Position numbers and translations under genes: made by a program. A model generated the notes under the pieces. The model had not been told where the DNA came from. It saw only the letters and a program-made list of their open reading frames with translations, and did no database searches. 64,000 bases of DNA. Origin: Syntrophobacteraceae bacterium. Lineage in GTDB: Bacteria; Desulfobacterota; Syntrophobacteria; Syntrophobacterales; Syntrophobacteraceae. Location: positions 1 through 64,000 of the forward strand of contig JALOPI010000002.1 in the NCBI GenBank assembly GCA_025453975.1, written 5' to 3'. Positions 1 to 64,000 of this stretch are shown one piece after another (position 1 is the stretch's first letter; each line of letters starts with the position of its first letter).

Positions 1-96
1 CTCATGATCTCCCACATCGACAAGAAGCGCATGGCCCTTGGAATCATGGGCGAGCGTGAGCGCAAGCTCTTCAGCATGGAAGATCGCCGGGCTTAG
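1..96 (+). CDS. C-terminal tail of a protein cut by the window edge, probably CO dehydrogenase catalytic subunit
   Basis: Only the last 31 codons are in the window, ending at the TAG at 94-96. The tail has an H-I-D-K-K-R-x-A-L-G-I pattern that resembles the C-terminus of Ni-containing CO dehydrogenase catalytic subunits (CooS/AcsA). The position fits, because acsB follows on the same strand after about 120 bases and these two genes are commonly adjacent. The assignment rests on a short stretch plus context, so another pathway protein is possible. Confidence 0.5.
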   Translation, partial: LMISHIDKKRMALGIMGERERKLFSMEDRRA

Positions 97-101
97 GCCC
101 T

Positions 102-131
102 TGAGGAGGGGAGGGGGACGCTCCTCTCCTC
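102..131 (+). other. Intergenic hairpin between the upstream gene and acsB
   Basis: An 11-base G/A-rich arm (103-113) can pair with a C/T-rich arm (121-131) with a single G-U pair and a 7-base loop. No T-run follows, so it is not a typical intrinsic terminator. It may be an mRNA processing or stability element inside the operon. That role is inferred. Confidence 0.4.
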
Positions 132-215
132 CAACGGATCACAATTTCGGCTTGAAGCCGCGTTCCTTGAACAATCGGTTTTCACAACCACTGCTTCTGT
201 AGAAGGAGTACCCTT

Positions 216-2435
216 ATGTCACGTCTAGTTGCATTTGCTGCCATTCAAGGTGCCTACAACATTCTCTCCAAGGCGGAAGGCGCGTTCAAGCGTGCCATGG
301 ACAAGTATGGCGCGAACCAGCCCCTGGCTTTCCCCAACACGGCGTACTATCTGCCGGTTATTTACTCCATCCTGGGCATGAAGGTCGAGAAAGTGGCCGA
401 CGCCGAGCCGGTTCTGGCCCGCTGCAAGGCGCTGCTTCCTCCGCACATCAAGACCAAGGGCAACATCCACGTTCCTTACCTGGGACATCTTCTGGATGCC
501 GGTATGGCCGCCATCCTGGCCGAAGAGATCGTGGAAGCCATTCGTTACGTGGAAGATCCCGATTTCTATCTTCCCGGTGAAGATTGCGATCTGGACAATG
601 GCAAGATGTGGCTGGGTGCTGCGGACGACGTCATCATGAGAAAGCGCGGCGTGGAGTTTGTGGACGGTTCCGCTCCGGGTTTCGCGGCCATCGTCGGTGC
701 CGCCCCCACTCCCGAGATCGCCAAGATGATCGTCGAGGACTATCAGAAGAAGAACCTCTATATCTTCCTCGCAGCCAACCAGGCGGGAACCACCGTGGCC
801 CAGCAGCTGGTGGATGCCGGTGTTCAGATCGGCTGGGGTACCCGTATCGTTCCGTTCGGTCCTGACATCTCGGCCGCCGTTTTTGCTCTGGGCTTCGCCA
901 ACAGGGCGGCCATGGCTTTCGGTGGCGTGCAGCCCGGGGACTACCGGTCCATCCTGAAGTACAACAAGGATCGCGTCTTCGCGTTCGTGAACGCTCTGGG
1001 CGAAGTGAACGCCGAATGGGCCGCCAATGCGGCCGGTGCCGTCAACTGGGGCTTCCCGACCATCTCCGACACGGACATTCCCGAAATCCTCCCGACCGGT
1101 GTCTGCACTTACGAGCACGTGGTCGCCAATGTGACTCACGATCAGATGACCGCGAAATCCATCGAAGTGCGCGGCCTCAAGGTCACCATCACCGAGGTTC
1201 CGGTGCCCGTGTCCTACGGTCCTGCTTTCGAAGGCGAGCGCGTGCGCAAGGACGATGTGTACCTGGAATGCGGTGGCGGCAAGACCCCGTGCTTCGAGCT
1301 GGTGCAGATCGCCGACATGAATGAGGTCGAGGACGGCAAGGTCGAAGTGATCGGGCCGGACCTCAAGGACGTGCAGCCGGGCAGCCGCCTTCCCCTGGGT
1401 GTCATCGTCCAGGTGGCGGGGCGCAAGATGCAGCCCGACTATGAGCCCATCCTGGAGCGCCAGATCCACCACCTGGTGAACTACGCTCAGGGCATCATGC
1501 ACATAGGGCAGCGCGACATCGCCTGGTACCGCATCGGCAAGCCGGCCGTCGAGAAGGGCTTCACCATGGAGCACATCGGCAAGATCCTCCATGCGAAGTA
1601 CCATCAGGATTTCGGCGCCATTTTCGACAAATGCCAGGTCAAGATCTACACCGACGAAGCCAAGGTCAGGGAGCTTCTGCCCGTGGCTCAGGCGGCTTAC
1701 AAGACGCGCGACGCCCGCGTGGAGAACATGACCGACGAATCCGTCGAGACCTACTACTCCTGTACGCTGTGCCAGTCGTTCGCTCCGACCCACGTGTGCG
1801 TCATCAGCCCCGAGCGCACGGGACTCTGCGGCGCTTACAACTGGCTGGATTGCAAGGCTTCATTTGAGATCAATCCCACGGGTCCCAACCAGCCCATCGA
1901 GAAGGGCGAGACGATGGATCCGAAACTGGGGAACTGGCAGGGAGTCAACGACTTTGTGTACAAAGCGTCCCGTCAGTCCATATCGACCTACAATTTTTAC
2001 AGCCTGGTCTTCGATCCCATGACCACCTGCGGCTGCTGCGAGTGTATCGCCGCGGTCCTGCCCACCTGCAACGGCATCATGACCGTCAACCGTGACTATA
2101 CGGGCATGACGCCGAGCGGCATGAAGTTCACGACCCTGGCCGGAACCATCGGTGGTGGGAACGTGACCCCGGGCTTCGTGGGACACAGCAAGTTCAACGT
2201 CACCCAGCGCAAGTACATCGCCGGAGACGGCGGCTTGAAGCGCCTGGTGTGGATGCCCAAGATCCTGAAGGAGGAGCTTCGCGATCGCCTGTTGAAGCGG
2301 GGCGAGGAGATCGGCATCCCGAACTTCATCGACATGATCGCCACCGAGGAAAACGCGGTCACGGAAGATGAAGTGTACGCCTTCATGGAAAAGGTGGGGC
2401 ATCCGGCCCTGACGATGGACAGCATTCTCGGATAG
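216..2435 (+). CDS. acsB: Acetyl-CoA synthase subunit of CODH/ACS
   Basis: This 739-residue protein catalyses the condensation of CO, the methyl group from the corrinoid iron-sulfur protein, and CoA into acetyl-CoA, or the reverse cleavage. The A-cluster ligands are all visible. C516, C519, C528 and C538 would hold the [4Fe-4S] cluster, and the C605-G-C607 motif with C519 would bind the Ni sites; this is the Moorella spacing shifted by 10. The length matches bacterial AcsB. The start follows a strong GAAGGAG ribosome site. The next gene begins 78 bases downstream, so the block looks like one operon. The reaction direction cannot be read from sequence; in sulfate reducers or syntrophs it may run oxidatively. 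Confidence 0.97.
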   Translation: MSRLVAFAAIQGAYNILSKAEGAFKRAMDKYGANQPLAFPNTAYYLPVIYSILGMKVEKVADAEPVLARCKALLPPHIKTKGNIHVPYLGHLLDAGMAAILAEEIVEAIRYVEDPDFYLPGEDCDLDNGKMWLGAADDVIMRKRGVEFVDGSAPGFAAIVGAAPTPEIAKMIVEDYQKKNLYIFLAANQAGTTVAQQLVDAGVQIGWGTRIVPFGPDISAAVFALGFANRAAMAFGGVQPGDYRSILKYNKDRVFAFVNALGEVNAEWAANAAGAVNWGFPTISDTDIPEILPTGVCTYEHVVANVTHDQMTAKSIEVRGLKVTITEVPVPVSYGPAFEGERVRKDDVYLECGGGKTPCFELVQIADMNEVEDGKVEVIGPDLKDVQPGSRLPLGVIVQVAGRKMQPDYEPILERQIHHLVNYAQGIMHIGQRDIAWYRIGKPAVEKGFTMEHIGKILHAKYHQDFGAIFDKCQVKIYTDEAKVRELLPVAQAAYKTRDARVENMTDESVETYYSCTLCQSFAPTHVCVISPERTGLCGAYNWLDCKASFEINPTGPNQPIEKGETMDPKLGNWQGVNDFVYKASRQSISTYNFYSLVFDPMTTCGCCECIAAVLPTCNGIMTVNRDYTGMTPSGMKFTTLAGTIGGGNVTPGFVGHSKFNVTQRKYIAGDGGLKRLVWMPKILKEELRDRLLKRGEEIGIPNFIDMIATEENAVTEDEVYAFMEKVGHPALTMDSILG

Positions 2436-2513
2436 CTTGTGCGCGGGGGAGCGATCCCCCGCGCCTGACAGGTTTGTTGCAGAAGATTCCGTATGCGATG
2501 AGGAGAGAGACAG

Positions 2514-3784
2514 ATGGGTCTTACTGGTATTCAGATCTTTAAGTTGCTTCCCAAGACCAACTGTGGTGAATGTGGCGTTCCCACTTGCTTGCCGCCGAGT
2601 CCGCCCCTCCCATTCGGCCGCTCACCATCGGCACGGGTGAGTACGCATTGAAAATCGGCGGTGAGACCGTACTGTTCCGTCACGAGAAGACTTTCGTCAA
2701 TCCTCCTGGGCTGGCGGCGGTGGTGTCGACGGACGAAGACGATGCCAGTGTGACCGGCAAGATGAATCGCATGAAAGAGGCTCAGTACGATCGCGTGGGC
2801 CTGAAGCTGCGGGCCGAGCTGTTCGCTATCAAGGACGCCAGCGGCGATGCGGGCAAGTTCACGGCTCTGGCCAAGAAGGTCGTCGAGGGCACGGGCGCCT
2901 CCCTCATCCTCATGTCGGACAGCGTGGACGTTTTGAAGGCCGCCGTGGCGGACCTGAAGGACAAGAAGCCTTTGATCTATGCGGCGACGGCAGCCAACGC
3001 CGACGCCCTGGGTGAGCTGGCCAAGGAAGCCGACTGCCCGCTGGCCGTCAAGGGTGATGGCAGCCTGGACAGCGTCATTGCGCTGACCGAGAAGCTGACG
3101 GGCATGGGACTCAAGGACCTCGTCATCGACACGGGCACGCGTGATCTCAAGAAGGCATTCGAGGAGCAGATCCAGATTCGCCGCTCGGCCCTCAAGGACC
3201 GGTTCCGCCCCCTGGGGTTCCCCACGATCATTTTCGCCAATGAAATGGCTTCCGGCCTTATGGAAGAGAGTTTGGTGGCGGCGACCTTCGTGGCCAAGTA
3301 CGGCGGGGTTCTCGTCCTGAGCGATTTCCAGGCCGACAGCCTTTTTCCGCTGTTCCTGGACAGGCTCAACATCTACACGGATCCTCAGCGGCCCATGACG
3401 GCCGAGCAGGGGATTTACCCCTTGAACAACCCCGACGAGAATTCACCGGTTCTGGTCACCTGCAACTTCTCCCTGACCTTCTTCATCGTGTCGGGAGAGA
3501 TCGAATCGAGCCGTGTGCCGACGTGGCTGTGTGTTCAGGACACCGAGGGTCTTTCCGTCATGACGGCGTGGGCCGCCGGCAAGTTCTCCGGTGAAAGCGT
3601 CGGGTCTTTCATCAACAAATGCGGAATCAAGGATAAGGTCAAGCACAAGAGCCTGGTGATCCCCGGCTACGCGGCTGGAATCAGCGGCGAGCTGGAAGAG
3701 GAGCTGGGCGGCTGGAGCATCCAGGTTGGCCCGCGCGAAGCCAGCCAGATTCCTAAATTCCTCAAGGCCTGGAAGGCTGCTTAA
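2514..3784 (+). pseudogene. acsC: Corrinoid iron-sulfur protein large subunit, broken by an internal deletion and frameshift
   Basis: The real start is ATG 2514, preceded by GAGGAGAG. The first 26 codons match AcsC, including C17, C20 and C25 of its [4Fe-4S] site. At about 2589 homology stops, and this frame ends at TGA 2649. Homology resumes in another frame (codons from 2591) at A-A-E-S-A-P-P-I and continues intact to 3784, with the TIM-barrel and corrinoid-binding C-terminal parts present. Roughly 28-30 codons are missing, with a length of 1 modulo 3. The missing part normally carries the fourth cluster Cys. It is either a true lesion in a key pathway gene or an assembly/sequencing error. 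The partner subunit AcsD is not in this window. Confidence 0.85.
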
Positions 3785-3825
3785 GCCGGATCCGGGGAAA
3801 CAGATACCTGCCGTTTGAAGTCTGA

Positions 3826-3858
3826 CCGGCGCAGCGCCTAGCCTGCTGCGCCGGTTTC
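3826..3858 (+). terminator. Hairpin after acsC
   Basis: A perfect 10-bp GC-rich stem (3826-3835 with 3845-3854) has a 9-base loop and is followed by TTT only. It resembles a weak intrinsic terminator or a processing hairpin between acsC and acsE. Confidence 0.5.
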
Positions 3859-3976
3859 GCCTGCGCCGTTGGTTTGATCCCGAGTCAGGAAATGCCGAGC
3901 TTGCTCCACCATGGGTCGTCCTCGGGGGGGAACGAAGGGCCGTATTGTGGAAAACAGGGGTTAAGGAGGAGTTCGA

Positions 3977-4861
3977 ATGAAGTGTATCGGTGAAAACCTC
4001 AATATCATGAGCGTCAAGTATGGCAAGGCACTGAAGGAAAGAGATGCCAAGCCGTTGCAGGAACTGGCGATTCAGCAGGCGGAAGCCGGCATGGACTGGA
4101 TCGACCTGAACATCGGTCCCGCGGGCAAGATGGGCGAGGAGCTCATGACCTGGCTCGTTCCCGTCGTGCATGAAGTCGTGGACACGCCTCTTGCGCTGGA
4201 CACGTCAAATATCAAAGCCATTGAGGCCGGTCTCAAGGCGCACACCAAGTGCAGGCCGCTGATCAACTCCATCATGGTTCGCCCTGAGCGCATGGCGGCG
4301 CTTCTGCCTTTGGCCAAGAAGTATGATGCCGATTTTGTGGCATTGCTCTGGGGCCCGGAGGGCATGCCGAGGGATGAGAACGAGCGCGGCGCCCTGTGCT
4401 CGGAGATCGTCTTCAAGGCCACGGAAGAATTCGGGATCGCACCCGAGCGAATCTATGTGGATCCCATTCAGACGCCGGTCAATGTCCAGCAGATCCAGAT
4501 CATGAGCTGCCTGGAGTTCATGAAGATGTTCCAGGATATCGCTCCTGGCTGCCAGAGCACCATCGGTCTCTCCAACGTGTCCAACGGCCCGCCCGAGGAT
4601 CTTCGGCCCATCCTGAACCAGGTCATGGCGATCATTTTGAAGCGCTACGGCTTGGCGTCGGCTATCGTGGACTGTTTTGACTTCAGGCTCCATGAGATCA
4701 TGCGTGGAAAGCACCCCGACATCGAAGCCCTGGTTCACAAAGTCGAGGACGGCGTGGCCATCGACATGGGCAAGCTGTCCAAGGAAGAATCCGACTACGT
4801 CAAGACGACCAAGGTTATCCTGGGTCACAATCTGTACTCGGACTCCTGGCTGGAGATTTAA
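3977..4861 (+). CDS. acsE: Methyltetrahydrofolate:corrinoid/iron-sulfur protein methyltransferase
   Basis: This 294-residue protein moves the methyl group between methyl-tetrahydrofolate and the corrinoid iron-sulfur protein, linking the methyl and carbonyl branches of the Wood-Ljungdahl pathway. The pterin-binding TIM-barrel signature D-W-I-D-L-N-I-G-P-A lies near residue 35, and further barrel strands (LDTSN, INSI) follow as in pterin-dependent methyltransferases. It is slightly longer than the Moorella enzyme. The start has an AGGAGG site. It lies 192 bases after acsC with a hairpin between, so it may have separate expression. No acsD or metF follows; the next gene is ppdK. Confidence 0.95.
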   Translation: MKCIGENLNIMSVKYGKALKERDAKPLQELAIQQAEAGMDWIDLNIGPAGKMGEELMTWLVPVVHEVVDTPLALDTSNIKAIEAGLKAHTKCRPLINSIMVRPERMAALLPLAKKYDADFVALLWGPEGMPRDENERGALCSEIVFKATEEFGIAPERIYVDPIQTPVNVQQIQIMSCLEFMKMFQDIAPGCQSTIGLSNVSNGPPEDLRPILNQVMAIILKRYGLASAIVDCFDFRLHEIMRGKHPDIEALVHKVEDGVAIDMGKLSKEESDYVKTTKVILGHNLYSDSWLEI

Positions 4862-5046
4862 GAAGTCAGCTGCGCAAGGGTCATGGCCCATGCGCTGAGT
4901 CCAAGGGAATGGGTGGCGTGAGTGCCCGGTGTCCCCATGGGATGCCGTCGTGCTCGCGCCATTTGCACTTGGACCCCCGGCGACGCGTTTCGCGGTTGTT
5001 GGGCGAAGATCCCGCCGCTTCCCACGATGGAGGTCATCTTGACGGC

Positions 5047-5075
5047 TTGCTTGACCAATGGAGTTCTTATAGAAT
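5047..5075 (+). promoter_or_regulatory. Candidate sigma-70 promoter for ppdK
   Basis: TTGCTT (5047-5052) and TAGAAT (5070-5075) are separated by 17 bases, about 77 bases ahead of the ppdK start. The match is moderate. I see no other clear element in the 4862-5151 gap. Confidence 0.4.
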
Positions 5076-5151
5076 GACGGAATCGTTTTGTCCTGGCATG
5101 GAAGGACATTGACCGTTCCATCATCAATCTCAAGAGGGGGAGAGACGAGCC

Positions 5152-7902
5152 ATGGCGACCAAGTACGTGTATTTCTTCGGCGAGGGCAAGGCGGATGGCA
5201 GGGCGGAGCTTAAAAATCTACTGGGCGGCAAGGGAGCCAATATCGCGGAGATGACGAACCTCGGTATCCCGGTGCCTCCTGGCTTCACCATCACCACCGA
5301 GGTGTGCACGTATTATTATGAGAAGAACTGCTCGTATCCCGCCGAGCTGAAGGCCCAGGTGGACGAGGCCATGGCACGGCTCGAGCAAATCATGGGGCGG
5401 AGATTCGGTGACAAGGAAACCCCCCTTCTGGTTTCAGTGCGGTCTGGAGCCGCCAGCAGCATGCCGGGGATGATGGATACGGTTTTGAACCTGGGCCTCA
5501 ACGATGAAACGGTGGAGGCCGTCGCGCGGCAGACCGGGGACGAACGGTTCGCGTACGACTGCTACCGCCGTTTCGTGGCCATGTATGGCGACGTGGTGCT
5601 GGGGCTCAAGCCCGAGTCCAAGGACGACGTGGATCCTTTCGATGCGATCCTCGAGGAGATGCGCAAGCACAGGGGAGTGGAGTTCGACAACCAGCTTCCG
5701 GCCTCGGACCTTAAGGATCTGGTGGAGCGTTACAAGCTCCTGATCCGCGGACGGAAGGGAGTGGTCTTCCCGCAGGATCCCCATGAGCAGCTGTGGGGGG
5801 CCATCAGCGCCGTCTTCGGATCGTGGAACAATCCTCGGGCGGTGGCGTACCGCGAGCTGAACAACATCCCCGCGGACATGGGGACCGCCGTGAATGTTCA
5901 GACCATGGTCTTCGGCAACATGGGCAACGACTGCGGGACTGGCGTGGCCTTCACGCGCAACCCAGCCACGGGTGAAAACGTGTTCTATGGGGAGTATCTC
6001 ATCAATGCCCAGGGCGAGGATGTGGTGGCAGGGACGCGAACTCCACAGCCCATCAACCAGATCCAGAAGACCGATGACACGGTGGTGTCCCTGGAAGAGT
6101 CCATGCCGGAGATCTACGAACAGCTGGACAAGATCCGGTTGACGCTCGACAGGCATTACCGGGACATGCAGGACATCGAGTTCACCATCGAGCGCGGGAA
6201 GCTCTGGATGCTTCAGACACGCGCTGGCAAGCGGACGGGGTTCGCTTCGTTCAAGATCGCCGTCGACATGGTGCGTCAGGGCATCCTCACCAAGGAGGAG
6301 GCGCTCATGCGGGTTCAGCCCGAGCAGCTCAATCAGCTGCTGCGTCCCACGTTCGATCCCAAGGCCAAGGAAGACGCTGAAAAGAACAGAACCTTCTTGG
6401 CCAAGGGTCTGAATGCAGGTCCCGGAGCGGCCACGGGCCGAGCTGTCTTCAATGCTCCCGATGCCGAGGAATGGGCCAAGCGGGGAGACCGGGTCATTCT
6501 GGTTCGCATTGAAACCTCCCCCGAGGACATCCGGGGTATGCATGCCTCCCAGGGCATCCTCACGGCCCGGGGCGGCATGACGTCCCATGCCGCGCTGGTG
6601 GGCCGGCAGATGGGCAAGGTCTGCGTGGTGGGGTGCAACGCCCTCGAGATCGACTATCCCAAGCGGCAGATGCTGGTAGGGGACCGCGTCATTCGCGAGG
6701 GGGACTGGCTGTCCCTGGACGGGACGACGGGCGAGGTTTTCATGGGGCAGATTCCCACGCGCCCCTCGGAGATCCTGCGGGTGCTCATCGAAAAGAGCCT
6801 GCCCCCCGACCAGTCCGAGGTGTACCAGGATTACGTTTCGCTTCTGAGCTGGGCTGACGAGTTCCGCCGCCTGGGGGTGTGGACCAATGCCGATCAGCCC
6901 AACCAGGCCGAAGAGGCCCTGGCCTTCGGGGCCGAAGGCATTGGACTGACACGGACGGAGCACATGTTCTTCGAAGGCAACCGTATCAATGCGGTGCGGG
7001 AGATGATCCTCTCCGACAAACGGGAAGGCCGGGAGAAGGCGCTGGCCAAGCTGTTGCCGATGCAGCGCGAGGATTTCAAGGGGCTTTTCAGGGTCATGCA
7101 GCAGAGGCCCGTGACCATTCGCACCCTGGATCCACCTCTCCATGAGTTTCTGCCCCAGGACGAAAAGGACATCAAGAAACTGGCCGAGGAGATGGGGGTT
7201 TCCTACGAGCGGGTCGCTTCGAAGATCGAGAGCCTGCACGAGCTCAATCCCATGCTGGGTCACCGTGGCTGCCGCCTCGGGATTGTGTTTCCGGAAATCA
7301 CGGCCATGCAGGCGAGAGCCATCCTGGAGGCGGCCTGCGAGGTCAAGAAGGAAGGTCTCAGCGTTCATCCCGAGGTCATGATTCCCCTGGTGGGACACGT
7401 GGGCGAGCTCAAGAACCAGAAGCAAGTGGTGGACACCATCGCCAAGGAGGTCATGAAGGATTACGGCGTGACGGTGGAATACCGCGTGGGAACCATGATT
7501 GAGGTGCCGCGGGGTGCCCTCACCGCCGATCGCATCGCCGAGGTGGCGGAGTTCTTCTCCTTCGGAACGAACGACTTGACCCAGACTGTCTACGGCATCA
7601 GCCGCGACGATGCCGGTAAGTTCCTCTTCGATTATATCGATGCCAAGATCTGGGAGCATGACCCCTTCGAACGCCTCGATCAGCTGGGGGTGGGGTCGCT
7701 GATGGAGATCGCGGTTCAGAAGGGTCGGGGTGCGCGCCCGGATCTGAAGATCGGCATCTGTGGAGAGCATGGAGGCGAGCCCACCTCGGTGGAATTCTGT
7801 CACCGGCTTGGGCTGGACTATGTGAGCTGCTCGCCGTACCGGGTGCCCGTGGCGAGGCTTGCCGCTGCTCAGGCTGCCATTCGGGAGAAAAAATCCCGAT
7901 AA
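5152..7902 (+). CDS. ppdK: Pyruvate, phosphate dikinase
   Basis: This 916-residue cytosolic enzyme interconverts pyruvate + ATP + Pi and PEP + AMP + PPi. The N-terminal ATP-grasp region starts with the typical V-Y-x-F-G-E-G-K-A and L-L-G-G-K-G-A-N motifs. The swivelling phosphohistidine domain has G-G-M-T-S-H with catalytic His479. The C-terminal PEP/pyruvate barrel ends with [10 protein letters not shown] (Cys870). The length fits the bacterial family. The start follows GGGGGAGA. A strong hairpin terminator follows the gene. Next to the acetyl-CoA genes it would serve gluconeogenesis from pyruvate or, in reverse, energy conservation with PPi. Confidence 0.97.
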
Positions 7903-7985
7903 TCGAGGAATCCGCGATCGCCGCCGCGGCCAGGTTACGGTTGAAGGGTGAAGATGTGGGGCGGTCCTGCGGGGCGGCCCCAAGA

Positions 7986-8019
7986 CCCCTGGCTCGACCT
8001 CCACGGGCCAGGGGCTTTT
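7986..8019 (+). terminator. Intrinsic terminator after ppdK
   Basis: A perfect 8-bp stem CCCCTGGC/GCCAGGGG (7986-7993 with 8007-8014) with a 13-base loop is followed by CTTTTC. It ends the ppdK transcript ahead of the lyase gene. Confidence 0.7.
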
Positions 8020-8070
8020 CAGTGTCAGGGGAGGGCAATTCAGCCCGTGCAAAGGGGGAATCGAGGATCC

Positions 8071-9009
8071 ATGGATCGCCCCATGAGGCTCCGCCGATCC
8101 GTCCTGTCGGTGCCGGCCAACCGTGAGCGGATGCTCGACAGGGCATTCAGGCTTCCCGCGGACGTGGTCATGCTGGACCTGGAGGACAGTGTTCCCTGGG
8201 GGGAGAAGGAAAAGGCGCGGGCTTCGGTGGTCGAGGCCCTCCGGGATCGAGACTGGGGGGTGCGGGTGCGGGCGTGCCGCATCAATGGGATGGAGACTCC
8301 TTTCGCCTACCGGGACATCATCGATGTGGTGGAAGCCGCGGGCCAATGGCTGGACGTCATCGTGGTGCCCAAGGTGAGCGAAGGGGCCGAAATCAGGGCC
8401 ATCGACTACCTTCTGACGCAGATCGAGGCGAGTCAGGGCATTGGCAAGCGCATTGGCCTGGAGGCGAGCATCGAAAGCGCCCAGGGCATGATGCGGGCCC
8501 CGGAGATTGCCGTCAGCTCGCCCCGCCTCGAGGCGCTGGTCTTCGGCATAGCGGATTATTCGGCATCCATGGGCATGAGGGGGCGGGGTGTGAGCGGCCA
8601 CGGTGAGGCGGATCATGACCCCGGCGTCAGCCGGTTCCATTTTCCCCTCAGCCGCATGGCTTTGGCCGCCAAGGCCGCGGGGCTGGCGGCCATCGACGCC
8701 CCGTATGGTGACTACCGGAGTCCGTCGGGTCTCGAGCGGTCCTGTGCTCTCACCGCCGACCTGGGTTACGATGGGAAGTGGGCCATTCACCCGGATCAGC
8801 TCGAGATCATCAATTCAGTGTATGCACCCCGGCTGGAGGATGTGGAGCGATGCCGGGTCGTGCTTCGAGCTTATGAGGAGGCCAGCAGCGCAGGTTCTGG
8901 CTCGCTGTCCCTTGACGGAAAGATGATCGACGCGGCTTCGGTGCGCATCGCCCGGGTCGTGGTCGCCCAGTGGGAAATGATCCAGCGGAGGCAGGAATCG
9001 ACGGGGTGA
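8071..9009 (+). CDS. HpcH/HpaI aldolase-family CoA ester lyase, malyl-CoA-lyase-like
   Basis: I chose ATG 8071, which has purine-rich GGGGGAATCGAGGA upstream; the open frame extends further 5' into the terminator region and that part is not family-like. The 312-residue product has the CitE/malyl-CoA lyase features: R-S-V-L-S-V-P-A near the start, the metal-binding V-M-L-D-L-E-D-S-V segment, the E-A-S-I-E-S-A-Q-G strand, F-G-I-A-D-Y-S-A-S-M-G, and the C-terminal K-W-A-I-H-P-Q-type loop (here K-W-A-I-H-P-D-Q). Such enzymes cleave or form (methyl)malyl-CoA or citramalyl-CoA, or hydrolyse malyl-CoA. The exact substrate cannot be read. It stands between ppdK and a histidine kinase. Confidence 0.85.
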   Translation: MDRPMRLRRSVLSVPANRERMLDRAFRLPADVVMLDLEDSVPWGEKEKARASVVEALRDRDWGVRVRACRINGMETPFAYRDIIDVVEAAGQWLDVIVVPKVSEGAEIRAIDYLLTQIEASQGIGKRIGLEASIESAQGMMRAPEIAVSSPRLEALVFGIADYSASMGMRGRGVSGHGEADHDPGVSRFHFPLSRMALAAKAAGLAAIDAPYGDYRSPSGLERSCALTADLGYDGKWAIHPDQLEIINSVYAPRLEDVERCRVVLRAYEEASSAGSGSLSLDGKMIDAASVRIARVVVAQWEMIQRRQESTG

Positions 9010-9100
9010 TTCGCGACGCCGGGCCAATGAAGACCATCCTTCACGAAAATGAATGCGGCCCGCCGACGGAACGGGAAGGTTAACGATGATAGGATGATTC

Positions 9101-10729
9101 ATGACCGCTTGCACTCCATCGCCCAGGGATGCCCTGGATCAGTCGGGAGAAGCCAGGCAGGCGCAGCATCACGAGCTACAGATCCTCTTCGATATCGGTA
9201 CCGCTCTCCATTCCTCCCCTCACCTCCAAGATGTGCTTCAACAGGCCCTGCTGGCCATTTTACAGACCCTCAAGTTCAAAATGGGAGTCATCTACCTCCT
9301 GAGGGAGACCCTCGAAGACGAGGGGGGGCTCGACCTGGTGGCTCAGCATGGGTTCTCATCGAAGCTGAAGAACGCCATCCAGACTTTCTACGTGAGCCCT
9401 CGGAAACTGGAGGCGCTGCGACTGAAGGGGCGTGTGCTGTGGCTCACGCCCTCTGATATCGTCTTCCCGGATCTGCGGAAGCGAATGCAGGATGAGGGGA
9501 TTTCGGAGATCATCTGCATTCCGCTCCTGACGCAGAAACGGATCCTGGGGCTCATGTACGTGACCAACGACGGTATTCTCCAGCTGAAGCCGGAGCGCAA
9601 TGAGTTCCTCACCACCATCGGGTACCACATCGGGACGGCCATCGAGAATGCCCAGCTCTTCGAATCGGTGGAGCGTGCCAAGAAGGAGCTGGAGATCAGT
9701 TTTGATGCCATCCAGCACAGTATCTTCATCATCGATCTGGGCCGACGGGTCTTCCGGGTGAATCGCACCTGCGAAGGGGTTTATGGAGAAGGGGCATCTC
9801 TCATCGGGCGGCATTATCCGACGCTCCTGTACGCTCGGGATGAGCCGCCGGCCGATTGTCTCATCGAGCAGTGCCTCCGGGAGGGGCTGCCGGTCCAGCG
9901 TGAAGGGCCTCATCCCCGGTGGGGGGGGTTCTATTATTTTTATGCCTTCCCTGTGCTGAACTCCTCGGGGAGACTGGCCAGGGTCGTCTACTACGAGAAG
10001 GACGCCACCGAATCCAAGAAGCTCGAGCAGCGGCTTCAGCAGAGTGAGCGGCTCAAGGCGCTGGGGACACTGGCCGCTGGAATCGCCCACGAGATCAGGA
10101 ATCCCCTGGCCACCATCAATTTCAATACACAGATGCTGCAGCGCGAGCTGAGCCTCGAGCCAGTGCAGCTTCAGATGTTCAATGACATGGTCCAGGAGGT
10201 GAGGAAGATCGACCGGATCGTGCAGCAGGTCCTCCATTTCGCAAGGCCTCGCGAGCCCCAGTTCTGCCCCAATGGGCTCAACGAGGTCGTGGCATACTGT
10301 CTGGAGCTGGCCAAGGTATACCTGCGCAAGGCGACCGTCGAGATCGAGCTGAAGCTGGAGCCGCAGCTGCCGCTCATTGTCATGGACCACAGCCAGATCA
10401 GTCAGGTGGTCATGAACCTCATCATCAACGGCATCGAAGCCATGCCGGAGGGCGGCCGGATGATCATTCAGACCGGGTTTCAGGAGGGTGGGGCAGGGGT
10501 GGTGCTGAAGGTCAGCGACACCGGGCAGGGTATTCTGGATGAGGATCGAAATCGCGTCTTCGACCCATTCTTCACGCGGAAGCCCGAAGGGACGGGCCTG
10601 GGCCTGAGCATCTCCCGTCAGATCATCGAAAAGCATGGAGCCTTCATCGAGATCGAGTCCGAGCGTGGTATGGGAGCAACGTTTCGGATCATATTCCCCG
10701 AGTCGTGCATGCATCGGTCCGATTCATGA
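9101..10729 (+). CDS. Soluble sensor histidine kinase with GAF and PAS domains
   Basis: The 542-residue protein has no membrane segments. A GAF domain (about 20-190) is followed by a PAS-like domain (about 200-310), a HisKA dimerization helix with the H-box A-H-E-I-R-N-P (His330), and an HATPase domain with N-box N-L-I-I-N-G-I-E-A and G-boxes D-T-G-Q-G-I and G-T-G-L-G-L. It would sense an intracellular signal and phosphorylate a response regulator. No regulator is adjacent, so it is an orphan here. The PAS region contains two Cys (in R-T-C and A-D-C-L-I-E-Q-C) that could be ligands, which is speculative. A perfect hairpin terminator follows. Confidence 0.93.
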   Translation: MTACTPSPRDALDQSGEARQAQHHELQILFDIGTALHSSPHLQDVLQQALLAILQTLKFKMGVIYLLRETLEDEGGLDLVAQHGFSSKLKNAIQTFYVSPRKLEALRLKGRVLWLTPSDIVFPDLRKRMQDEGISEIICIPLLTQKRILGLMYVTNDGILQLKPERNEFLTTIGYHIGTAIENAQLFESVERAKKELEISFDAIQHSIFIIDLGRRVFRVNRTCEGVYGEGASLIGRHYPTLLYARDEPPADCLIEQCLREGLPVQREGPHPRWGGFYYFYAFPVLNSSGRLARVVYYEKDATESKKLEQRLQQSERLKALGTLAAGIAHEIRNPLATINFNTQMLQRELSLEPVQLQMFNDMVQEVRKIDRIVQQVLHFARPREPQFCPNGLNEVVAYCLELAKVYLRKATVEIELKLEPQLPLIVMDHSQISQVVMNLIINGIEAMPEGGRMIIQTGFQEGGAGVVLKVSDTGQGILDEDRNRVFDPFFTRKPEGTGLGLSISRQIIEKHGAFIEIESERGMGATFRIIFPESCMHRSDS

Positions 10730-10746
10730 GCCGACTCTCTGAAAAA

Positions 10747-10773
10747 CAAAACGGGGACAATATCCCCGTTTTG
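10747..10773. terminator. Perfect bidirectional terminator
   Basis: A perfect 11-bp inverted repeat (10747-10757 and 10763-10773) with a 5-base loop has A-rich and T-rich flanks, so it can work on both strands. It ends the histidine kinase gene and would also stop transcripts arriving from the HesB gene on the other strand. Confidence 0.85.
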
Positions 10774-10891
10774 TCATCCGCTCACATTGACGATATGCGC
10801 AGCGCCGCCGATGCTCGGCACCTTCTTTCAGTGGCTTCGGTCAGTGTCGCATGTCATGATCTTGAAGCCAGCCTCCCCCGATGAGGGAGTC

Positions 10892-11209
10892 TCAGCACTT
10901 GCAGGAGCTTCCGCAGGCGCTGCCGTCGGATATGGGGGATTCACAAGTCAGCTTGAATCCTGATCCGAAGCCATAGTTTACATAGTCCACGGTCACTTGC
11001 TTGGTACGCTTGTAAAGCTCCTTGTCCATGACCACGGTGAAGCCATTGATTTTGCACACATCGTCGGTATCTTTCGGTTCATCCAGAACCATCGCCAGCG
11101 ATGGCCCGCCTCAGCCGCCGGATTGCAGGAAGATCCGAATGGGACTGATCTCCTTACCCTTGAAATACTCTTTGAGAACTTTGTCGGCGTTTTCGGAAAT
11201 GGTGACCAT
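10892..11209 (-). CDS. HesB/IscA-like iron-sulfur carrier with an in-frame UGA, probably selenocysteine
   Basis: Reading through one TGA gives a continuous 105-residue HesB/IscA-family protein from ATG 11209, which has AAAGGAG 10 bases upstream. The TGA (11113-11111, codon 33) sits exactly where homologs have the first conserved Cys of the S-G-G-C-G-G-P-S-L motif. The frame before and after it is fully family-like: I-R-I-F-L-Q-S-G-G before, and G-G-P-S-L-A-M-V-L-D-E after. The end is Cys-rich (C-G-S-S-C-K-C). A hairpin with SECIS character lies 20-36 bases after the UGA. HesB-like selenoproteins are known in anaerobic bacteria. A plain gene caller would miss it or start it at 11092, losing the first third. 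A simple nonsense mutation is less likely given the exact Cys position and intact frame. Confidence 0.88.
11075..11091 (-). promoter_or_regulatory. Candidate bacterial SECIS hairpin for the HesB selenoprotein
   Basis: On the minus strand, GGUUC and GAACC pair (plus a flanking U-G pair) around the loop UGGAU. The loop begins 26 bases after the UGA and has G at its second position, as the bacterial SECIS consensus asks. A second perfect hairpin (11104-11089, 6 bp, loop CUGG) lies closer to the UGA and overlaps it by a few bases, so the two are alternatives. Both lie within coding sequence. Confidence 0.65.
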
Positions 11210-11552
11210 TAATCAATGACTCCTTTCAAATGAATTGCTTCGGATGGTGTTTCCCACGACAAGGTCAAGTTAACACACGGCCGATGGGCACGCAAGCCCG
11301 CGAACTGTGCATTGTTACAGCCCAAATGAAAACGATTCCTGGATCCTCTGCTTCCTGTCGTTGACCCATCGGCACGGGGTGATCCTTGGCCCAGTGGGCC
11401 TGGCTTCAGTTTGAGGCTTCCTGCCATTCGTCGAGAAAAGCTGTCAAAGGCTTGAGAGTTAAAAACCGAACGGACGGATGATGGCCACTTTTCGTGGGTC
11501 AGGCCCGCGGGGCTGAAGCTTGTCAGGGAGACTCCCCGCCCTGCCGTCGGGC
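11210..11552. other. Intergenic region upstream of the HesB gene and downstream of cytochrome b
   Basis: This gap of about 340 bases holds the HesB ribosome site and presumably its promoter. On the minus strand a TTGACC box lies near 11264 but its -10 partner is poor. A GTTAAC site at about 11268, like those of the sigma-54 locus, also falls here. I see no RNA gene, strong hairpin or credible reading frame. Confidence 0.4.
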
Positions 11553-12197
11553 TCAAGCGGCACCGCCGACGGAAGGTGTCTGGCTCCCGTTGGCGGGAGC
11601 CTCTTCCCAGCCGGTGCACATGGCCTTGAGATGGCCTGTCAGGCTGTGTCCGGTGGTGATCATGTAAAGATGCCCCACCAGGAAGGCCACCAGGGCGAAC
11701 GCTCCCAGCATGTGAACCGTGGCGACACTGGAGAGGGAGAGCTGGATCCCGTACCGGGGCCAGGAGTTGTAAAGGTAATAGAGCAGGCCCGTGGTCACCT
11801 GAACGGGGATCAGGACCACGGCGATGCCGAGATAGGTCAGCCGTTGAAGGGGGTTGTGCTTGTTGCGCTCGCTTCTGGGAACCGGGTGCGCATCGCCCCG
11901 GAAGATTCCGTAGGCATAATATCCGACCACGGCGGCGAGCTTCCTGGTGGTGGGCACATAGTTCTTCCATTCTCCGGTGGTGAGCTTCCAGAAGATGATG
12001 AAGACGTAAAGAACGAACCATCCCATGCCGGCCGTGTTGTGAAGCTCGGCGGCCTTCTGGAAGCCGAAAAGGCGGTAGGTGCCGTGGACCTCGAAGCCCG
12101 TGACGGCCAGGAAGACGATGAGAGCGGCCTGGGCCCAGTGCCAGAAACGTTCGAAGCGGGAATATAGATAGATGCGCTCCATGGTGCGGGTGTCCAT
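11553..12197 (-). CDS. Membrane cytochrome b (cytochrome b561/PhsC-like family)
   Basis: The 214-residue integral membrane protein starts at ATG 12197 after GAGGAGAAG. It has about four to five hydrophobic helices and His residues suited to bis-His heme b binding: R-F-W-H-W-A near the N-terminus, E-L-H-N-T-A, and late V-H-M-L-G and V-G-H-L-Y. This is the layout of the membrane cytochromes that move electrons between quinone and periplasmic multiheme proteins. It lies 12 bases after the octaheme cytochrome gene, so the two are almost certainly co-transcribed and form a quinol-linked redox module. Electron direction is not known. Confidence 0.9.
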   Translation of the reverse strand: MDTRTMERIYLYSRFERFWHWAQAALIVFLAVTGFEVHGTYRLFGFQKAAELHNTAGMGWFVLYVFIIFWKLTTGEWKNYVPTTRKLAAVVGYYAYGIFRGDAHPVPRSERNKHNPLQRLTYLGIAVVLIPVQVTTGLLYYLYNSWPRYGIQLSLSSVATVHMLGAFALVAFLVGHLYMITTGHSLTGHLKAMCTGWEEAPANGSQTPSVGGAA

Positions 12198-12209
12198 GCT
12201 TCTTCTCCT

Positions 12210-13832
12210 CTATTGGCTCGACTTGCGTCGCAGGTAGCGAACAGAGCCGTGGCCGACGACTCCCAGCCCGGTGAGCAGGACGGCCGCCCAGCCCAGGGTG
12301 TCCACCGTGCGGCTGGAGTCACGCCCCGGCATGTAGATGCCCGAGATGTACTTCATCCGCCCATCGCTGCTGTGGCACTCGCTGCAGCTCAATGCCTGCT
12401 CCCTGGGTGCCACCATGTGGGTGGTTTGAAACAGGTATTCCGTCTCCAGGAAGCCCACTTCGCCGCTGAACGGCAGGCCGGCGTAATCCTGCCCCGCCTG
12501 GATGGCCTTCACCCAGTCGTAGCCTTTCCAATAGGCGGTGTCGTCCTTGCCGAAGAGGTGTGGAGCCACGAAATGATTGTTTTTACGATCATAAGGCTGC
12601 TTGCCCCGGTGTACCTTGAAGGGGAAAATGCGCGAGTTGGGATCGGATGCGGACCCGGTAACCTGGCTGATCCTCACCACACCGCCGGGGTCGACCCTGC
12701 TCTCCAGTGTGAGATAAGTCATTTTTCCATTATACCAGGAGTATTCGGGGACCACATTCTTCTCCCACACGAAGCTCCCTTTCATGCCGTCATAGGTGGG
12801 GCGGCCGTCCCTGACCTCAACGACGGGCTTTCCGGTTTCATCCCTTTTTCCCGCCGTCGACCAGTCCCAGTACATCTTGGTGGAATTCTTGCGGGCGAAT
12901 GCCGGGATGTGGCACGTCTGACAAGCGATCTTATCGGTGTGGTCGTTGGCCTTGACGCCTTCCTTGTGAGGCTTCTCCGAATGGCAGGAATAGCATGTGA
13001 TGCGCTTGATCTGGTCGTCGTCCAGCAGGCTCCGGCGGTCGGTCTGCTCAGTGAGCTTGTAGGATCGTCCGGAGATGGCGTGCTGCTCGGTGGTGTGGCA
13101 GCGCTGGCAGGTGAAGTTCAGGCCGTTGGCGTCCATGTGCACGTCCAGAGCCTTGTCGGGCTTGAACATGCTGGCGTCGAGGTCGCCGTGCTTGACCCCC
13201 TCTCCCCCTCCACCGAAGAAGTGGCACTCGCCGCAGTTCCTGCGGGTCGGAAGGGCGACGGACTGGGCCACCAGGTTCCAGTCCGGAGGATTGAAGACCT
13301 TGTCCCCCATCTTCTTGTTGGGCTCGTCGGCGGGGTGCCCCGCCCCGGCGGGAAATTTCTTGTAGGTGCCGGTTTGCTCATGGCAGACGAGGCAGTCGAC
13401 CTTTTCCTGGGAGGTGAAATCGAAGGTCTTGTCCTTCCAGCCATAGCCCGCGTGGCAGGATGTACAGCGGGGCTCGTTGGAGGCCAGGCTGATGCAGAAG
13501 TTGTTGACGACCAGCCCCGCCTTGCCAATTCGATCCTCAGGCTTGGCGTCCGGGGCCATCCAGGTCCAGTGGATGGTCTTGTGGAACTGCATCGCCGCCT
13601 CGGTGTGGCAGCTGAGACATGCCTTGGTCACCTCCGGGCCGGACTTGAATTCCTGTTGCAGCTCCTTGAATTTCGAATGGTCCGCCGTGAAGTTGGGGGA
13701 GTGCCGAACGCCGAATTCAGCCCCCTTGGGCGGCGGTTGGGGAGGGCTTCCGGCCCAGCCGACGGAAGCCGACCACAGGGCGCCCAGGCCCCAGAACGAA
13801 ACCAGCAGGATCAGCTCGATTCTTTTTCTCAT
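12210..13832 (-). CDS. Octaheme c-type cytochrome, tetrathionate reductase (OTR) family, membrane-anchored
   Basis: I chose ATG 13832, which has GAGG 8 bases upstream and gives an immediate Sec signal peptide (M-R-K-R then a hydrophobic stretch to about residue 27). There are eight C-x-x-C-H heme motifs. The OTR active-site features seem present: N110-x-x-C113 before the second heme, and the Lys-His-Gly-Asp segment (K214, D217) after the fourth C-x-x-C-H. A C-terminal helix with a basic tail (R-Y-L-R-R-K) anchors it, unlike the soluble Shewanella protein. OTR proteins reduce tetrathionate, nitrite or hydroxylamine in vitro. The physiological substrate is open. It pairs with the cytochrome b downstream. 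Confidence 0.92.
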   Translation of the reverse strand: MRKRIELILLVSFWGLGALWSASVGWAGSPPQPPPKGAEFGVRHSPNFTADHSKFKELQQEFKSGPEVTKACLSCHTEAAMQFHKTIHWTWMAPDAKPEDRIGKAGLVVNNFCISLASNEPRCTSCHAGYGWKDKTFDFTSQEKVDCLVCHEQTGTYKKFPAGAGHPADEPNKKMGDKVFNPPDWNLVAQSVALPTRRNCGECHFFGGGGEGVKHGDLDASMFKPDKALDVHMDANGLNFTCQRCHTTEQHAISGRSYKLTEQTDRRSLLDDDQIKRITCYSCHSEKPHKEGVKANDHTDKIACQTCHIPAFARKNSTKMYWDWSTAGKRDETGKPVVEVRDGRPTYDGMKGSFVWEKNVVPEYSWYNGKMTYLTLESRVDPGGVVRISQVTGSASDPNSRIFPFKVHRGKQPYDRKNNHFVAPHLFGKDDTAYWKGYDWVKAIQAGQDYAGLPFSGEVGFLETEYLFQTTHMVAPREQALSCSECHSSDGRMKYISGIYMPGRDSSRTVDTLGWAAVLLTGLGVVGHGSVRYLRRKSSQ

Positions 13833-13914
13833 ACCGTTAACCTCGTCGCTAGGGATCAAATCCGCGCCTGGAAACGCTTCACCAATATCCGGGGGGGCTG
13901 TGGCCGAGTATGGA

Positions 13915-13929
13915 GCAAGAGAAGTGCCA
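13915..13929 (-). promoter_or_regulatory. Sigma-54 promoter of the octaheme cytochrome operon
   Basis: On the minus strand TGGCAC (13929-13924), five bases, then TTGC (13918-13915) match the -24/-12 consensus exactly. Transcription would start near 13903, leaving a leader of about 70 bases before ATG 13832. It lies between the cytochrome gene and the divergent sigma-54 activator gene. Confidence 0.9.
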
Positions 13930-14012
13930 GAGCGTCTTCGCTCAATGGACTATATAAAATTCTGAAATCATTACATGAATCATTGTACTCTTCACTTTCG
14001 GTCCGCAGATCG

Positions 14013-14060
14013 GTTAACAGTGAGGAGGCTGTTCATGTTAACAACTGATGGAAAGTTAAC
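14013..14060. promoter_or_regulatory. Three GTTAAC sites, candidate activator-binding (UAS) region
   Basis: The palindrome GTTAAC occurs at 14013-14018, 14037-14042 and 14055-14060, with a fourth at 13836-13841 in the cytochrome leader. In DNA this GC-rich the hexamer should be rare (about one per 9 kb by base composition). The three sites lie 84-131 bases upstream of the -24 box, the usual distance for sigma-54 activators, and also just ahead of the activator's own start. The link to that protein is inferred. Confidence 0.5.
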
Positions 14061-14063
14061 GCC

Positions 14064-15440
14064 ATGGATAACAACCTGCTCGAGACCCTGGTCGCCACCA
14101 TGCAGGACGGCCTTCTGGTCGTGGACACCGAAGGGAGGATCCTGGCGGTGAACGCGGCCTTTCTGGAGATGACCGGGTACACGAGCGCCGAGCTGGTGGG
14201 AAAGCCCTGCACCGTCCTCAATTGCACGGGGTGCGAGATTTATGGGGAAAAAGACGGGCACAGGTTCTGCGCGCTTTTTGAAAAGGGCGCGGTGCGCAAC
14301 CGTCGTTGCGGGATCACGGCCAGGGATGGGCACACGGTTCATGTGGTCAAGTCGGCGACGGTGCTTCACGACCAGGACGGGCGGGTGGTGAGTGCCGTGG
14401 AAACGTTGAACAATGTTTCGGAATTGGTGCGTCGGGAGGAGGAAATCCAATCGCTGCGCCTGAGCCTTTACCAGGAGGGTTATGCGTCGGGGATTGTCGG
14501 CAACAGTCGTTCGATCCAGGCTCTGCTGGCGCTCGTCGGCAACGCGGCCCATTCCGATGCGCCGGTGTTCATTTCCGGCGAATCGGGGGTGGGGAAGGAG
14601 CTCGTGGCTCGGGCGCTGCACGACCTGAGCCCCCGGGCGCGCCGGAGCTTCATCAAGGTCAACTGCGCTTCGCTCAACGAGAATCTGCTGGAGAGCGAGC
14701 TTTTCGGGCACGTGAAGGGCTCCTTCACGGGTGCGGCCCGCGATCGCATCGGACGCTTCGAGGCCGCCACGGGGGGAACTATTTTTCTGGATGAAATTGG
14801 AGATCTTTCCCCGTCCATCCAGGTCAAGCTCCTGCGGGTGCTGGAGTGCGGCGAAGTGGAGCGTGTGGGGGACCACAACCCCGTCCAGATGGATGCGCGG
14901 GTCATCACGGCCACCAACCGGGATCTGGAAGCGCTGGTCCATGAGGGGTCGTTTCGGGCGGATTTGTTCTACCGGATCAATGTGGTTCCCATTCACGTGC
15001 CAGCTCTGCGCGAGCGGAGGGAAGATATCCCTCTTCTGGCTCAGCACTTCATCGAGCGTATCGCCGCCCGATCCGGAAAGCCCATCCGGGGCCTCACGAC
15101 GGAAGCGCTGGAGGTTTTGCTGGCTCATCCGTGGCCCGGGAACATCCGGGAGCTCCGAAACACCATTGAATACGCATTCGTGCTCTGCCATGATGGGCTC
15201 ATCCGTCCCGAGCACCTGGGGGCGCGTGTCCTTTCGGCGTCAGGTGCTTGTGATGGGAAGTCGGCGGCCCCCGCTGTTGAGAGGGTGCGCTGTGTCGAGA
15301 GGCATGAGCGCTCCCAGCGGGAAGATGCGGTGAGGCGGGCATTGGAAGCCTCGAGGGGGAATCGGACCGAGGCCGCGAAGCTTCTCGGCATCAGCCGCGT
15401 GGCGCTCTGGAAGCGCATGAAGCGGCTGGGAATCCTGTGA
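14064..15440 (+). CDS. Sigma-54-dependent transcriptional activator with a Cys-rich PAS sensor domain
   Basis: The 458-residue regulator begins with a PAS domain (1-120) that carries five Cys: C49, C54, C57, C69 and C82. Their spacing (C-x4-C-x2-C-x11-C-x12-C) suggests a metal or Fe-S cluster or redox thiols as sensor. The AAA+ domain has Walker A G-E-S-G-V-G-K-E, a sigma-54 loop G-S-F-T-G-A (family GAFTGA) and Walker B F-L-D-E-I-G-D. A Fis-type helix-turn-helix ends the protein ([13 protein letters not shown]). It is divergent from the octaheme cytochrome operon, which has a perfect sigma-54 promoter, so it is the likely activator. ATG 14064 has a modest GGAAAG site. A better Shine-Dalgarno at 14022 points to ATG 14035 in another frame. 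Confidence 0.95.
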
Positions 15441-15506
15441 CGGCGAGGGTGGCTCGGGAGCCGGTCACTGTCCATTTTGCAGCATGGCAAGGAAAGGATG
15501 GATCCG

Positions 15507-16532
15507 ATGGCGATACCGGGAAATCTGCTGACAACGGCCATGGCGGTGATGCCCCACCGGGACGTGGATCGGGCGCTCGAGAAAGCCTTCTCCCTGGATG
15601 TGCCCTTCTGGCCGCAGCTGCCGTTGTTGAATTATTACGAAGACATGTACGTCCAGGCTTCGGAGGGCTTCCCCGGCATCGTGCTGAATCTCGAGGAGCG
15701 CACCCTCCGGTTCTCGATGGAGAAGTTTGCCCTGGAGCTGGAGGCGGTTCTGGCTCGTTTTGACGAGCCCGAGTATTTCGACATCAGCCCGACCTATTCG
15801 GTGGTCTATCATCGGTTTCTGCAGTCCGATCTGGCGTCGAGGCCGGCCATTCGGGGCCAGTTGGAAGGGCCAGTGAGCTTTGGACTGAACATCCATGACG
15901 AGAGCAATCGCCCCATCCTTTTCGACGACACCGTGCGGCCCTTCATGCTGGATTTCATGGCGCGCCGGGTGAACGTGCAGCTCGAGCGCCTCAAGAAGAT
16001 CAACCCCCATGCCTTCATGTTCGTGGATGAGCCGGGGCTCCAGTTCATTTTCAGTGGCATGTCGGGCTACAACAACCTGCAGGCCAGGGAGGACATGGAA
16101 GGGTTTTTCGCCCAGATCGAGCGCCCGCGCGGCATCCACCTCTGCGGCAACCCCGACTGGGACTTTCTGCTGGGCCTGGATCTGGACGTCTTGTCCCTCG
16201 ACATGTACTCCAACGGCGAGCGTTTTGTCTCGTACCTGGGCTCCATCCGGAAGTTCCTGGATCGTGGGGGCATCCTCATCTGGGGCATCGTGCCGACCAA
16301 TTTCGAGCCCTTCGAGAAGGAGAGCGGAGACGCGCTGGAGCAGAGGCTGGTGGGGCTCTGGCAGAGCCTGGGCCGGGGGGGGGTCGATCTGGACCATCTC
16401 CTTTCCCGGAGCATGTTGTCGCCGGCCACCTGCTGCCTGGTCAATCCCGATGGTACCGAGACCGTGGAGAGGGCTTTCGAGGTCACCCAGGCCCTTTCCC
16501 GGAGACTGAGGGAGCGCTTTCGGCTGGGGTGA
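15507..16532 (+). CDS. MetE-core-like (cobalamin-independent methionine synthase C-domain/UroD-like) protein
   Basis: The protein is about 341 residues from ATG 15507, which has AAGGAAAGG 9 bases upstream; ATG 15498 or TTG 15477 are less likely starts. It resembles the catalytic barrel of MetE without the N-terminal half: N-L-L-T-T-A-M-A-V-M-P-H-R-D at the start, the zinc-ligand-like H-L-C-G segment, and a late S-x-A-T-C-C-L-V-N-P segment with another Cys. Short MetE-core proteins in Wood-Ljungdahl organisms are thought to methylate homocysteine from a methyl-corrinoid protein instead of folate. That role is inferred, helped by the CODH/ACS genes in the same window. Next downstream is a DUF166 gene. 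Confidence 0.75.
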   Translation: MAIPGNLLTTAMAVMPHRDVDRALEKAFSLDVPFWPQLPLLNYYEDMYVQASEGFPGIVLNLEERTLRFSMEKFALELEAVLARFDEPEYFDISPTYSVVYHRFLQSDLASRPAIRGQLEGPVSFGLNIHDESNRPILFDDTVRPFMLDFMARRVNVQLERLKKINPHAFMFVDEPGLQFIFSGMSGYNNLQAREDMEGFFAQIERPRGIHLCGNPDWDFLLGLDLDVLSLDMYSNGERFVSYLGSIRKFLDRGGILIWGIVPTNFEPFEKESGDALEQRLVGLWQSLGRGGVDLDHLLSRSMLSPATCCLVNPDGTETVERAFEVTQALSRRLRERFRLG

Positions 16533-16783
16533 CACGCGCGGGCTCCCTTCACCTGCCTGGCCGTAATGGCCGAGTTTTACCGATGGGCGCCCGAGGACTG
16601 TGTGTTATAGTGCGTGGACTCCGGACGTCCTTCCATGAAGATGGGGGAGGCTGGGCTCATCGAAGGTTTGTGGCGCCACGGGGAGAGGCGGAGTCGATCG
16701 CGGGAGTTTGACAGGGGTTCTGGCTTCACCGTCAGGACCGAAGTCCGTCAGGCGGAGACACTGGTTGAGAGGATATCTAGCCC

Positions 16784-17458
16784 ATGCAGGACGTTTTGGT
16801 GTTTCAGCAGCACGGCAGTGGAGAGAAGAAAGTTCAGGGAATCCGGAAGCACGGCCTGGACGCCATCCGGCTGGAGATCGTGTCCATCGATGCCTTTCTC
16901 CCCGTCATTGTCGATGATCCCGAGAAGTATCTGCCGTCCACCATCGGGGCGGACCTGGTTCTCGACTACCTGCGGCATCCCGATCTGTCCCAGGAGCTCT
17001 GCGCACGCTGCAGTGCCCTGGGGATTCCCGTGGTGGCTTCGGGAAAGAAGTGGCGCATGGATGGGGTGTTCACGCCTCCGACCTGCTGCGGCCTTCCCAG
17101 AAATGATGTCCTCGGGGTTTACGGGGAGCGGTTCGGGGCTCCTGAAATGGCCGTGGAGACGAAGAACGGTCTCATCAGCGCGGTGCGGGTCATTCGGAGC
17201 GCGCCCTGCGGAGCTACGTGGGACGCCGCGGAAAGGATCGTCGGGTGGCCGGTCGAGGATGCCGCCGTTCGCATCGGCCTGGAGACTCAGTTTTTTTGCT
17301 ACGCCGACCCGTCGGGGTGGGATCCCATGTATGGCAAGAGCCCGGTCCACTTCGCGGGCGAAGTGCACAAGGCCGCGCTGCGGCGTGGCGGTGACGGCGG
17401 GCCGGAATGCGCCGCCCGGCATTCTGCGAGCCTGTTCTTGTCAGGAGGTGTGTCATGA
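16784..17458 (+). CDS. DUF166 family protein of unknown function
   Basis: The 224-residue protein matches what I know of DUF166, a family seen mainly in methanogens and anaerobic Desulfobacterota and sometimes labelled thymidylate synthase without proof. Conserved Cys are grouped as C-A-R-C, P-P-T-C-C-G-L and A-P-C-G-A-T, which suggests metal or Fe-S binding or thiol chemistry. It overlaps the next CBS gene by an ATGA junction, so the two are translationally coupled. The 250 bases upstream hold no clear gene; there is only a CCGTCAGG direct repeat (near 16731 and 16747). I cannot assign a reaction. Confidence 0.75.
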   Translation: MQDVLVFQQHGSGEKKVQGIRKHGLDAIRLEIVSIDAFLPVIVDDPEKYLPSTIGADLVLDYLRHPDLSQELCARCSALGIPVVASGKKWRMDGVFTPPTCCGLPRNDVLGVYGERFGAPEMAVETKNGLISAVRVIRSAPCGATWDAAERIVGWPVEDAAVRIGLETQFFCYADPSGWDPMYGKSPVHFAGEVHKAALRRGGDGGPECAARHSASLFLSGGVS

Positions 17459-17907
17459 CGGTGGGGGAGCTCTGCGTGAGGCAGGTTGCGGTAGTGCGCA
17501 AGGATGAAACGGTGATCGAAGCCGCCCGCTGCATGCGCGAGCATCATGTGGGATGCGTGATCGTCGTCGAGGAGCGGAGCGGTGAATATTTTCCCGCTGG
17601 AATCCTGACGGACCGGGACATCGTGGTCAGCATCGTGGCCAAGGACCCGGCCCATCTGGCGGTGCTGACCGTCGGCGACGTCATGACCTCCGATCTGACC
17701 ACGGCCCGCGAGGGCGAGAGCGTGGCGGAAGTTTTCAAGCGCATGCGGGACCGGAGCATCCGACGGGTGCCCGTGGTCAGTGAGCGAGGGGCTCTGCAGG
17801 GGGTCCTGTCGGCGGACGACCTCATCGAGTATCTTTGCGAGGAGCTGACCGATCTTGCGAAGCTGATCGCTCACCAGCAGCGCCGGGAGAAGGAGGAGCG
17901 GGCCTGA
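17455..17907 (+). CDS. CBS-pair protein 1
   Basis: ATG 17455 overlaps the stop of the DUF166 gene (ATGA) and has AGGAGG upstream; the longer frame to 17407 lies inside that gene and is not used. The 150-residue soluble protein is two CBS motifs (about 1-60 and 70-130) with the usual V-M-T-S-D-L-T-T and R-R-V-P-V-V segments, and a charged tail. CBS pairs bind adenine nucleotides or SAM and regulate partners. The coupling to DUF166 suggests that protein or its pathway as target. Confidence 0.9.
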   Translation: MTVGELCVRQVAVVRKDETVIEAARCMREHHVGCVIVVEERSGEYFPAGILTDRDIVVSIVAKDPAHLAVLTVGDVMTSDLTTAREGESVAEVFKRMRDRSIRRVPVVSERGALQGVLSADDLIEYLCEELTDLAKLIAHQQRREKEERA

Positions 17908-17974
17908 GGCCCCGAGCCCCGATGATTGCGCTGCAAACGTTGTACTTGCGCCGAACATTTGGAGGTGTGCACGT

Positions 17975-18442
17975 ATGGGTGTGACCGCGCGCGATGTCAT
18001 GGAGACCCGGTTTTACTCGCTGCGGCCGGGATCTCCTGTTTCGGAGGCGGCGAGGCTTTTCTTGGAGGCAAACCGGGAGTCGAGGCAGCGGGTGTTCGGG
18101 ATGCTTGTGACCGACGGGGAGGGGGCCCTGGTGGGCATGCTCTCCATGTATGACCTGCTCCTGTTGCTCCGTCCCAAGCACATCCACATCTGGGGGGAAA
18201 TGAGCGACATGGAGGTGGAGGATTATCTCCAGGAGGCATGCCGCCGCACGCGGCCCATGCTCGTGGGGGATATCATGACCACCGATCTCCTCACCATCAC
18301 CCCCGACACCCACGTGCTCATGATCGTCGACATCATGCTGAAAAAGCACATTCGGCGCCTTCCCGTGCTGGAGGACGGCAGGGTGGTGGGCATCGTGTAT
18401 CTCTCCAAGGTTTTTCAGCACATGATGGAGAGGCTGGTTTAG
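17975..18442 (+). CDS. CBS-pair protein 2
   Basis: The 155-residue protein starts at ATG 17975 after TTGGAGGTG. The first CBS motif begins T-A-R-D-V-M-E-T and the second V-G-D-I-M-T-T-D-L-L-T-I, ending R-R-L-P-V-L and V-G-I-V-Y-L. A helical insert with W-G-E-M-S-D-M separates the two. It is the second of three consecutive CBS genes, 67 bases after the first. No catalytic domain is present. Ligand and target are unknown. Confidence 0.9.
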   Translation: MGVTARDVMETRFYSLRPGSPVSEAARLFLEANRESRQRVFGMLVTDGEGALVGMLSMYDLLLLLRPKHIHIWGEMSDMEVEDYLQEACRRTRPMLVGDIMTTDLLTITPDTHVLMIVDIMLKKHIRRLPVLEDGRVVGIVYLSKVFQHMMERLV

Positions 18443-18497
18443 GAGGCCTCTCGCCTCACTTCGGAGCACCCCGAGGGAGGAAAAGGATGCAGCGCCC

Positions 18498-19397
18498 ATG
18501 CCGGTCATCGATCGCAGGAACGTGCTGAGTGGCATCCGGGTGGCCGAGGCCATGCGAAGGCAGGTGGCACGGGTGCGCCGCGGGGCGTCCGTCGAGCAGG
18601 CGGCTCGATGCACCATCAAGCTCAAGGTGAATGCCATCCTCGTCCATGACGAAGGCGAAAGGCCCGCGGGGGTGGTCTCCAAGACGGACCTCATGGGGGC
18701 CTACTATGCGGGGCTTCCCCTCCATACGCCGGTGGAGTCCATCATGGTGGCGCCGCCCCTCTTCTGCCGATGTGACGATTCCCTGGAGAATGCCCTCGAT
18801 GCCATGCGGACCCACCGGGTCCATCGGCTTTACGTGCTGGGCGATGGCGATGACGAGGCGGTTGGAGTCCTCGCCTATCCCGACATCGTGGGGATGCTCT
18901 ACCGGTTCTGTCACAAGTGTGACCGGAGCCTCACCCGGTCGGGAAGAGGGAAGGACCGGACGGATGACTATTTGAGAGTGGGCGAGGTCATGACGCCGTC
19001 GGCCTTTTCGGTGCTTGAGGAAGACAGCCTGGCGGTGGTGATGGAGGGGCTCTCGGCGCAACGGCTTGGCGCGGTGCTCATTCGGGACGTCTCCGGATTC
19101 CCGACGGGAGTCATCTCCAAGTCCGACCTGATGATGGCCTATCGGCACGGGGCGCCGACGGAGACCCTCTCCAGGGAGATCATGAGCCGTCCCGTGCGGG
19201 CGTGCGATCAGGGCTCGGATCTGGCCGGCGCCATCCGGCACATGATTTTTGCGGACGTCCAGCGGATCTTCGTTTTCAAGGGGGATCCTCGGAATATCGT
19301 GGGGACTTTGTCGCTGTCGGACGCAGCCCGGTTGCGCTCGGGATCCTGCCGGGCCTGCACCTCGAGCCGAATCCGGTTGGAGGAAGCGGCGGTCTGA
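18498..19397 (+). CDS. Four-CBS-motif protein with a central C-x-x-C
   Basis: The 299-residue protein contains four CBS motifs in two pairs (about 10-145 and 160-285). Between the pairs lies F-C-H-K-C-D-R-S, and near the end C-R-A-C-T; together these could bind Zn or an Fe-S cluster or act as thiol switches. Repeated G-V-V-S-K-T-D-L-M and G-V-I-S-K-S-D-L-M segments mark each pair. It follows the other two CBS genes on the same strand by 55 bases. The role is probably nucleotide- or redox-linked regulation, by inference. Confidence 0.88.
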   Translation: MPVIDRRNVLSGIRVAEAMRRQVARVRRGASVEQAARCTIKLKVNAILVHDEGERPAGVVSKTDLMGAYYAGLPLHTPVESIMVAPPLFCRCDDSLENALDAMRTHRVHRLYVLGDGDDEAVGVLAYPDIVGMLYRFCHKCDRSLTRSGRGKDRTDDYLRVGEVMTPSAFSVLEEDSLAVVMEGLSAQRLGAVLIRDVSGFPTGVISKSDLMMAYRHGAPTETLSREIMSRPVRACDQGSDLAGAIRHMIFADVQRIFVFKGDPRNIVGTLSLSDAARLRSGSCRACTSSRIRLEEAAV

Positions 19398-19482
19398 TCG
19401 GAGGGAAGCGGCACACCGGAGCTGGAAGCTCGATTTCTCCCCTGTTCTCCCACTGTCCCATCACCTGGGAAGGATCATCTCC

Positions 19483-19920
19483 ATGTTGGATCTCATGAAA
19501 AGTGTCCTCAAGGCTGGAGACATGTGCGTGCTGGCGACTTGCGCCGAGAACAGGCCCCACTGTTCCCTCATGGGTTACGTGTCGGACGAAGCCGCCGAAA
19601 TCCTCTACATGGTCACTCTGAAAGATTCGCAAAAGTATCGCAATGTCCTCGACAACCCGCGGGTGAGCCTCCTGGTCGACACTCGCCAGGAGATTCCCGT
19701 GGTGGGCAGGAGTGGTGTCAAGGCGCTCACGGTTCACGGCACATGCCGGACGCTGCCCGCCGGAGAGGGAGGGCTGATCCTGCGGGAGCTGGCCTCCCGC
19801 CATCCCCACCTGGAGCCCCTCACGGGCCATCCCGATGCCGTGGTCCTCGAGGTGAAGGTGGATGGGCTCCTGCTGCTGGAGGGCGTTGCCGATGCTCACT
19901 ACCATGCGTTATCCCGCTGA
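19483..19920 (+). CDS. Pyridoxamine 5'-phosphate oxidase-like flavin-binding protein
   Basis: I chose ATG 19483 (GGGAAGGA upstream); the longer open frame covers the previous gene. The 145-residue protein has the split-barrel FMN-binding pattern: C-V-L-A-T-C-A-E-N-R-P-H-C-S-L-M-G-Y near the start and K-Y-R-N-V-L-D-N-P-R-V-S-L-L-V-D in the middle, as in small PNPOx-like proteins. These bind FMN, F420 or heme and often act as small reductases. Substrate is unknown. It lies 85 bases after the CBS gene and 67 before polB. Confidence 0.85.
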   Translation: MLDLMKSVLKAGDMCVLATCAENRPHCSLMGYVSDEAAEILYMVTLKDSQKYRNVLDNPRVSLLVDTRQEIPVVGRSGVKALTVHGTCRTLPAGEGGLILRELASRHPHLEPLTGHPDAVVLEVKVDGLLLLEGVADAHYHALSR

Positions 19921-19987
19921 CAAGGCAGGGATGGCCGCGGGATAGGATTGCGACGGAGAAGGAGCCACGGGGGGATCGCAGGAGCGG

Positions 19988-22252
19988 ATGATCCGGCATG
20001 TCCCCGAGGGTTCCCGGACGGGGGAGAGGGAAGTGGCGTTTCCTGATTTCGAGGAGAACGAAGTCCTTTTCGGGTCCGATCCCACCCCGGGCATCGTGGC
20101 CGTGGAGCCCGTGGGAGCTTCGAGCATGAGACTCTTCCGGCGTGACGGGCTCCGGCTGTCCTGGGAGGATGTGCCCTTTTCTCCCTTCATCCTGCTGGAG
20201 GACGAGCGTCACCTGGCCGGCTTCCCGGGAGACCATGACGTCGAGGCCCTCTCGGGGGAGAACCCGTATGCCTGCCTGGCATCGTTCCGCGGGTGGCCCG
20301 AATGCCTCCGGGCCAGGGACCACCTCCGCAAAACCACGGGGGACTCGCCATCCGCTCCCCAGGCATCCTACCTCTTCCTGTCGGACCCCGTGCATCAGTT
20401 TCTGCTCCGCTCCGGAAGGACGCTCTTCAAGGGGCTTCCCTACCCGCATCTCCATCGGCTGGCCATCGACATCGAGACGGGCTGCACGCCGGGCTTTGAG
20501 TTTTCCAACGCCGGCCGGCCCGGAGACCGCATCCTCTCCATGGCGCTGGCGGATTCCCAGGGGCACGAGGAGGTCCTCTTCGCCGGGGACCTGGGCGAGT
20601 CCGAAATGCTCCAAGCCCTGTGCGAGCGGATCCGTGTCCTGGATCCCGATGTGATCGAGGGGCACAATCTCTTCAATTTCGACCTGGCGTACATCCTGGC
20701 CCGTGCCCGCATGCACCGCATTCCCCTCAGGTGGGGGCGGGACGGAAGCGAGCCCCGGGTGCGTCGATCCCGGTTCACCGTGGCCGAGCGCATCATCGAC
20801 TTCACCCGGGTCGACCTGTTCGGTCGCCACGTCGTGGACACGCTCTTCCTGCTTCAGGCTTACGATGTAGCCGCCCGGGAGCTCGAGAGCTACGGGCTCA
20901 AGTCGGCGGCCGTCCATTTCGGCCTATCGGCGGACGATCGCACCGTCATTGATGGTGGCCGGGTGCAGTGGACCTTCGAGAATGATCCGGAGACCCTGAG
21001 GAAGTACAATCTGGATGACGCCCGGGAGACCCTGGCTCTGTCCGAGCTCCTCGGCTATTCTTTTTTCCTCCAGGCCAGGATTTTTCCTTACGGCTATCAG
21101 AATATACCGTTGAGGGGAAACGCCACCAAGATCAACGCGCTCTTCCTGAGGGAGTACCTGCGGCGCGGGGTGTCCATCCCCAGGCCCCAGGGCGGGGGGG
21201 ATTTCGAAGGCGGGTACACGGACGTTTTCGTCCAGGGCTTGGTGAGGCACGTGGTGCATTGCGACGTGGCTTCCCTCTACCCATCCATCATGATCACTTT
21301 CGGCCTGAAGCCCAGGGGCGACACCCTGTCCATTTTCCTGCCGCTGCTCGAAGCCCTCCGGGTCTTCAGGCTCGAGGCCAAGAAGCTCGCCCAGGGGGCG
21401 CCTCCGGGGCACGACCGGGATTATTACCAGGCCCTTCAGCAGACGTTCAAGGTGCTCATCAACTCCTTCTATGGCTACCTGGGGACGGAATTGCACCATT
21501 TCGCCGATCCGACCATGGCCGCCGAGGTGACCCGGAAGGGTCGCGAGATCATTCGGGGGATGCTCGAATGGCTGAGGGAGAACGGCGCGGTGCCCATCGA
21601 GCTGGATACCGACGGGATCTACTTCGTGCCCCCGCCCGGCATCATGGACGCTCGGGGAGCGGCGGAGCTGGTGGCGCGCCTGTCCGACCGTCTCCCCGAT
21701 GGGATTGAAGTGGAGATGACGGGCGTCTACCGGGCCATGTTCTCCTACAAGCGCAAGAATTACGCCCTGATGGATGAAGCGGGGAGCGTGACCATCAAGG
21801 GGAGCGGTCTCAGGTCCCGGGGCATGGAGAAGTACCTGCGGGATTTTCTGGCGCAGATGATCCGGCTCCTCCTCGAGGGACGAGGGTCCGAGGTCGACGG
21901 GCTGTTTCGGGACATCCTCCAGAGGCTCGAGCGGGGTGAGGTGCCCATCCAGAATCTGGTCAAGACAGAAAGCCTCACCGAGTCTCCGGAAAGCTACCGC
22001 GAGAAGGTCGCGGGCCGCAAGCGCAACCGGGCGGCGGCCTATGAGCTGGCGCTGGCCTCGGGGCGGGAGTACCGGGCCGGGGACCAGGTTTCCTATTACG
22101 TGACGGGCCAGGGTAAAAGAGTCAAGGTTTTCGAGAACTGCAAGCTCCTTTCCTCCCACGACCCCCGGAAGCCCGATGCCAATGCCGCCTATTACCAGGC
22201 CAAGCTCCTGGACCTGTACAAGAAATTTCAGGAATTCATTCCGTCCCCATGA
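19988..22252 (+). CDS. Family B DNA polymerase with 3'-5' exonuclease domain
   Basis: The 754-residue protein has the exonuclease motifs Exo I (D-I-E-T), Exo II (H-N-L-F-N-F-D) and Exo III (Y-N-L-D-D-A-R-E), followed by polymerase motif A (D-V-A-S-L-Y-P-S-I), motif B (K-V-L-I-N-S-F-Y-G-Y) and motif C. Motif C reads L-D-T-D-G-I instead of the usual Y-G-D-T-D-S; both catalytic Asp remain. It is shorter than E. coli Pol II, with a brief N-terminal region. It may act in translesion or repair synthesis. It is the last gene of the 15.5-22.2 kb collinear run and converges on an enoyl-CoA hydratase gene. Confidence 0.92.
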   Translation: MIRHVPEGSRTGEREVAFPDFEENEVLFGSDPTPGIVAVEPVGASSMRLFRRDGLRLSWEDVPFSPFILLEDERHLAGFPGDHDVEALSGENPYACLASFRGWPECLRARDHLRKTTGDSPSAPQASYLFLSDPVHQFLLRSGRTLFKGLPYPHLHRLAIDIETGCTPGFEFSNAGRPGDRILSMALADSQGHEEVLFAGDLGESEMLQALCERIRVLDPDVIEGHNLFNFDLAYILARARMHRIPLRWGRDGSEPRVRRSRFTVAERIIDFTRVDLFGRHVVDTLFLLQAYDVAARELESYGLKSAAVHFGLSADDRTVIDGGRVQWTFENDPETLRKYNLDDARETLALSELLGYSFFLQARIFPYGYQNIPLRGNATKINALFLREYLRRGVSIPRPQGGGDFEGGYTDVFVQGLVRHVVHCDVASLYPSIMITFGLKPRGDTLSIFLPLLEALRVFRLEAKKLAQGAPPGHDRDYYQALQQTFKVLINSFYGYLGTELHHFADPTMAAEVTRKGREIIRGMLEWLRENGAVPIELDTDGIYFVPPPGIMDARGAAELVARLSDRLPDGIEVEMTGVYRAMFSYKRKNYALMDEAGSVTIKGSGLRSRGMEKYLRDFLAQMIRLLLEGRGSEVDGLFRDILQRLERGEVPIQNLVKTESLTESPESYREKVAGRKRNRAAAYELALASGREYRAGDQVSYYVTGQGKRVKVFENCKLLSSHDPRKPDANAAYYQAKLLDLYKKFQEFIPSP

Positions 22253-22407
22253 TGCAGACGACAGGCTTCGGGGCCCCGGTTTCGGCTCCTGGTTCAGGCT
22301 CACGGGGCATTCCCGGGTTCAGGCGCATTGGGTGGGGCCCCCTGGCCGCGCCGTAGCCCTGGAGTCCTTGATCACCCGATGGTCGGCCGCCGGCGCGGCT
22401 GGGGGCT

Positions 22408-23187
22408 TCACTTCTTCAGCAGCTTTCCCACGGCTTCGTCGTGCTCCTCGGTGTAATGACAAAGGGCCTGGTAGGCCGCCGAGAGCTCCAGGACATCCTC
22501 GAGGCTCTTCCCCTGGGCCTGATGGAACAACCGCTTGGCGAGCCGCAGGATGCGGCCCGGCTGCTGGGCGATCTCCCGGGCCAGTTCGCCGGCGCGCTCC
22601 ATGAGCTGCTCCGGCGGCGTCACCTCGCTCACCAGGCCCATGCGCAAAGCTTCCCCCGCATCGATGACCCGGGCCGTGAAAGCCAGCTCGCAGGCTTTGG
22701 AGAATCCCAGCACCCGTGGCAGGAAGAAGGCTCCTCCATCCCCGGGGATGAGGCCCACGGAGACGAAAGTCTCCCCGAAGCGGGCCTTCTCGCTGGCGAT
22801 CCGGATATCGCACATGCAGGCCAGATCGCATCCGGCTCCGATGGCCGGACCGTTCACGGCGGCGATGGTGGGTACGTCCAGGCGATGAAGGGCGAGGGGA
22901 ATGCGCTGAATCCCCTGGCGATAATTCTCGCGGAGCTGGGCTGGGCTTCCGGCGAACATCCCCGTCTTGCTCAGCATGTCCTTGACGTTGCCGCCGGCTG
23001 AAAAGGCCGATCCAGCCCCCGTGAGGATGAGCACGCTGACGGAAGGATCGTCCTGGACCATCCGGCAGGCGGCTTCGATTTCGCCGATCATGTCCGGGTC
23101 GGTGAGGGCGTTGCGGAGATCGGGTCGATTGAGGGTCAGGATGGCGATGGGGCCGGAGCGCTCCAAGAGAATCTGTTCGAAGGGCAT
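22408..23187 (-). CDS. Enoyl-CoA hydratase/isomerase family protein
   Basis: ATG 23187 has AAGGAGGAAT upstream, so I exclude the extra N-terminal frame. The 259-residue crotonase-fold protein has the oxyanion-hole segments F-S-A-G-G-N-V-K-D-M and G-P-A-I-G-A-G-C-D-L-A. In the catalytic loop, F-V-S-V-G-L-I-P-G-D-G-G keeps a G-L-x-P-G-x-G-G pattern, but the Glu before V-G-L is replaced (T-F-V-S). Substrate is not clear; homologs act on medium or branched enoyl-CoA. It stands alone, convergent with polB. Confidence 0.88.
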   Translation of the reverse strand: MPFEQILLERSGPIAILTLNRPDLRNALTDPDMIGEIEAACRMVQDDPSVSVLILTGAGSAFSAGGNVKDMLSKTGMFAGSPAQLRENYRQGIQRIPLALHRLDVPTIAAVNGPAIGAGCDLACMCDIRIASEKARFGETFVSVGLIPGDGGAFFLPRVLGFSKACELAFTARVIDAGEALRMGLVSEVTPPEQLMERAGELAREIAQQPGRILRLAKRLFHQAQGKSLEDVLELSAAYQALCHYTEEHDEAVGKLLKK

Positions 23188-23516
23188 CACATTCCTCCTT
23201 GAGGTGAGCAGGGTGCGGGCAGACGGCCTGGGACGGGCAAACGCGCCCCGGATCCGCAGAGGTTCCGTCAGGACCGGGGTGGATCCGCGAAAACCTTCGT
23301 CGAGATTCCCCCCTCTGTCAACCCTCTTCACTCCAGGGACTCCCGACATGCCGCACTGGGGGTGAATCCCGACCCGGCAAGCCATCCCTCTCCCCGATGC
23401 TGGGGCGGGAAGGCTGGGATGGATGCTTCTTGTCTGATTTCAAAAGAAGTGAGGGCTGTCCACAATGTGACGACACTGAAGACCGGCCGGGCAGCAGCCC
23501 CGATGATCGGCGCCCC

Positions 23517-23546
23517 TTGATCCCCGTGATGGTGTGTCATTATAAT
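23517..23546 (+). promoter_or_regulatory. Sigma-70 promoter ahead of the MFS gene
   Basis: TTGATC (23517-23522) and a perfect TATAAT (23541-23546) are separated by 18 bases, about 60 bases before the MFS start. The rest of the 23188-23608 gap shows no gene. Confidence 0.6.
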
Positions 23547-23608
23547 CTCACGCGCGGGAGATGTGACGCTGGACGGAAGGCTCATGGAGCTTCCATTCGT
23601 GGTAACTG

Positions 23609-24910
23609 ATGATGGGCGGGGTCCGTGAAGAAATGAAGCAGCTTCCGGGTGCGACTGGTGAAAGTGGGCGGCCATCGGCTCCCGGGGACGGGATGGCCGT
23701 TGGGGACTCGGCGTGGAGTCCCCTGGGCCAGCGCATCTTTCGGTCCATATGGATTGCGGGCCTCGTTTCCAACATCGGGACCTGGATGCAGAGCACGGCG
23801 ACGGCCTGGCTCATGGTGACCATCGCCCCGTCGCCCCTGATGGTCTCCCTGGTGCAGACGGCCACCAGCCTGCCCATCTTCCTTCTGGCGCTGCCCGCGG
23901 GAGCCCTGGCTGACGCCGTGGACCGGCGTCGTCTGATCCTGTTCACCCAGTGCTGGATGTTCTGTGCCGCCTTTGCCCTGGGGGCTCTGACTTGGGCAGG
24001 AAGGGTCACGCCGGGAGTGCTGCTCTGGCTCACCCTGTTTCTCAGCCTCGGCATGGCCCTCAATGCCCCGGCCTGGCAGGCCATCGTGCCGGAGCTCGTG
24101 GACCGGTCGCAGATCCCGGCGGCCGTGGCTCTGAACAGCGCCGGGTTCAATGTGGCCCGCTTCATCGGCCCGGCTTTGGGCGGGCTGGTCGTGGGCTCCA
24201 TGGGAGCCGCGGCGGCCTTCTGGTGCAATGCGGCCTCATACGCTGGGGTGATCGCCGTGCTCTTCATCTGGGATCGGACCTCCACCGCCCGTGACCATCC
24301 CGAGAGCCTCCTGGCGGCCATGAGGACGGGAATTCGTTTTGCCATCGAATCCTCCGCATTGCGCGCCATCTTCATCCGGTCCGCCTCCTTCATCTTTTGC
24401 GGGAGCGCCCTCATGGCTCTTCTACCCCTCATTGCGCGGCAGAGACTGATGGTGGGCTCCGAGGGGTACGGGCTCCTGGTGGGTGTCTTTGGGCTGGGAG
24501 CCGTGGCGGGGGCTGTGATGCTGCCGTCGGTGCGCAGGCGCCTGAGTTTGAATACCCTGGCTGTTTTGGCGGCATCCCTCTTTGGGCTGGCCATGGCGGC
24601 GGTGGCCGTGGTGCATGATTACACCGTCGCCTGCATCGTTCTGTTCCTGAGCGGGGCCACCTGGCTGGCTCTCCTGGCGACGTTCAACAGCAGCGTTCAG
24701 TCGCTGGTGCCCGCGTGGGTGAGGGGGAGGGCTCTGGCGGTCTATTTGCTGGTGTTCTTTGGGGGGCTTGCCGCCGGGAGCCTCCTGTGGGGAACCGCCG
24801 CGGGGGCCTGGGGCTTGCGGAATGCGCTGCTCCTGGCTTCGGTGGGATTGCTGGCCGGGGTCGCCGTGACGGCCCGCTACCGGCTGAAGGAGGATGGCGA
24901 GGCACTCTGA
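23609..24910 (+). CDS. MFS transporter, EntS/MFS_3-like exporter
   Basis: The protein is up to 433 residues. The first 30 lack hydrophobicity, and starts at 23609, 23633 or 23693 are all possible because no strong ribosome site decides. About 11-12 membrane helices follow. The opening R-S-I-W-I-A-G-L-V-S-N-I-G-T-W-M-Q and the loop G-A-L-A-D-A-V-D-R-R-R are typical of the EntS-like exporter group of the major facilitator superfamily. It probably exports a small molecule with proton exchange. No siderophore gene is nearby, so the substrate is unknown. Confidence 0.88.
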   Translation: MMGGVREEMKQLPGATGESGRPSAPGDGMAVGDSAWSPLGQRIFRSIWIAGLVSNIGTWMQSTATAWLMVTIAPSPLMVSLVQTATSLPIFLLALPAGALADAVDRRRLILFTQCWMFCAAFALGALTWAGRVTPGVLLWLTLFLSLGMALNAPAWQAIVPELVDRSQIPAAVALNSAGFNVARFIGPALGGLVVGSMGAAAAFWCNAASYAGVIAVLFIWDRTSTARDHPESLLAAMRTGIRFAIESSALRAIFIRSASFIFCGSALMALLPLIARQRLMVGSEGYGLLVGVFGLGAVAGAVMLPSVRRRLSLNTLAVLAASLFGLAMAAVAVVHDYTVACIVLFLSGATWLALLATFNSSVQSLVPAWVRGRALAVYLLVFFGGLAAGSLLWGTAAGAWGLRNALLLASVGLLAGVAVTARYRLKEDGEAL

Positions 24911-25258
24911 CGATCCCCCCTGTATCGGACCCTCGGCCCTGCGGCGCGGCTCCGGGGGGAGCTGCTTCGCCTTCCAGGGGCTTATGGAAAGGAGCCCTCT
25001 CGCGCACTCCGTGAAGCCAGGCACTTTTTCCCGCACAGAGGGCCGTGCCTCGGAGTCAATGGCGCCTGGGGGCGCCGGGTCGTTTGCTTCAGAGCAAGAA
25101 GAAGGGAGCCCTCCACCGGCATGGGGCTCTGTTCTCGATTTTCAGCACGATTGAAGTGAAAGCGCAACTTAGGGGTTGCATGAAAGCGCGTTCAGCGCTA
25201 TAGGAAAACTTCACTTGAGTTTGACCCTGTCCCTTGGGGACTCCGGTCAAACCGCTCC
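24911..25258. other. Gap between MFS gene and tRNA-Lys
   Basis: About 350 bases hold no credible gene. Near 25165-25180 GCAAC/GTTGC can form a small stem. GAAGTG (about 25153) and CACTTC (about 25213) make a wider inverted pair. A TTGACC box at about 25220 may be the -35 of the tRNA promoter but lacks a good -10. Confidence 0.35.
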
Positions 25259-25334
25259 GGGCCGTTAGCTCAATAGGTAGAGCAGCTGACTCTTAATCAG
25301 GAGGTTTGGGGTTCGATTCCCTAACGGCCCACCA
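25259..25334 (+). tRNA. tRNA-Lys (CTT anticodon)
   Basis: A 76-base cloverleaf has acceptor stem GGGCCGT/ACGGCCC, encoded CCA end, D-arm with the TAGCTCA...GGTAGAGC pattern, anticodon loop CTCTTAA between CTGA and TCAG, and T-arm GGTTCGATTCC. The anticodon is CTT. A strong terminator follows. The DNA beyond it carries insertion scars, so this is a likely integration site. Confidence 0.97.
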
Positions 25335-25343
25335 GCAAATTCA

Positions 25344-25380
25344 AGGGGTTACGAGGATCACTCGTAGCCCCTTTCGTTTT
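25344..25380 (+). terminator. Terminator of tRNA-Lys
   Basis: A 12-bp stem with one G-T pair (25344-25355 with 25361-25372) and loop GATCA is followed by TTCGTTTT. Just beyond it ACGTACGC occurs twice, separated by ATT (25382-25400). Confidence 0.85.
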
Positions 25381-25556
25381 GACGTACGCATTACGTACGC
25401 GGATTACAGCTTTGCCCGGTACGCTCAAACACAAAGGCCAAGATCACTTCCCGCCATTCCATTCCACCACGTTTAAGACAGGTCCCCTTTCCCCACGATT
25501 CAGCCGGGTCCTGTTTTCACCCTCTGGGCCAATGCCTGATTCTGATAAGTATGCAC

Positions 25557-25979
25557 CTAATGAGGAGCTTTCTCGCTGCAGGTTAGTCCGCAGATCCGTT
25601 TGATTCTCCATAAGGCTTCCCAACGGAGGGCGAACAGGTCCTGGTCATCTCCGCGACTTCCTCCCGGATAAAGGGCGCCGGAGGACGATCTCCTTTTCCT
25701 TGCCAGGATTTCTACTGCCATGGTCAATTCACCAATCTGCAGTTTGGCTGCCTTCAGTTCATCGACAAGCGGATCTGAGTCCAGCTGCTTCAGGGCGCCT
25801 TCCATCCCGGCGAGGGCTTGGTCTCGGCATGACTCCAGCCGGTATATCTCCACACCGACGTCATCACTCACGACATCCAGCGCTTCTCCTCGCAGCAACC
25901 GAAGCACCACATCTCTCCTGCGACGCGCGCTCCACCTCTGTTTGGGGCCGAGTGGCCCATGTGTCGTTTCCGGTCCCAT
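25557..25979 (-). pseudogene. Remnant of an IS3-type transposase OrfA
   Basis: The frame from ATG 25979 gives a protein that begins like the OrfA of a known IS3-group element (G-P-K-Q-R-W-S-A-R-R-R-R-D-V-V-L-R-L-L-R) with its helix-turn-helix region (E-I-Y-R-L-E-S-C-R-D), then a leucine-zipper-like part (D-E-L-K-A-A-K-L-Q-I-G-E-L). After about residue 95 the match fades into unrelated sequence. No OrfB with a DDE domain follows and I see no terminal repeats. It is a decayed fragment beside tRNA-Lys. Confidence 0.7.
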
Positions 25980-26093
25980 CAGTCTTCCTCCTTGGATCAC
26001 AGATTACTGGAAATCCGTGTCCAAGAAAACCGGGACCGGTATTCAGCCTGCTAAGGAAAACGGTTCTCTCAATTTGTCGTAATCCCAGAGCTA

Positions 26094-26789
26094 TTGGATG
26101 AGATGATCGAGTGCGCTCAGCAAGGGGGCGTTGGAGATTCGGATGAAACCCTCCAGCGGTTTGCTCAGTTCAAAGACGAGAAAGATGGCTGCCGAAACAG
26201 CGCAAGCACCCAAAAAAAGGACCGTGAGGGCGGTGGCATGCGACGGAGCAAACAAACCGAAGCTGGCGAAAAGGAGGGTGAGCCAGAAAACCAAAATGAC
26301 GAGGAGTGGAAACGGCAGCTGGTTTTGCTCCTGTTCAATCAACAACCAGCGGGTTTGGCTGAGATCGTTGATGATTTGCTGCGTCTGGGTGAGTGCCTGC
26401 CGCTGAAGGTCGTTTTGCGGCGTGAGCTCGTCCAACTTGTCCCGAACGAGCTCCATGCCGTTGGCGCTCTCGAAGGCGGTCAATGCGGTCATACGGGTTT
26501 TCTCCGTGGACCAGACCATTTCGATGCTGGCGGCGAGAGCACTCTTCAATTGTTGGCGGGTAGCTTTCGTCTCCGGTCCGTAGCGGGCCAAGGTGCGGTC
26601 CAAGAGGATATATTTGGCGCTGCCCTGCACAATCCCGTTATTGATGGTGTCGAAAGTGCTCTTCGCGGAGCTGACCAGCAGGCCGAGCACCAGCGCAGTG
26701 AGTGTGGCGATCGTGCCGGCGCTGAGCTTCACGACGTCTTGGGTTTCCTTACTCAGATGATGGCCGGGCAATAGCCGCTGCAGAGCCAT
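26094..26789 (-). CDS. DUF4239 (bestrophin-like) membrane protein, N-terminally short
   Basis: The body matches DUF4239: R-L-L-P-G-H-H-L-S, then D-V-V-K-L-S-A-G-T-I-A-T-L and L-L-V-S-S-A-K-S, a long polar domain, and two C-terminal helices. Full-length members begin with an extra membrane helix, which is missing here. The upstream frame (to 26870) is not family-like and overlaps the divergent methyltransferase start. I use ATG 26789 as the first sensible codon, giving 231 residues. It may be truncated at its 5' end by rearrangement, or still make a shorter protein. Function of the family is unknown. Confidence 0.6.
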
Positions 26790-26851
26790 GCCGAGCCCAT
26801 GGAAGTCTCGCTTCCTGCACCTCACCACCGGATCTTGGAGGATTAAGCTGC

Positions 26852-27682
26852 ATGATGGGAATCGCCTCATTTCTTCAGAAGTCGGAGTTCCCGAGGTCGG
26901 CCCGGTACGAGCCGGCCTGGATGCTGGAAAACCAGATGGGGCCCAACGCCATATGGCTTGCTGAATGGCTTGTGGAGGCCTTGCCTTTGAAGCCTGGCAT
27001 GCGGGTTCTCGATCTTGGCTGCGGGCGAGCCATGACCAGCATTTTCCTGGCCAGGGAGCTCGGGGTGCGGGTATGGGCGACGGATCTTTGGATAACTCCT
27101 GACCATAACTGGAGAAGAGTTGTGGAGGCTGAAGTCACGGACCTGGTGTTTCCCTTGCGGGCGGAGGCTCACTCATTGCCGTTTCCGGCAGGCTTCTTTG
27201 ACGCGGTTGTCTCCATCGATGCCTACCAGTACTTCGGTACCGATGTGCTTTATCTCGGCTACCTGAGCAGATTCGTCCGTCCAGGGGGCATGCTGGGGGC
27301 TGTCATGCCGGGCCTGATGCAGCCCGTGGATGACGTGCTTCCGCAACACCTTATCCAGCCACAAACCAACGGGAAAGTTTTCTGGGAGGACTCATGCTGG
27401 AGCTTCAGGACCGCGGACTGGTGGCGGGTCTTATGGTGCCGCGACAGCCGTGTCACGGATGTCCGGGTTGATACGTTGCCGGATGGCTGGCGTCATTGGC
27501 GGGATTTCGAAAAGGCACTCGAGGCTTCCGGGAAAGGCATTTTCCCATCCGATGCTGAAGCTCTTGATGCGGATCAGGGCCGCTACATCGGTTTCGTTCG
27601 GGTCATTGCCAAACGAACTGACAAAGATTCCATGAATCTGTATGATCCTGGGATAGGTGCTCGATGCGGCGTGGATGCATGA
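26852..27682 (+). CDS. Class I SAM-dependent methyltransferase
   Basis: The 276-residue protein starts at ATG 26852 (GGAGG 10 bases upstream). Motif I is V-L-D-L-G-C-G-R-A near residue 53, followed by A-T-D-L-W-I and the post-motif F-F-D-A-V-V-S-I-D-A-Y-Q-Y-F-G-T-D. The N-terminal P-R-S-A-R-Y-E-P-A-W and E-N-Q-M-G-P-N-A-I-W-L segments are typical of a family with small-molecule or unknown acceptors. It is divergent from the DUF4239 gene, with its start inside the apparent junction. Acceptor unknown. Confidence 0.85.
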   Translation: MMGIASFLQKSEFPRSARYEPAWMLENQMGPNAIWLAEWLVEALPLKPGMRVLDLGCGRAMTSIFLARELGVRVWATDLWITPDHNWRRVVEAEVTDLVFPLRAEAHSLPFPAGFFDAVVSIDAYQYFGTDVLYLGYLSRFVRPGGMLGAVMPGLMQPVDDVLPQHLIQPQTNGKVFWEDSCWSFRTADWWRVLWCRDSRVTDVRVDTLPDGWRHWRDFEKALEASGKGIFPSDAEALDADQGRYIGFVRVIAKRTDKDSMNLYDPGIGARCGVDA

Positions 27683-27930
27683 AGCTTTGATGATGCCTGA
27701 GAGCACATCATCATCTCACTCAAGTCGGGACTGTGGCGCGTGGCCAGGCCAGAGGCCCTTTTCAGGGTGAGGGGGGCCCGGTTACGGAGCTGTGCAGGAT
27801 GGCTTTGAAAAGCGGGAGGCCCATGGGCTGAGGGGGATGCGCGGCCACGGGAGGATTCCCATGCAGGGCCGGGGGTGTGCGTGAGGCGGCTCGGACTCTT
27901 GAGTGAGCTCGAATGGACAGGAGGTGTGAG

Positions 27931-28404
27931 GTGAGGATCCCAACAACAATGCTGGCGGTGGTTCTATTCTTGCTGATTGTCGGGACGCAATCCGCCTGGA
28001 CCGAGGACATCGGCTGTCTCGACACGACCTTCAGGTTTTTCAGCCCCGACGATTCGGTCTGCGTTTCGGCATTCGAGGACCCACGGGTGCCAGGGGTGAC
28101 GTGTCACATCAGCCAGGCCCGAAAAGGGGGATGGGGCAGCGTGGTTGGGCTTACGGAAGACCCCTCGCGCTTCTCCATCGCCTGCCGGCAGACGGGCCCC
28201 ATCTCCCTGCCGGATAAACTGCCCGATCAGGAAAAGGTTTTCAGCGAGAAGACCAGTGTTTTCTTCAAAAACACCACGGTCGCTCGCATGTTCGACAGAA
28301 AGCATAACACCCTGATCTATCTGGCCATCAGCAGGAAGCTGGTCGAAGGAAGCCCGCAGAACGCCATCTCCACGGTGCCCATCATGCCGTGGGGCGGCAA
28401 GTAG
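27931..28404 (+). CDS. creA: CreA family periplasmic protein
   Basis: GTG 27931 has AGGAGG 6 bases upstream and gives an immediate signal peptide (M-R-I-P-T-T-M-L-A-V-V-L-F, cleavage near S-A-W-T-E). The mature part matches E. coli CreA along its length: D-I-G-x-L-D-T-T-F-R, D-P-R-V-P-G-V-T-C-H-I-S, G-G-W-G-S-V-V-G-L-T-E-D, and the end V-E-G-S-P-Q-N-A-I-S-T-V-P-I-M-P-W. The role of CreA is not settled. The gene is alone, convergent with glk. The gap upstream (27683-27930) shows no clear promoter. Confidence 0.9.
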   Translation: MRIPTTMLAVVLFLLIVGTQSAWTEDIGCLDTTFRFFSPDDSVCVSAFEDPRVPGVTCHISQARKGGWGSVVGLTEDPSRFSIACRQTGPISLPDKLPDQEKVFSEKTSVFFKNTTVARMFDRKHNTLIYLAISRKLVEGSPQNAISTVPIMPWGGK

Positions 28405-28494
28405 CGCGGGCACTGGGAGCAGGCGGAGCTCCTGTGACTGGTTGGAGTGACCTCTTGAAGGCGCTGAGGAGCTGACCCCGGGATGTGCCGGATC

Positions 28495-29475
28495 CTATTC
28501 CGCGTCCAGGGCCGCGTGCCGGGCTGCCCCGAGAAGCGCTGTCCTGGGGTTCATGATGACGCGCACGGGCATGTCCTGGAGCAGGGGCTTCATGCGCCCC
28601 TTGGCCGTGAAGGCGTTCATGAATTCAGGCTCTTTGAGCTTGGAGATGATCCTCGGGGCGATCCCGCCTCCCAGGACCACGCCGCCTGTCGCCAGAAGCT
28701 TCAGGGCCAGATTCCCCGCCTCCGCCCCATAGAGGGAAACGAAGACTTCCAGGGCCTGCAGGCACAGCGGGCTATTGCCCTCCAGGGCATTGCGCGTGAT
28801 GACGGGGGCGGCGTCGCCGTGCCGCATTTCCTCCGCCAGCCATGAAGGCTCTTCCTTCTTGCCCGTGTCGCGAAGAAACTGGTAAATGTTCACCAGCCCC
28901 GGACCGGAGATCAGCCGTTCCCAGCTCACCCGCCGATAGCGGCTCATGGAGTATTCGAGGAGCTCCATCTCCAGTTGGCTGCGGGGAGCAAAATCCACAT
29001 GCCCGCCTTCCGTGGCGAACGGCCGATGGCGGGTGCCGTCCCAGTACATCCCGGCCTCGCCGAGGCCCGTTCCCGCCGAGATGACGGCCATGTTGCCCCT
29101 GGGACTTCGGGCGCCCCGGTTCAGGACCACGAAATCCTTGGCGCGGAGCAGGGCGACCCCGTAGGCATTGGCCTCGAGGTCGTTGATGAGCCCCACGCGC
29201 TCCAGACGCAAACGCTTCGCCAGGGACTTCGCGTCGACCACCCAGGGCAGGTTCGTGGCCTCGCAGCGCCCGTTGCGAACGGGACCGGCGATGCCGATGG
29301 TGGCCCTGGTGAGATCGCAGGGGTGGAGCGCCAGGAATTCCCCGACCGCCGCCTCGAGGCTCGCCCGCTCGCGACTGGGGAAGGTCTTCTCGGCCGCGAT
29401 CCGCAGCTCGTCGCCCTCCGCATCCACAAGGGCCAGCCGGGTGTTGGTGCCCCCGATGTCGCCCGCCAGAATCAT
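28495..29475 (-). CDS. glk: Glucokinase
   Basis: The 326-residue protein phosphorylates glucose with ATP. The N-terminal phosphate loop is L-A-G-D-I-G-G-T-N-T-R. The sugar-binding segments are N-L-P-W-V-V, N-D-L-E-A-N-A-Y-G and E-G-G-H-V-D-F-A-P. It belongs to the E. coli-type Glk family by these motifs and length. It starts 10 bases after the aldolase gene on the same strand, so the pair is an operon for sugar or glycogen metabolism. Confidence 0.95.
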   Translation of the reverse strand: MILAGDIGGTNTRLALVDAEGDELRIAAEKTFPSRERASLEAAVGEFLALHPCDLTRATIGIAGPVRNGRCEATNLPWVVDAKSLAKRLRLERVGLINDLEANAYGVALLRAKDFVVLNRGARSPRGNMAVISAGTGLGEAGMYWDGTRHRPFATEGGHVDFAPRSQLEMELLEYSMSRYRRVSWERLISGPGLVNIYQFLRDTGKKEEPSWLAEEMRHGDAAPVITRNALEGNSPLCLQALEVFVSLYGAEAGNLALKLLATGGVVLGGGIAPRIISKLKEPEFMNAFTAKGRMKPLLQDMPVRVIMNPRTALLGAARHAALDAE

Positions 29476-29485
29476 GGCTTCCCCC

Positions 29486-30523
29486 TTATTTCAGCGCCAG
29501 AAGGCTCCTGCCCGTGGCGCGCAGGGCGCCGGCAGCCACCTTGACCCGCTCGGCCATGGCCGTCTCGGCCAGGGACAGGTAGGATCGGGGATCGTACTGC
29601 TTCTTGCTCCCCACTTCGCCATCCACCTTGAGGACCCCATCGTAGTTCCGGAACATGTGGTCGGCGATGGCCCGGGTGAAGGCGTACTGGGTGTCGGTAT
29701 CGATGTTCATCTTGACGACGCCGTAGTCGATGGCCTCGTGGATTTCCTCCAGGAGGGAGCCGGAGCCGCCGTGGAACACCAGGTCAAAACGCGCATCAGG
29801 CCCGTATTCTTTTTCCACGGCTTCCTGGCCGTCCCTCAGGATGGACGGCTTGAGCTTGACGTGACCCGGCTTGTAGACACCGTGGACGTTGCCGAAAGTG
29901 GCTGCCAGAAGAAATCTCGCACCCTGGACGACGCCCAGCCGCCGGGAGACTTCCAGCATGTCCCCGGGAGTGGTGTAAAGCTTCTCGGCGGGGGTCCCTT
30001 CCGTCTTGACGCCATCCTCCTCGCCTCCCACCACGCCGGCCTCGACCTCCAGGATCAGCTCGCTCCGATGGCAGCGCTCCAGCAGCGGAACCGCGATGTC
30101 CAGGTTCTCCTTCAACGAAAGGGCGCTCCCGTCAAACATGTGGCTGTTGAAGAGGTTGGGGAGCCCGGCCTGGCGCCTGCGCTCCGTCTCCTGGACCAGC
30201 GGGACGAGGAAGGATTCGAGCATCTGGGCCTGGCAGTGGTCCGTGTGGAGGGCGACATGAACAGGGTAGCGTGCGGCGACCCTGTGGACATGCTCGGCCA
30301 GGGAGATGGCTCCGAGCACCATGTCTTTGACCGATGAGCCCGAGGCGAAAGCCGCTCCGCCCGTCGACACTTGGATGATCCCGTCGCTCCGGCTCTCGGC
30401 CAGTCCCTTGAGCACGGCGTTGGCGGTGGTGAGGGAGCTTACGTTGATGGCGGGGTAGGCGAAGCGGTTCTTCCGAGCTTCGTCGATCATCCTGCAATAG
30501 GTCCGATAGTCAGCGACGGGCAT
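29486..30523 (-). CDS. fba: Class II fructose-bisphosphate aldolase
   Basis: ATG 30523 with AAAGGAAG upstream is chosen over the longer frame. The 345-residue protein is a Zn-dependent aldolase that cleaves or forms fructose 1,6-bisphosphate. Visible features include the A-L-H-T-D-H-C zinc/catalytic segment, E-V-E-A-G-V-V-G-G-E-E-D-G-V, N-V-H-G-V-Y, V-F-H-G-G-S-G-S and V-K-M-N-I-D-T-D-T-Q. These and the length fit the FbaA type. It is first in an operon with glk. Confidence 0.95.
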   Translation of the reverse strand: MPVADYRTYCRMIDEARKNRFAYPAINVSSLTTANAVLKGLAESRSDGIIQVSTGGAAFASGSSVKDMVLGAISLAEHVHRVAARYPVHVALHTDHCQAQMLESFLVPLVQETERRRQAGLPNLFNSHMFDGSALSLKENLDIAVPLLERCHRSELILEVEAGVVGGEEDGVKTEGTPAEKLYTTPGDMLEVSRRLGVVQGARFLLAATFGNVHGVYKPGHVKLKPSILRDGQEAVEKEYGPDARFDLVFHGGSGSLLEEIHEAIDYGVVKMNIDTDTQYAFTRAIADHMFRNYDGVLKVDGEVGSKKQYDPRSYLSLAETAMAERVKVAAGALRATGRSLLALK

Positions 30524-30689
30524 GGGGCTTCCTTTCATGCGAGGGGTTGTGGGGCGGGCTGGATCCTGTGCCTCACTCATACCACGGATCGCCCGTGAAA
30601 AGATAGGGAAGGTGCGGGAATCGCCTGCTATGGGCGAGAGCCACTGCCTGGCGGACGGGAAGAGCAACAGCGGGAAGAGCACGGAGATT

Positions 30690-30727
30690 AAAAAACAAAA
30701 GGGCCCAGGTTGTTCCTACCTGAGCCC
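30690..30727 (-). terminator. Terminator of tRNA-Pro
   Basis: On the minus strand a 10-bp stem with one G-U pair (30727-30718 with 30710-30701, 7-base loop) is followed by TTTTGTTTTTT. Confidence 0.85.
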
Positions 30728-30737
30728 TTCATTGTCC

Positions 30738-30814
30738 TGGTCGGGACGACTGGATTTGAACCAGCGGCCTCTGCGTCCCGAACGCAGCGCTCTACCAGGC
30801 TGAGCCACGTCCCG
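30738..30814 (-). tRNA. tRNA-Pro (CGG anticodon)
   Basis: A 77-base cloverleaf on the minus strand has acceptor CGGGACG/CGTCCCG, encoded CCA, anticodon loop TTCGGGA between CTGCG and CGCAG, and T-arm GGTTCAAATCC. The anticodon is CGG. Confidence 0.97.
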
Positions 30815-30829
30815 TTTGGGTGATCGCAA

Positions 30830-30858
30830 CTAATAGCAGAAGCGAGGCTGCCTGTCCA
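30830..30858 (-). promoter_or_regulatory. Sigma-70 promoter of tRNA-Pro
   Basis: On the minus strand TGGACA (30858-30853), 17 bases, then TATTAG (30835-30830), 15 bases before the tRNA. Confidence 0.6.
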
Positions 30859-31011
30859 TCGAATTCATGCCCCAAATCGGCCGGACTTTCGGGCATTGGC
30901 AGGCCTGGGGCGGCGAAGCCGTTGAACTCCTCGCGCCAATGGGCGAGAATGCCCCTCATCTGGACGATGGTGGAAGAAAAGAGGTTTTTAACCCTTTCGA
31001 GGCTATGCACC

Positions 31012-32979
31012 ATGGGGGATGGCAACCAGCAATGGACTCCGGAGGAATCCGGCCCCACCCCCGAGGCGGGGGGCGCTGCGGGTGGAGTGTCTCTCCAGGA
31101 GCGCACGGCGTTGTTCCCTCACCTGCCAGGAGTCTACCTCTTCCGGGATCTGGATCGCAACATCCTCTACGTGGGAAAGGCCCGGGATCTCCGGAAGCGC
31201 ATCGCCAGCTATTTCAAGGGGCCCAGCGATCCCAACGTCAAGACTCGTGTCCTCCTGAGCCGTGCCGCCGATCTGGAGTATGTCGTCACCTCCACGGAAA
31301 AGGAGGCCCTCCTCCTCGAATCCAGCCTCATCAAGAAGCACCGGCCTCGCTACAACGTCCTGCTCCGGGATGACAAGACCTATCCCTCGCTCCGCATCGA
31401 TCCGCGGGAGCCTTTTCCCCGCCTCGACATGGTGCGCCGCATTCAGCGTGACGGGGCGCTTTACTTCGGCCCCTACCCCTCGGGCAACGCCGTCCGTGAA
31501 AACCTCCGGCTCCTGAGTCAGCTTTTTCCCCTCAGGCTCTGCAAGGGGAAAAAGCTCATGCCGCGGGAGCGTCCCTGCCTCAACCACTCCCTGGGGCGAT
31601 GCCTGGGGGTTTGCGCCGGAAAGGCGACGCAGGAGGAGTATTCCCGGGTTGTGGAAGAGCTGATTCTGTTCCTTCAAGGCAAGAGCGACGTCCTGGAGAG
31701 GGAGCTTCAGAAGCGCATGACAGAGGCGGCAACCGACCTGGAGTACGAGCGCGCGGCCTTTTACAGGGACCGCATACGCACCCTGCGCTCCATGCTCGAA
31801 AAACAGAACGTCGTTTCGGACAAATCCCTCAACCAGGATGTCATCGGCATCCATCGGGAAGGGGAGGTCACGGAGCTGGCGGTCCTTTTCGTCCGCAAAG
31901 GAGTCCTGGTGGGCCAGCGCAGCTTCGACCTCCCGGACGTTCAGGGTGACCTCGACGACCTGACGACTTCTTTCATCCAGCAGTATTACGCCGAGGGGCG
32001 TTACATCCCCGACGAGGTGCTGGTGCCGCTGGAGCTGGAATCACAAGCGGTCGTGGAGGAGCACCTCACGGAGCTCAAGGGAAAGCGCGTGCATCTCTGG
32101 CCCGCCAAGCGGGGCGACCGCAGACACCTCCTGGACCTGGCCAGCAAGAACGCCCGTGAGCGGCAGGCCAGCCGAAAGCGGAGGCACGAGCGGGATGAAG
32201 CTCTTCTCGAGAGCCTCCAGCGCGTTCTGAAGCTTCCCCGCCTGCCGCATCGCATGGCCTGCATCGACATATCGAACATCCAGGGGCAGCACGCCGTGGG
32301 GGCGCTGGTGGTTTTCACCAGCGGGCGGCCCGACAAGGAATGGTATCGGCATTACCGCATCGAGGAAACCAGGGAGCCCGACGACCCCGCCATGATGAGA
32401 GAAGTGGTCCGACGATTGGTGCGGAACGATCCCGATTTCTTCAGGAGCCTTGATCTTTTGGTGCTGGACGGGGGAAAGAGCCAGCTGAGCACCATCTTTC
32501 AGCTCTTGAAGACGGAAAGTGTCGAGGACCAGGTTCCCCTCATGGCCCTGGCCAAGGAGCGTGAGGTGGACCGGGGCGAGGCCGGGCGGGGGCTTTACGA
32601 GAAGATCCATGTCCCGGGCCGCAAGAATCCCATTTTCCTGTCGCGGTTTCCCGATCTTCTCCACCTCCTCCAGCGACTTCGGGACGAGACCCACCGCTTC
32701 GCCATTTCGTTTTACCAGAGTCTCCACCGGGCGGAGCTGGTGAGCTCGGTGCTGGACACCATCCCCGGCGTGGGAGCCAGGAGACGGCAGCTCCTGCTGC
32801 AGCACTTTCCGAGCGTCGACAGTCTCCGGGCGGCCGATGTGGAGGCCATCGAAGGAGTTCCCGGGATTTCGAGGGAGCTGGCGCTCCGCATCGTCGAGCA
32901 CCTGGGCGAATCGACTCCCGGCGGCGTGGAGGAAGGGTCGGAGGAGGGATCGGCCACGGTTCTCCACCCCGGGACGTAA
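31012..32979 (+). CDS. uvrC: Excinuclease ABC subunit C
   Basis: ATG 31012 (GAGG upstream) gives 655 residues; the longer frame to 30820 overlaps the tRNA promoter and is not family-like. UvrC makes both incisions in nucleotide excision repair. The GIY-YIG nuclease domain starts P-G-V-Y-L-F-R-D and I-L-Y-V-G-K-A. A UVR motif lies near residues 200-240. The RNase H-like endonuclease domain has D-I-S-N-I-Q-G and L-D-G-G-K. C-terminal helix-hairpin-helix repeats read I-P-G-V-G-A-R-R and V-P-G-I-S. It is convergent with the DciA-like gene. Confidence 0.96.
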   Translation: MGDGNQQWTPEESGPTPEAGGAAGGVSLQERTALFPHLPGVYLFRDLDRNILYVGKARDLRKRIASYFKGPSDPNVKTRVLLSRAADLEYVVTSTEKEALLLESSLIKKHRPRYNVLLRDDKTYPSLRIDPREPFPRLDMVRRIQRDGALYFGPYPSGNAVRENLRLLSQLFPLRLCKGKKLMPRERPCLNHSLGRCLGVCAGKATQEEYSRVVEELILFLQGKSDVLERELQKRMTEAATDLEYERAAFYRDRIRTLRSMLEKQNVVSDKSLNQDVIGIHREGEVTELAVLFVRKGVLVGQRSFDLPDVQGDLDDLTTSFIQQYYAEGRYIPDEVLVPLELESQAVVEEHLTELKGKRVHLWPAKRGDRRHLLDLASKNARERQASRKRRHERDEALLESLQRVLKLPRLPHRMACIDISNIQGQHAVGALVVFTSGRPDKEWYRHYRIEETREPDDPAMMREVVRRLVRNDPDFFRSLDLLVLDGGKSQLSTIFQLLKTESVEDQVPLMALAKEREVDRGEAGRGLYEKIHVPGRKNPIFLSRFPDLLHLLQRLRDETHRFAISFYQSLHRAELVSSVLDTIPGVGARRRQLLLQHFPSVDSLRAADVEAIEGVPGISRELALRIVEHLGESTPGGVEEGSEEGSATVLHPGT

Positions 32980-33000
32980 TGACTCCAGGCCGCTTCCGAT

Positions 33001-33495
33001 TCAGGATTCATCCGGTGGGGTGTGCTTGAGGAGCCGGGTGCCGATGGCCCGCAGGTCGGGATCGGGGATGGATTTGAGGAAAGCTTTCTCCTCGGGCGTC
33101 AGGGCACGGGCCTTGGCCTTTTTGGGCTTCGGGGGCTTCGACCTCCCCGTCTGGATCCTGTGGAGCTTCCGGTGCTCCGGATTGAGGGCGGGAGGTGATT
33201 CAGGAAGGCTGCCGATGCGGATCACGATCTTGTGGACCAGGGGCTCGGTGTGCCTGACGTTGATGGCGTCCATCAAGGCGATCTTGTGCATCTCCAGGTG
33301 ATGGTGCCAGACGGGGGCATCGGTCACGATGACGAGCGTCCCCTTGCGGAGCGACACTGGCTGGCTGGCCTGGGCCGCGTCGGGCCCGACGATCTCCGCC
33401 CAGTTCCCCAGGGGATTGGCCTGGAAGGCGGGGTGTGCTTTCATGACCGTCTGGACCACGGAGCCCAGCGGAATGTCTTTGGCCCCATGCTTCAT
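33001..33495 (-). CDS. DciA/DUF721 family protein
   Basis: The 164-residue protein has the DUF721 core: W-A-E-I-V-G-P-D-A-A-Q then G-T-L-V-I-V-T-D-A-P-V-W-H-H-H-L. A basic linker (K-P-P-K-P-K-K-A-K) and a short tail follow. DciA-type proteins help load the replicative helicase in many bacteria. It overlaps the upstream membrane-protein gene by 4 bases (ATGA), so the two are translationally coupled. Confidence 0.8.
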   Translation of the reverse strand: MKHGAKDIPLGSVVQTVMKAHPAFQANPLGNWAEIVGPDAAQASQPVSLRKGTLVIVTDAPVWHHHLEMHKIALMDAINVRHTEPLVHKIVIRIGSLPESPPALNPEHRKLHRIQTGRSKPPKPKKAKARALTPEEKAFLKSIPDPDLRAIGTRLLKHTPPDES

Positions 33496-34469
33496 GCCGG
33501 AGTTTCCTCAACGTCGCTCTCACTCTCCGGGGATTTCTCGAGGCGCCTCAGCAGCATGCGCAGCTCGTGGAAGTGGCGCTGCATGGCCTCCAGGAGAATG
33601 AGGGTATCCCCGCTCTGGATGGGCAGTCGCGAGAGGAACTGGTCGTAGAGCAGCCCGTCCACCGTTGCCAGGTACAGGTCGTCGACACGTTTGAGGAGGG
33701 CGCCCCCGATGCTGAGGAGAATGGTGATGAATCCTATTTGAGCCAGGGGGACAAAGCTGCCGGCCAGGGGCAGGATATAGGCCTGGAAATCCTGATGGCC
33801 GTTCAGCAGGGGCTGAAGTCGTCCATGGAACATCCAGCTGGACTGGAACAGGGCCAGAAACGGGAGGGGCCAGAGAACCCAGCGGAAAGGGCCCCAGGAT
33901 GCCGCGAGGATCTGCCAGTCCGCTTCCGAAGCCCTGCGCTCCTTTTCAACGAGCTGCTCGGCCGGCAGCGTGCTCTGCGGGTTTCTGAACATGAGGCGCA
34001 GACGCTGGAACGGGTGAAGGATCAGAGAAAAAGGGAAGCGGCTCACCTTTCGAAAGAGGTCTTGGGAGGGGAAGAGCTTCTCCAGGGCGGACGGGGAGCT
34101 TGCCACGGAAAGTCTGGACTTGGTCGAGTACTCTGCCAGCGTGGTGGTGAGCACGTGCTTGACGATGAAGGTGCCGATGAACTGAACGAAGAGCCACAGG
34201 GCGCGGGCACCCATGAAAAGCACCTCGGTGCACAGCAGGTAGAGGATGGAAAAGCTCACCATGGATGATGAGCCCAGCCACTGGGTCTGTTTCCAGAAAT
34301 CCGGCGACTTGTAAGCGTCTGTCGGCATGGCCGATGCCGCGGCCCTGGCGGATGCGAAGTCAGCCTGAGTGCTTCTGGCGGCGGGGTAAGCCAGGAAAAG
34401 GCAGAGCAGAAAGAGCATGAACCAGAAGAGCCGCTGGACCGCCTCGTAGTGCCTCAGACCGTATTCCAT
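33492..34469 (-). CDS. Membrane protein of unknown function
   Basis: I do not recognise a family. The 325-residue protein has about four hydrophobic helices (near 14-32, 68-100, 195-212 and 230-255), a basic cytoplasmic loop between the second and third, and a helical C-terminal tail rich in acidic residues. The last helix region with an extended tail is vaguely like MotA/ExbB-type proteins but without their motif. It is coupled to the DciA-like gene by a 4-base overlap. Confidence 0.7.
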   Translation of the reverse strand: MEYGLRHYEAVQRLFWFMLFLLCLFLAYPAARSTQADFASARAAASAMPTDAYKSPDFWKQTQWLGSSSMVSFSILYLLCTEVLFMGARALWLFVQFIGTFIVKHVLTTTLAEYSTKSRLSVASSPSALEKLFPSQDLFRKVSRFPFSLILHPFQRLRLMFRNPQSTLPAEQLVEKERRASEADWQILAASWGPFRWVLWPLPFLALFQSSWMFHGRLQPLLNGHQDFQAYILPLAGSFVPLAQIGFITILLSIGGALLKRVDDLYLATVDGLLYDQFLSRLPIQSGDTLILLEAMQRHFHELRMLLRRLEKSPESESDVEETPA

Positions 34470-34770
34470 GGACTAGTGTCTCCGGGAGGCGGCGGCTGAA
34501 AAGGATGATTCTGCCCGGCAGCCCCGCCTGGGAGCGGCCGGCGTGAGGGGCTCTTTGAAGAAGGTGCTCGTCCTCCCAGCGGGAGCCTGGTAATCCTTCG
34601 GGTGCGGGCGCAATCGGAGCAGAGCCGCCTCCCCACGATCCGCTCGGTCATGCGTCCGGTCTCGGGAGCCTGCGATCGGGAATGTCGAAAGCCTCTTTCG
34701 TCGCGCCGAGGCTCGCACGCCCGGCAGTGACTTTCCCTGGTGCGCGCATCTGTATACCCAGCGTGAGCTC

Positions 34771-34791
34771 AAGCCATCAAGGCTTCTTTTT
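34771..34791 (+). terminator. Small terminator-like hairpin in the gap
   Basis: AAGCC (34771-34775) pairs with GGCTT (34781-34785), loop ATCAA, followed by CTTTTT. No gene upstream explains it. Confidence 0.4.
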
Positions 34792-35002
34792 CCGGAAGTA
34801 TATCACAGCTGGTGAAAAATGATGGAACGGTTGTTTTGAAATGTCGCCGGGCGGGGAAAACGAGCGCTCGGACCCTGGCGTCAGGTCGGGAGGTGTTGGG
34901 ACGCCCTCTTGATGCGACAGGGATATTTCCGGGCGGCACGCAGGCTCGCCGCCGCTCCCTCCGGGGGCTGGTCGGGGAAGATTTCGCGTCCTCTCACCCC
35001 AG

Positions 35003-35029
35003 CCCTCTCCCCCGATGCGGGGGAGAGGG
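35003..35029. repeat. GC-rich palindromic repeat (REP-like)
   Basis: A perfect 11-bp stem CCCTCTCCCCC/GGGGGAGAGGG (35003-35013 and 35019-35029) with a GATGC loop, preceded by TCACCCCAG. This exact style of palindrome recurs as an interspersed repeat in many proteobacterial genomes. Confidence 0.6.
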
Positions 35030-35253
35030 GGCTTCGAAGCCTCGATGTGCTCCATGGAACAATCCGGGAACGCGGGTGGGGGAAAGGTAAACAGCCTGTT
35101 GGAGAAGACTCCTGAGCAGCCGGCGCTGGACCGATCGGACCGATCGATGCCGGAACAGCCCGGCCTCCGCATCCAGATCCCAGTGTCTCGCGCAGGGGCT
35201 GGAAGGCAGCCCCGCCCCGATCCCCGCGCCCCTGACCCAGTCAGGGCAGGCTG

Positions 35254-36855
35254 TTAAAATCTCAGGTTGCCGAAGGCCGGCTCGCCAATGGGTGTGAGCA
35301 TGCTCACTTCAAAGGCCATGGCCAGCCAGTCGCGGATCTCGCTGAACTTGAGGACCCGGTCGCTCAGGAGTCGCGCCGCGCAATAGAAGGGGTGAGCCTC
35401 CCCGTCGTACTTTTCCATCATCTGCTGGCGAAAGGCCTGCTTTTCGCCTTCGCTCATGGGATTCCCCTGACCGGCCCGCTTGCGCTCCTCGATGGTGAGG
35501 AGCACCTCGGCCGCCGACCGCCCGCTCATGACCGACGTCCTGGACCGCATGGTGTGGAACAGGAAATGAGGCCGATAGGCACGACCGCACATGCCATAGT
35601 TGGCGGCGCCGTTGTCGGGGCCGATGACCAGCTGGATACGCGGGACCTGGGCGCACGATACCGACCGCACCATATCGGCCCCGTACTTGCCGATGCCCAT
35701 GTGCTCGGACTCCGAGCCCACCATGTAGCCGGGCGAGCTCTGAACGAAAAGAAGGGGGACCTTCTCCTGGGAGCACCGGACGATCCACTCGGTGGCCTTG
35801 CGGGCCGCCTCGTGGAAAATGATCCCCAGGGCGTTGGATGCGATGATGCCCACGGGAAGCCCCTTGATGCGCAGCTTGCCCGCCACGATATTGTCCCCGC
35901 GGCCAGGGGCATACTGGCTCTTGTACTCGATGAAGTGGCTGTCATCGGCGATGGCTTCGAGGAAGCTCCGAACGTTCATGCCCTGGTGGATCTTGGCCGG
36001 AAGCATCTCGTAGATGGACTCCACCGGGACTCGAGGCGGCACCTCGGCATAGCGGTGGGTCTGGAGCTTCTGGGGGGGCTCGAGGGAGAGGATCTCCCGG
36101 ACCTTGAGAACCGCTTCGTCCTGGTTGCGGCAAAAATGATCGGCACCACCCGAGATCTGGGTGTGCACTCTGGCCCCTCCCAGGTCCTCGGCTGAAATCA
36201 CCTCGCCCGTGGCCGCCTTCACCAGGGGTGGACCTCCCAGGAAGGAGTAGGACATTTTGTCGATCATGATGGACTGGCAGGCCATGAAGACGATGTAGGC
36301 CCCGCCGGCCGTGTTGCCGCCCGTGCTGAGCGTGATCTGCTTCAAGCCCCTGGCCGACATGCGGGCCATGTTGTAGAACATGGACCCGAAATGCTGGTCA
36401 TCGGGAAAGACATCGGCCTGCATGGGCAGATAGGCCCCGCCGGAATCCGCGATATAAACGCAGTTCAGACCGCAGCGCTCGGCGATGGCCTGGGCCCGCA
36501 TGTGCTTCTTGAGGGTGATGGGAAAATAGGTGCCGGCCTTGACGCGGCTGTCGCTGGCCACAATCATGGTCCAGTTGCCATGGATCCGGCCGATTCCCGT
36601 GATGATGCCGCCGCAGGGTACGTCATCCACCTCCGGGTAGAACATGCCGAATCCGGCCAGCCGGCTCAGCTCGAAGAGCTCGGTGTCCGGGTCGATGAGC
36701 TTGCGGATGAGCTCCCGTGCGGGCTGTTTTCCCTGCTTGGTCAGCCGGTTGACGGCCGCCTCCCCGCCGGTCCAAATGGCCTCATAGACCTTCCCGTCCA
36801 GCTTGAGCTCTTCGTTCTCCCAGAAAGCCCGATTCTCCATCCTCGCATCAGTCAT
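35254..36855 (-). CDS. mccB: Methylcrotonyl-CoA carboxylase, carboxyltransferase (beta) subunit
   Basis: The 533-residue protein belongs to the acyl-CoA carboxyltransferase family and matches MCC beta best: G-G-I-I-T-G-I-G-R, V-K-A-G-T-Y-F-P-I-T-L-K-K, D-S-G-G-A-Y-L-P-M-Q-A-D-V-F-P-D, G-G-P-P-L-V-K-A-A-T-G-E and E-D-L-G-G-A. It would transfer carboxyl from biotin to 3-methylcrotonyl-CoA, or work in reverse. The biotin carboxylase and biotin carrier are not in the window. It is in a same-strand cluster with methylglutaconyl-CoA hydratase and isovaleryl-CoA dehydrogenase, which supports leucine/isovalerate breakdown. Confidence 0.88.
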   Translation of the reverse strand: MTDARMENRAFWENEELKLDGKVYEAIWTGGEAAVNRLTKQGKQPARELIRKLIDPDTELFELSRLAGFGMFYPEVDDVPCGGIITGIGRIHGNWTMIVASDSRVKAGTYFPITLKKHMRAQAIAERCGLNCVYIADSGGAYLPMQADVFPDDQHFGSMFYNMARMSARGLKQITLSTGGNTAGGAYIVFMACQSIMIDKMSYSFLGGPPLVKAATGEVISAEDLGGARVHTQISGGADHFCRNQDEAVLKVREILSLEPPQKLQTHRYAEVPPRVPVESIYEMLPAKIHQGMNVRSFLEAIADDSHFIEYKSQYAPGRGDNIVAGKLRIKGLPVGIIASNALGIIFHEAARKATEWIVRCSQEKVPLLFVQSSPGYMVGSESEHMGIGKYGADMVRSVSCAQVPRIQLVIGPDNGAANYGMCGRAYRPHFLFHTMRSRTSVMSGRSAAEVLLTIEERKRAGQGNPMSEGEKQAFRQQMMEKYDGEAHPFYCAARLLSDRVLKFSEIRDWLAMAFEVSMLTPIGEPAFGNLRF

Positions 36856-37045
36856 GTCGCATCCCCTTGTCTTCTGACCAAACTGAGCGATAAGCCTTCA
36901 GCCCCCGGAGTCAGCAGGGCCATGCGGCCCACGGTCTGTCGAAGCGCCTGATCCGTTGGAAGGTCGCCCCGGCGCCGCATCCCGTGGAAACCATGGATCT
37001 GCCGCTGACAACCGGCTGCTGAAAGCTGATCGCTCGACTTGAGTT

Positions 37046-37825
37046 CTACTTCCCCCTGTAGACGGGTTTTCTCTTCTCACGGAACGCCGCCAGACCTTCC
37101 AGCCGGTCCTCGGTGGGGATCAAGGTCCAGTAGGCGTTGGACTCGATGGCGAGGCCGGTTCCGATGTCGGTCTCGAGACCGTTGTTGATGGCATACTTGG
37201 CTTGCTGGATGGCGATGGGACCCGTCTCGCGGATCATGGCCGCCATGGCCCGACATTCGTCCAGAAGGGCTTCGGGTGGGCAGATCTTGTTGGCGAGACC
37301 GATCTCGAGGGCTTCGGGCGCTTCCACCCGTCTTCCCGTGAAGATGAGCTCCTTGGCTTTGCCCCTCCCCACCAGCCTGGGCAGCCTCTGGGTTCCGCCG
37401 GCTCCTGGAATGATGGCCAGCCGGGTCTCGGTCAGGCCCATGGACGCCGCCGTCGAGACGATGCGCAGGTCGCATCCCAGGGCCAGCTCCGTTCCGCCAC
37501 CCAGGGCGATGCCGTTCACGGCGGCGATGACCGGTTTGCTCATGTTCTCGATGAAGGTGAAAAGATTGCGGATGGTATAAATGAACTCGCGAACCTGCTG
37601 CTCACTGAGCGTCGCCCGTTCCTTGAGATCGGCTCCGGCGCAGAAGGCCTTCCCGGCGCCTGTGATGATGACCACCCGGACTTCGTTGTCGAAATGGATC
37701 GCCTCGACCTTTTCCTTGAGCGCCCGCAGCATCCCGAAGTTGAAGGAATTCATCGCTTCGGGCCGGTTCAGGGTCAGAAGAGCCACCTGATCTAGTCGCT
37801 CTTCCAGGACCAGTGATGCTTCCAT
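37046..37825 (-). CDS. Methylglutaconyl-CoA hydratase (AUH-like crotonase)
   Basis: The 259-residue crotonase has A-F-C-A-G-A-D-L-K-E-R-A-T, G-I-A-L-G-G-G-T-E-L-A-L and the catalytic region L-T-E-T-R-L-A-I-I-P-G-A-G-G-T-Q-R-L-P-R. The end I-P-T-E-D-R-L-E-G-L-A-A-F-R-E-K-R is like human AUH, which hydrates 3-methylglutaconyl-CoA to HMG-CoA. It lies 16 bases after the isovaleryl-CoA dehydrogenase gene, so both are one operon with mccB downstream. Confidence 0.87.
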   Translation of the reverse strand: MEASLVLEERLDQVALLTLNRPEAMNSFNFGMLRALKEKVEAIHFDNEVRVVIITGAGKAFCAGADLKERATLSEQQVREFIYTIRNLFTFIENMSKPVIAAVNGIALGGGTELALGCDLRIVSTAASMGLTETRLAIIPGAGGTQRLPRLVGRGKAKELIFTGRRVEAPEALEIGLANKICPPEALLDECRAMAAMIRETGPIAIQQAKYAINNGLETDIGTGLAIESNAYWTLIPTEDRLEGLAAFREKRKPVYRGK

Positions 37826-37841
37826 GTTGCCCTCCCGATGG

Positions 37842-39026
37842 CTAGCGTTGCGCCTTCCTGGCGAATTCCTCGCGGGTGAGCTCCCGGGCGATGATCATCC
37901 GGCGGACTTCGCTCGTCCCAGCTCCGATCTCGTACAGCTTGGCGTCGCGCCAGAGCTTCTGGACCGGGAATTCCAGGCAGTAGCCGTACCCGCCGTGGAT
38001 CTGCACACCCTGATCGCACACCCAGGTCGCCATCTCGCCGGCGAAAAGAATGGCCGCAGCGGCCTGACGGGTGAGCTCCGTCCCTTTTCCGCCCCTCTTG
38101 GAGCTTTGAGCCACGGTGGCGGCGCGGTAGACCAGGAGGCGAGCCGCCTCGGTGCGAGCATACATGTCCGCCAGCTTCTGCTGGATCATCTGGAAATTGG
38201 CGATGGGCTGGCCGAACTGCTCGCGCTCCACGGCGTAGCGGATGGAATAATCCAGGGCCTGCTGAGCCATGCCGACGGATCCCGCCGCCAGCACGATGCG
38301 CTCGATGTCGAGGCCGCTCGTCATGACGTGGACACCCATGTTCTCCTGCCCGACAAGATTCTCGGCCGGCACTTCACAGTTGTCGAACACCAGCTCGGCC
38401 GTCGGGGAGCCGCGCATGCCTACCTTCTTGAGCTTTCTGGAGACGGCGAAGCCGGGGTACTCCTTCTCGACGATGAACGCGCTGATGCCCTTGGCGCCCA
38501 GGTCGGGCTCGGTCTTGGCGTACACCAGGAGCGTGTCCGCCACGGGACCGTTGGTGATGAAGATCTTGCTGCCGTTCAGAATATACTTGTCACCCTTTTT
38601 GACCGCACGCGTCCGCAGGCTCATGGCGTCGGAGCCGGCATTGGGCTCCGTCAAGCCCAGGGCGCCGATCTTCTCGCCCCGGATGAGGGGAGGCAGGTAT
38701 TTCTCCTTCAGCATCTCATTGGCGTTCTTATGAATATTGTTGGCGCAGAGGTTGGAGTGAGCACCGTAGCTCATGGCCAGGGCCGGGCAGATGCGGCTCA
38801 TCTCCTCGATGGCCAGCGCCTGCATGAGGACGTCGCCGCCGAGGCCGCCGTACTTCTCGTCCATGGTGATGCCCAGAATGCCGATGTCCGCGCATTTCTG
38901 AAAAAAATCGGGAGGAAACCAGTCTTCTTCGTCAATCTTCTCCTGCAGGGGGCCCAGCTCCTGAACGGACCACTTGTAAACCGTTTCCCTGATCATGCGT
39001 TGTTCGTCGGTCAATTGGAAATCCAT
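37842..39026 (-). CDS. ivd: Isovaleryl-CoA dehydrogenase
   Basis: The 394-residue acyl-CoA dehydrogenase matches the isovaleryl group: A-M-S-Y-G-A-H-S-N-L-C, T-E-P-N-A-G-S-D, W/F-I-T-N-G-P region (F-I-T-N-G-P), G-M-R-G-S-P-T-A-E-L, and S-G-L-D-I-E-R-I-V-L. The Glu in that last motif (E242) is where isovaleryl-CoA dehydrogenases carry their catalytic base, unlike straight-chain enzymes with a late Glu. FAD-bound, it passes electrons to ETF. It heads the operon; an AT-rich promoter region lies upstream. Confidence 0.93.
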   Translation of the reverse strand: MDFQLTDEQRMIRETVYKWSVQELGPLQEKIDEEDWFPPDFFQKCADIGILGITMDEKYGGLGGDVLMQALAIEEMSRICPALAMSYGAHSNLCANNIHKNANEMLKEKYLPPLIRGEKIGALGLTEPNAGSDAMSLRTRAVKKGDKYILNGSKIFITNGPVADTLLVYAKTEPDLGAKGISAFIVEKEYPGFAVSRKLKKVGMRGSPTAELVFDNCEVPAENLVGQENMGVHVMTSGLDIERIVLAAGSVGMAQQALDYSIRYAVEREQFGQPIANFQMIQQKLADMYARTEAARLLVYRAATVAQSSKRGGKGTELTRQAAAAILFAGEMATWVCDQGVQIHGGYGYCLEFPVQKLWRDAKLYEIGAGTSEVRRMIIARELTREEFARKAQR

Positions 39027-39643
39027 TACATTTCTCCCCTCGTGGATTGTAGCGTTGAGCTCCTATGGAGCGCGTTCACTTCCATCGAGGCTCCGCTTGC
39101 GGCGGGACCTCCTGCCACTTGGCACTGTCCGCATGAGCTTCCGAAAGGGGCCTGGTCTTCAGCGGGAGCCGTCGGCGGGGAGTTGGTGGATGAGCCGAAA
39201 GAACGCATCGGCAGCCGGCTCGCTACCCCCCCCAGGTCCTTCAGTTAAGGATTTGTTAATATCAAATTTAATGAATAAATCAAAAACTAAATCGCTGGAC
39301 TTCGGTCTCAGGGGCCCCGGGTGTCATGAAACGATGGGTATTCCGGAGTGCATCCGGCGTGGACGACCCTGCGCGCCCAAAGGTTGTTAAATGATTTGAA
39401 ACAATGGTAGCTTTTGTTTAACATTGTCTCACCTGTTCCACTCCTGTACGCGGCTTTCAGCTTGACCGCTCGACGTCCGATGTTCAGGGCGGGGCTTGAA
39501 CCGCCCGCGAGGGCTCAACGGCCTCGAAGCTGGAATGGGATCACGAGGGCTCGTGGGCCTGGCCGCCCGCGATGGGAGCCCCCCGGATGGTGCGGAACCG
39601 TCAGGAGAGTGGACGAGCGAAGTCGCCCGAGAGAAGGGGAATC
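39027..39643. promoter_or_regulatory. Divergent control region between ivd and the CoA-transferase gene
   Basis: The stretch 39240-39296 is strongly AT-rich compared with its surroundings and should hold the ivd promoter. A GTTAAA/TTTAAC inverted pair flanks 39386-39421 and may be an operator. I see no gene in this region of about 600 bases. Confidence 0.45.
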
Positions 39644-41515
39644 ATGATCCGAAAATACTGGCCCGACGATTACTTGATGAAGCGGCGTTCCGCGAAGGAG
39701 GCTATCGGCAGGATCAAGCCGGGCCAGCGCGTGTTCATTGGCACTTCCTGTGGCGAGCCCCAGCACCTGGTCAAGGAGCTGGCCGCCCAGTCCAGCCATT
39801 TCACGGACATCGAGGTGGTTCGGCTCCTGAGCCTCGAAACGGCGCCCCTGACGCTCCTGGCCAACGAGAAGTCGAGCAACGCCTTCACGATCCGCTCGTT
39901 TTATTCAGGATCGGGCATTCCCCGGGCGCTTTCGGCCAATCGCCGTTTCTTCACGCCCATCAACCTCTCCGCCGTACCCCGCCTGTTCATGAGCCACCAG
40001 ATCCCCGTCCACGTGGCGCTGATCCAGGTGTCTCCGCCCGACGATTTCGGCTGGATGAGCCTCGGGATTTCGGTGGATGTGACCCTCTCCGCGGCCCAGT
40101 CCGCCGACCTGGTCATCGCCCAGGTCAATCCCCGGATGCCCCGCGTGCTCGGCCGTTCCTTCATCCACGTGGATGACGTGGACGTGATCGTGGAGCATGA
40201 GGAGGACCTCCTGACCGTGGGGGACGTGGTGGAGCTGGAGGCCGGAAAGATGATCGGGCGCTACGTGGCCAAGCTCGTGGAGGATGGATCGACCCTCCAG
40301 CTGGGCCTGGGAGCGACCCCCCAGGCGACTCTCCTGGCCATGGAGGACAAGAACGACCTGGGGGTCCATACGGAGTTCCTGACGGACGGCCTTCTGGGTC
40401 TCATTTCCCGGGGCGTCATCACCAATCGGAAGAAGGGGGTGAACGAGGGCAAGATCGTGGCCAGCAGCGCCATCGGCACCGCGAATCTCTATGAGTACCT
40501 CCATGACAACCCGGCCATCGAGTTCCATCCCTCGGACTACGTGAACAGTCCGATGGTCATCGCATCCCACAACAACATGGTTTCACTGAACGTGGCGACG
40601 GTCATGGATCTCACGGGACAGGTGGCGGTGGATGCGCTGCCCTACAATCATTTTTCCGGTGTGACGGGGGTGCTGGATTTCGTGAGGGGGGCCGCCCAAT
40701 CCCCCGGCGGAAAGTCGGTGCTCATGATCGTTTCCACGGCCCGGGACGGCTCCATGAGCCGCATCGTGCCGACACTGGAAGACAAGGCGGTGGTGGTTCC
40801 GAGGAGTGACGTCTATTACGTGGTGAGCGAGTTCGGCGTGGTGAACCTCTTTGGCAAGAGCCTTCAGGAGCGCGCCATGGCCATGATCAGCCTGGCCCAC
40901 CCCAATTTCCGGGACGAGCTGTTTCATCGGGCCAGGGAGCTGGGGCTCATCGGGAGCGATCGCTCCCTGAAGGAGTCCATTCAGGCCGTCTACCCGCTGA
41001 AGTACGAGGAGACGATCACGATCGGCGACCACAAGGTCACGATCCGTCCGGCCAAGCCCGTGGACGAGCGGAGGCTGCAGGAGCATTTTTACAACCTCGA
41101 CAAGAATGACATCCTCTCCCGGTTCTTCCACAAGAAGACGAGCTTCATCCGGGATGACGTGGCCTCCATGTTCCAGATCGACTACACGCAGGAAATGACC
41201 ATGGTGGCCACCATCGGGGAGCTGGGCTTCGGGAGGATCATCGCCGTGGGCGGCTATGTGCTGGATGCCCGGAGAAACCTGGCCGAGGTGGCCTTCTCGG
41301 TGACCAAGGACTGGAAGCGCAGGGGGCTCTCCAAGCGGATCCTGGAGAAGCTGGCCGAGGCGGCCAGGGACAACGGCATCGAGGGGCTGGTGGCCTACAC
41401 GTCCCTCAACAACAAAGCCATGATCGGCCTCTTCAGGACGCTGCCCTACAAGGTCAGTCTGGCCGCCGAGGATGACATGGTGGACCTGGTCTGCCGCTTC
41501 GACGAGCTGCCGTGA
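39644..41515 (+). CDS. Acetyl-CoA hydrolase/transferase fused to a GNAT acetyltransferase domain
   Basis: ATG 39644 has AGAAGGGGA upstream; the frame extends further 5' without family match. The 623-residue product has two parts. Residues 1-440 are a CoA-transferase of the acetyl-CoA hydrolase/4-hydroxybutyrate CoA-transferase type, with the probable catalytic Glu in L-G-V-H-T-E (E244) and S-E-F-G-V-V-N-L-F-G-K-S later. Residues 450-600 form a GNAT domain with the acetyl-CoA loop K-R-R-G-L-S-K. The fusion suggests CoA transfer combined with protein or small-molecule acetylation, or self-regulation. Divergent from the leucine cluster, it may supply or remove CoA for it. Confidence 0.9.
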   Translation: MIRKYWPDDYLMKRRSAKEAIGRIKPGQRVFIGTSCGEPQHLVKELAAQSSHFTDIEVVRLLSLETAPLTLLANEKSSNAFTIRSFYSGSGIPRALSANRRFFTPINLSAVPRLFMSHQIPVHVALIQVSPPDDFGWMSLGISVDVTLSAAQSADLVIAQVNPRMPRVLGRSFIHVDDVDVIVEHEEDLLTVGDVVELEAGKMIGRYVAKLVEDGSTLQLGLGATPQATLLAMEDKNDLGVHTEFLTDGLLGLISRGVITNRKKGVNEGKIVASSAIGTANLYEYLHDNPAIEFHPSDYVNSPMVIASHNNMVSLNVATVMDLTGQVAVDALPYNHFSGVTGVLDFVRGAAQSPGGKSVLMIVSTARDGSMSRIVPTLEDKAVVVPRSDVYYVVSEFGVVNLFGKSLQERAMAMISLAHPNFRDELFHRARELGLIGSDRSLKESIQAVYPLKYEETITIGDHKVTIRPAKPVDERRLQEHFYNLDKNDILSRFFHKKTSFIRDDVASMFQIDYTQEMTMVATIGELGFGRIIAVGGYVLDARRNLAEVAFSVTKDWKRRGLSKRILEKLAEAARDNGIEGLVAYTSLNNKAMIGLFRTLPYKVSLAAEDDMVDLVCRFDELP

Positions 41516-41546
41516 GCCCTCGCGCTGGCGGTCGAGGCGTTTCGGG

Positions 41547-41568
41547 GTCCCCCCGCTGATGGGGGGAC
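41547..41568 (+). terminator. Hairpin after the CoA-transferase gene
   Basis: A perfect 8-bp stem GTCCCCCC/GGGGGGAC (41547-41554 and 41561-41568) with a 6-base loop lies 31 bases after the stop. No T-run follows. Confidence 0.5.
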
Positions 41569-41604
41569 TCTGACGGGGTGCCCCCCTCGGAACGGATCCG
41601 TACC

Positions 41605-41640
41605 GGATTTCAGCCCATGCAGGCAAGTCGGCTGAAATCC
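41605..41640. repeat. Perfect 11-bp inverted repeat
   Basis: GGATTTCAGCC (41605-41615) and GGCTGAAATCC (41630-41640) are perfect complements with a 14-base loop. It could be a second hairpin of the same terminator region. The remaining sequence to 41930 shows no gene. Confidence 0.5.
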
Positions 41641-41930
41641 CAGAGGATGGCTTGGATTCTGACATCGGCGGGCCGGGGTGCCCGTGGGCCATGCACTGAA
41701 CCGCCTGACCCGTCAGGCCCTGTGGAATCCCGCCTCAGGCTCGACCCGTTTTTCTGGGTGGACACAAGCGTCATCGCTCCCCTTCATCCCCGTACGCCGC
41801 GGTGTCACCGTTCCAGGCTGTGACGACGCGCTCGCTCTGGAATCATTCCCCAGCCCAGGATCTCGGCTCCAAAGCTTGCCGGTCTGGTCTCCTGTTCTTA
41901 TATGAATAATTTAGACGTGCCACAATCGCC

Positions 41931-41960
41931 TTGACTTGATCGGTAAAAAGTGATTTTAGA
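41931..41960 (+). promoter_or_regulatory. Sigma-70 promoter ahead of tRNA-Leu
   Basis: TTGACT (41931-41936), 18 bases, then TTTAGA (41955-41960), 31 bases before the tRNA. It may also read into tig and clpP. Confidence 0.5.
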
Positions 41961-41991
41961 AAAAAGTTTACGGATTTCGCTGAGGTTTGCT

Positions 41992-42074
41992 GCGAGAGTG
42001 GCGGAACTGGCAGACGCACTGGACTTAGGATCCAGCGGGCAACCGTGGGGGTTCAACTCCCCCCTCTCGCACCA
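41992..42074 (+). tRNA. tRNA-Leu (TAG anticodon)
   Basis: An 83-base class II tRNA has acceptor GCGAGAG/CTCTCGC, encoded CCA, anticodon loop CTTAGGA between CTGGA and TCCAG, a short variable arm, and T-arm GGTTCAACTCC. The anticodon is TAG. Confidence 0.96.
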
Positions 42075-42142
42075 GAGGAAGTCGCTGCCAGCCAAGTTCT
42101 CCATAATGGCATTTCCCATGGTTGAAAGGAAGGTCTGAAGAG

Positions 42143-43483
42143 GTGGAATTGAACGTTTCCGTGGAAGATTTGAGCCCCAGCCAGAAAAGACTTCACGTGG
42201 AGATCCCCGCCAAGAGGGTGCAGCAGGCCATCGACAAGCGCTATCGCGATCTGTCCGGGCAGGTGCGCATCAAGGGCTTCAGGCCGGGCAAGGTTCCCAG
42301 AAATATTCTCAAATCCTATTACGGCAAATCGGTCGAGCACGAAGTCACGGCCCAATTCATCGAGGAGTCGTTTCCCCAGGCTCTTCGGGAATCGGATATC
42401 AAGCCGCTGGTCGAGGCCGAGGTGGATGAGAGCAAGTTCGACGAAAAGGGGGCCCTCGTTTATGCCGCCGTCGTGGAAGTCTGCCCGCCCTTCGAGCTGG
42501 CCGGTTACAGGGGGCTGCCCATACGGCGCGCCGACACCGCCGTCAGCGATGAGATGGTCCAGGCAGAGCTGGAGAGGCTTCGGGAGCAGCATTCGGAGCT
42601 GAAGTCCATCGATTTGGAGCGCGGCGTCCGCTATGGGGATGTCGCGGTCATCGATTACCGCTCCTGGTTGGAGGGGACGGATCCCACCGACGAGAAGCCC
42701 TCCGAGCAGATGATCGAAGTGGGCAAAAACAGTCTGCATCCGGATTTCGACGAGCATCTGGTGGGGCACTTCTCCGGCGACAGTCTGGGCTTCGTCCTGG
42801 ATCAGCCCGAGGCGGAAGGGGCTGAAGGGGAGTCTTCTCGGCAGGTCCGGTATGAGGTCACGATTCGGGAAGTCAAGGAAAAGACGGTTCCCGATCTGAA
42901 TGACGAATTCGCGCAAACTGTCGGACAGTTCGACACGTTGGAGGTTCTCCGGCAGGAGATTGTCAATCATTTGCAGCAACGTATGGACGACCAGAGCAAG
43001 TCCGATGTGCGCAAGCAGATATCCGATCAGCTCCTGGAAATGATCCGGTTCGATGTCCCGTCCAAGGCCGTCGAGAAGGAGGTGGATCACAACCTTCGAG
43101 CTTTCCAGTATCAGTTCCAGAGCCAGGGGCTCAAGATCGATCCGACCATGCTGGACACTCCCGAAATCCGGGGGGATTACCGGCCCCAGGCCGAGCGCAA
43201 TGTCCGACTCAGCCTCATCCTGGGCCGCATTGCCGAGGAAGAGGGCTTGACGCTGACGGATGAGGAAGTTGATGAAGTGCTCCAGGGCGTGGCGAGGGTG
43301 GCCCGGATGCCCATCGACGAAGTCAGGGAAAAGTACGCCGACAATCCGCTGGTGGAGCAGGCGAAGGAAGCCAGGATCAAGGAAAAGGTTCTCAGCCTCC
43401 TCGAGGAGCATGCCGTGTTTACCGAAGGGACTGCCGAGGCCGAGGCCGCACCGGATACGGCGGAATCGAAAGAACAGGAGTAA
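42143..43483 (+). CDS. tig: Trigger factor
   Basis: I chose GTG 42143, 8-9 bases after AAGGAAGG; TTG 42122 is the extreme start. The 446-residue ribosome-associated chaperone and peptidyl-prolyl isomerase starts with [13 protein letters not shown] and has the ribosome-binding signature G-F-R-P-G-K-V-P. The isomerase domain (about 150-240) and a long helical C-terminal domain follow. It is first of the tig-clpP-clpX-lon protein quality cluster, 4 bases ahead of clpP. Confidence 0.95.
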
Positions 43484-43487
43484 AGGG

Positions 43488-44105
43488 ATGTCGCTCATTC
43501 CTATCGTCATCGAGCAGAGCAGCCGTGGAGAGCGGGCTTTCGATATCTATTCCAGGCTCCTCAGGGACCGGATCATTTTTCTGGGAACGGCGGTCACGGA
43601 TGACGTGGCCAATGTGATCATCGCCCAGATGCTGTTTCTGGAATCGGAGGATCCGGACAAGGATATTTACTTTTATATCAATTCTCCGGGGGGGCTGGTG
43701 ACCGCGGGCCTCGCCATCTACGACACCATGCAGTACATCAAGCCCGATGTCTCGACCCTCTGCATGGGGCAGGCGGCCAGCATGGCGGCTGTGCTCCTGG
43801 CCGCGGGGGTGAAAGGAAAGCGTTACGCGCTGCCCCATGTGCGCATCATGCTGCACCAGCCCATGGGGGGATTTCAGGGTCAGGCCACGGACGTGGAAAT
43901 CCAGGCTCGCGAGATCCTGAGGCTGCGCGAGGAGCTGAACCGGATCCTCATGGATCACACGGGCAAGACCTTTGACCAGATCGAGCGAGACACTGATCGC
44001 GATTTCTTCATGTCCGGGGATCAGGCCAAGGAATACGGCCTGGTGGATGAAGTGATCGCCCGTCGCTTGGTCGCGCCCCAGGGGCAGAAGCTGACCGTCA
44101 CATAG
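43488..44105 (+). CDS. clpP: ATP-dependent Clp protease proteolytic subunit
   Basis: ATG 43488 follows AGGAGTAAAGGG; the frame upstream lies in tig. The 205-residue serine protease has the catalytic Ser98 in G-Q-A-A-S-M-A and His123 in M-L-H-Q-P-M, with an Asp near 172. The N-terminal [16 protein letters not shown] is typical of ClpP. It works with ClpX. It is separated from tig by 4 bases, so both are probably one transcript. Confidence 0.97.
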
Positions 44106-44117
44106 TCTGTCTGAAAC

Positions 44118-44174
44118 GGGAAGGGGCTGCCGTCGGAGCCGGTTCGGGGCTTGCGGATCCGGCAGCCCCTTCCC
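44118..44174 (+). terminator. Long hairpin after clpP
   Basis: A perfect 15-bp stem (44118-44132 with 44160-44174) lies 12 bases after the clpP stop; its loop is 27 bases. No T-run follows. The remaining gap to 44700 shows no gene. It contains a sequence near 44493-44530 (A-G-A-T-T-T-C-T-C style with CTTCGCTGCGCTCC) that looks like a common intergenic repeat. Confidence 0.6.
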
Positions 44175-44745
44175 GAGGAGCTTTCCTCCGGTACATCCCC
44201 TCTTTCCGAACGCCCCAGAGGGAGCGCCCCTCGAAGCATACGCCTTCCAATTTCCGGTCGATTGCCCCGGCTGCCGGCCTTGAGCGGCTTGAGGACTCAC
44301 CGAGGAAGGATCTGAATCAGTTCAAGTTTCCGCCTGGATCTTTCGAGTTGAGTGCTGTGCCGGATCCTTTCGCGGCTCAGCGCCTTCGCCACTTGCAGGG
44401 CGGGGTGGAAGTGGTCCCTCGGATGATGCCCGAGAACGGTCCCTTCGAGCGATAGCGAGAAATCTCGATCTTCGTGATCACTGGATTCCTGGAGATTTCT
44501 CTCTTCGCTGCGCTCCGTTGAAATGACACAGGATATTCTCGGGCAGCCTCCTGGAAGATGGTCGGAGCCGCCCATCCCCACGGCCTGAGAGGCGCAGTTA
44601 GCCGGAGGTGAGGCGGGAGATCCCCCGGGCTGGCCCATCATGCCGATGAACCGGCCAGGCGCGGACGATTTCAAGTAGCTAATTGGGAGCCCCGTGTTTA
44701 TAATAGAATCGCTTGTATCTTTGTGGTTCTTGGCATGAAGTTTTC

Positions 44746-44781
44746 CAGCACCATTCTGCGTCGAAAATGTTTTCGGTGCTG
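44746..44781 (+). promoter_or_regulatory. Leader hairpin upstream of clpX
   Basis: CAGCAC (44746-44751) pairs with GTGCTG (44776-44781), and CGAAAA (44762-44767) pairs with TTTTCG (44770-44775), so two stems stack with a 10-base bulge on the 5' side. It ends 24 bases before the clpX start. A TATAAT at 44698-44703 is a probable -10. The hairpin would sit in the mRNA leader. Function is unknown. Confidence 0.45.
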
Positions 44782-44805
44782 TCTGGATACACGAGGAGGG
44801 TTCGA

Positions 44806-46059
44806 ATGGCGAGGAAGCGCGACGAGCGAAGCGGGGAGCTCCGATGCTCCTTCTGCGGCAAGGGTCAGGACGAGGTGAAGAAGCTCATAGCCGGTCCTAC
44901 GGTTTATATCTGTGACGAGTGTGTGGAGCTGTGCAACGACATCATCGCCGAGGAATACGAGCGGGAGGAGGCGGCTCGAGCCACGTCCATCCCGAAGCCG
45001 GTCGAGATCAAGTCCATTCTGGACCAGTACGTCATTGGCCAGGAGCGGGCCAAGAAGGTCCTCTCCGTGGCGGTGCACAACCATTACAAGCGCATCGAGC
45101 TCAAGCTGGACAAGAATGATGTCGAGCTACAGAAGAGCAACATCCTCATGATCGGTCCCACGGGCTCGGGGAAGACCCTCCTGGCCCAGACCCTCGCCAG
45201 GATCCTGAATGTCCCGTTCACCATTGCCGATGCCACGACCCTGACGGAAGCGGGATATGTCGGTGAAGACGTGGAGAATATCCTGGTCAGCCTCATTCAG
45301 GCCGCGGACTATGACATCGAGAAGGCCTCCCGGGGGATCGTCTACATTGACGAGATCGACAAGATCGCCAAGAAGTCCGATAGTCCTTCCATCACGCGCG
45401 ATGTCTCGGGGGAGGGTGTTCAGCAGGCTTTGCTGAAAATCCTCGAGGGCACGGTGGCCAATGTCCCCCCCAAGGGCGGGCGCAAGCACCCCCAGCAGGA
45501 ATTCATCAAGATCGATACGACCAACATTCTCTTCATATGCGGTGGAGCCTTCAACTATCTCGAGACCATCATCCAGTCGCGGGTCGGAGTGAAAGGCCTG
45601 GGCTTTGGAGCCGAGATCCGCAGCAAGCAGGACAGGAACGTGGGGGAGGTCCTGGGGAAGGTGCAGCCCGAGGATCTCATCCGGTTCGGCCTGATTCCCG
45701 AATTCGTAGGACGGCTTCCGGTCCTGGCGACGCTCAACGAGCTCACCGAGGATGAGCTGGTGAGCATCCTCACCGAGCCCAAGAATGCGCTGGTGAAACA
45801 GTACAAGAAGCTGTTCGAGCTGGAAGACGTCAGACTCCGGTTCACCGATGGCAGTCTTAGGGCCATCTCCAAGGAGGCCCTGAGAAGGAAGTCCGGGGCC
45901 AGGGGGCTGCGCTCCATCATGGAGAACATCATGCTCGACATCATGTATGATCTCCCGTCGCACCCTGAGATTCAGGAGTGCATCATCAACGAGGATGTGA
46001 TCTCCAAGCAGGCGGTCCCCTTGCTGCTTTACAGGAATCAGACTCAGGAGTCGGCATAG
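44806..46059 (+). CDS. clpX: ATP-dependent Clp protease ATP-binding subunit ClpX
   Basis: ATG 44806 follows GAGGAGGG. The 417-residue AAA+ unfoldase has the N-terminal zinc finger (C14, C17, C36, C39), Walker A G-P-T-G-S-G-K-T, Walker B V-Y-I-D-E-I-D-K, the G-Y-V-G-E-D pore loop and the I-G-F-like ClpP-contact segment ([10 protein letters not shown]). Length is usual. It delivers proteins to ClpP encoded upstream. A leader with its own -10 box suggests separate control from clpP. Confidence 0.97.
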
Positions 46060-46290
46060 AGCCCCTGTTTGGGGATTCGTTGATGGGCGCCGTCGGTGGT
46101 GGGGTGAGCCCCCATGCCGAGGTGAAGCACGCGATCTCGATTCAGGGTTGTACCTCAGCTCAGATCGGGCTGTGGCCCGCGGAGGCGGAACTGATGAGTC
46201 AGGCTCCTCAGTGTGGAGTCGGCTGCAAGGCGAGCGTCTCGCGGGTGCCCCGCCCTCAGGCAAGGCATTGAATCCGAGGATGAATGGCCC

Positions 46291-48741
46291 ATGTTTAAAC
46301 TGACACGAAATAAAGACGATCAGCAGTCCTCCGCTGGAAATCTCGTAATGCCGCTTTTGCCCTTGAGGGACATCGTGGTGTTCCCCTCCATGGTGGTGCC
46401 GCTCTTCGTGGGGCGTGACAAGTCGGTCAACGCTCTGGAGAAGGCCACCGGAGCCGACAAGAGGATCTTTCTGGCCGCCCAGACCAAGGCCAAGACGGAC
46501 ACGCCCAGCGAAGGGGACATCTACCGCGTCGGCACGGTGGCCAATATTCTTCAGATCCTGAGGCTGCCCGACGGCACGGTGAAGGTGCTGGTGGAAGGGG
46601 ACCATCGGTGTCGGATACAGCATTTCATTCCGAGCCCGGATCACTTCATGGTGCAGCTGGAGCCACTCGAGGAGTCCGATGACGACAGCGTCACCATCGA
46701 GGCGCTCAAGCGGAGCATTCAGACGGTCTTCGAAGCCTACTCCAAGCACAACAAGAAAATCACCCAGGAAGTCCTGGAATCGGTGGCCGCCATCGGCAGC
46801 CCTTCGAAGCTGGCGGATACCGTGGCGTCGTACATGCCGTTCAGCATCGATGTGAAGCAGAAGCTCCTGGAAATCACCCAGGTGGCCCAGCGGCTGGAAA
46901 AGCTGTTCGGGCACATCCGCGCCGAGATCGACATCACCCAGACGGAAGAGCGTATCAAGGGCCGCGTCAAAAAGCAGATGGAGAAGACGCAGCGGGAGTA
47001 TTATCTCAACGAGCAGATGCGTGCCATCCAGAAGGAAATGGGGGAGAAGGACGATTTCAAGAGCGAGCTGGAGGAGCTCGAAAAGCGCATCAAGCGCAAG
47101 AAGCTGACTCAGGAAGCCGCGGCCAAGGTGAGGGCCGAGCTCAAGAAGCTCAAATTGATGTCGCCCATGAGCGCCGAGGCCACGGTGGTGCGGAACTACA
47201 TCGACTGGATCCTTTCCCTGCCGTGGTTCGAGAAGACCAAGGACAAGCTGGATATCGACGAGGCGACGCGGATCCTGGACGAGGACCACTATGCGCTGGA
47301 GAAGCCCAAGGAGCGCATCCTCGAGTACCTGGCGGTACAGGCTCTGGTCAAGAAGATCAAGGGGCCCATCTTGTGCTTCGTTGGTCCTCCGGGTGTCGGG
47401 AAGACATCGCTGGCCAAGTCCATTGCCCGCTCCATGAACCGCAACTTCATCCGGCTGTCCCTGGGCGGCGTCCGGGATGAAGCGGAGATACGGGGCCATC
47501 GGCGCACCTACATCGGGGCGCTTCCAGGAAAGATCATCCAGAGTCTCAAGAAGGCCAAGAGCAACAACCCGGTCTTCTGCCTGGACGAGATCGACAAACT
47601 GAGCATGGATTTCCGGGGCGATCCGTCGGCGGCGCTTCTGGAAGTGCTGGATCCCGAGCAGAACAGTGCCTTCAACGACCATTATCTCGATCTGGACTAT
47701 GATCTTTCGGAGGTGTTTTTCATCACCACGGCTAACAACCTTCATGCCATTCCGGCACCACTGAGGGACAGGATGGAGGTGATCCAGATCGCGGGCTACA
47801 CAGAGTACGACAAGCTCTGTATCGCCAGGGATTTTCTGGTGGCCAAGCAGTGCAAGGCCAACGGGCTCAGCGTCGAGAACCTGGAATTCACCGACGACAT
47901 CCTCCTGCACATCATCCGCCATTACACCAAGGAGGCCGGTGTTCGGAACCTCGAGCGCGAGATCGCGTCGGTGTGCCGAAAGGTGGCCAAGGAAGTCGTG
48001 CGCCAGGGCAAGGATACGCGGGTCGAGCTGTCCGAGGAGCTCATCCAGGAGTATCTCGGCATCACCAAGTTCCGCTACGGGCGGGTCGAGGAAAAGGACG
48101 AGGTCGGTCTGGCCATGGGACTGGCGTGGACCGAGTTCGGAGGAGATATTCTGGGGATCGAGACCGTGACCATGCCCGGCAAGGGCAAGATCACCATCAC
48201 GGGCAAGCTGGGCGAGGTCATGCAGGAATCGGCCCAGGCGGCTCTGAGCTATGTGCGGTCGCGGTCCAAGCAGCTCCGGATCGAAGCCGATTTCTACCAG
48301 AACCTGGACATTCATGTCCACGTCCCCGAAGGCGCCATCCCCAAGGACGGCCCTTCGGCTGGAATCACCATGGCCACATCCATTGTGTCCGCCCTGACCA
48401 AGGTTCCGGTTCGGAGCGAGGTGGCCATGACGGGTGAGATCACCCTGCGCGGAAGGGTTCTGCCCATTGGCGGCCTGAAGGAGAAGATTCTGGCGGCTCA
48501 CCGGGCTCTCATCAAAAAGGTGCTCGTCCCCAGGGAGAACGCCAAGGACCTCAAGGATATCCCGGCGAAGATCCTGCAAGAGGTGGACATCGAGCTGGTG
48601 GAGCACATGGACGATGTGCTTCGGCAGGCTCTGGCCGTTCAGAGCGACACCGATCTCTTCACGGAAGCCGAGGCGGAAGGGAAAGAGCCGGTGCTGTTCG
48701 AATCCGAAAAGACGCTGGGTGAGGAGATCCGAGCCCACTGA
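46291..48741 (+). CDS. lon: ATP-dependent Lon protease
   Basis: ATG 46291 is chosen (GAGGA upstream); the longer frame is not family-like. The 816-residue protein has the N-terminal substrate domain with [12 protein letters not shown], the AAA+ module with Walker A G-P-P-G-V-G-K-T, and the protease domain with the Ser/Lys dyad S689 (D-G-P-S-A-G) and K732. It degrades misfolded and regulatory proteins. The 230 bases between clpX and lon hold only a small CCCC/GGGG hairpin near 46065. Confidence 0.97.
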
Positions 48742-48776
48742 GCCGGCAAGGCTCATGCGCTGACAGATCGATGCTG

Positions 48777-48825
48777 GCCCCGCCTCCCATCCGCTGGTGC
48801 CGAAGGATGAGGGGCGGGGCTTTTT
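48777..48825 (+). terminator. Intrinsic terminator after lon
   Basis: GCCCCGCC (from 48777) pairs with GGCGGGGC (to 48820), with further imperfect pairing inside, and is followed by TTTTT. Confidence 0.85.
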
Positions 48826-48849
48826 CATGTCCGGTCTGGCGATGAGGGA

Positions 48850-49869
48850 TCAGCTCTCGTGATGCCGCTGATGCCCTTTTCGGGCGATGCGAAAGTAGAC
48901 GCTTCCCGCATGGGCATAGGCCTCGATGGAGTGGGCTTTCACAAGATCCTCCACGGCCTGCTCCATCTGGCCCGACGGGACGGAAAGGGAATGAGCCATC
49001 TCTAGAGCAGTGCAGGGTCTTCTCCCCACGAGGGCGAGGATGCGTGACTCCAGTTGCCGGTCTTCCCCAAGGCAGGTCTTTTTCCCGTGGTAGCTTCCCA
49101 CGATCGTTGTGTTGGAGCCGGCAAACAGGGATCGCGCGCGCTCCATTTCGGTCTCGGATAGGCCGGCGACCCCGGGGAGCGCCGGGGGACGCACCACGGT
49201 GTTGAGCTCCACGGCATCGGGGCGAATGGTCTCCATCACGCGGGCCAGCTTCCGGATCTCGGTCGGGAGGTCGTTGTGGCCGGCCACCAGCAGGATCTCC
49301 ATGTGCAGTCTTCCCCGATATTCCCTCCTGAAGGCATGCAGCCCTTCCAGCACCAGATCCATGGTCACTCCCTCGCAGGGGCGGTTGATCCTCTCGAAAA
49401 TGGCGGGTGTCACGGCATCGAGGGAGGGGATGACGAGGTCGGCATGCTTGAGATCATGGCGTACGGACGGGTCCCAGAGGAGGGAGCCGTTGGTGATCAC
49501 CGCCAGAGGGAGATCGGGGAATCCATGCTTGATCATCGCGAGGAGATCGCCCAGAGCTGCGTAAAGCGTGGGCTCCCCGGCGCTCGACAGCGTCAGGATA
49601 TCGGCTGCTCCGGGGTGGTCCGCGCAGTGGCGCCGAAGGTCCTCGAAGACGCTTTCGGGGGGGAGGAAGAGCTGCCTTTCCATCGTGAGGAGGGTGGTTC
49701 GGCCGGACTCACAGTAGATGCAGTCGAAGCTGCAGGTCTTGGGGGGGATGACGTCGATGCCGAGGGATCGCCCCAGTCGCCTCGACGGGACCGGCCCAAA
49801 AATGGTATGCGTCCCGGTGCTGGCGGAGCCTTGAAGCCGGTGAGTGGGGGATGGGGATGCGACTCTCAT
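48850..49869 (-). CDS. Radical SAM protein (TYW1-like, COG0731 group)
   Basis: ATG 49869 is chosen; a longer frame exists to 49920. The 339-residue protein has F-G-P-V-P-S-R-R-L-G-R-S-L-G-I-D then the radical SAM cluster motif C-S-F-D-C-I-Y-C, followed by S-S-A-G-E-P-T-L and I-T-N-G-S. A C-terminal winged-helix-like stretch closes the protein. Homologs are widespread in anaerobes and of unknown substrate, though related to tRNA wybutosine enzymes. It is convergent with lon and follows a MerR gene on the same strand. Confidence 0.88.
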   Translation of the reverse strand: MRVASPSPTHRLQGSASTGTHTIFGPVPSRRLGRSLGIDVIPPKTCSFDCIYCESGRTTLLTMERQLFLPPESVFEDLRRHCADHPGAADILTLSSAGEPTLYAALGDLLAMIKHGFPDLPLAVITNGSLLWDPSVRHDLKHADLVIPSLDAVTPAIFERINRPCEGVTMDLVLEGLHAFRREYRGRLHMEILLVAGHNDLPTEIRKLARVMETIRPDAVELNTVVRPPALPGVAGLSETEMERARSLFAGSNTTIVGSYHGKKTCLGEDRQLESRILALVGRRPCTALEMAHSLSVPSGQMEQAVEDLVKAHSIEAYAHAGSVYFRIARKGHQRHHES

Positions 49870-50065
49870 GGGAATGCGCTCTTCCGGACGCCCGCCGCCA
49901 GATTGTTGGACCGCGACCACGCTCCCGGGTCATTTCCATCGATCCGCGGGGCAGCCAGTCGGGCACCCTGAAGTCAGCCTGCTGTCGTGGCGGCGGGGGG
50001 CTGTCCTGAGGTCAGCGCGGAGCGGAGAGGCGAGGTCCGTTGCCGTTGATGCACCTCCGCCCCCG

Positions 50066-50497
50066 TCAGGAGCGGCTCGTGCCTTGAGCCCTGGCCGCCA
50101 GGACGTGGTTCATTTTGTTGAGATAGACCTCGCATTCGGAGCAGACTTGATGGTTGTCCTTGCACGATCTCGGCATGAGATCCCAGCAGGGCACCGGAAA
50201 ATTGAGAATGGCGGGACAGTCCTTCCGGGCGTCCTCGCCGCATCCCCTGATCTCCCAGCAAGGTGCAATGGTCAAGAGCTTCTTGATGCCGGCGATGTTC
50301 AGGCCCTCGTCGGACAGAAGCTTTCGCAGGCACTTCAGCCATTGCAGATCGTTGTTGGAATAATAGCGCTTCCCACCGCGTCGAGCCGGTTTGACGAGAC
50401 CTTCCTGCTCGTAGATCCTCAGAGTCCTGGGATGAATGTCCAGGAGCTCGGCGACGATTCCGATGGGGTAAAGGGCTTTCTGCGTTTCGACATCCAT
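50066..50497 (-). CDS. MerR family transcriptional regulator with Cys-rich tail
   Basis: ATG 50497 with AGGAGG upstream gives 143 residues. The MerR helix-turn-helix is clear: P-I-G-I-V-A-E-L-L-D-I-H-P-R-T-L-R-I-Y-E and R-R-G-G-K-R-Y-Y-S. The region after the dimerization helix has eight Cys in C-W-E-I-R-G-C, K-D-C, P-C-W-D-L, S-C, V-C-S-E-C, the paired C-W style seen in Desulfobacterota proteins. It may bind metal or an Fe-S cluster. It is HspR-like in its N-terminus. Its promoter lies between it and ilvD. Confidence 0.9.
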   Translation of the reverse strand: MDVETQKALYPIGIVAELLDIHPRTLRIYEQEGLVKPARRGGKRYYSNNDLQWLKCLRKLLSDEGLNIAGIKKLLTIAPCWEIRGCGEDARKDCPAILNFPVPCWDLMPRSCKDNHQVCSECEVYLNKMNHVLAARAQGTSRS

Positions 50498-50550
50498 GAC
50501 CTCAAACCTCCTGCTTATGTTCCTCACAAAGTCAATTAACTTGGGCCAGA

Positions 50551-50579
50551 TTATAAAACTTTAACTTTCGGCTGTCCAA
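50551..50579 (-). promoter_or_regulatory. Sigma-70 promoter of the MerR gene
   Basis: On the minus strand TGGACA (50579-50574), 17 bases, then TATAAT (50556-50551). The spacer has an AAAGTT direct repeat that could be an operator. Confidence 0.7.
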
Positions 50580-50626
50580 TGTTTTCCCGGCCTCATTGCA
50601 GCTGAGCCGCTGTCAGCTTTTTCCCC

Positions 50627-50656
50627 TTGTCACTCCTGCTGGAATCCATTTACTAT
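50627..50656 (+). promoter_or_regulatory. Sigma-70 promoter of ilvD
   Basis: TTGTCA (50627-50632), 18 bases, then TACTAT (50651-50656), 77 bases before ilvD. A small AGCTGA/TCAGCT hairpin with T-run (50600-50622) lies just upstream. Confidence 0.55.
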
Positions 50657-50732
50657 GTTGAGCTGGGTTCAGCTGTCAAAGAGGAAAAATGCACATGCTC
50701 ATTGATCCGCCATCCATGCGGGAGAAGACCTG

Positions 50733-52409
50733 ATGCGCAGTGATGCCATGAAAAGCGGAGTGGAGAAGGCCCCTCATCGCTCATTGTTGAAGGCCATGGG
50801 GTATACGCAGGCCGAGCTGGATCGGCCCCTGATCGGAGTGGCGAATTCATTCAACGAGATCATACCCGGTCATATCCATCTGGATAAGATCGCCGATGCG
50901 GTCAAGGCGGGAGTTCGGCACGCCGGGGGAACTCCGGTGGAGTTCAGCACCATCGGCGTGTGCGACGGTATCGCCATGAACCATGCGGGCATGCGCTATT
51001 CCCTGGCCAGTCGGGAGCTCATCGCCGATTCGGTGGAGGTCATGGCGACGGCTCACCCCTTCGACGGCCTGGTCCTCATCCCCAACTGCGACAAGATCAT
51101 CCCCGGCATGCTGATGGCCGCCCTGCGCCTCAACATCCCCGCCATCGTCGTGAGCGGCGGTCCCATGCTGGCTGGGAAAGTCGGTCGCAGGCCGGTGGAT
51201 CTCATCTCGGTCTTTGAAGGCGTGGGGGCCCTCAAGGCGGGTCAGATCTCCGAGCACCAGCTGGCCGAGCTGGAAGACGAGGCGTGCCCCGGGTGCGGTT
51301 CCTGTGCCGGGATGTTCACGGCCAACTCCATGAATTGCCTGACGGAGGCCCTGGGTCTCGGGCTTCCCGGGAATGGGACGATTCCGGCGGTGAGCGCCGC
51401 CCGGATCCGGCTGGCCAAAATGGCCGGCATGCGCATCATGGACCTGGTCGGGAGGGGTGTTCTCCCCAGGGACATCGCCACTCTCCAGGCATTCGAGAAC
51501 GCCATCGCCGTGGATATGGCCCTGGGCTGCTCGACCAACACGGTCCTTCACGTTCCGGCCATCGCCCATGAGGCTGGCATCCACCTCAGTCTCGACCTTT
51601 TCAACGAGGTCTCCTCCCGTACGCCGCACCTGTGCAGTCTGCGGCCGGCCGGCCCGCACTTCCTGGAGGATCTCAACACCGCGGGCGGAGTCCAGGCGGT
51701 GATGAAGGAGCTTTCGGCCCGCGGCCTGATCCACCCCCAGGTCCCGACGGTGGCGGGAAGGACCGTGGGAGAGAACATGGATGCGGCGCAGGTGCTGGAT
51801 CCTGAAGTGATTCGTCCGCTGAGCCGGCCGTACCACGAGGAGGGCGGGATAGGGGTGCTCTATGGCAACCTGGCTCCCGAGGGGGCGGTGGTGAAGCAGT
51901 CCGCCGTCGCACCCGAGATGATGAAGCGCCAGGGACGCGCCCGGGTGTTCGAAAGCGAGTCCTCGGCGGCCGAGGCGATCCTGGGCGGCAGGATCCAGGC
52001 GGGGGACGTGGTGGTCATCCGGTACGAGGGGCCCAAGGGCGGACCGGGGATGCAGGAGATGCTGACCCCCACGGCAGCCATCATGGGCATGGGGCTTGGC
52101 CGGGATGTGGCGCTCATCACCGACGGGCGGTTCAGCGGCGGGACCCAGGGCGCTGCCATCGGGCACATCTCGCCCGAGGCGGCGGTGGGCGGCCCCATTG
52201 CGCTGGTGGAGGAGGGAGATGCGATTCTCATCGACATTCCCGGCAAGAAGATGGAGCTCCTGGTGGATGCCGGGACACTGGACGAGCGCCGCCTCCGGTG
52301 GACTCGTCCCGCACCGAGGGTCCGCACGGGTTATCTGGCCCGGTACGCTCACCTCGTCACGTCCGGAGCCCGGGGCGCCGTCCTGGAAATCGAGGGTGGA
52401 AACCCTTGA
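50733..52409 (+). CDS. ilvD: Dihydroxy-acid dehydratase
   Basis: The 558-residue Fe-S enzyme dehydrates 2,3-dihydroxy acids to 2-oxo acids in valine, isoleucine and leucine synthesis. Cluster and active-site segments are visible: [29 protein letters not shown] and the late [11 protein letters not shown]. Start ATG 50733 has GGGAGAAG upstream; the second Met (50748) is less likely. It has its own promoter. Confidence 0.97.
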
Positions 52410-52502
52410 AGCCCGGGGGATGGGGGTGCTCATTGCGTCGGATGGGGGATTCAGGCGGGATCGGTTTGAGCGAATCCTGATTCAAGAGAGGATGTGACCT
52501 CC

Positions 52503-53327
52503 GTGGGGTACGTCTTTCGCTTAGAGGATGCCCACCGGTACCAGGATTGGCTCGCCACCGAGCCTGGCCGGTCCGCCGCGGCCATCGAGAAGGAGGTCCT
52601 CCGGCGGGTGTGGTCTCCCGTGCTGCCGCAGACCGTCCTCGAGGTCGGATGTGGCACGGGGCTTTTCCTGGAGTGGCTGGCGGGATTCGGGCATCAGGTG
52701 ACGGGTCTCGAGCCTTCGCCTCACATGCTGGAGATCGCCCGAAAACGCATTCCTCCCAGGGTTTCCCTGGATCGAGGCTTTGCCGAGGACCTGCCGTACG
52801 AGGACAATGCCTTCGACACGGTGGCGCTCATCACCACCCTCGAGTTTGTGGACCATCCCCGGCGGGCCGTGGAAGAGGCCTGTCGCGTGGCCCGGCGTCA
52901 CGTGCTGCTGGGGGTTCTCAACAAGTATTCCATCATTTCCGTCCAGCGGTGCATCGAGAGTCTCTGGCGAGCCTCTGTCTACCGAAAAGCCAAATTTTTT
53001 GGAGTTTTGGAGCTTCAGCATCTCGTGGCCGATGTTCTGTCGGGTCCGGTTCCCATGAAGTGGCGGACCTGCCTTTGCTTCCCACTGGTCTTGCTGCGCT
53101 ATCTGCGCTTCATCGAGCGATCCCGCTTCCTGCACTGGCAGCCGTTCGGACATTTCATCGCCATGCGGATCGACATGAGCTACCCCATGAGGACCATTCA
53201 GGATCCCCTCCTGCACGATCTGCCGTCGTCCGTCGCCCGGCCGGGGTTTCATGCGTCGTGCTGGCTTTCGACGCCGCCGCGGAGGGGGCATCCGAGGGAC
53301 AACAGCCATCCCCACGGGGCAGGCTGA
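52503..53327 (+). CDS. Class I SAM-dependent methyltransferase
   Basis: GTG 52503, 10 bases after GAGAGGA, gives M-G-Y-V-F-R-L-E-D-A-H-R-Y, the usual opening of this family; GTG 52494 is too close to the ribosome site. The protein of about 274 residues has motif I V-L-E-V-G-C-G-T-G-L-F-L, then L-E-P-S-P-H-M and A-F-D-T-V-A-L-I-T-T-L-E-F. Acceptor is unknown. It follows ilvD by under 100 bases and may be co-transcribed with it. Confidence 0.85.
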   Translation: MGYVFRLEDAHRYQDWLATEPGRSAAAIEKEVLRRVWSPVLPQTVLEVGCGTGLFLEWLAGFGHQVTGLEPSPHMLEIARKRIPPRVSLDRGFAEDLPYEDNAFDTVALITTLEFVDHPRRAVEEACRVARRHVLLGVLNKYSIISVQRCIESLWRASVYRKAKFFGVLELQHLVADVLSGPVPMKWRTCLCFPLVLLRYLRFIERSRFLHWQPFGHFIAMRIDMSYPMRTIQDPLLHDLPSSVARPGFHASCWLSTPPRRGHPRDNSHPHGAG

Positions 53328-53427
53328 CCGTCGGCATTCTTCCCGGCTGACGAGGTGCCGTGGGATTCCCGCCGCTCCACCGGGTGGAGCCCTGACCGAT
53401 TCAATCCCTTGAGCTCAGGAGGTCCCC

Positions 53428-54441
53428 ATGAAGGAGGCCATGCTTTACCGGAGGCTGGAATCGGAGACGGTGGAATGCTTCCTGTGTGCCCAGCGCTGCA
53501 CGATCAAACCGGGGAAGCGCGGCAGGTGCGCCGTCCGGCAGAACGACGGGGGGATCCTGCACAGTCTCGTCTATGACCAGCTCATCGCTCAGCATGTCGA
53601 TCCCATCGAGAAGAAGCCGCTTTTTCACTTTCGTCCCGGCTCCAGGAGTTATTCCATCGCCACGGCCGGGTGCAACTTCCGGTGCCTTTTCTGTCAAAAT
53701 GCCGATATTTCCCAACTTCCCCGGGAGCAGCATCTCATCCCCGGGCGGCGGGTGCCCGCGGCGGATGTCGTCGGGGAAGCGTCACGGAGCGGATGCACGA
53801 CCATTTCCTACACGTATACCGAGCCCACGGTTTTCATGGAGTATGCTCTGGATGTGGCGAGGATCGCCCGTGGAGCGGGGATGGGCAATGTGTTCGTCAG
53901 TAATGGCTACATGACCGCCGAAGCCATGGAGGTGCTGGCCCCGCTTCTGGATGCGGCCAACATCGATTTGAAGGCCTTCAGCGACGAATTCTATCGGGAG
54001 CAGTGTGGAGCCCACCTTCAGCCCGTCCTCGACACGCTGCGCCTCATGAAGGGATGTGGGATCTGGGTGGAGGTGACCACCCTCCTCATCCCCGGGCTCA
54101 ACGACGATCCCGGGGAGCTGCGGCAGCTGGCCCGTTACCTGGTGAGCCTCGGTCCGGAGATCCCCTGGCACGTGAGCCGCTTTCACCCGACCTACCGGCT
54201 CCTGGATCGACGTCCAACGCCTGTGGAAACGCTTCGGATGGCTCGACGGATCGGGCTGGAGGAGGGACTCCATTACGTGTACACGGGAAACGTGCCCGGG
54301 GATGAGGGGGAAAGCACCTACTGCCACTCCTGCGGAGAGGTCCTGATCGAGCGCTTCGGTTTTTCGACCCGGTTTCGAGGTGTCGAAAATGGAGTCTGCA
54401 TCGGATGCGGGATGGCCATGGCGGGGGTTGGGATTCCATGA
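53428..54441 (+). CDS. amrS: AmmeMemoRadiSam system radical SAM enzyme
   Basis: The 337-residue protein has an N-terminal C-F-L-C-A-Q-R-C-T-I segment, the radical SAM motif C-N-F-R-C-L-F-C-Q-N, and a C-terminal pair C-H-S-C-G-E and C-I-G-C-G-M that could bind a further cluster or Zn. This is the layout of the AmmeMemoRadiSam radical SAM protein (PflA-like). Its usual Memo-like and AMMECR1-like partners are not in the window. Start has AGGAGG nearby. Substrate is unknown. Confidence 0.92.
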   Translation: MKEAMLYRRLESETVECFLCAQRCTIKPGKRGRCAVRQNDGGILHSLVYDQLIAQHVDPIEKKPLFHFRPGSRSYSIATAGCNFRCLFCQNADISQLPREQHLIPGRRVPAADVVGEASRSGCTTISYTYTEPTVFMEYALDVARIARGAGMGNVFVSNGYMTAEAMEVLAPLLDAANIDLKAFSDEFYREQCGAHLQPVLDTLRLMKGCGIWVEVTTLLIPGLNDDPGELRQLARYLVSLGPEIPWHVSRFHPTYRLLDRRPTPVETLRMARRIGLEEGLHYVYTGNVPGDEGESTYCHSCGEVLIERFGFSTRFRGVENGVCIGCGMAMAGVGIP

Positions 54442-54690
54442 TGCGGTCCCGGCGGAGAGGGCATCCCGATGGCCGCCTATACTGCCGCGATGCTTTCCTG
54501 GCTTCTGCTCCGTGGGTTGATAAGCCCCCTGCGCTGACCCGGATTCTGCTCCATTCCTGCCCTGCCCTCCTGTGATTTCCCGAGCTGACGGAAAGACGGA
54601 AAACTTCGAAGTGCACCCGGGGCCCCCCTATGGTAGAAGAAGAGCCTGGCGTTTTGTCAGCTCACATCTCAAGCGAAAAGGAGGCTACTC

Positions 54691-56337
54691 ATGTTCGGAC
54701 AGCGAATCGAGCGCACGCCATCGGCCTACGACTATCCCCTCATCATCAAGCAGCTCCTGCACACCCCCATGATCCACGCGCCCCGGCAGGAGATCGTCTA
54801 CCGGGACCTGAAGCGTCATGATTACGCGACCTTCCTTGAACGGGTGGGGCGGCTCGGCAATGCCCTCAGGCGCCTGGGCGTGAAGCCCGGGGACACGGTG
54901 GGAGTCATGGACTGGGACAGTCACCGATACTTGGAGGGATTCTTCGCCATTCCCATGCTGGGGGCGGTCCTCCACATGGTCAACATCCGCCTGTCTCCCG
55001 ACCAGATCATCTATACGGTCAATCATGCGGAAGACGACGTCCTGCTGGTCAACTCCGATTTCCTGCCCGTTCTGGAGCAGGTGAAGGGAGAGCTCAAGAC
55101 GGTGAAAAGGATCGTCCTCATGACGGACCTTCCCGCACCGCCGGCGGCGAGCTTCGAGGTGGCGGGGGAGTATGAGGCGCTGCTGGCTTCCTGCGACAGC
55201 GAGTGTGACTTCCCGGATTTCGACGAGAGCACCAAAGCCACGACTTTTTACACGACGGGAACGACGGGAGCCCCCAAGGGAGTCACCTTCAGCCACCGCC
55301 AGCTGGTCCTCCACACCCTGGGCATCCTGACGGCCCTTGGCAGCTTCAGGACACAGACCCGGTTCGACTCGGGCGAGGTTTACATGCCTCTGACCCCCAT
55401 GTTCCATGTTCACGCCTGGGGATTTCCCTTTGCGGCCACCCTCGTCGGGGCCAAGCAGGTCTATCCGGGCCGCTACGAGCCGGAAACCATCCTGAATCTG
55501 GTTCAGCGGGAGAGGGTCACCTTCTCGCACTGCGTGCCGACCATTCTCCATATGCTGTTGAACAGCCCCGGGATCAAGGATGTGGACCTTTCTGGCTGGA
55601 AGCTCGTCATCGGAGGCTCGGCCCTTCCCCGGGCGCTGTGCCAGAAGGCGCTGGATTTGGGAATCGACATCTTCACGGGCTACGGCATGTCCGAGACCTG
55701 CCCCGTGCTCACCCTGGCCCCCTTGAGGCCAGCCATGCTGGATTGGGAGCCCGAGGAGCAGGTGACCGTCCGCTGTCGAACCGGCGCTCCCATACCCCTG
55801 GTTCACCTGCGAGTGGCCGATGCGGCGGGAAAGACCCTGCCGCACGACGGCGCGAGCGCGGGTGAGGTGCTGGTGAGGGCTCCGTGGCTCACGCAGGGCT
55901 ATTTCAAGGAGCCGCGGAAATCCGAGGACCTTTGGGCCGGAGGCTGGCTCCACACGGCGGACATCGGCTTCATCGACGGCCACGGCTACCTGCAGGTGAC
56001 CGATCGACTCAAGGATGTCATCAAGACGGGGGGAGAGTGGATTTCATCCCTGGAGCTGGAGGACATTCTCCTGCGGCATGAGGCCGTGAGCGAGGCGGCG
56101 GTGATCGGGGTTCCCGACGACAAGTGGGGGGAGCGCCCCATGGCCCTCGTCGTCCTTCGGGAGGAATTCAGGGGACAAGTCTCCGAGGATGACATCAGGT
56201 CGCATTTCCTGTCCTTCGTGAGCAGGGGAGTCATCTCCAAGTGGGGGGCTCCCGACCGGGTCCTTTTCGTGGATGCTCTCCCCAAGACGAGCGTGGGTAA
56301 GCTCAACAAGCGGGGCATGCGCCAGCAGTTCGTTTAG
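54691..56337 (+). CDS. Fatty-acyl-CoA ligase (AMP-forming)
   Basis: The 548-residue protein activates a carboxylic acid to its CoA ester with ATP. The AMP-binding P-loop F-Y-T-T-G-T-T-G-A-P-K-G-V-T is at about residue 187, then G-Y-G-M-S-E-T and, in the C-terminal domain, L-K-D-V-I-K-T-G-G-E-W-I-S and K-T-S-V-G-K. It resembles medium/long-chain fatty-acyl-CoA ligases. The start has AAAAGGAGG upstream. No beta-oxidation genes are adjacent. Confidence 0.93.
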   Translation: MFGQRIERTPSAYDYPLIIKQLLHTPMIHAPRQEIVYRDLKRHDYATFLERVGRLGNALRRLGVKPGDTVGVMDWDSHRYLEGFFAIPMLGAVLHMVNIRLSPDQIIYTVNHAEDDVLLVNSDFLPVLEQVKGELKTVKRIVLMTDLPAPPAASFEVAGEYEALLASCDSECDFPDFDESTKATTFYTTGTTGAPKGVTFSHRQLVLHTLGILTALGSFRTQTRFDSGEVYMPLTPMFHVHAWGFPFAATLVGAKQVYPGRYEPETILNLVQRERVTFSHCVPTILHMLLNSPGIKDVDLSGWKLVIGGSALPRALCQKALDLGIDIFTGYGMSETCPVLTLAPLRPAMLDWEPEEQVTVRCRTGAPIPLVHLRVADAAGKTLPHDGASAGEVLVRAPWLTQGYFKEPRKSEDLWAGGWLHTADIGFIDGHGYLQVTDRLKDVIKTGGEWISSLELEDILLRHEAVSEAAVIGVPDDKWGERPMALVVLREEFRGQVSEDDIRSHFLSFVSRGVISKWGAPDRVLFVDALPKTSVGKLNKRGMRQQFV

Positions 56338-56510
56338 GATCGAGCCTTGCAGCGGAATGGTGACGGCCTCGGAAACCACGGAGGGGACGGGGGGGCTGGC
56401 CGGCCAGCTTCCCCCTGCCGCTCCTCGACTCTGGCGGTGGCCTTTGCCGGTCGGCATGGTCAGGACCCATGGCGGAGTGCTGATCCCCAACGCTCCCTGT
56501 CTGCCCAGGA

Positions 56511-57413
56511 ATGGCCCTGATGAAGACAAAGACCCTCGGCATTAGTGTTTGCGCCTTGTTGAGCATGCTGTTCCTGGCGGCTTCGGACGCTTGTGGTGGA
56601 TGGCATCGGCGACATGCGTTCATTCCGGCCCTGATGGCGGTGTGGGGAAGCTCCGCGAGCCATGTGCTGGCCGTGGGAAGACAGGGGGCGATCCAGGTCT
56701 TTGACGGCAGGGAGTGGAAGCCCATGGTGAGCGGCACGACGGCCGATCTCTGGGGAATCTGGGGAAGCTCCGATCAGAATGTCGTTGCGGTGGGCTCCGA
56801 TGGGGTCATCCTCCATTTTGACGGAATTCAATGGCAGAGAGCCCAGGGCATTCCACCGCATGTCCTCCTCGGCGTATGGGGCTCCTCGCCGCGACAGGTT
56901 CTGGCCGTCGGGGCCGGGGGCGTGATCCTTCATTTTGATGGCCAGGCGTGGAGCTCCATGGTCAGCTCAACCTCGTCCAACCTTTGGAACGTTTGGGGAA
57001 GCTCACCGACGGATGTTTTCGCCGTCGGTGACAACGGAACCGTACTGCATTTCGACGGCAGGGGCTGGGAGCGCATGCCGACGGAGACCCACGGTCAGAT
57101 CCTGGGTGTCTGGGGGAGCTCTCCATCCGATGTCTATGCCGTGGGAACCAAGGGCACCCTTTTGCGCTACGACGGGTGCCGCTGGAGCCTCATTCGCCTC
57201 AGCGTGGCCGCCGATCTTTGGGGCATATGGGGGAGCGGGCCCAACGACATTCACGTGGTGGGAACGGGGGGCACCATGCTCCATTTCGATGGCGTTCAAT
57301 GGACGGCGGAAGCTTCTGATTATCAGGTGGACCTTTACGCAGTCTGGGGAGCGGGCCGCTATTCGGCCATAGCCGTGGGGGCGGAGAGCACGGTGATGAG
57401 CTTTGCGCGGTGA
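56511..57413 (+). CDS. Secreted seven-repeat beta-propeller-like protein
   Basis: The 300-residue protein (start 56511 or 56520) has a signal peptide (K-T-K-T-L-G-I-S-V-C-A-L-L then A-A-S-D-A). It then has seven repeats of about 40 residues with the core L-W-G-I-W-G-S-S-P-x-D-V-x-A-V-G-x-x-G followed by L-H-F-D-G-x-x-W. The seventh is shorter. Seven such repeats fit a seven-bladed propeller. Family members are common in Myxococcota and Desulfobacterota; ligand is unknown. It has no enzymatic motif. Confidence 0.85.
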   Translation: MALMKTKTLGISVCALLSMLFLAASDACGGWHRRHAFIPALMAVWGSSASHVLAVGRQGAIQVFDGREWKPMVSGTTADLWGIWGSSDQNVVAVGSDGVILHFDGIQWQRAQGIPPHVLLGVWGSSPRQVLAVGAGGVILHFDGQAWSSMVSSTSSNLWNVWGSSPTDVFAVGDNGTVLHFDGRGWERMPTETHGQILGVWGSSPSDVYAVGTKGTLLRYDGCRWSLIRLSVAADLWGIWGSGPNDIHVVGTGGTMLHFDGVQWTAEASDYQVDLYAVWGAGRYSAIAVGAESTVMSFAR

Positions 57414-57530
57414 GGCTGAACAGCTTTCCTTCACGCGTTTCCCATGCTCTCCAGTTCCGGGGCAGCCGTTTGCCGCGGTGAAAGCGCTTCCCCCAGACGA
57501 GCCGGGTTCCCGCGGGTGCCAATAGAGCCG

Positions 57531-57559
57531 TTGACATCGATCAGGCACAGTTCTATATC
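57531..57559 (+). promoter_or_regulatory. Sigma-70 promoter of kup
   Basis: A perfect TTGACA (57531-57536), 17 bases, then TATATC (57554-57559). Transcription would start near 57566, just before the riboswitch. Confidence 0.8.
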
Positions 57560-57569
57560 TGCGTCGTTC

Positions 57570-57686
57570 AAACGCCGAGCTCTGCCTGGGGCAGAGGCGG
57601 GGGACCCACTTTTGGGGGCGCATCGTCATTGATGACGTAGGGCAACCTCTTCGGCCCGAGCCCGTCAGCTAACCTCGCAGGCGTCG
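57570..57686 (+). ncRNA. c-di-AMP riboswitch (ydaO/yuaA type)
   Basis: The conserved ydaO blocks appear in order: CGGGGGACCCA (57598-57608), TTGGGGG and GCATC, GTAGGGCAACCTCTTCGGCCC (57637 on, key parts GTAGGGC and CGGCCCGAG), and GTCAGCTAACCTCG (57664-57677). ACGCC (57572-57576) pairs with GGCGT (57680-57684) to close P1. The layout is that of B. subtilis ydaO. Downstream GGAGG (57715-57719) and CCTCC (57725-57729) could pair, and the same CCTCC could instead cover the ribosome site at 57742-57749, suggesting translational control; this part is inference. Confidence 0.96.
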
Positions 57687-57754
57687 AAGGGGGGAGAGCC
57701 TTCCGGATTGGCCCGGAGGTCCGTCCTCCAGGGAATCAGTCGGGAGGAGTCATC

Positions 57755-59692
57755 ATGCCCGCAATGGTTTCGTCCGCCGTGGACCGGGGAGACCCCGGCA
57801 CCGAGCGTCATTCGACGACGCCCAAATCCTTGAGACAGCTGCTTGGCCTGGCCCTGGGAGCCCTGGGGGTCGTCTACGGCGACATTGGCACCAGCCCTCT
57901 TTACGCCGTCAAGGAATGCTTCCACGGTCTCCATGCCATCGAGCTGAGCGAGACCAACGTCCTGGGTGTGGTTTCGCTCATTTTCTGGTCCCTCACCGTC
58001 GTGGTCAGCATCAAGTACGTGGCCTTCATCATGCGGGCGGACAACCGGGGGGAGGGAGGTATTTTTGCCCTGCTGGCCCTCATCCCAACGGACCGGAGGG
58101 TGCTCTCGTCCCGTCTCCAAAGCCGGGTGGCCGTGGCGGCCATCTTCGGGGCGGCGCTCCTTTACGGCGATGGCATCATCACGCCGGCCATCTCGGTGCT
58201 TTCAGCGGTGGAAGGCCTGGAAGTGGCCACCAGGGCGGCTCAGCCCGTGGTTGTGCCGGCGACTTGCCTGATTCTTTTCCTCCTCTTCGCCGTGCAGCAC
58301 CGGGGGACCGAGAAGATCGGGCTCGTGTTCGGGCCGGTCATGATCCTCTGGTTCATTGTGCTGGCCGTCCTTGGCATCGTCGAATGCCAGGAGGCGCCGA
58401 GGATCCTCCTGGCTCTCAATCCCGTGCACTGCTTTCGATTCTTCGCGGCAAACCATCTCCACGGAATCATCGTGCTGGGCTCCGTGGTGCTGTGCATCAC
58501 GGGAGGCGAGGCGCTCTATGCGGATTTGGGGCATTTCGGAGCCCGTGCCATTCGGCTCTCCTGGCTGGCCCTGGCTTTCCCGGCGCTGGTTTTGAACTAC
58601 GTGGGCCAGGGGGCGCTGCTCCTGTCCCATCCCGAAATGGCTTTCAACCCTTTTTACGGCCTGGTTCCGAGGCCGCTGCTCTATCCCATGGTGGCACTCT
58701 CGACCTTGGCCACGGTCATTGCCTCCCAGGCCATGATCTCGGGCGTGTTCTCGCTCACCCAGCAGGCCGTCCAGCTGGGGTATTCTCCCCGGGTGCGGAT
58801 CGTTCACACCTCCTCCGAGACGCGCGGCCAGATTTACGTTCCGGGAGTCAATGCGGCACTCATGGTCTCATGCATCGCACTGGTGCTGGCTTTCGGAAGC
58901 TCGAGCCGCCTGGCCGGGGCCTACGGCATCGCCGTGACGGCGACCATGGGGATCACATCGGTCATCTACTTTTTTGTGCTCTCCCGGAGCTGGCGCTGGC
59001 CGCTCTGGAAAGCCCTTCCTCTGGTCGCCGTGTTCCTTTTCTTCGACGTGTCGTATTTCGGGGCCAATCTGCTCAAGGTGCTGGACGGCGGCTGGTTCAC
59101 GCTCCTGACCGCGGCGGCCATCATGATCGTCATGTTCACGTGGCACGAGGGACGCGACGAGCTGGCGCGCGCCATGATGAGCGACAGGGCTCCCCTGAGG
59201 GCCTTCCTCGCCGAGCTCCCCGGGCAAAGCTTCTCGCGGGTTCAGGGAACCGCGGTCTTCATGACCGTGTCCCCCGTCGGGACCCCTTCGGCGCTGCTGC
59301 ATCACTTCAAGCACAGCCACGTGCTTCACGAAAGAGTGATCCTGCTCTCCATCCGATCGGTGGACGTGCCGGCGGTTCCCGCGAGCGACCGTGTCGGGAT
59401 CGAGGATCTCGGACAGGGCTTCTGCCGGGTGGTGGCATTCTACGGTTTCATGGAAAAGCCCGATGTGCCGGATGTGCTCCGGATGGCCGCCCGGTTGGGG
59501 CTCGAGACGGATCCGGAGTCCACGACCTTTTACCTGGGCCGGGAGACCCTGGTGACGACCGGGGCCTCGAAAATGGCCCAATGGCGCAAGCGGCTCTTTG
59601 CCGTCATGTCGAGAAATGCTCAGACAGCCACGACCTATTTTGGAATTCCAGTGGATCGGGTCGTCGAGATCGGTGTGCAGGTGCGGTTGTGA
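57755..59692 (+). CDS. kup: Kup-type potassium uptake protein
   Basis: The 645-residue membrane protein has the Kup signature L-G-V-V-Y-G-D-I-G-T-S-P-L-Y-A near residue 40 and about 12 hydrophobic helices to residue 460, with a soluble C-terminal domain. Start ATG 57755 follows GGGAGGAG. It takes up K+ with H+. The c-di-AMP riboswitch in its leader means expression likely falls when K+ and c-di-AMP are high, as known for K+ importers under this switch. It is first of a two-gene unit with the next gene 29 bases away. Confidence 0.95.
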   Translation: MPAMVSSAVDRGDPGTERHSTTPKSLRQLLGLALGALGVVYGDIGTSPLYAVKECFHGLHAIELSETNVLGVVSLIFWSLTVVVSIKYVAFIMRADNRGEGGIFALLALIPTDRRVLSSRLQSRVAVAAIFGAALLYGDGIITPAISVLSAVEGLEVATRAAQPVVVPATCLILFLLFAVQHRGTEKIGLVFGPVMILWFIVLAVLGIVECQEAPRILLALNPVHCFRFFAANHLHGIIVLGSVVLCITGGEALYADLGHFGARAIRLSWLALAFPALVLNYVGQGALLLSHPEMAFNPFYGLVPRPLLYPMVALSTLATVIASQAMISGVFSLTQQAVQLGYSPRVRIVHTSSETRGQIYVPGVNAALMVSCIALVLAFGSSSRLAGAYGIAVTATMGITSVIYFFVLSRSWRWPLWKALPLVAVFLFFDVSYFGANLLKVLDGGWFTLLTAAAIMIVMFTWHEGRDELARAMMSDRAPLRAFLAELPGQSFSRVQGTAVFMTVSPVGTPSALLHHFKHSHVLHERVILLSIRSVDVPAVPASDRVGIEDLGQGFCRVVAFYGFMEKPDVPDVLRMAARLGLETDPESTTFYLGRETLVTTGASKMAQWRKRLFAVMSRNAQTATTYFGIPVDRVVEIGVQVRL

Positions 59693-59721
59693 TGAGGCTG
59701 CATTGAATCGGAGAAAGTGAC

Positions 59722-61194
59722 ATGCTCGAGTGGATCGTTTTCCTGTGCGGTGCGGCGGTGATGATTCTGGAGCTGGTGGGGGCGCGGATTGTGGCGCCCT
59801 ATTTCGGATCCTCCATCGTGGTCTGGACGGCGCTCATCGGGACCATTCTGGCCAGCCTGAGCCTGGGGTACTGGTGGGGGGGGCGCATCGCGGATCGAAG
59901 TCCCAGCCTGAGCACCCTGGGGCGCATCATTATGTTTGCGGGACTGTGCACGGGCCTGGTGGCGGTGGCCAAGTCCATGATTCTGGATTTCTGGGGGCTG
60001 GATTCCACGCCGATTTACGTGGCGGTGACCGCCATCAACCTGGTGCTCTTCGCTCCGGCCTCGATCCTCCTGGGGATGATCTCGCCCTACGCCGTGCGAC
60101 TGAAGATGGTGACCGTCGAGCAGGCGGGAAGCACGGCGGGTCGACTCTATGCGCTGTCCACCCTGGGCAGCATCCTCGGGACCTTCTTTGCCGGTTTCTT
60201 CCTCATTGCCGTCATGGGGAGCACGAGCATACTCATCCTGGTGGCGGCCGTGCTGATCCTCCTTTCCCTGGGCGCGTCCCTGGCGGACCGGAAAGCCAAG
60301 ATGGCCGCCCTGGTCCTGATCATCCTTCTGGGGCTGGGATTGAATGCATATTCAGGCTATCTGCGGGGCGAGGGGATTCACGACCTCGACACCCACTATT
60401 CACGCGTCTTCATCTATAAGTCCCAGGACGTGGAGAGCGGGCGGCCCATGCGGGCCATGGCCACGACGCCGCGATTCACCCAGTCGGCCATGTATCTGGA
60501 TGACCCCGAGGCCCTGGCCCTCAAATACACCCGGTTCTTCAAGATGGCCTGGTTTTTCAGGCCTTCGGCCCGAAGCTGCCTGGTGCTGGGGGGAGGAGGG
60601 TACTCATTCCCCAAGTACGCATTGGCCCGGTATCCGGACCTGAGGATGGACGTGGTGGAGCTGGATCCGGGCGTTACGGGGCTGGCCCGGCGGTTTTTCG
60701 ATCTCGCGGATCACCCGCGCTTGCGTATCCACCACGAGGACGCGCGCACCTTTGTCAATCGCTCTGGCAACACTTACGATATCGTCCTGGGGGATGTTTT
60801 CAACTCCCAGTACTCGGTTCCGTTCCATCTGACGACCGTCGAGACGGTGAGAAGACTGGACGCCATGCTGGATGGGAACGGAGTGATCATCATGAACACC
60901 ATCGCCGCCATCGAGGGGCCCGGGGGAAGGTTTCTGAGGGCTCAATACCTGACCTTCGCGAGCGTGCTCCCCCACATCCACCTCTTTCCGCTCCAGCACC
61001 CCAAAGACGGCCAGGCTGTTCAGAACGTCATGATCGTCGCATCGAAGGTACCCCTTCCCCTGGATTCGCCGGCGCCGGATCCCGACGTTCAACGATATCT
61101 CGGCCATCGATGGACCTCCCCCATCCCCTCGGACGTCCCCATCCTCACGGACGACTTCGCCCCCGTGGAAAGCTACATGGCCTCCAACTGGTAA
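59722..61194 (+). CDS. Membrane protein fused to a spermidine-synthase-like domain
   Basis: The 490-residue protein has six or seven helices in residues 1-210, then a Rossmann methyltransferase/spermidine synthase domain with V-L-G-G-G-G-Y-S-F-P, V-V-E-L-D-P-G-V and E-D-A-R-T-F-V. This is the MFS-fused spermidine-synthase-like family, whose function is not known. It ends 1 base before the REP-type mobile element. It may be co-transcribed with kup. Confidence 0.88.
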   Translation: MLEWIVFLCGAAVMILELVGARIVAPYFGSSIVVWTALIGTILASLSLGYWWGGRIADRSPSLSTLGRIIMFAGLCTGLVAVAKSMILDFWGLDSTPIYVAVTAINLVLFAPASILLGMISPYAVRLKMVTVEQAGSTAGRLYALSTLGSILGTFFAGFFLIAVMGSTSILILVAAVLILLSLGASLADRKAKMAALVLIILLGLGLNAYSGYLRGEGIHDLDTHYSRVFIYKSQDVESGRPMRAMATTPRFTQSAMYLDDPEALALKYTRFFKMAWFFRPSARSCLVLGGGGYSFPKYALARYPDLRMDVVELDPGVTGLARRFFDLADHPRLRIHHEDARTFVNRSGNTYDIVLGDVFNSQYSVPFHLTTVETVRRLDAMLDGNGVIIMNTIAAIEGPGGRFLRAQYLTFASVLPHIHLFPLQHPKDGQAVQNVMIVASKVPLPLDSPAPDPDVQRYLGHRWTSPIPSDVPILTDDFAPVESYMASNW

Positions 61195-61195
61195 T

Positions 61196-62279
61196 CTTGG
61201 GGGACGTTGTTGACTAATTGGACTTGTTTTCATTCACCCTCGAGATGATCTTGGCGACCGCCGACGTGGAGATCCCCAGCAGGCGAGCCGCCTCCGCATA
61301 GGACAATCCGAGGCGATCCGTCAGGTTGAGTGCCAGCTCCCGGCGCGTCCTGGATACGGGCTGCCGCCGGCTGCCGCCTCGCAGGGCCTCCACCGATATT
61401 CCACCGGCCTCGCAGCAGCTTGTGATCAGTTCTTCGGCCATCCTTTCCCGGTCCAGATTTGTCAGTCGATATTTCTTGAAGGAATCGGCCTCGTCGAGGA
61501 TCTGTGTGACGAAGGGCCCGCTGCCCAGGATGCGCTCATCCGCCGCTTCGTTCGATCCGAGACGGCGCAGCGCCCTGACCTCGGACCAGCCGCCCGCCGA
61601 CCTGACGAGTCCTCCGCCGACCAGATGCGGCTGAGCGCCAAGCGGGATCCCCTTTTCAACAAACTGTCGGTAAGCCGCCCGAGCCTGATGGACTCTGTCC
61701 CCGAACCATCGGAGCACGAAGGACGTGTCCTGCCATGAGTATTCCACCCCGCCCGCCAAAGCGCTGTGGCCACTCCAGGGATAGGCGTCCAGCCTGGACA
61801 GGGAATCCACTGTGCCGGCCCTGACGGGATTGAGGTGGATGTATCGGACGAGGGCCCTGAAATACGTGTCCTCCTCCACCACTATGGACTTGTAGCGGTT
61901 CTGGAAGAGGTGCCCGTGGCGATGGTGCCGCCGATTGTAACGGACCGCGTACCCGGTCAGCAGCTTGCGCATGAAGGATGCCAGACCTTCGGGACCGCTC
62001 CGCAGCAGAACGTGTGCATGGTTGATCATCAATGCCCAGGCATAAACGGGAGCTGCCATGACTTCCGACAGCTCACCCAGACGTTGAACGAAGAACCCGC
62101 GGTCCTCGTCGTCATCCACGATCCGGCGTCTTTCGATGCCGCGGACGATCACGTGATGCAGCGTGCCTGGGGCATCCAGGCGCTCCCGTCTCGGCATGGA
62201 GGCTCCCTCATGTGCATGGTTGAGTGCTCTGAAGCAGCGTAAGGCAATTTAGTCCACTTTGTCAACAACGTCCCCTAAG
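61196..62279. mobile_element. REP-type transposable element with 29-bp terminal inverted repeats
   Basis: The left end (61196-61224) and the right end (62251-62279) are imperfect inverted repeats of 29 bases with about 26 matches, sharing CTT-x-GGGGACGTTGTTGAC and GGACT. Between them is one transposase gene. The outer ends directly abut the stop of the upstream gene and the reading frame of the MBL gene. No clear target duplication is seen. Confidence 0.85.
61214..62197 (-). CDS. REP-associated tyrosine transposase (Y1_Tnp/RAYT)
   Basis: The 327-residue protein has the HUH-type features: the H-A-H pair in W-A-L-M-I-N-H-A-H-V-L-L and a candidate catalytic Tyr in F-Q-N-R-Y-K-S. The opening P-R-R-E-R-L-D-A-P-G-T-L-H-H-V is typical of RAYT proteins. 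A C-terminal helix-turn-helix (Y-A-E-A-A-R-L-L-G-I-S-T-S-A-V-A-K-I-I-S) follows. Its last codons and stop lie within the left terminal repeat. The gene looks intact. Confidence 0.93.
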   Translation of the reverse strand: MPRRERLDAPGTLHHVIVRGIERRRIVDDDEDRGFFVQRLGELSEVMAAPVYAWALMINHAHVLLRSGPEGLASFMRKLLTGYAVRYNRRHHRHGHLFQNRYKSIVVEEDTYFRALVRYIHLNPVRAGTVDSLSRLDAYPWSGHSALAGGVEYSWQDTSFVLRWFGDRVHQARAAYRQFVEKGIPLGAQPHLVGGGLVRSAGGWSEVRALRRLGSNEAADERILGSGPFVTQILDEADSFKKYRLTNLDRERMAEELITSCCEAGGISVEALRGGSRRQPVSRTRRELALNLTDRLGLSYAEAARLLGISTSAVAKIISRVNENKSN

Positions 62280-63352
62280 GGGTGGAGCTGGCCGATGTCC
62301 ATGATGATGACGCTGGAGGCGTCGATGGACCGGGCTGCCGTGACTCGTTTCAGGTCCAGGATGGGGTAACCGATGGGCTCGTTGCCGAGGCGGAAGGCCC
62401 CCCACTGGGTGGGGATCATGGTGCGAGCCCCGAGATCTTCGAAAGCGTCGAGGACTTCCGGGGCGTTCATGTGGGCGTAGTGCATGAACCAGCGCGGATG
62501 GTAGGCGGTCAGTGGCAGCAGCGCCAGGTCGATCCCGGGATATCGGCGGCCGATCTCGCGGTAGCCGATGAAATAGCCGCTGTCCCCCCCGAAGTACACC
62601 GTGCGCTCCGGGGTGATGATGAGAAAGCTGGCCCATAAGGACTTGTTCCTTCCCTGTCCGATGCGACGGGACCAGTGCTGGGCGGGAAGGCACACGATGC
62701 GGATGCCGTTGCCGGCATCGACGGTCTGCCACCAATCCATTTCCACTGGCTGGATCCCCGTGTAATCCCGAATGAGCCCCGCCAGTCCCAGGGGGGCGTA
62801 AATGCGTCGGGCTCCCGCCGGCAGAGCCTGGAGGGTCGCCTTGTCCAGGTGATCGTAGTGATTGTGGCTCAGGATGACATGGAGCACGCCGGGCAGGCCC
62901 CGAAGCTCCTCGAGGGTCAGGGCCGGAGGAGTGAGGCGCCTGGGCAACAGCGCCCGCTCTGAAAGCATGGGATCCAGCAGCCAGTAGTCGCCGCCGAGCC
63001 TCAGGAGAAAGGACCCGTGTCCGAGCCAGGCCACGAAATCTCCGTTGGGCATGGCTTCGATTCTGGCTCTGAGCTCTGGTATGAAAGCCGGCTGGAAGGA
63101 TTCTTCCTCGGGGGTATACGGATCCCCGGGGGTGAGTCGCCATCGGAGGAGTCTGATGAAGCCTCCATGAGGCACTTCCGTCCAGGGATTGAAGAAGCGG
63201 CCGTCCCGATCATGGAGTGCGTAGAGCCCTTCGGGGACGGCGGATTCGACCTGCCTTCGCCAGCGGGCCTCGTCGAAGGGCGGGGGAGCGAGGAATGTGC
63301 AGGAGCTCCCCATCACGGCCAGAAAAAGCATCAGAGCCTTTACAACGTCCAT
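62249..63352 (-). CDS. MBL-fold metallohydrolase (NAPE-PLD/UlaG-like), C-terminus supplied by a transposon end
   Basis: The 367-residue protein starts with a hydrophobic signal sequence ending near Cys18, so it may be a lipoprotein, though the lipobox is weak. The metal motif is S-H-N-H-Y-D-H-L, with later P-A-Q-H-W, F-G-G-D-S-G-Y-F and P-T-Q-W-G-A. This group includes NAPE-hydrolysing phospholipase D-like enzymes. The last nine residues (L-G-D-V-V-D-K-V-D) and the TAA stop (62251-62249) come from the right terminal repeat of the mobile element, so the native end has been replaced. Confidence 0.88.
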   Translation of the reverse strand: MDVVKALMLFLAVMGSSCTFLAPPPFDEARWRRQVESAVPEGLYALHDRDGRFFNPWTEVPHGGFIRLLRWRLTPGDPYTPEEESFQPAFIPELRARIEAMPNGDFVAWLGHGSFLLRLGGDYWLLDPMLSERALLPRRLTPPALTLEELRGLPGVLHVILSHNHYDHLDKATLQALPAGARRIYAPLGLAGLIRDYTGIQPVEMDWWQTVDAGNGIRIVCLPAQHWSRRIGQGRNKSLWASFLIITPERTVYFGGDSGYFIGYREIGRRYPGIDLALLPLTAYHPRWFMHYAHMNAPEVLDAFEDLGARTMIPTQWGAFRLGNEPIGYPILDLKRVTAARSIDASSVIIMDIGQLHPLGDVVDKVD

Positions 63353-63603
63353 GGTTTTCTGCTTTCATTGTCGAGGCACCGGGCAGGGTCTTCCAGCGTT
63401 CCCATGAATCCGGACCGGTGCCGGGTGCGTGTGGCGCACGAGCCGCGGGACGCCCGCTGCAATGGTCCGTGCCAGCATGATAGGAACGGAGGGTGTGGAT
63501 GGAAACCCCGGCTTGCAGCGTGGGGATTGGAGGATTGGTCTGGGAAGGACGCGGTTCCCGAGGTTGAAGCACGGCGGCCGGATCATGAACTGTCGTTATT
63601 AAA

Positions 63604-64000
63604 ATGGGGAAAGTCATGGAGCGCCTGCTTATCGTTTACAGGGGCCGAGGGCGATTCAAGCCGTCCTACCTCCTCTTCATGCTCCCGGTGATCAGCTGCC
63701 TGGCTCTGGGCCCGGCTCCACATCCAGCCGAAGCCTCTTTTCCAGACCGTCACCAGCTGCAGGTCCAGTTGCGCCTGGAGGAAAGGAGCATCGCCGTCGC
63801 GTGTGACATCATCCTGAGCTCTCGCCCCGATGATCACCTGAGCGTCCACATCGCTCCCCGTGCCAGGGTGCGGTCCGCGTGGGTGGCGGGCGCTGCGGCG
63901 CCCTTCACTTTCGAGGCCGGCGAGCTGCTCATCCCGCTGCCACCGTCTCGCGGAGCCGATCCAGTGACGGTGCGTTTCTCCTACGAAGCCGTTTTCGACG
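63604..64000 (+). CDS. Secreted protein, 5' part only, M1-peptidase-like N-terminal region
   Basis: From ATG 63604 (or 63616) the frame is open to the window edge. A membrane-crossing signal sequence (Y-L-L-F-M-L-P-V-I-S-C-L-A-L-G) ends near residue 45. The following H-Q-L-Q-V-Q-L-R-L-E-E-R-S-I-A-V-A-C-D-I-I-L... style beta-strands look like the N-terminal saddle domain of M1-type aminopeptidases. The catalytic part is outside the window, so this is tentative. It is divergent from the MBL gene. Confidence 0.5.
   Translation, partial: MGKVMERLLIVYRGRGRFKPSYLLFMLPVISCLALGPAPHPAEASFPDRHQLQVQLRLEERSIAVACDIILSSRPDDHLSVHIAPRARVRSAWVAGAAAPFTFEAGELLIPLPPSRGADPVTVRFSYEAVFD

Follow-up and report, generated by a model that had tools for sequence, protein, structure and literature searches.

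The gene acsC encodes the large subunit of the corrinoid/iron-sulfur protein, and in the DNA considered here it stands in two reading frames with a piece absent between them. This raises the question of whether the organism has lost an iron-sulfur ligand from a protein of the acetyl-CoA pathway or whether the loss lies in the deposited record. The window (the whole 64,000-nucleotide stretch analysed) corresponds to the initial 64 kb of contig C27 (136,094 bases) of draft genome G000, which comprises 118 contigs, is 88.1% complete with 5.9% contamination and is evidently a metagenome-assembled genome (MAG). From the window start the gene order is the last acsA codons, acsB, acsC, acsE and, as named from its sequence, a pyruvate phosphate dikinase-like gene. 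The features are collected in Table 1.

Table 1. Features of the acsC region, with coordinates in the window.
Feature	Position	Strand	Basis
99-base contig-end overlap (putative k-mer node); bases 1-96 are the final codons and stop of acsA (CODH)	1..99	+	Exact match to the 99-base end of G000:C18 and the 99-base start of G000:C87
Intact acsB, encoding the acetyl-CoA synthase alpha/beta subunit (739 aa)	216..2435	+	NF040764, 1106.8 bits (cut-off 800)
99-base block exactly common to the window and C88 (L003), ending at the deletion junction	2489..2587	+	Sequence comparison
Genuine 5' end of acsC, through the Cys25 codon of the [4Fe-4S] domain	2514..2587	+	PF04060; NF003195 positions 1-26
Probable false junction, with loss of 82 bases, of Cys42 and of the frame	2587..2588	+	Alignment against L002/C76 (99.9% identity across 21 kb)
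Remaining part of acsC (corrinoid/iron-sulfur protein large subunit), open in a frame of its own (ORF 2570-3784)	2588..3784	+	NF003195, 516 bits; PF03599, 319 bits
acsE-like methyltransferase, intact, 294 aa	3977..4861	+	PF00809 above cut-off; NF005719, 209 bits, below the curated cut-off of 259

As deposited, acsC starts at ATG 2514, which is preceded by GAGGAGAGAGACAG, a good ribosome site. The first frame encodes MGLTGIQIFKLLPKTNCGECGVPTCL before it runs out of frame, with a stop after 45 codons (2514-2651). The remainder of AcsC is encoded in a different open frame and matches NF003195 from profile position 53 onward, its score lying well above the curated cut-off of 306 bits for the family. 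Across the junction the window reads CCCACTTG followed directly by CTTGCCGCCGAG (also written CCCACTTG followed by CTTGCCGCC), with no Ns. These observations bear out the sequence-only reading of this DNA, which had placed the start at ATG 2514 with its ribosome site, had noted C17, C20 and C25 and had described a jump in homology to A-A-E-S-A-P-P-I in another frame. It had also taken the neighbouring acsB and acsE to be intact, as the profile matches confirm, and had suggested looking in the genome for a second acsC and for acsD. Neither search gave a hit: a second acsC was not found in the G000 genome, and the acsD family model (PF03599) returned no acsD match in the G000 bin or in the MAG G002. 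A second, acsD-like match is present in 16 of 20 relatives, mostly on the same contig as acsC; because the assembly branches at the end of acsA (see below), the contig with acsD was probably not binned. Elsewhere in the genome, a Prismane-family (CODH/hybrid-cluster) gene at G000:C67:41833-43444 also lies in two frames, split near 41,990, and its profile coordinates show no residues missing.

The extent of the loss is given by a near-identical contig, L002 (scaffold_2698 of MAG Prado114; G002:C76), which shares 99.89% identity with the window across 21,084 bases and carries a complete acsC. It differs from the window at approximately 24 places in 21 kb and is either another strain or another assembly of the window strain. 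Across the missing region L002 reads ...TNCGECGVPTCLAFAMNLAAGKAELEKCPYVSDEAKEKLAAESAPPI..., with cysteines at positions 17, 20, 25 and 42 of the intact protein, and its AcsC scores 613.5 bits against NF003195 over profile positions 4-447. Compared with L002, the window lacks 82 bases after base 2587, a length that shifts the frame and replaces the earlier estimate of 85-90 bases. The fourth ligand of the N-terminal [4Fe-4S] cluster, Cys42, lies within the lost piece, as had been proposed together with the loss of frame, so that the window copy as assembled has Cys17, Cys20 and Cys25 only. The intact protein aligns end to end with solved corrinoid iron-sulfur protein large subunits. The body of the window copy resembles the known AcsC/CdhE large (gamma) subunits (NF003195; PDB entries 2h9a, 4djd and 9fzy) over profile positions 53-447; it differs from them in that approximately 27 codons are missing and the frame is lost from Cys25 to residue 53, a difference that we judge to be an assembly error. 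In the other relatives examined whose sequence reaches the site the start of acsC is intact, with the exception of one contig, L003. L002 itself starts only 66 bases before the junction, within the 99-base block described below.

The position of the junction, between 2587 and 2588, is ambiguous by one base only, and no collapsed short repeat was found there. CTTGCC-like bases in the flanks had been suggested to mediate a deletion. A deletion mediated by CTTG would give CCCACTTGCCGCC, whereas the window has CCCACTTGCTTGCCGCC; since the CTTG copies are not collapsed at the junction, they did not mediate the loss, and microhomology was rejected as its cause.

L003 (G002:C88) belongs to a second species, approximately 85% identical to the window, and its acsC lacks 39 bases, in frame, with Cys25 changed to Trp; this deletion is sized against L002. 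It begins (L003 2604) at exactly the same base as the window deletion. Up to that base the two contigs share a block of exactly 99 identical bases, the next-longest exact matches between them being 78 bases (a tRNA-Lys) and 53 bases. A slowly evolving 5' region was considered as the cause of this identity and rejected, the other relatives being at most approximately 85% identical within the block. Prado114 contains C76 and C113, which are nearly identical to the window species, together with their approximately 85%-identical counterpart C88, and therefore appears to mix two species.

The length of the block recurs at the ends of contigs. In G000 a stretch of exactly 99 bases is common to the end of C18 and the beginnings of C27 and C87; in G002 the starts of C88 and C122 likewise have exactly 99 bases in common, and C113 ends with the opening 99 bases of the window. 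Among the 61 contig ends surveyed, 99-base overlaps occur only at this acsA node; the other matches, between the ends of C9 and C16, were set aside because the two ends of each of these contigs resemble each other and are probably masked stretches. Judged from the contig sequences, 99 is the k-mer overlap of the assembler, since this is the exact length by which adjoining contigs overlap in the two assemblies. The acsC junction thus falls where an exactly shared block, as long as the contig overlap of the assembly, stops. The 99-mer that closes acsA branches in each of the two species: at the stop codon or shortly beyond it the sequence continues in two unrelated ways, either into acsB or into a different region, which carries metF/metV/hdrA-like genes in the case of C87 and unrelated genes in that of C122. 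This suggests either that each genome has, at another place, a second near-identical copy of acsA or at least of its 3' end, or that the assembly is tangled further at this point.

The same pattern is found in a different gene. On C113 of Prado114 (L182), acsA lacks 85 bases that are present on G000:C18, where the gene is intact. The exact match to the left of this junction is again exactly 99 bases (L182 4628-4726) and is ended by a mismatch. All three deletions, in acsC of the window, in acsC of C88 and in acsA of C113, start at the ends of exactly 99-base shared blocks, and their right ends are arbitrary, with no Ns at the joins. As the deletions start where a shared de Bruijn node ends, have arbitrary right ends, contain no Ns and make no use of microhomology, an error of the assembler is indicated. 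The sequence-only reading had allowed for a wrong assembly, and this option now has strong support from the intact near-identical contig, the shared 99-mer, the 99-base overlaps and the recurrence on C113. On this evidence the 82-base gap in acsC is almost certainly an assembly error, and the 39-base loss in L003 is judged to be the same artefact.

Such an error could arise as follows. Two related species with one common k-mer of 99 bases around the start of acsC would cause the assembly graph to branch at its end, and contigs would stop where this node ends. If the offset or overlap were then misestimated when a contig ending in the 99-mer was attached to its successor, the bases just after the node would be dropped and no Ns would be inserted. 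The node and the pattern of deletions are observed; from them we infer that the assembled data contained both species and that the bases were dropped in a scaffolding (joining) step. The 'scaffold_' names of Prado114 would, we presume, fit the assembler IDBA-UD. Overlaps between contig ends equal to the largest k-mer, or to k minus 1, have been described for short-read metagenomes, together with local assembly errors through which wrong protein-coding genes enter databases (Chen et al., 2020; PMC7111523); according to that study, such errors are suspected to be most pronounced in IDBA-UD assemblies. Our case resembles those errors in the fixed, k-mer-length overlaps of contig ends and in a consensus join that damages a coding gene. 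It differs from them in being a gapless loss that begins where a shared 99-mer ends, observed in three cases in the contig sequences.

The explanation that survives best beside assembly error is that a real 82-base deletion inactivated acsC in this strain and made it a fresh mutant in the acetyl-CoA pathway, as the earlier reading had also considered. The deposited sequence without Ns, the intact acsB and acsE and the lack of a second acsC would fit such a mutant, and the differences between L002 and the window mean that L002 may be another strain. It is nevertheless very improbable, given an intact acsC in a 99.9%-identical contig, a left breakpoint that falls exactly where a 99-base node ends and that is common to a different deletion in another species, and a microhomology that was not used. 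Less probable still is a true alteration of the AcsC N-terminus in both species of the genus, by an 82-base frameshift in one and a 39-base in-frame loss with Cys25 replaced by Trp in the other, amounting to convergent loss of the [4Fe-4S] cluster with the 99 bases shared by recombination. Deletions at the same base in two contigs, and a block too similar for species that are 85% identical, would be expected from this history; the near-identical contig is intact, however, the block has exactly the length of the assembler overlap and the pattern reappears in acsA of another contig. If it were true, both sister species would have lost part of the AcsC [4Fe-4S] domain, and their corrinoid protein would be working, or being discarded, without its reactivating cluster. 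That acsC is read normally through programmed frameshifting or bypassing has a negligible chance of being correct: both parts of the gene are conserved in different frames, but a frameshift would not supply the 82 missing coding bases, among them the Cys42 codon, and the readable relatives need no recoding.

Assembly error remains by far the best account, and it carries a caution for such assemblies, in which gene-breaking deletions of approximately 40-85 bases without Ns occur where an exact 99-base match between contigs ends. Such errors can be recognized from the sequence itself by asking whether a junction abuts a shared block of k-mer length. For the organism the finding is biologically unimportant. 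The deposited record does contain the deletion, and the organism very probably does not; it most likely has a normal AcsC with its [4Fe-4S] cluster and, very probably, a normal gene of the acetyl-CoA pathway.
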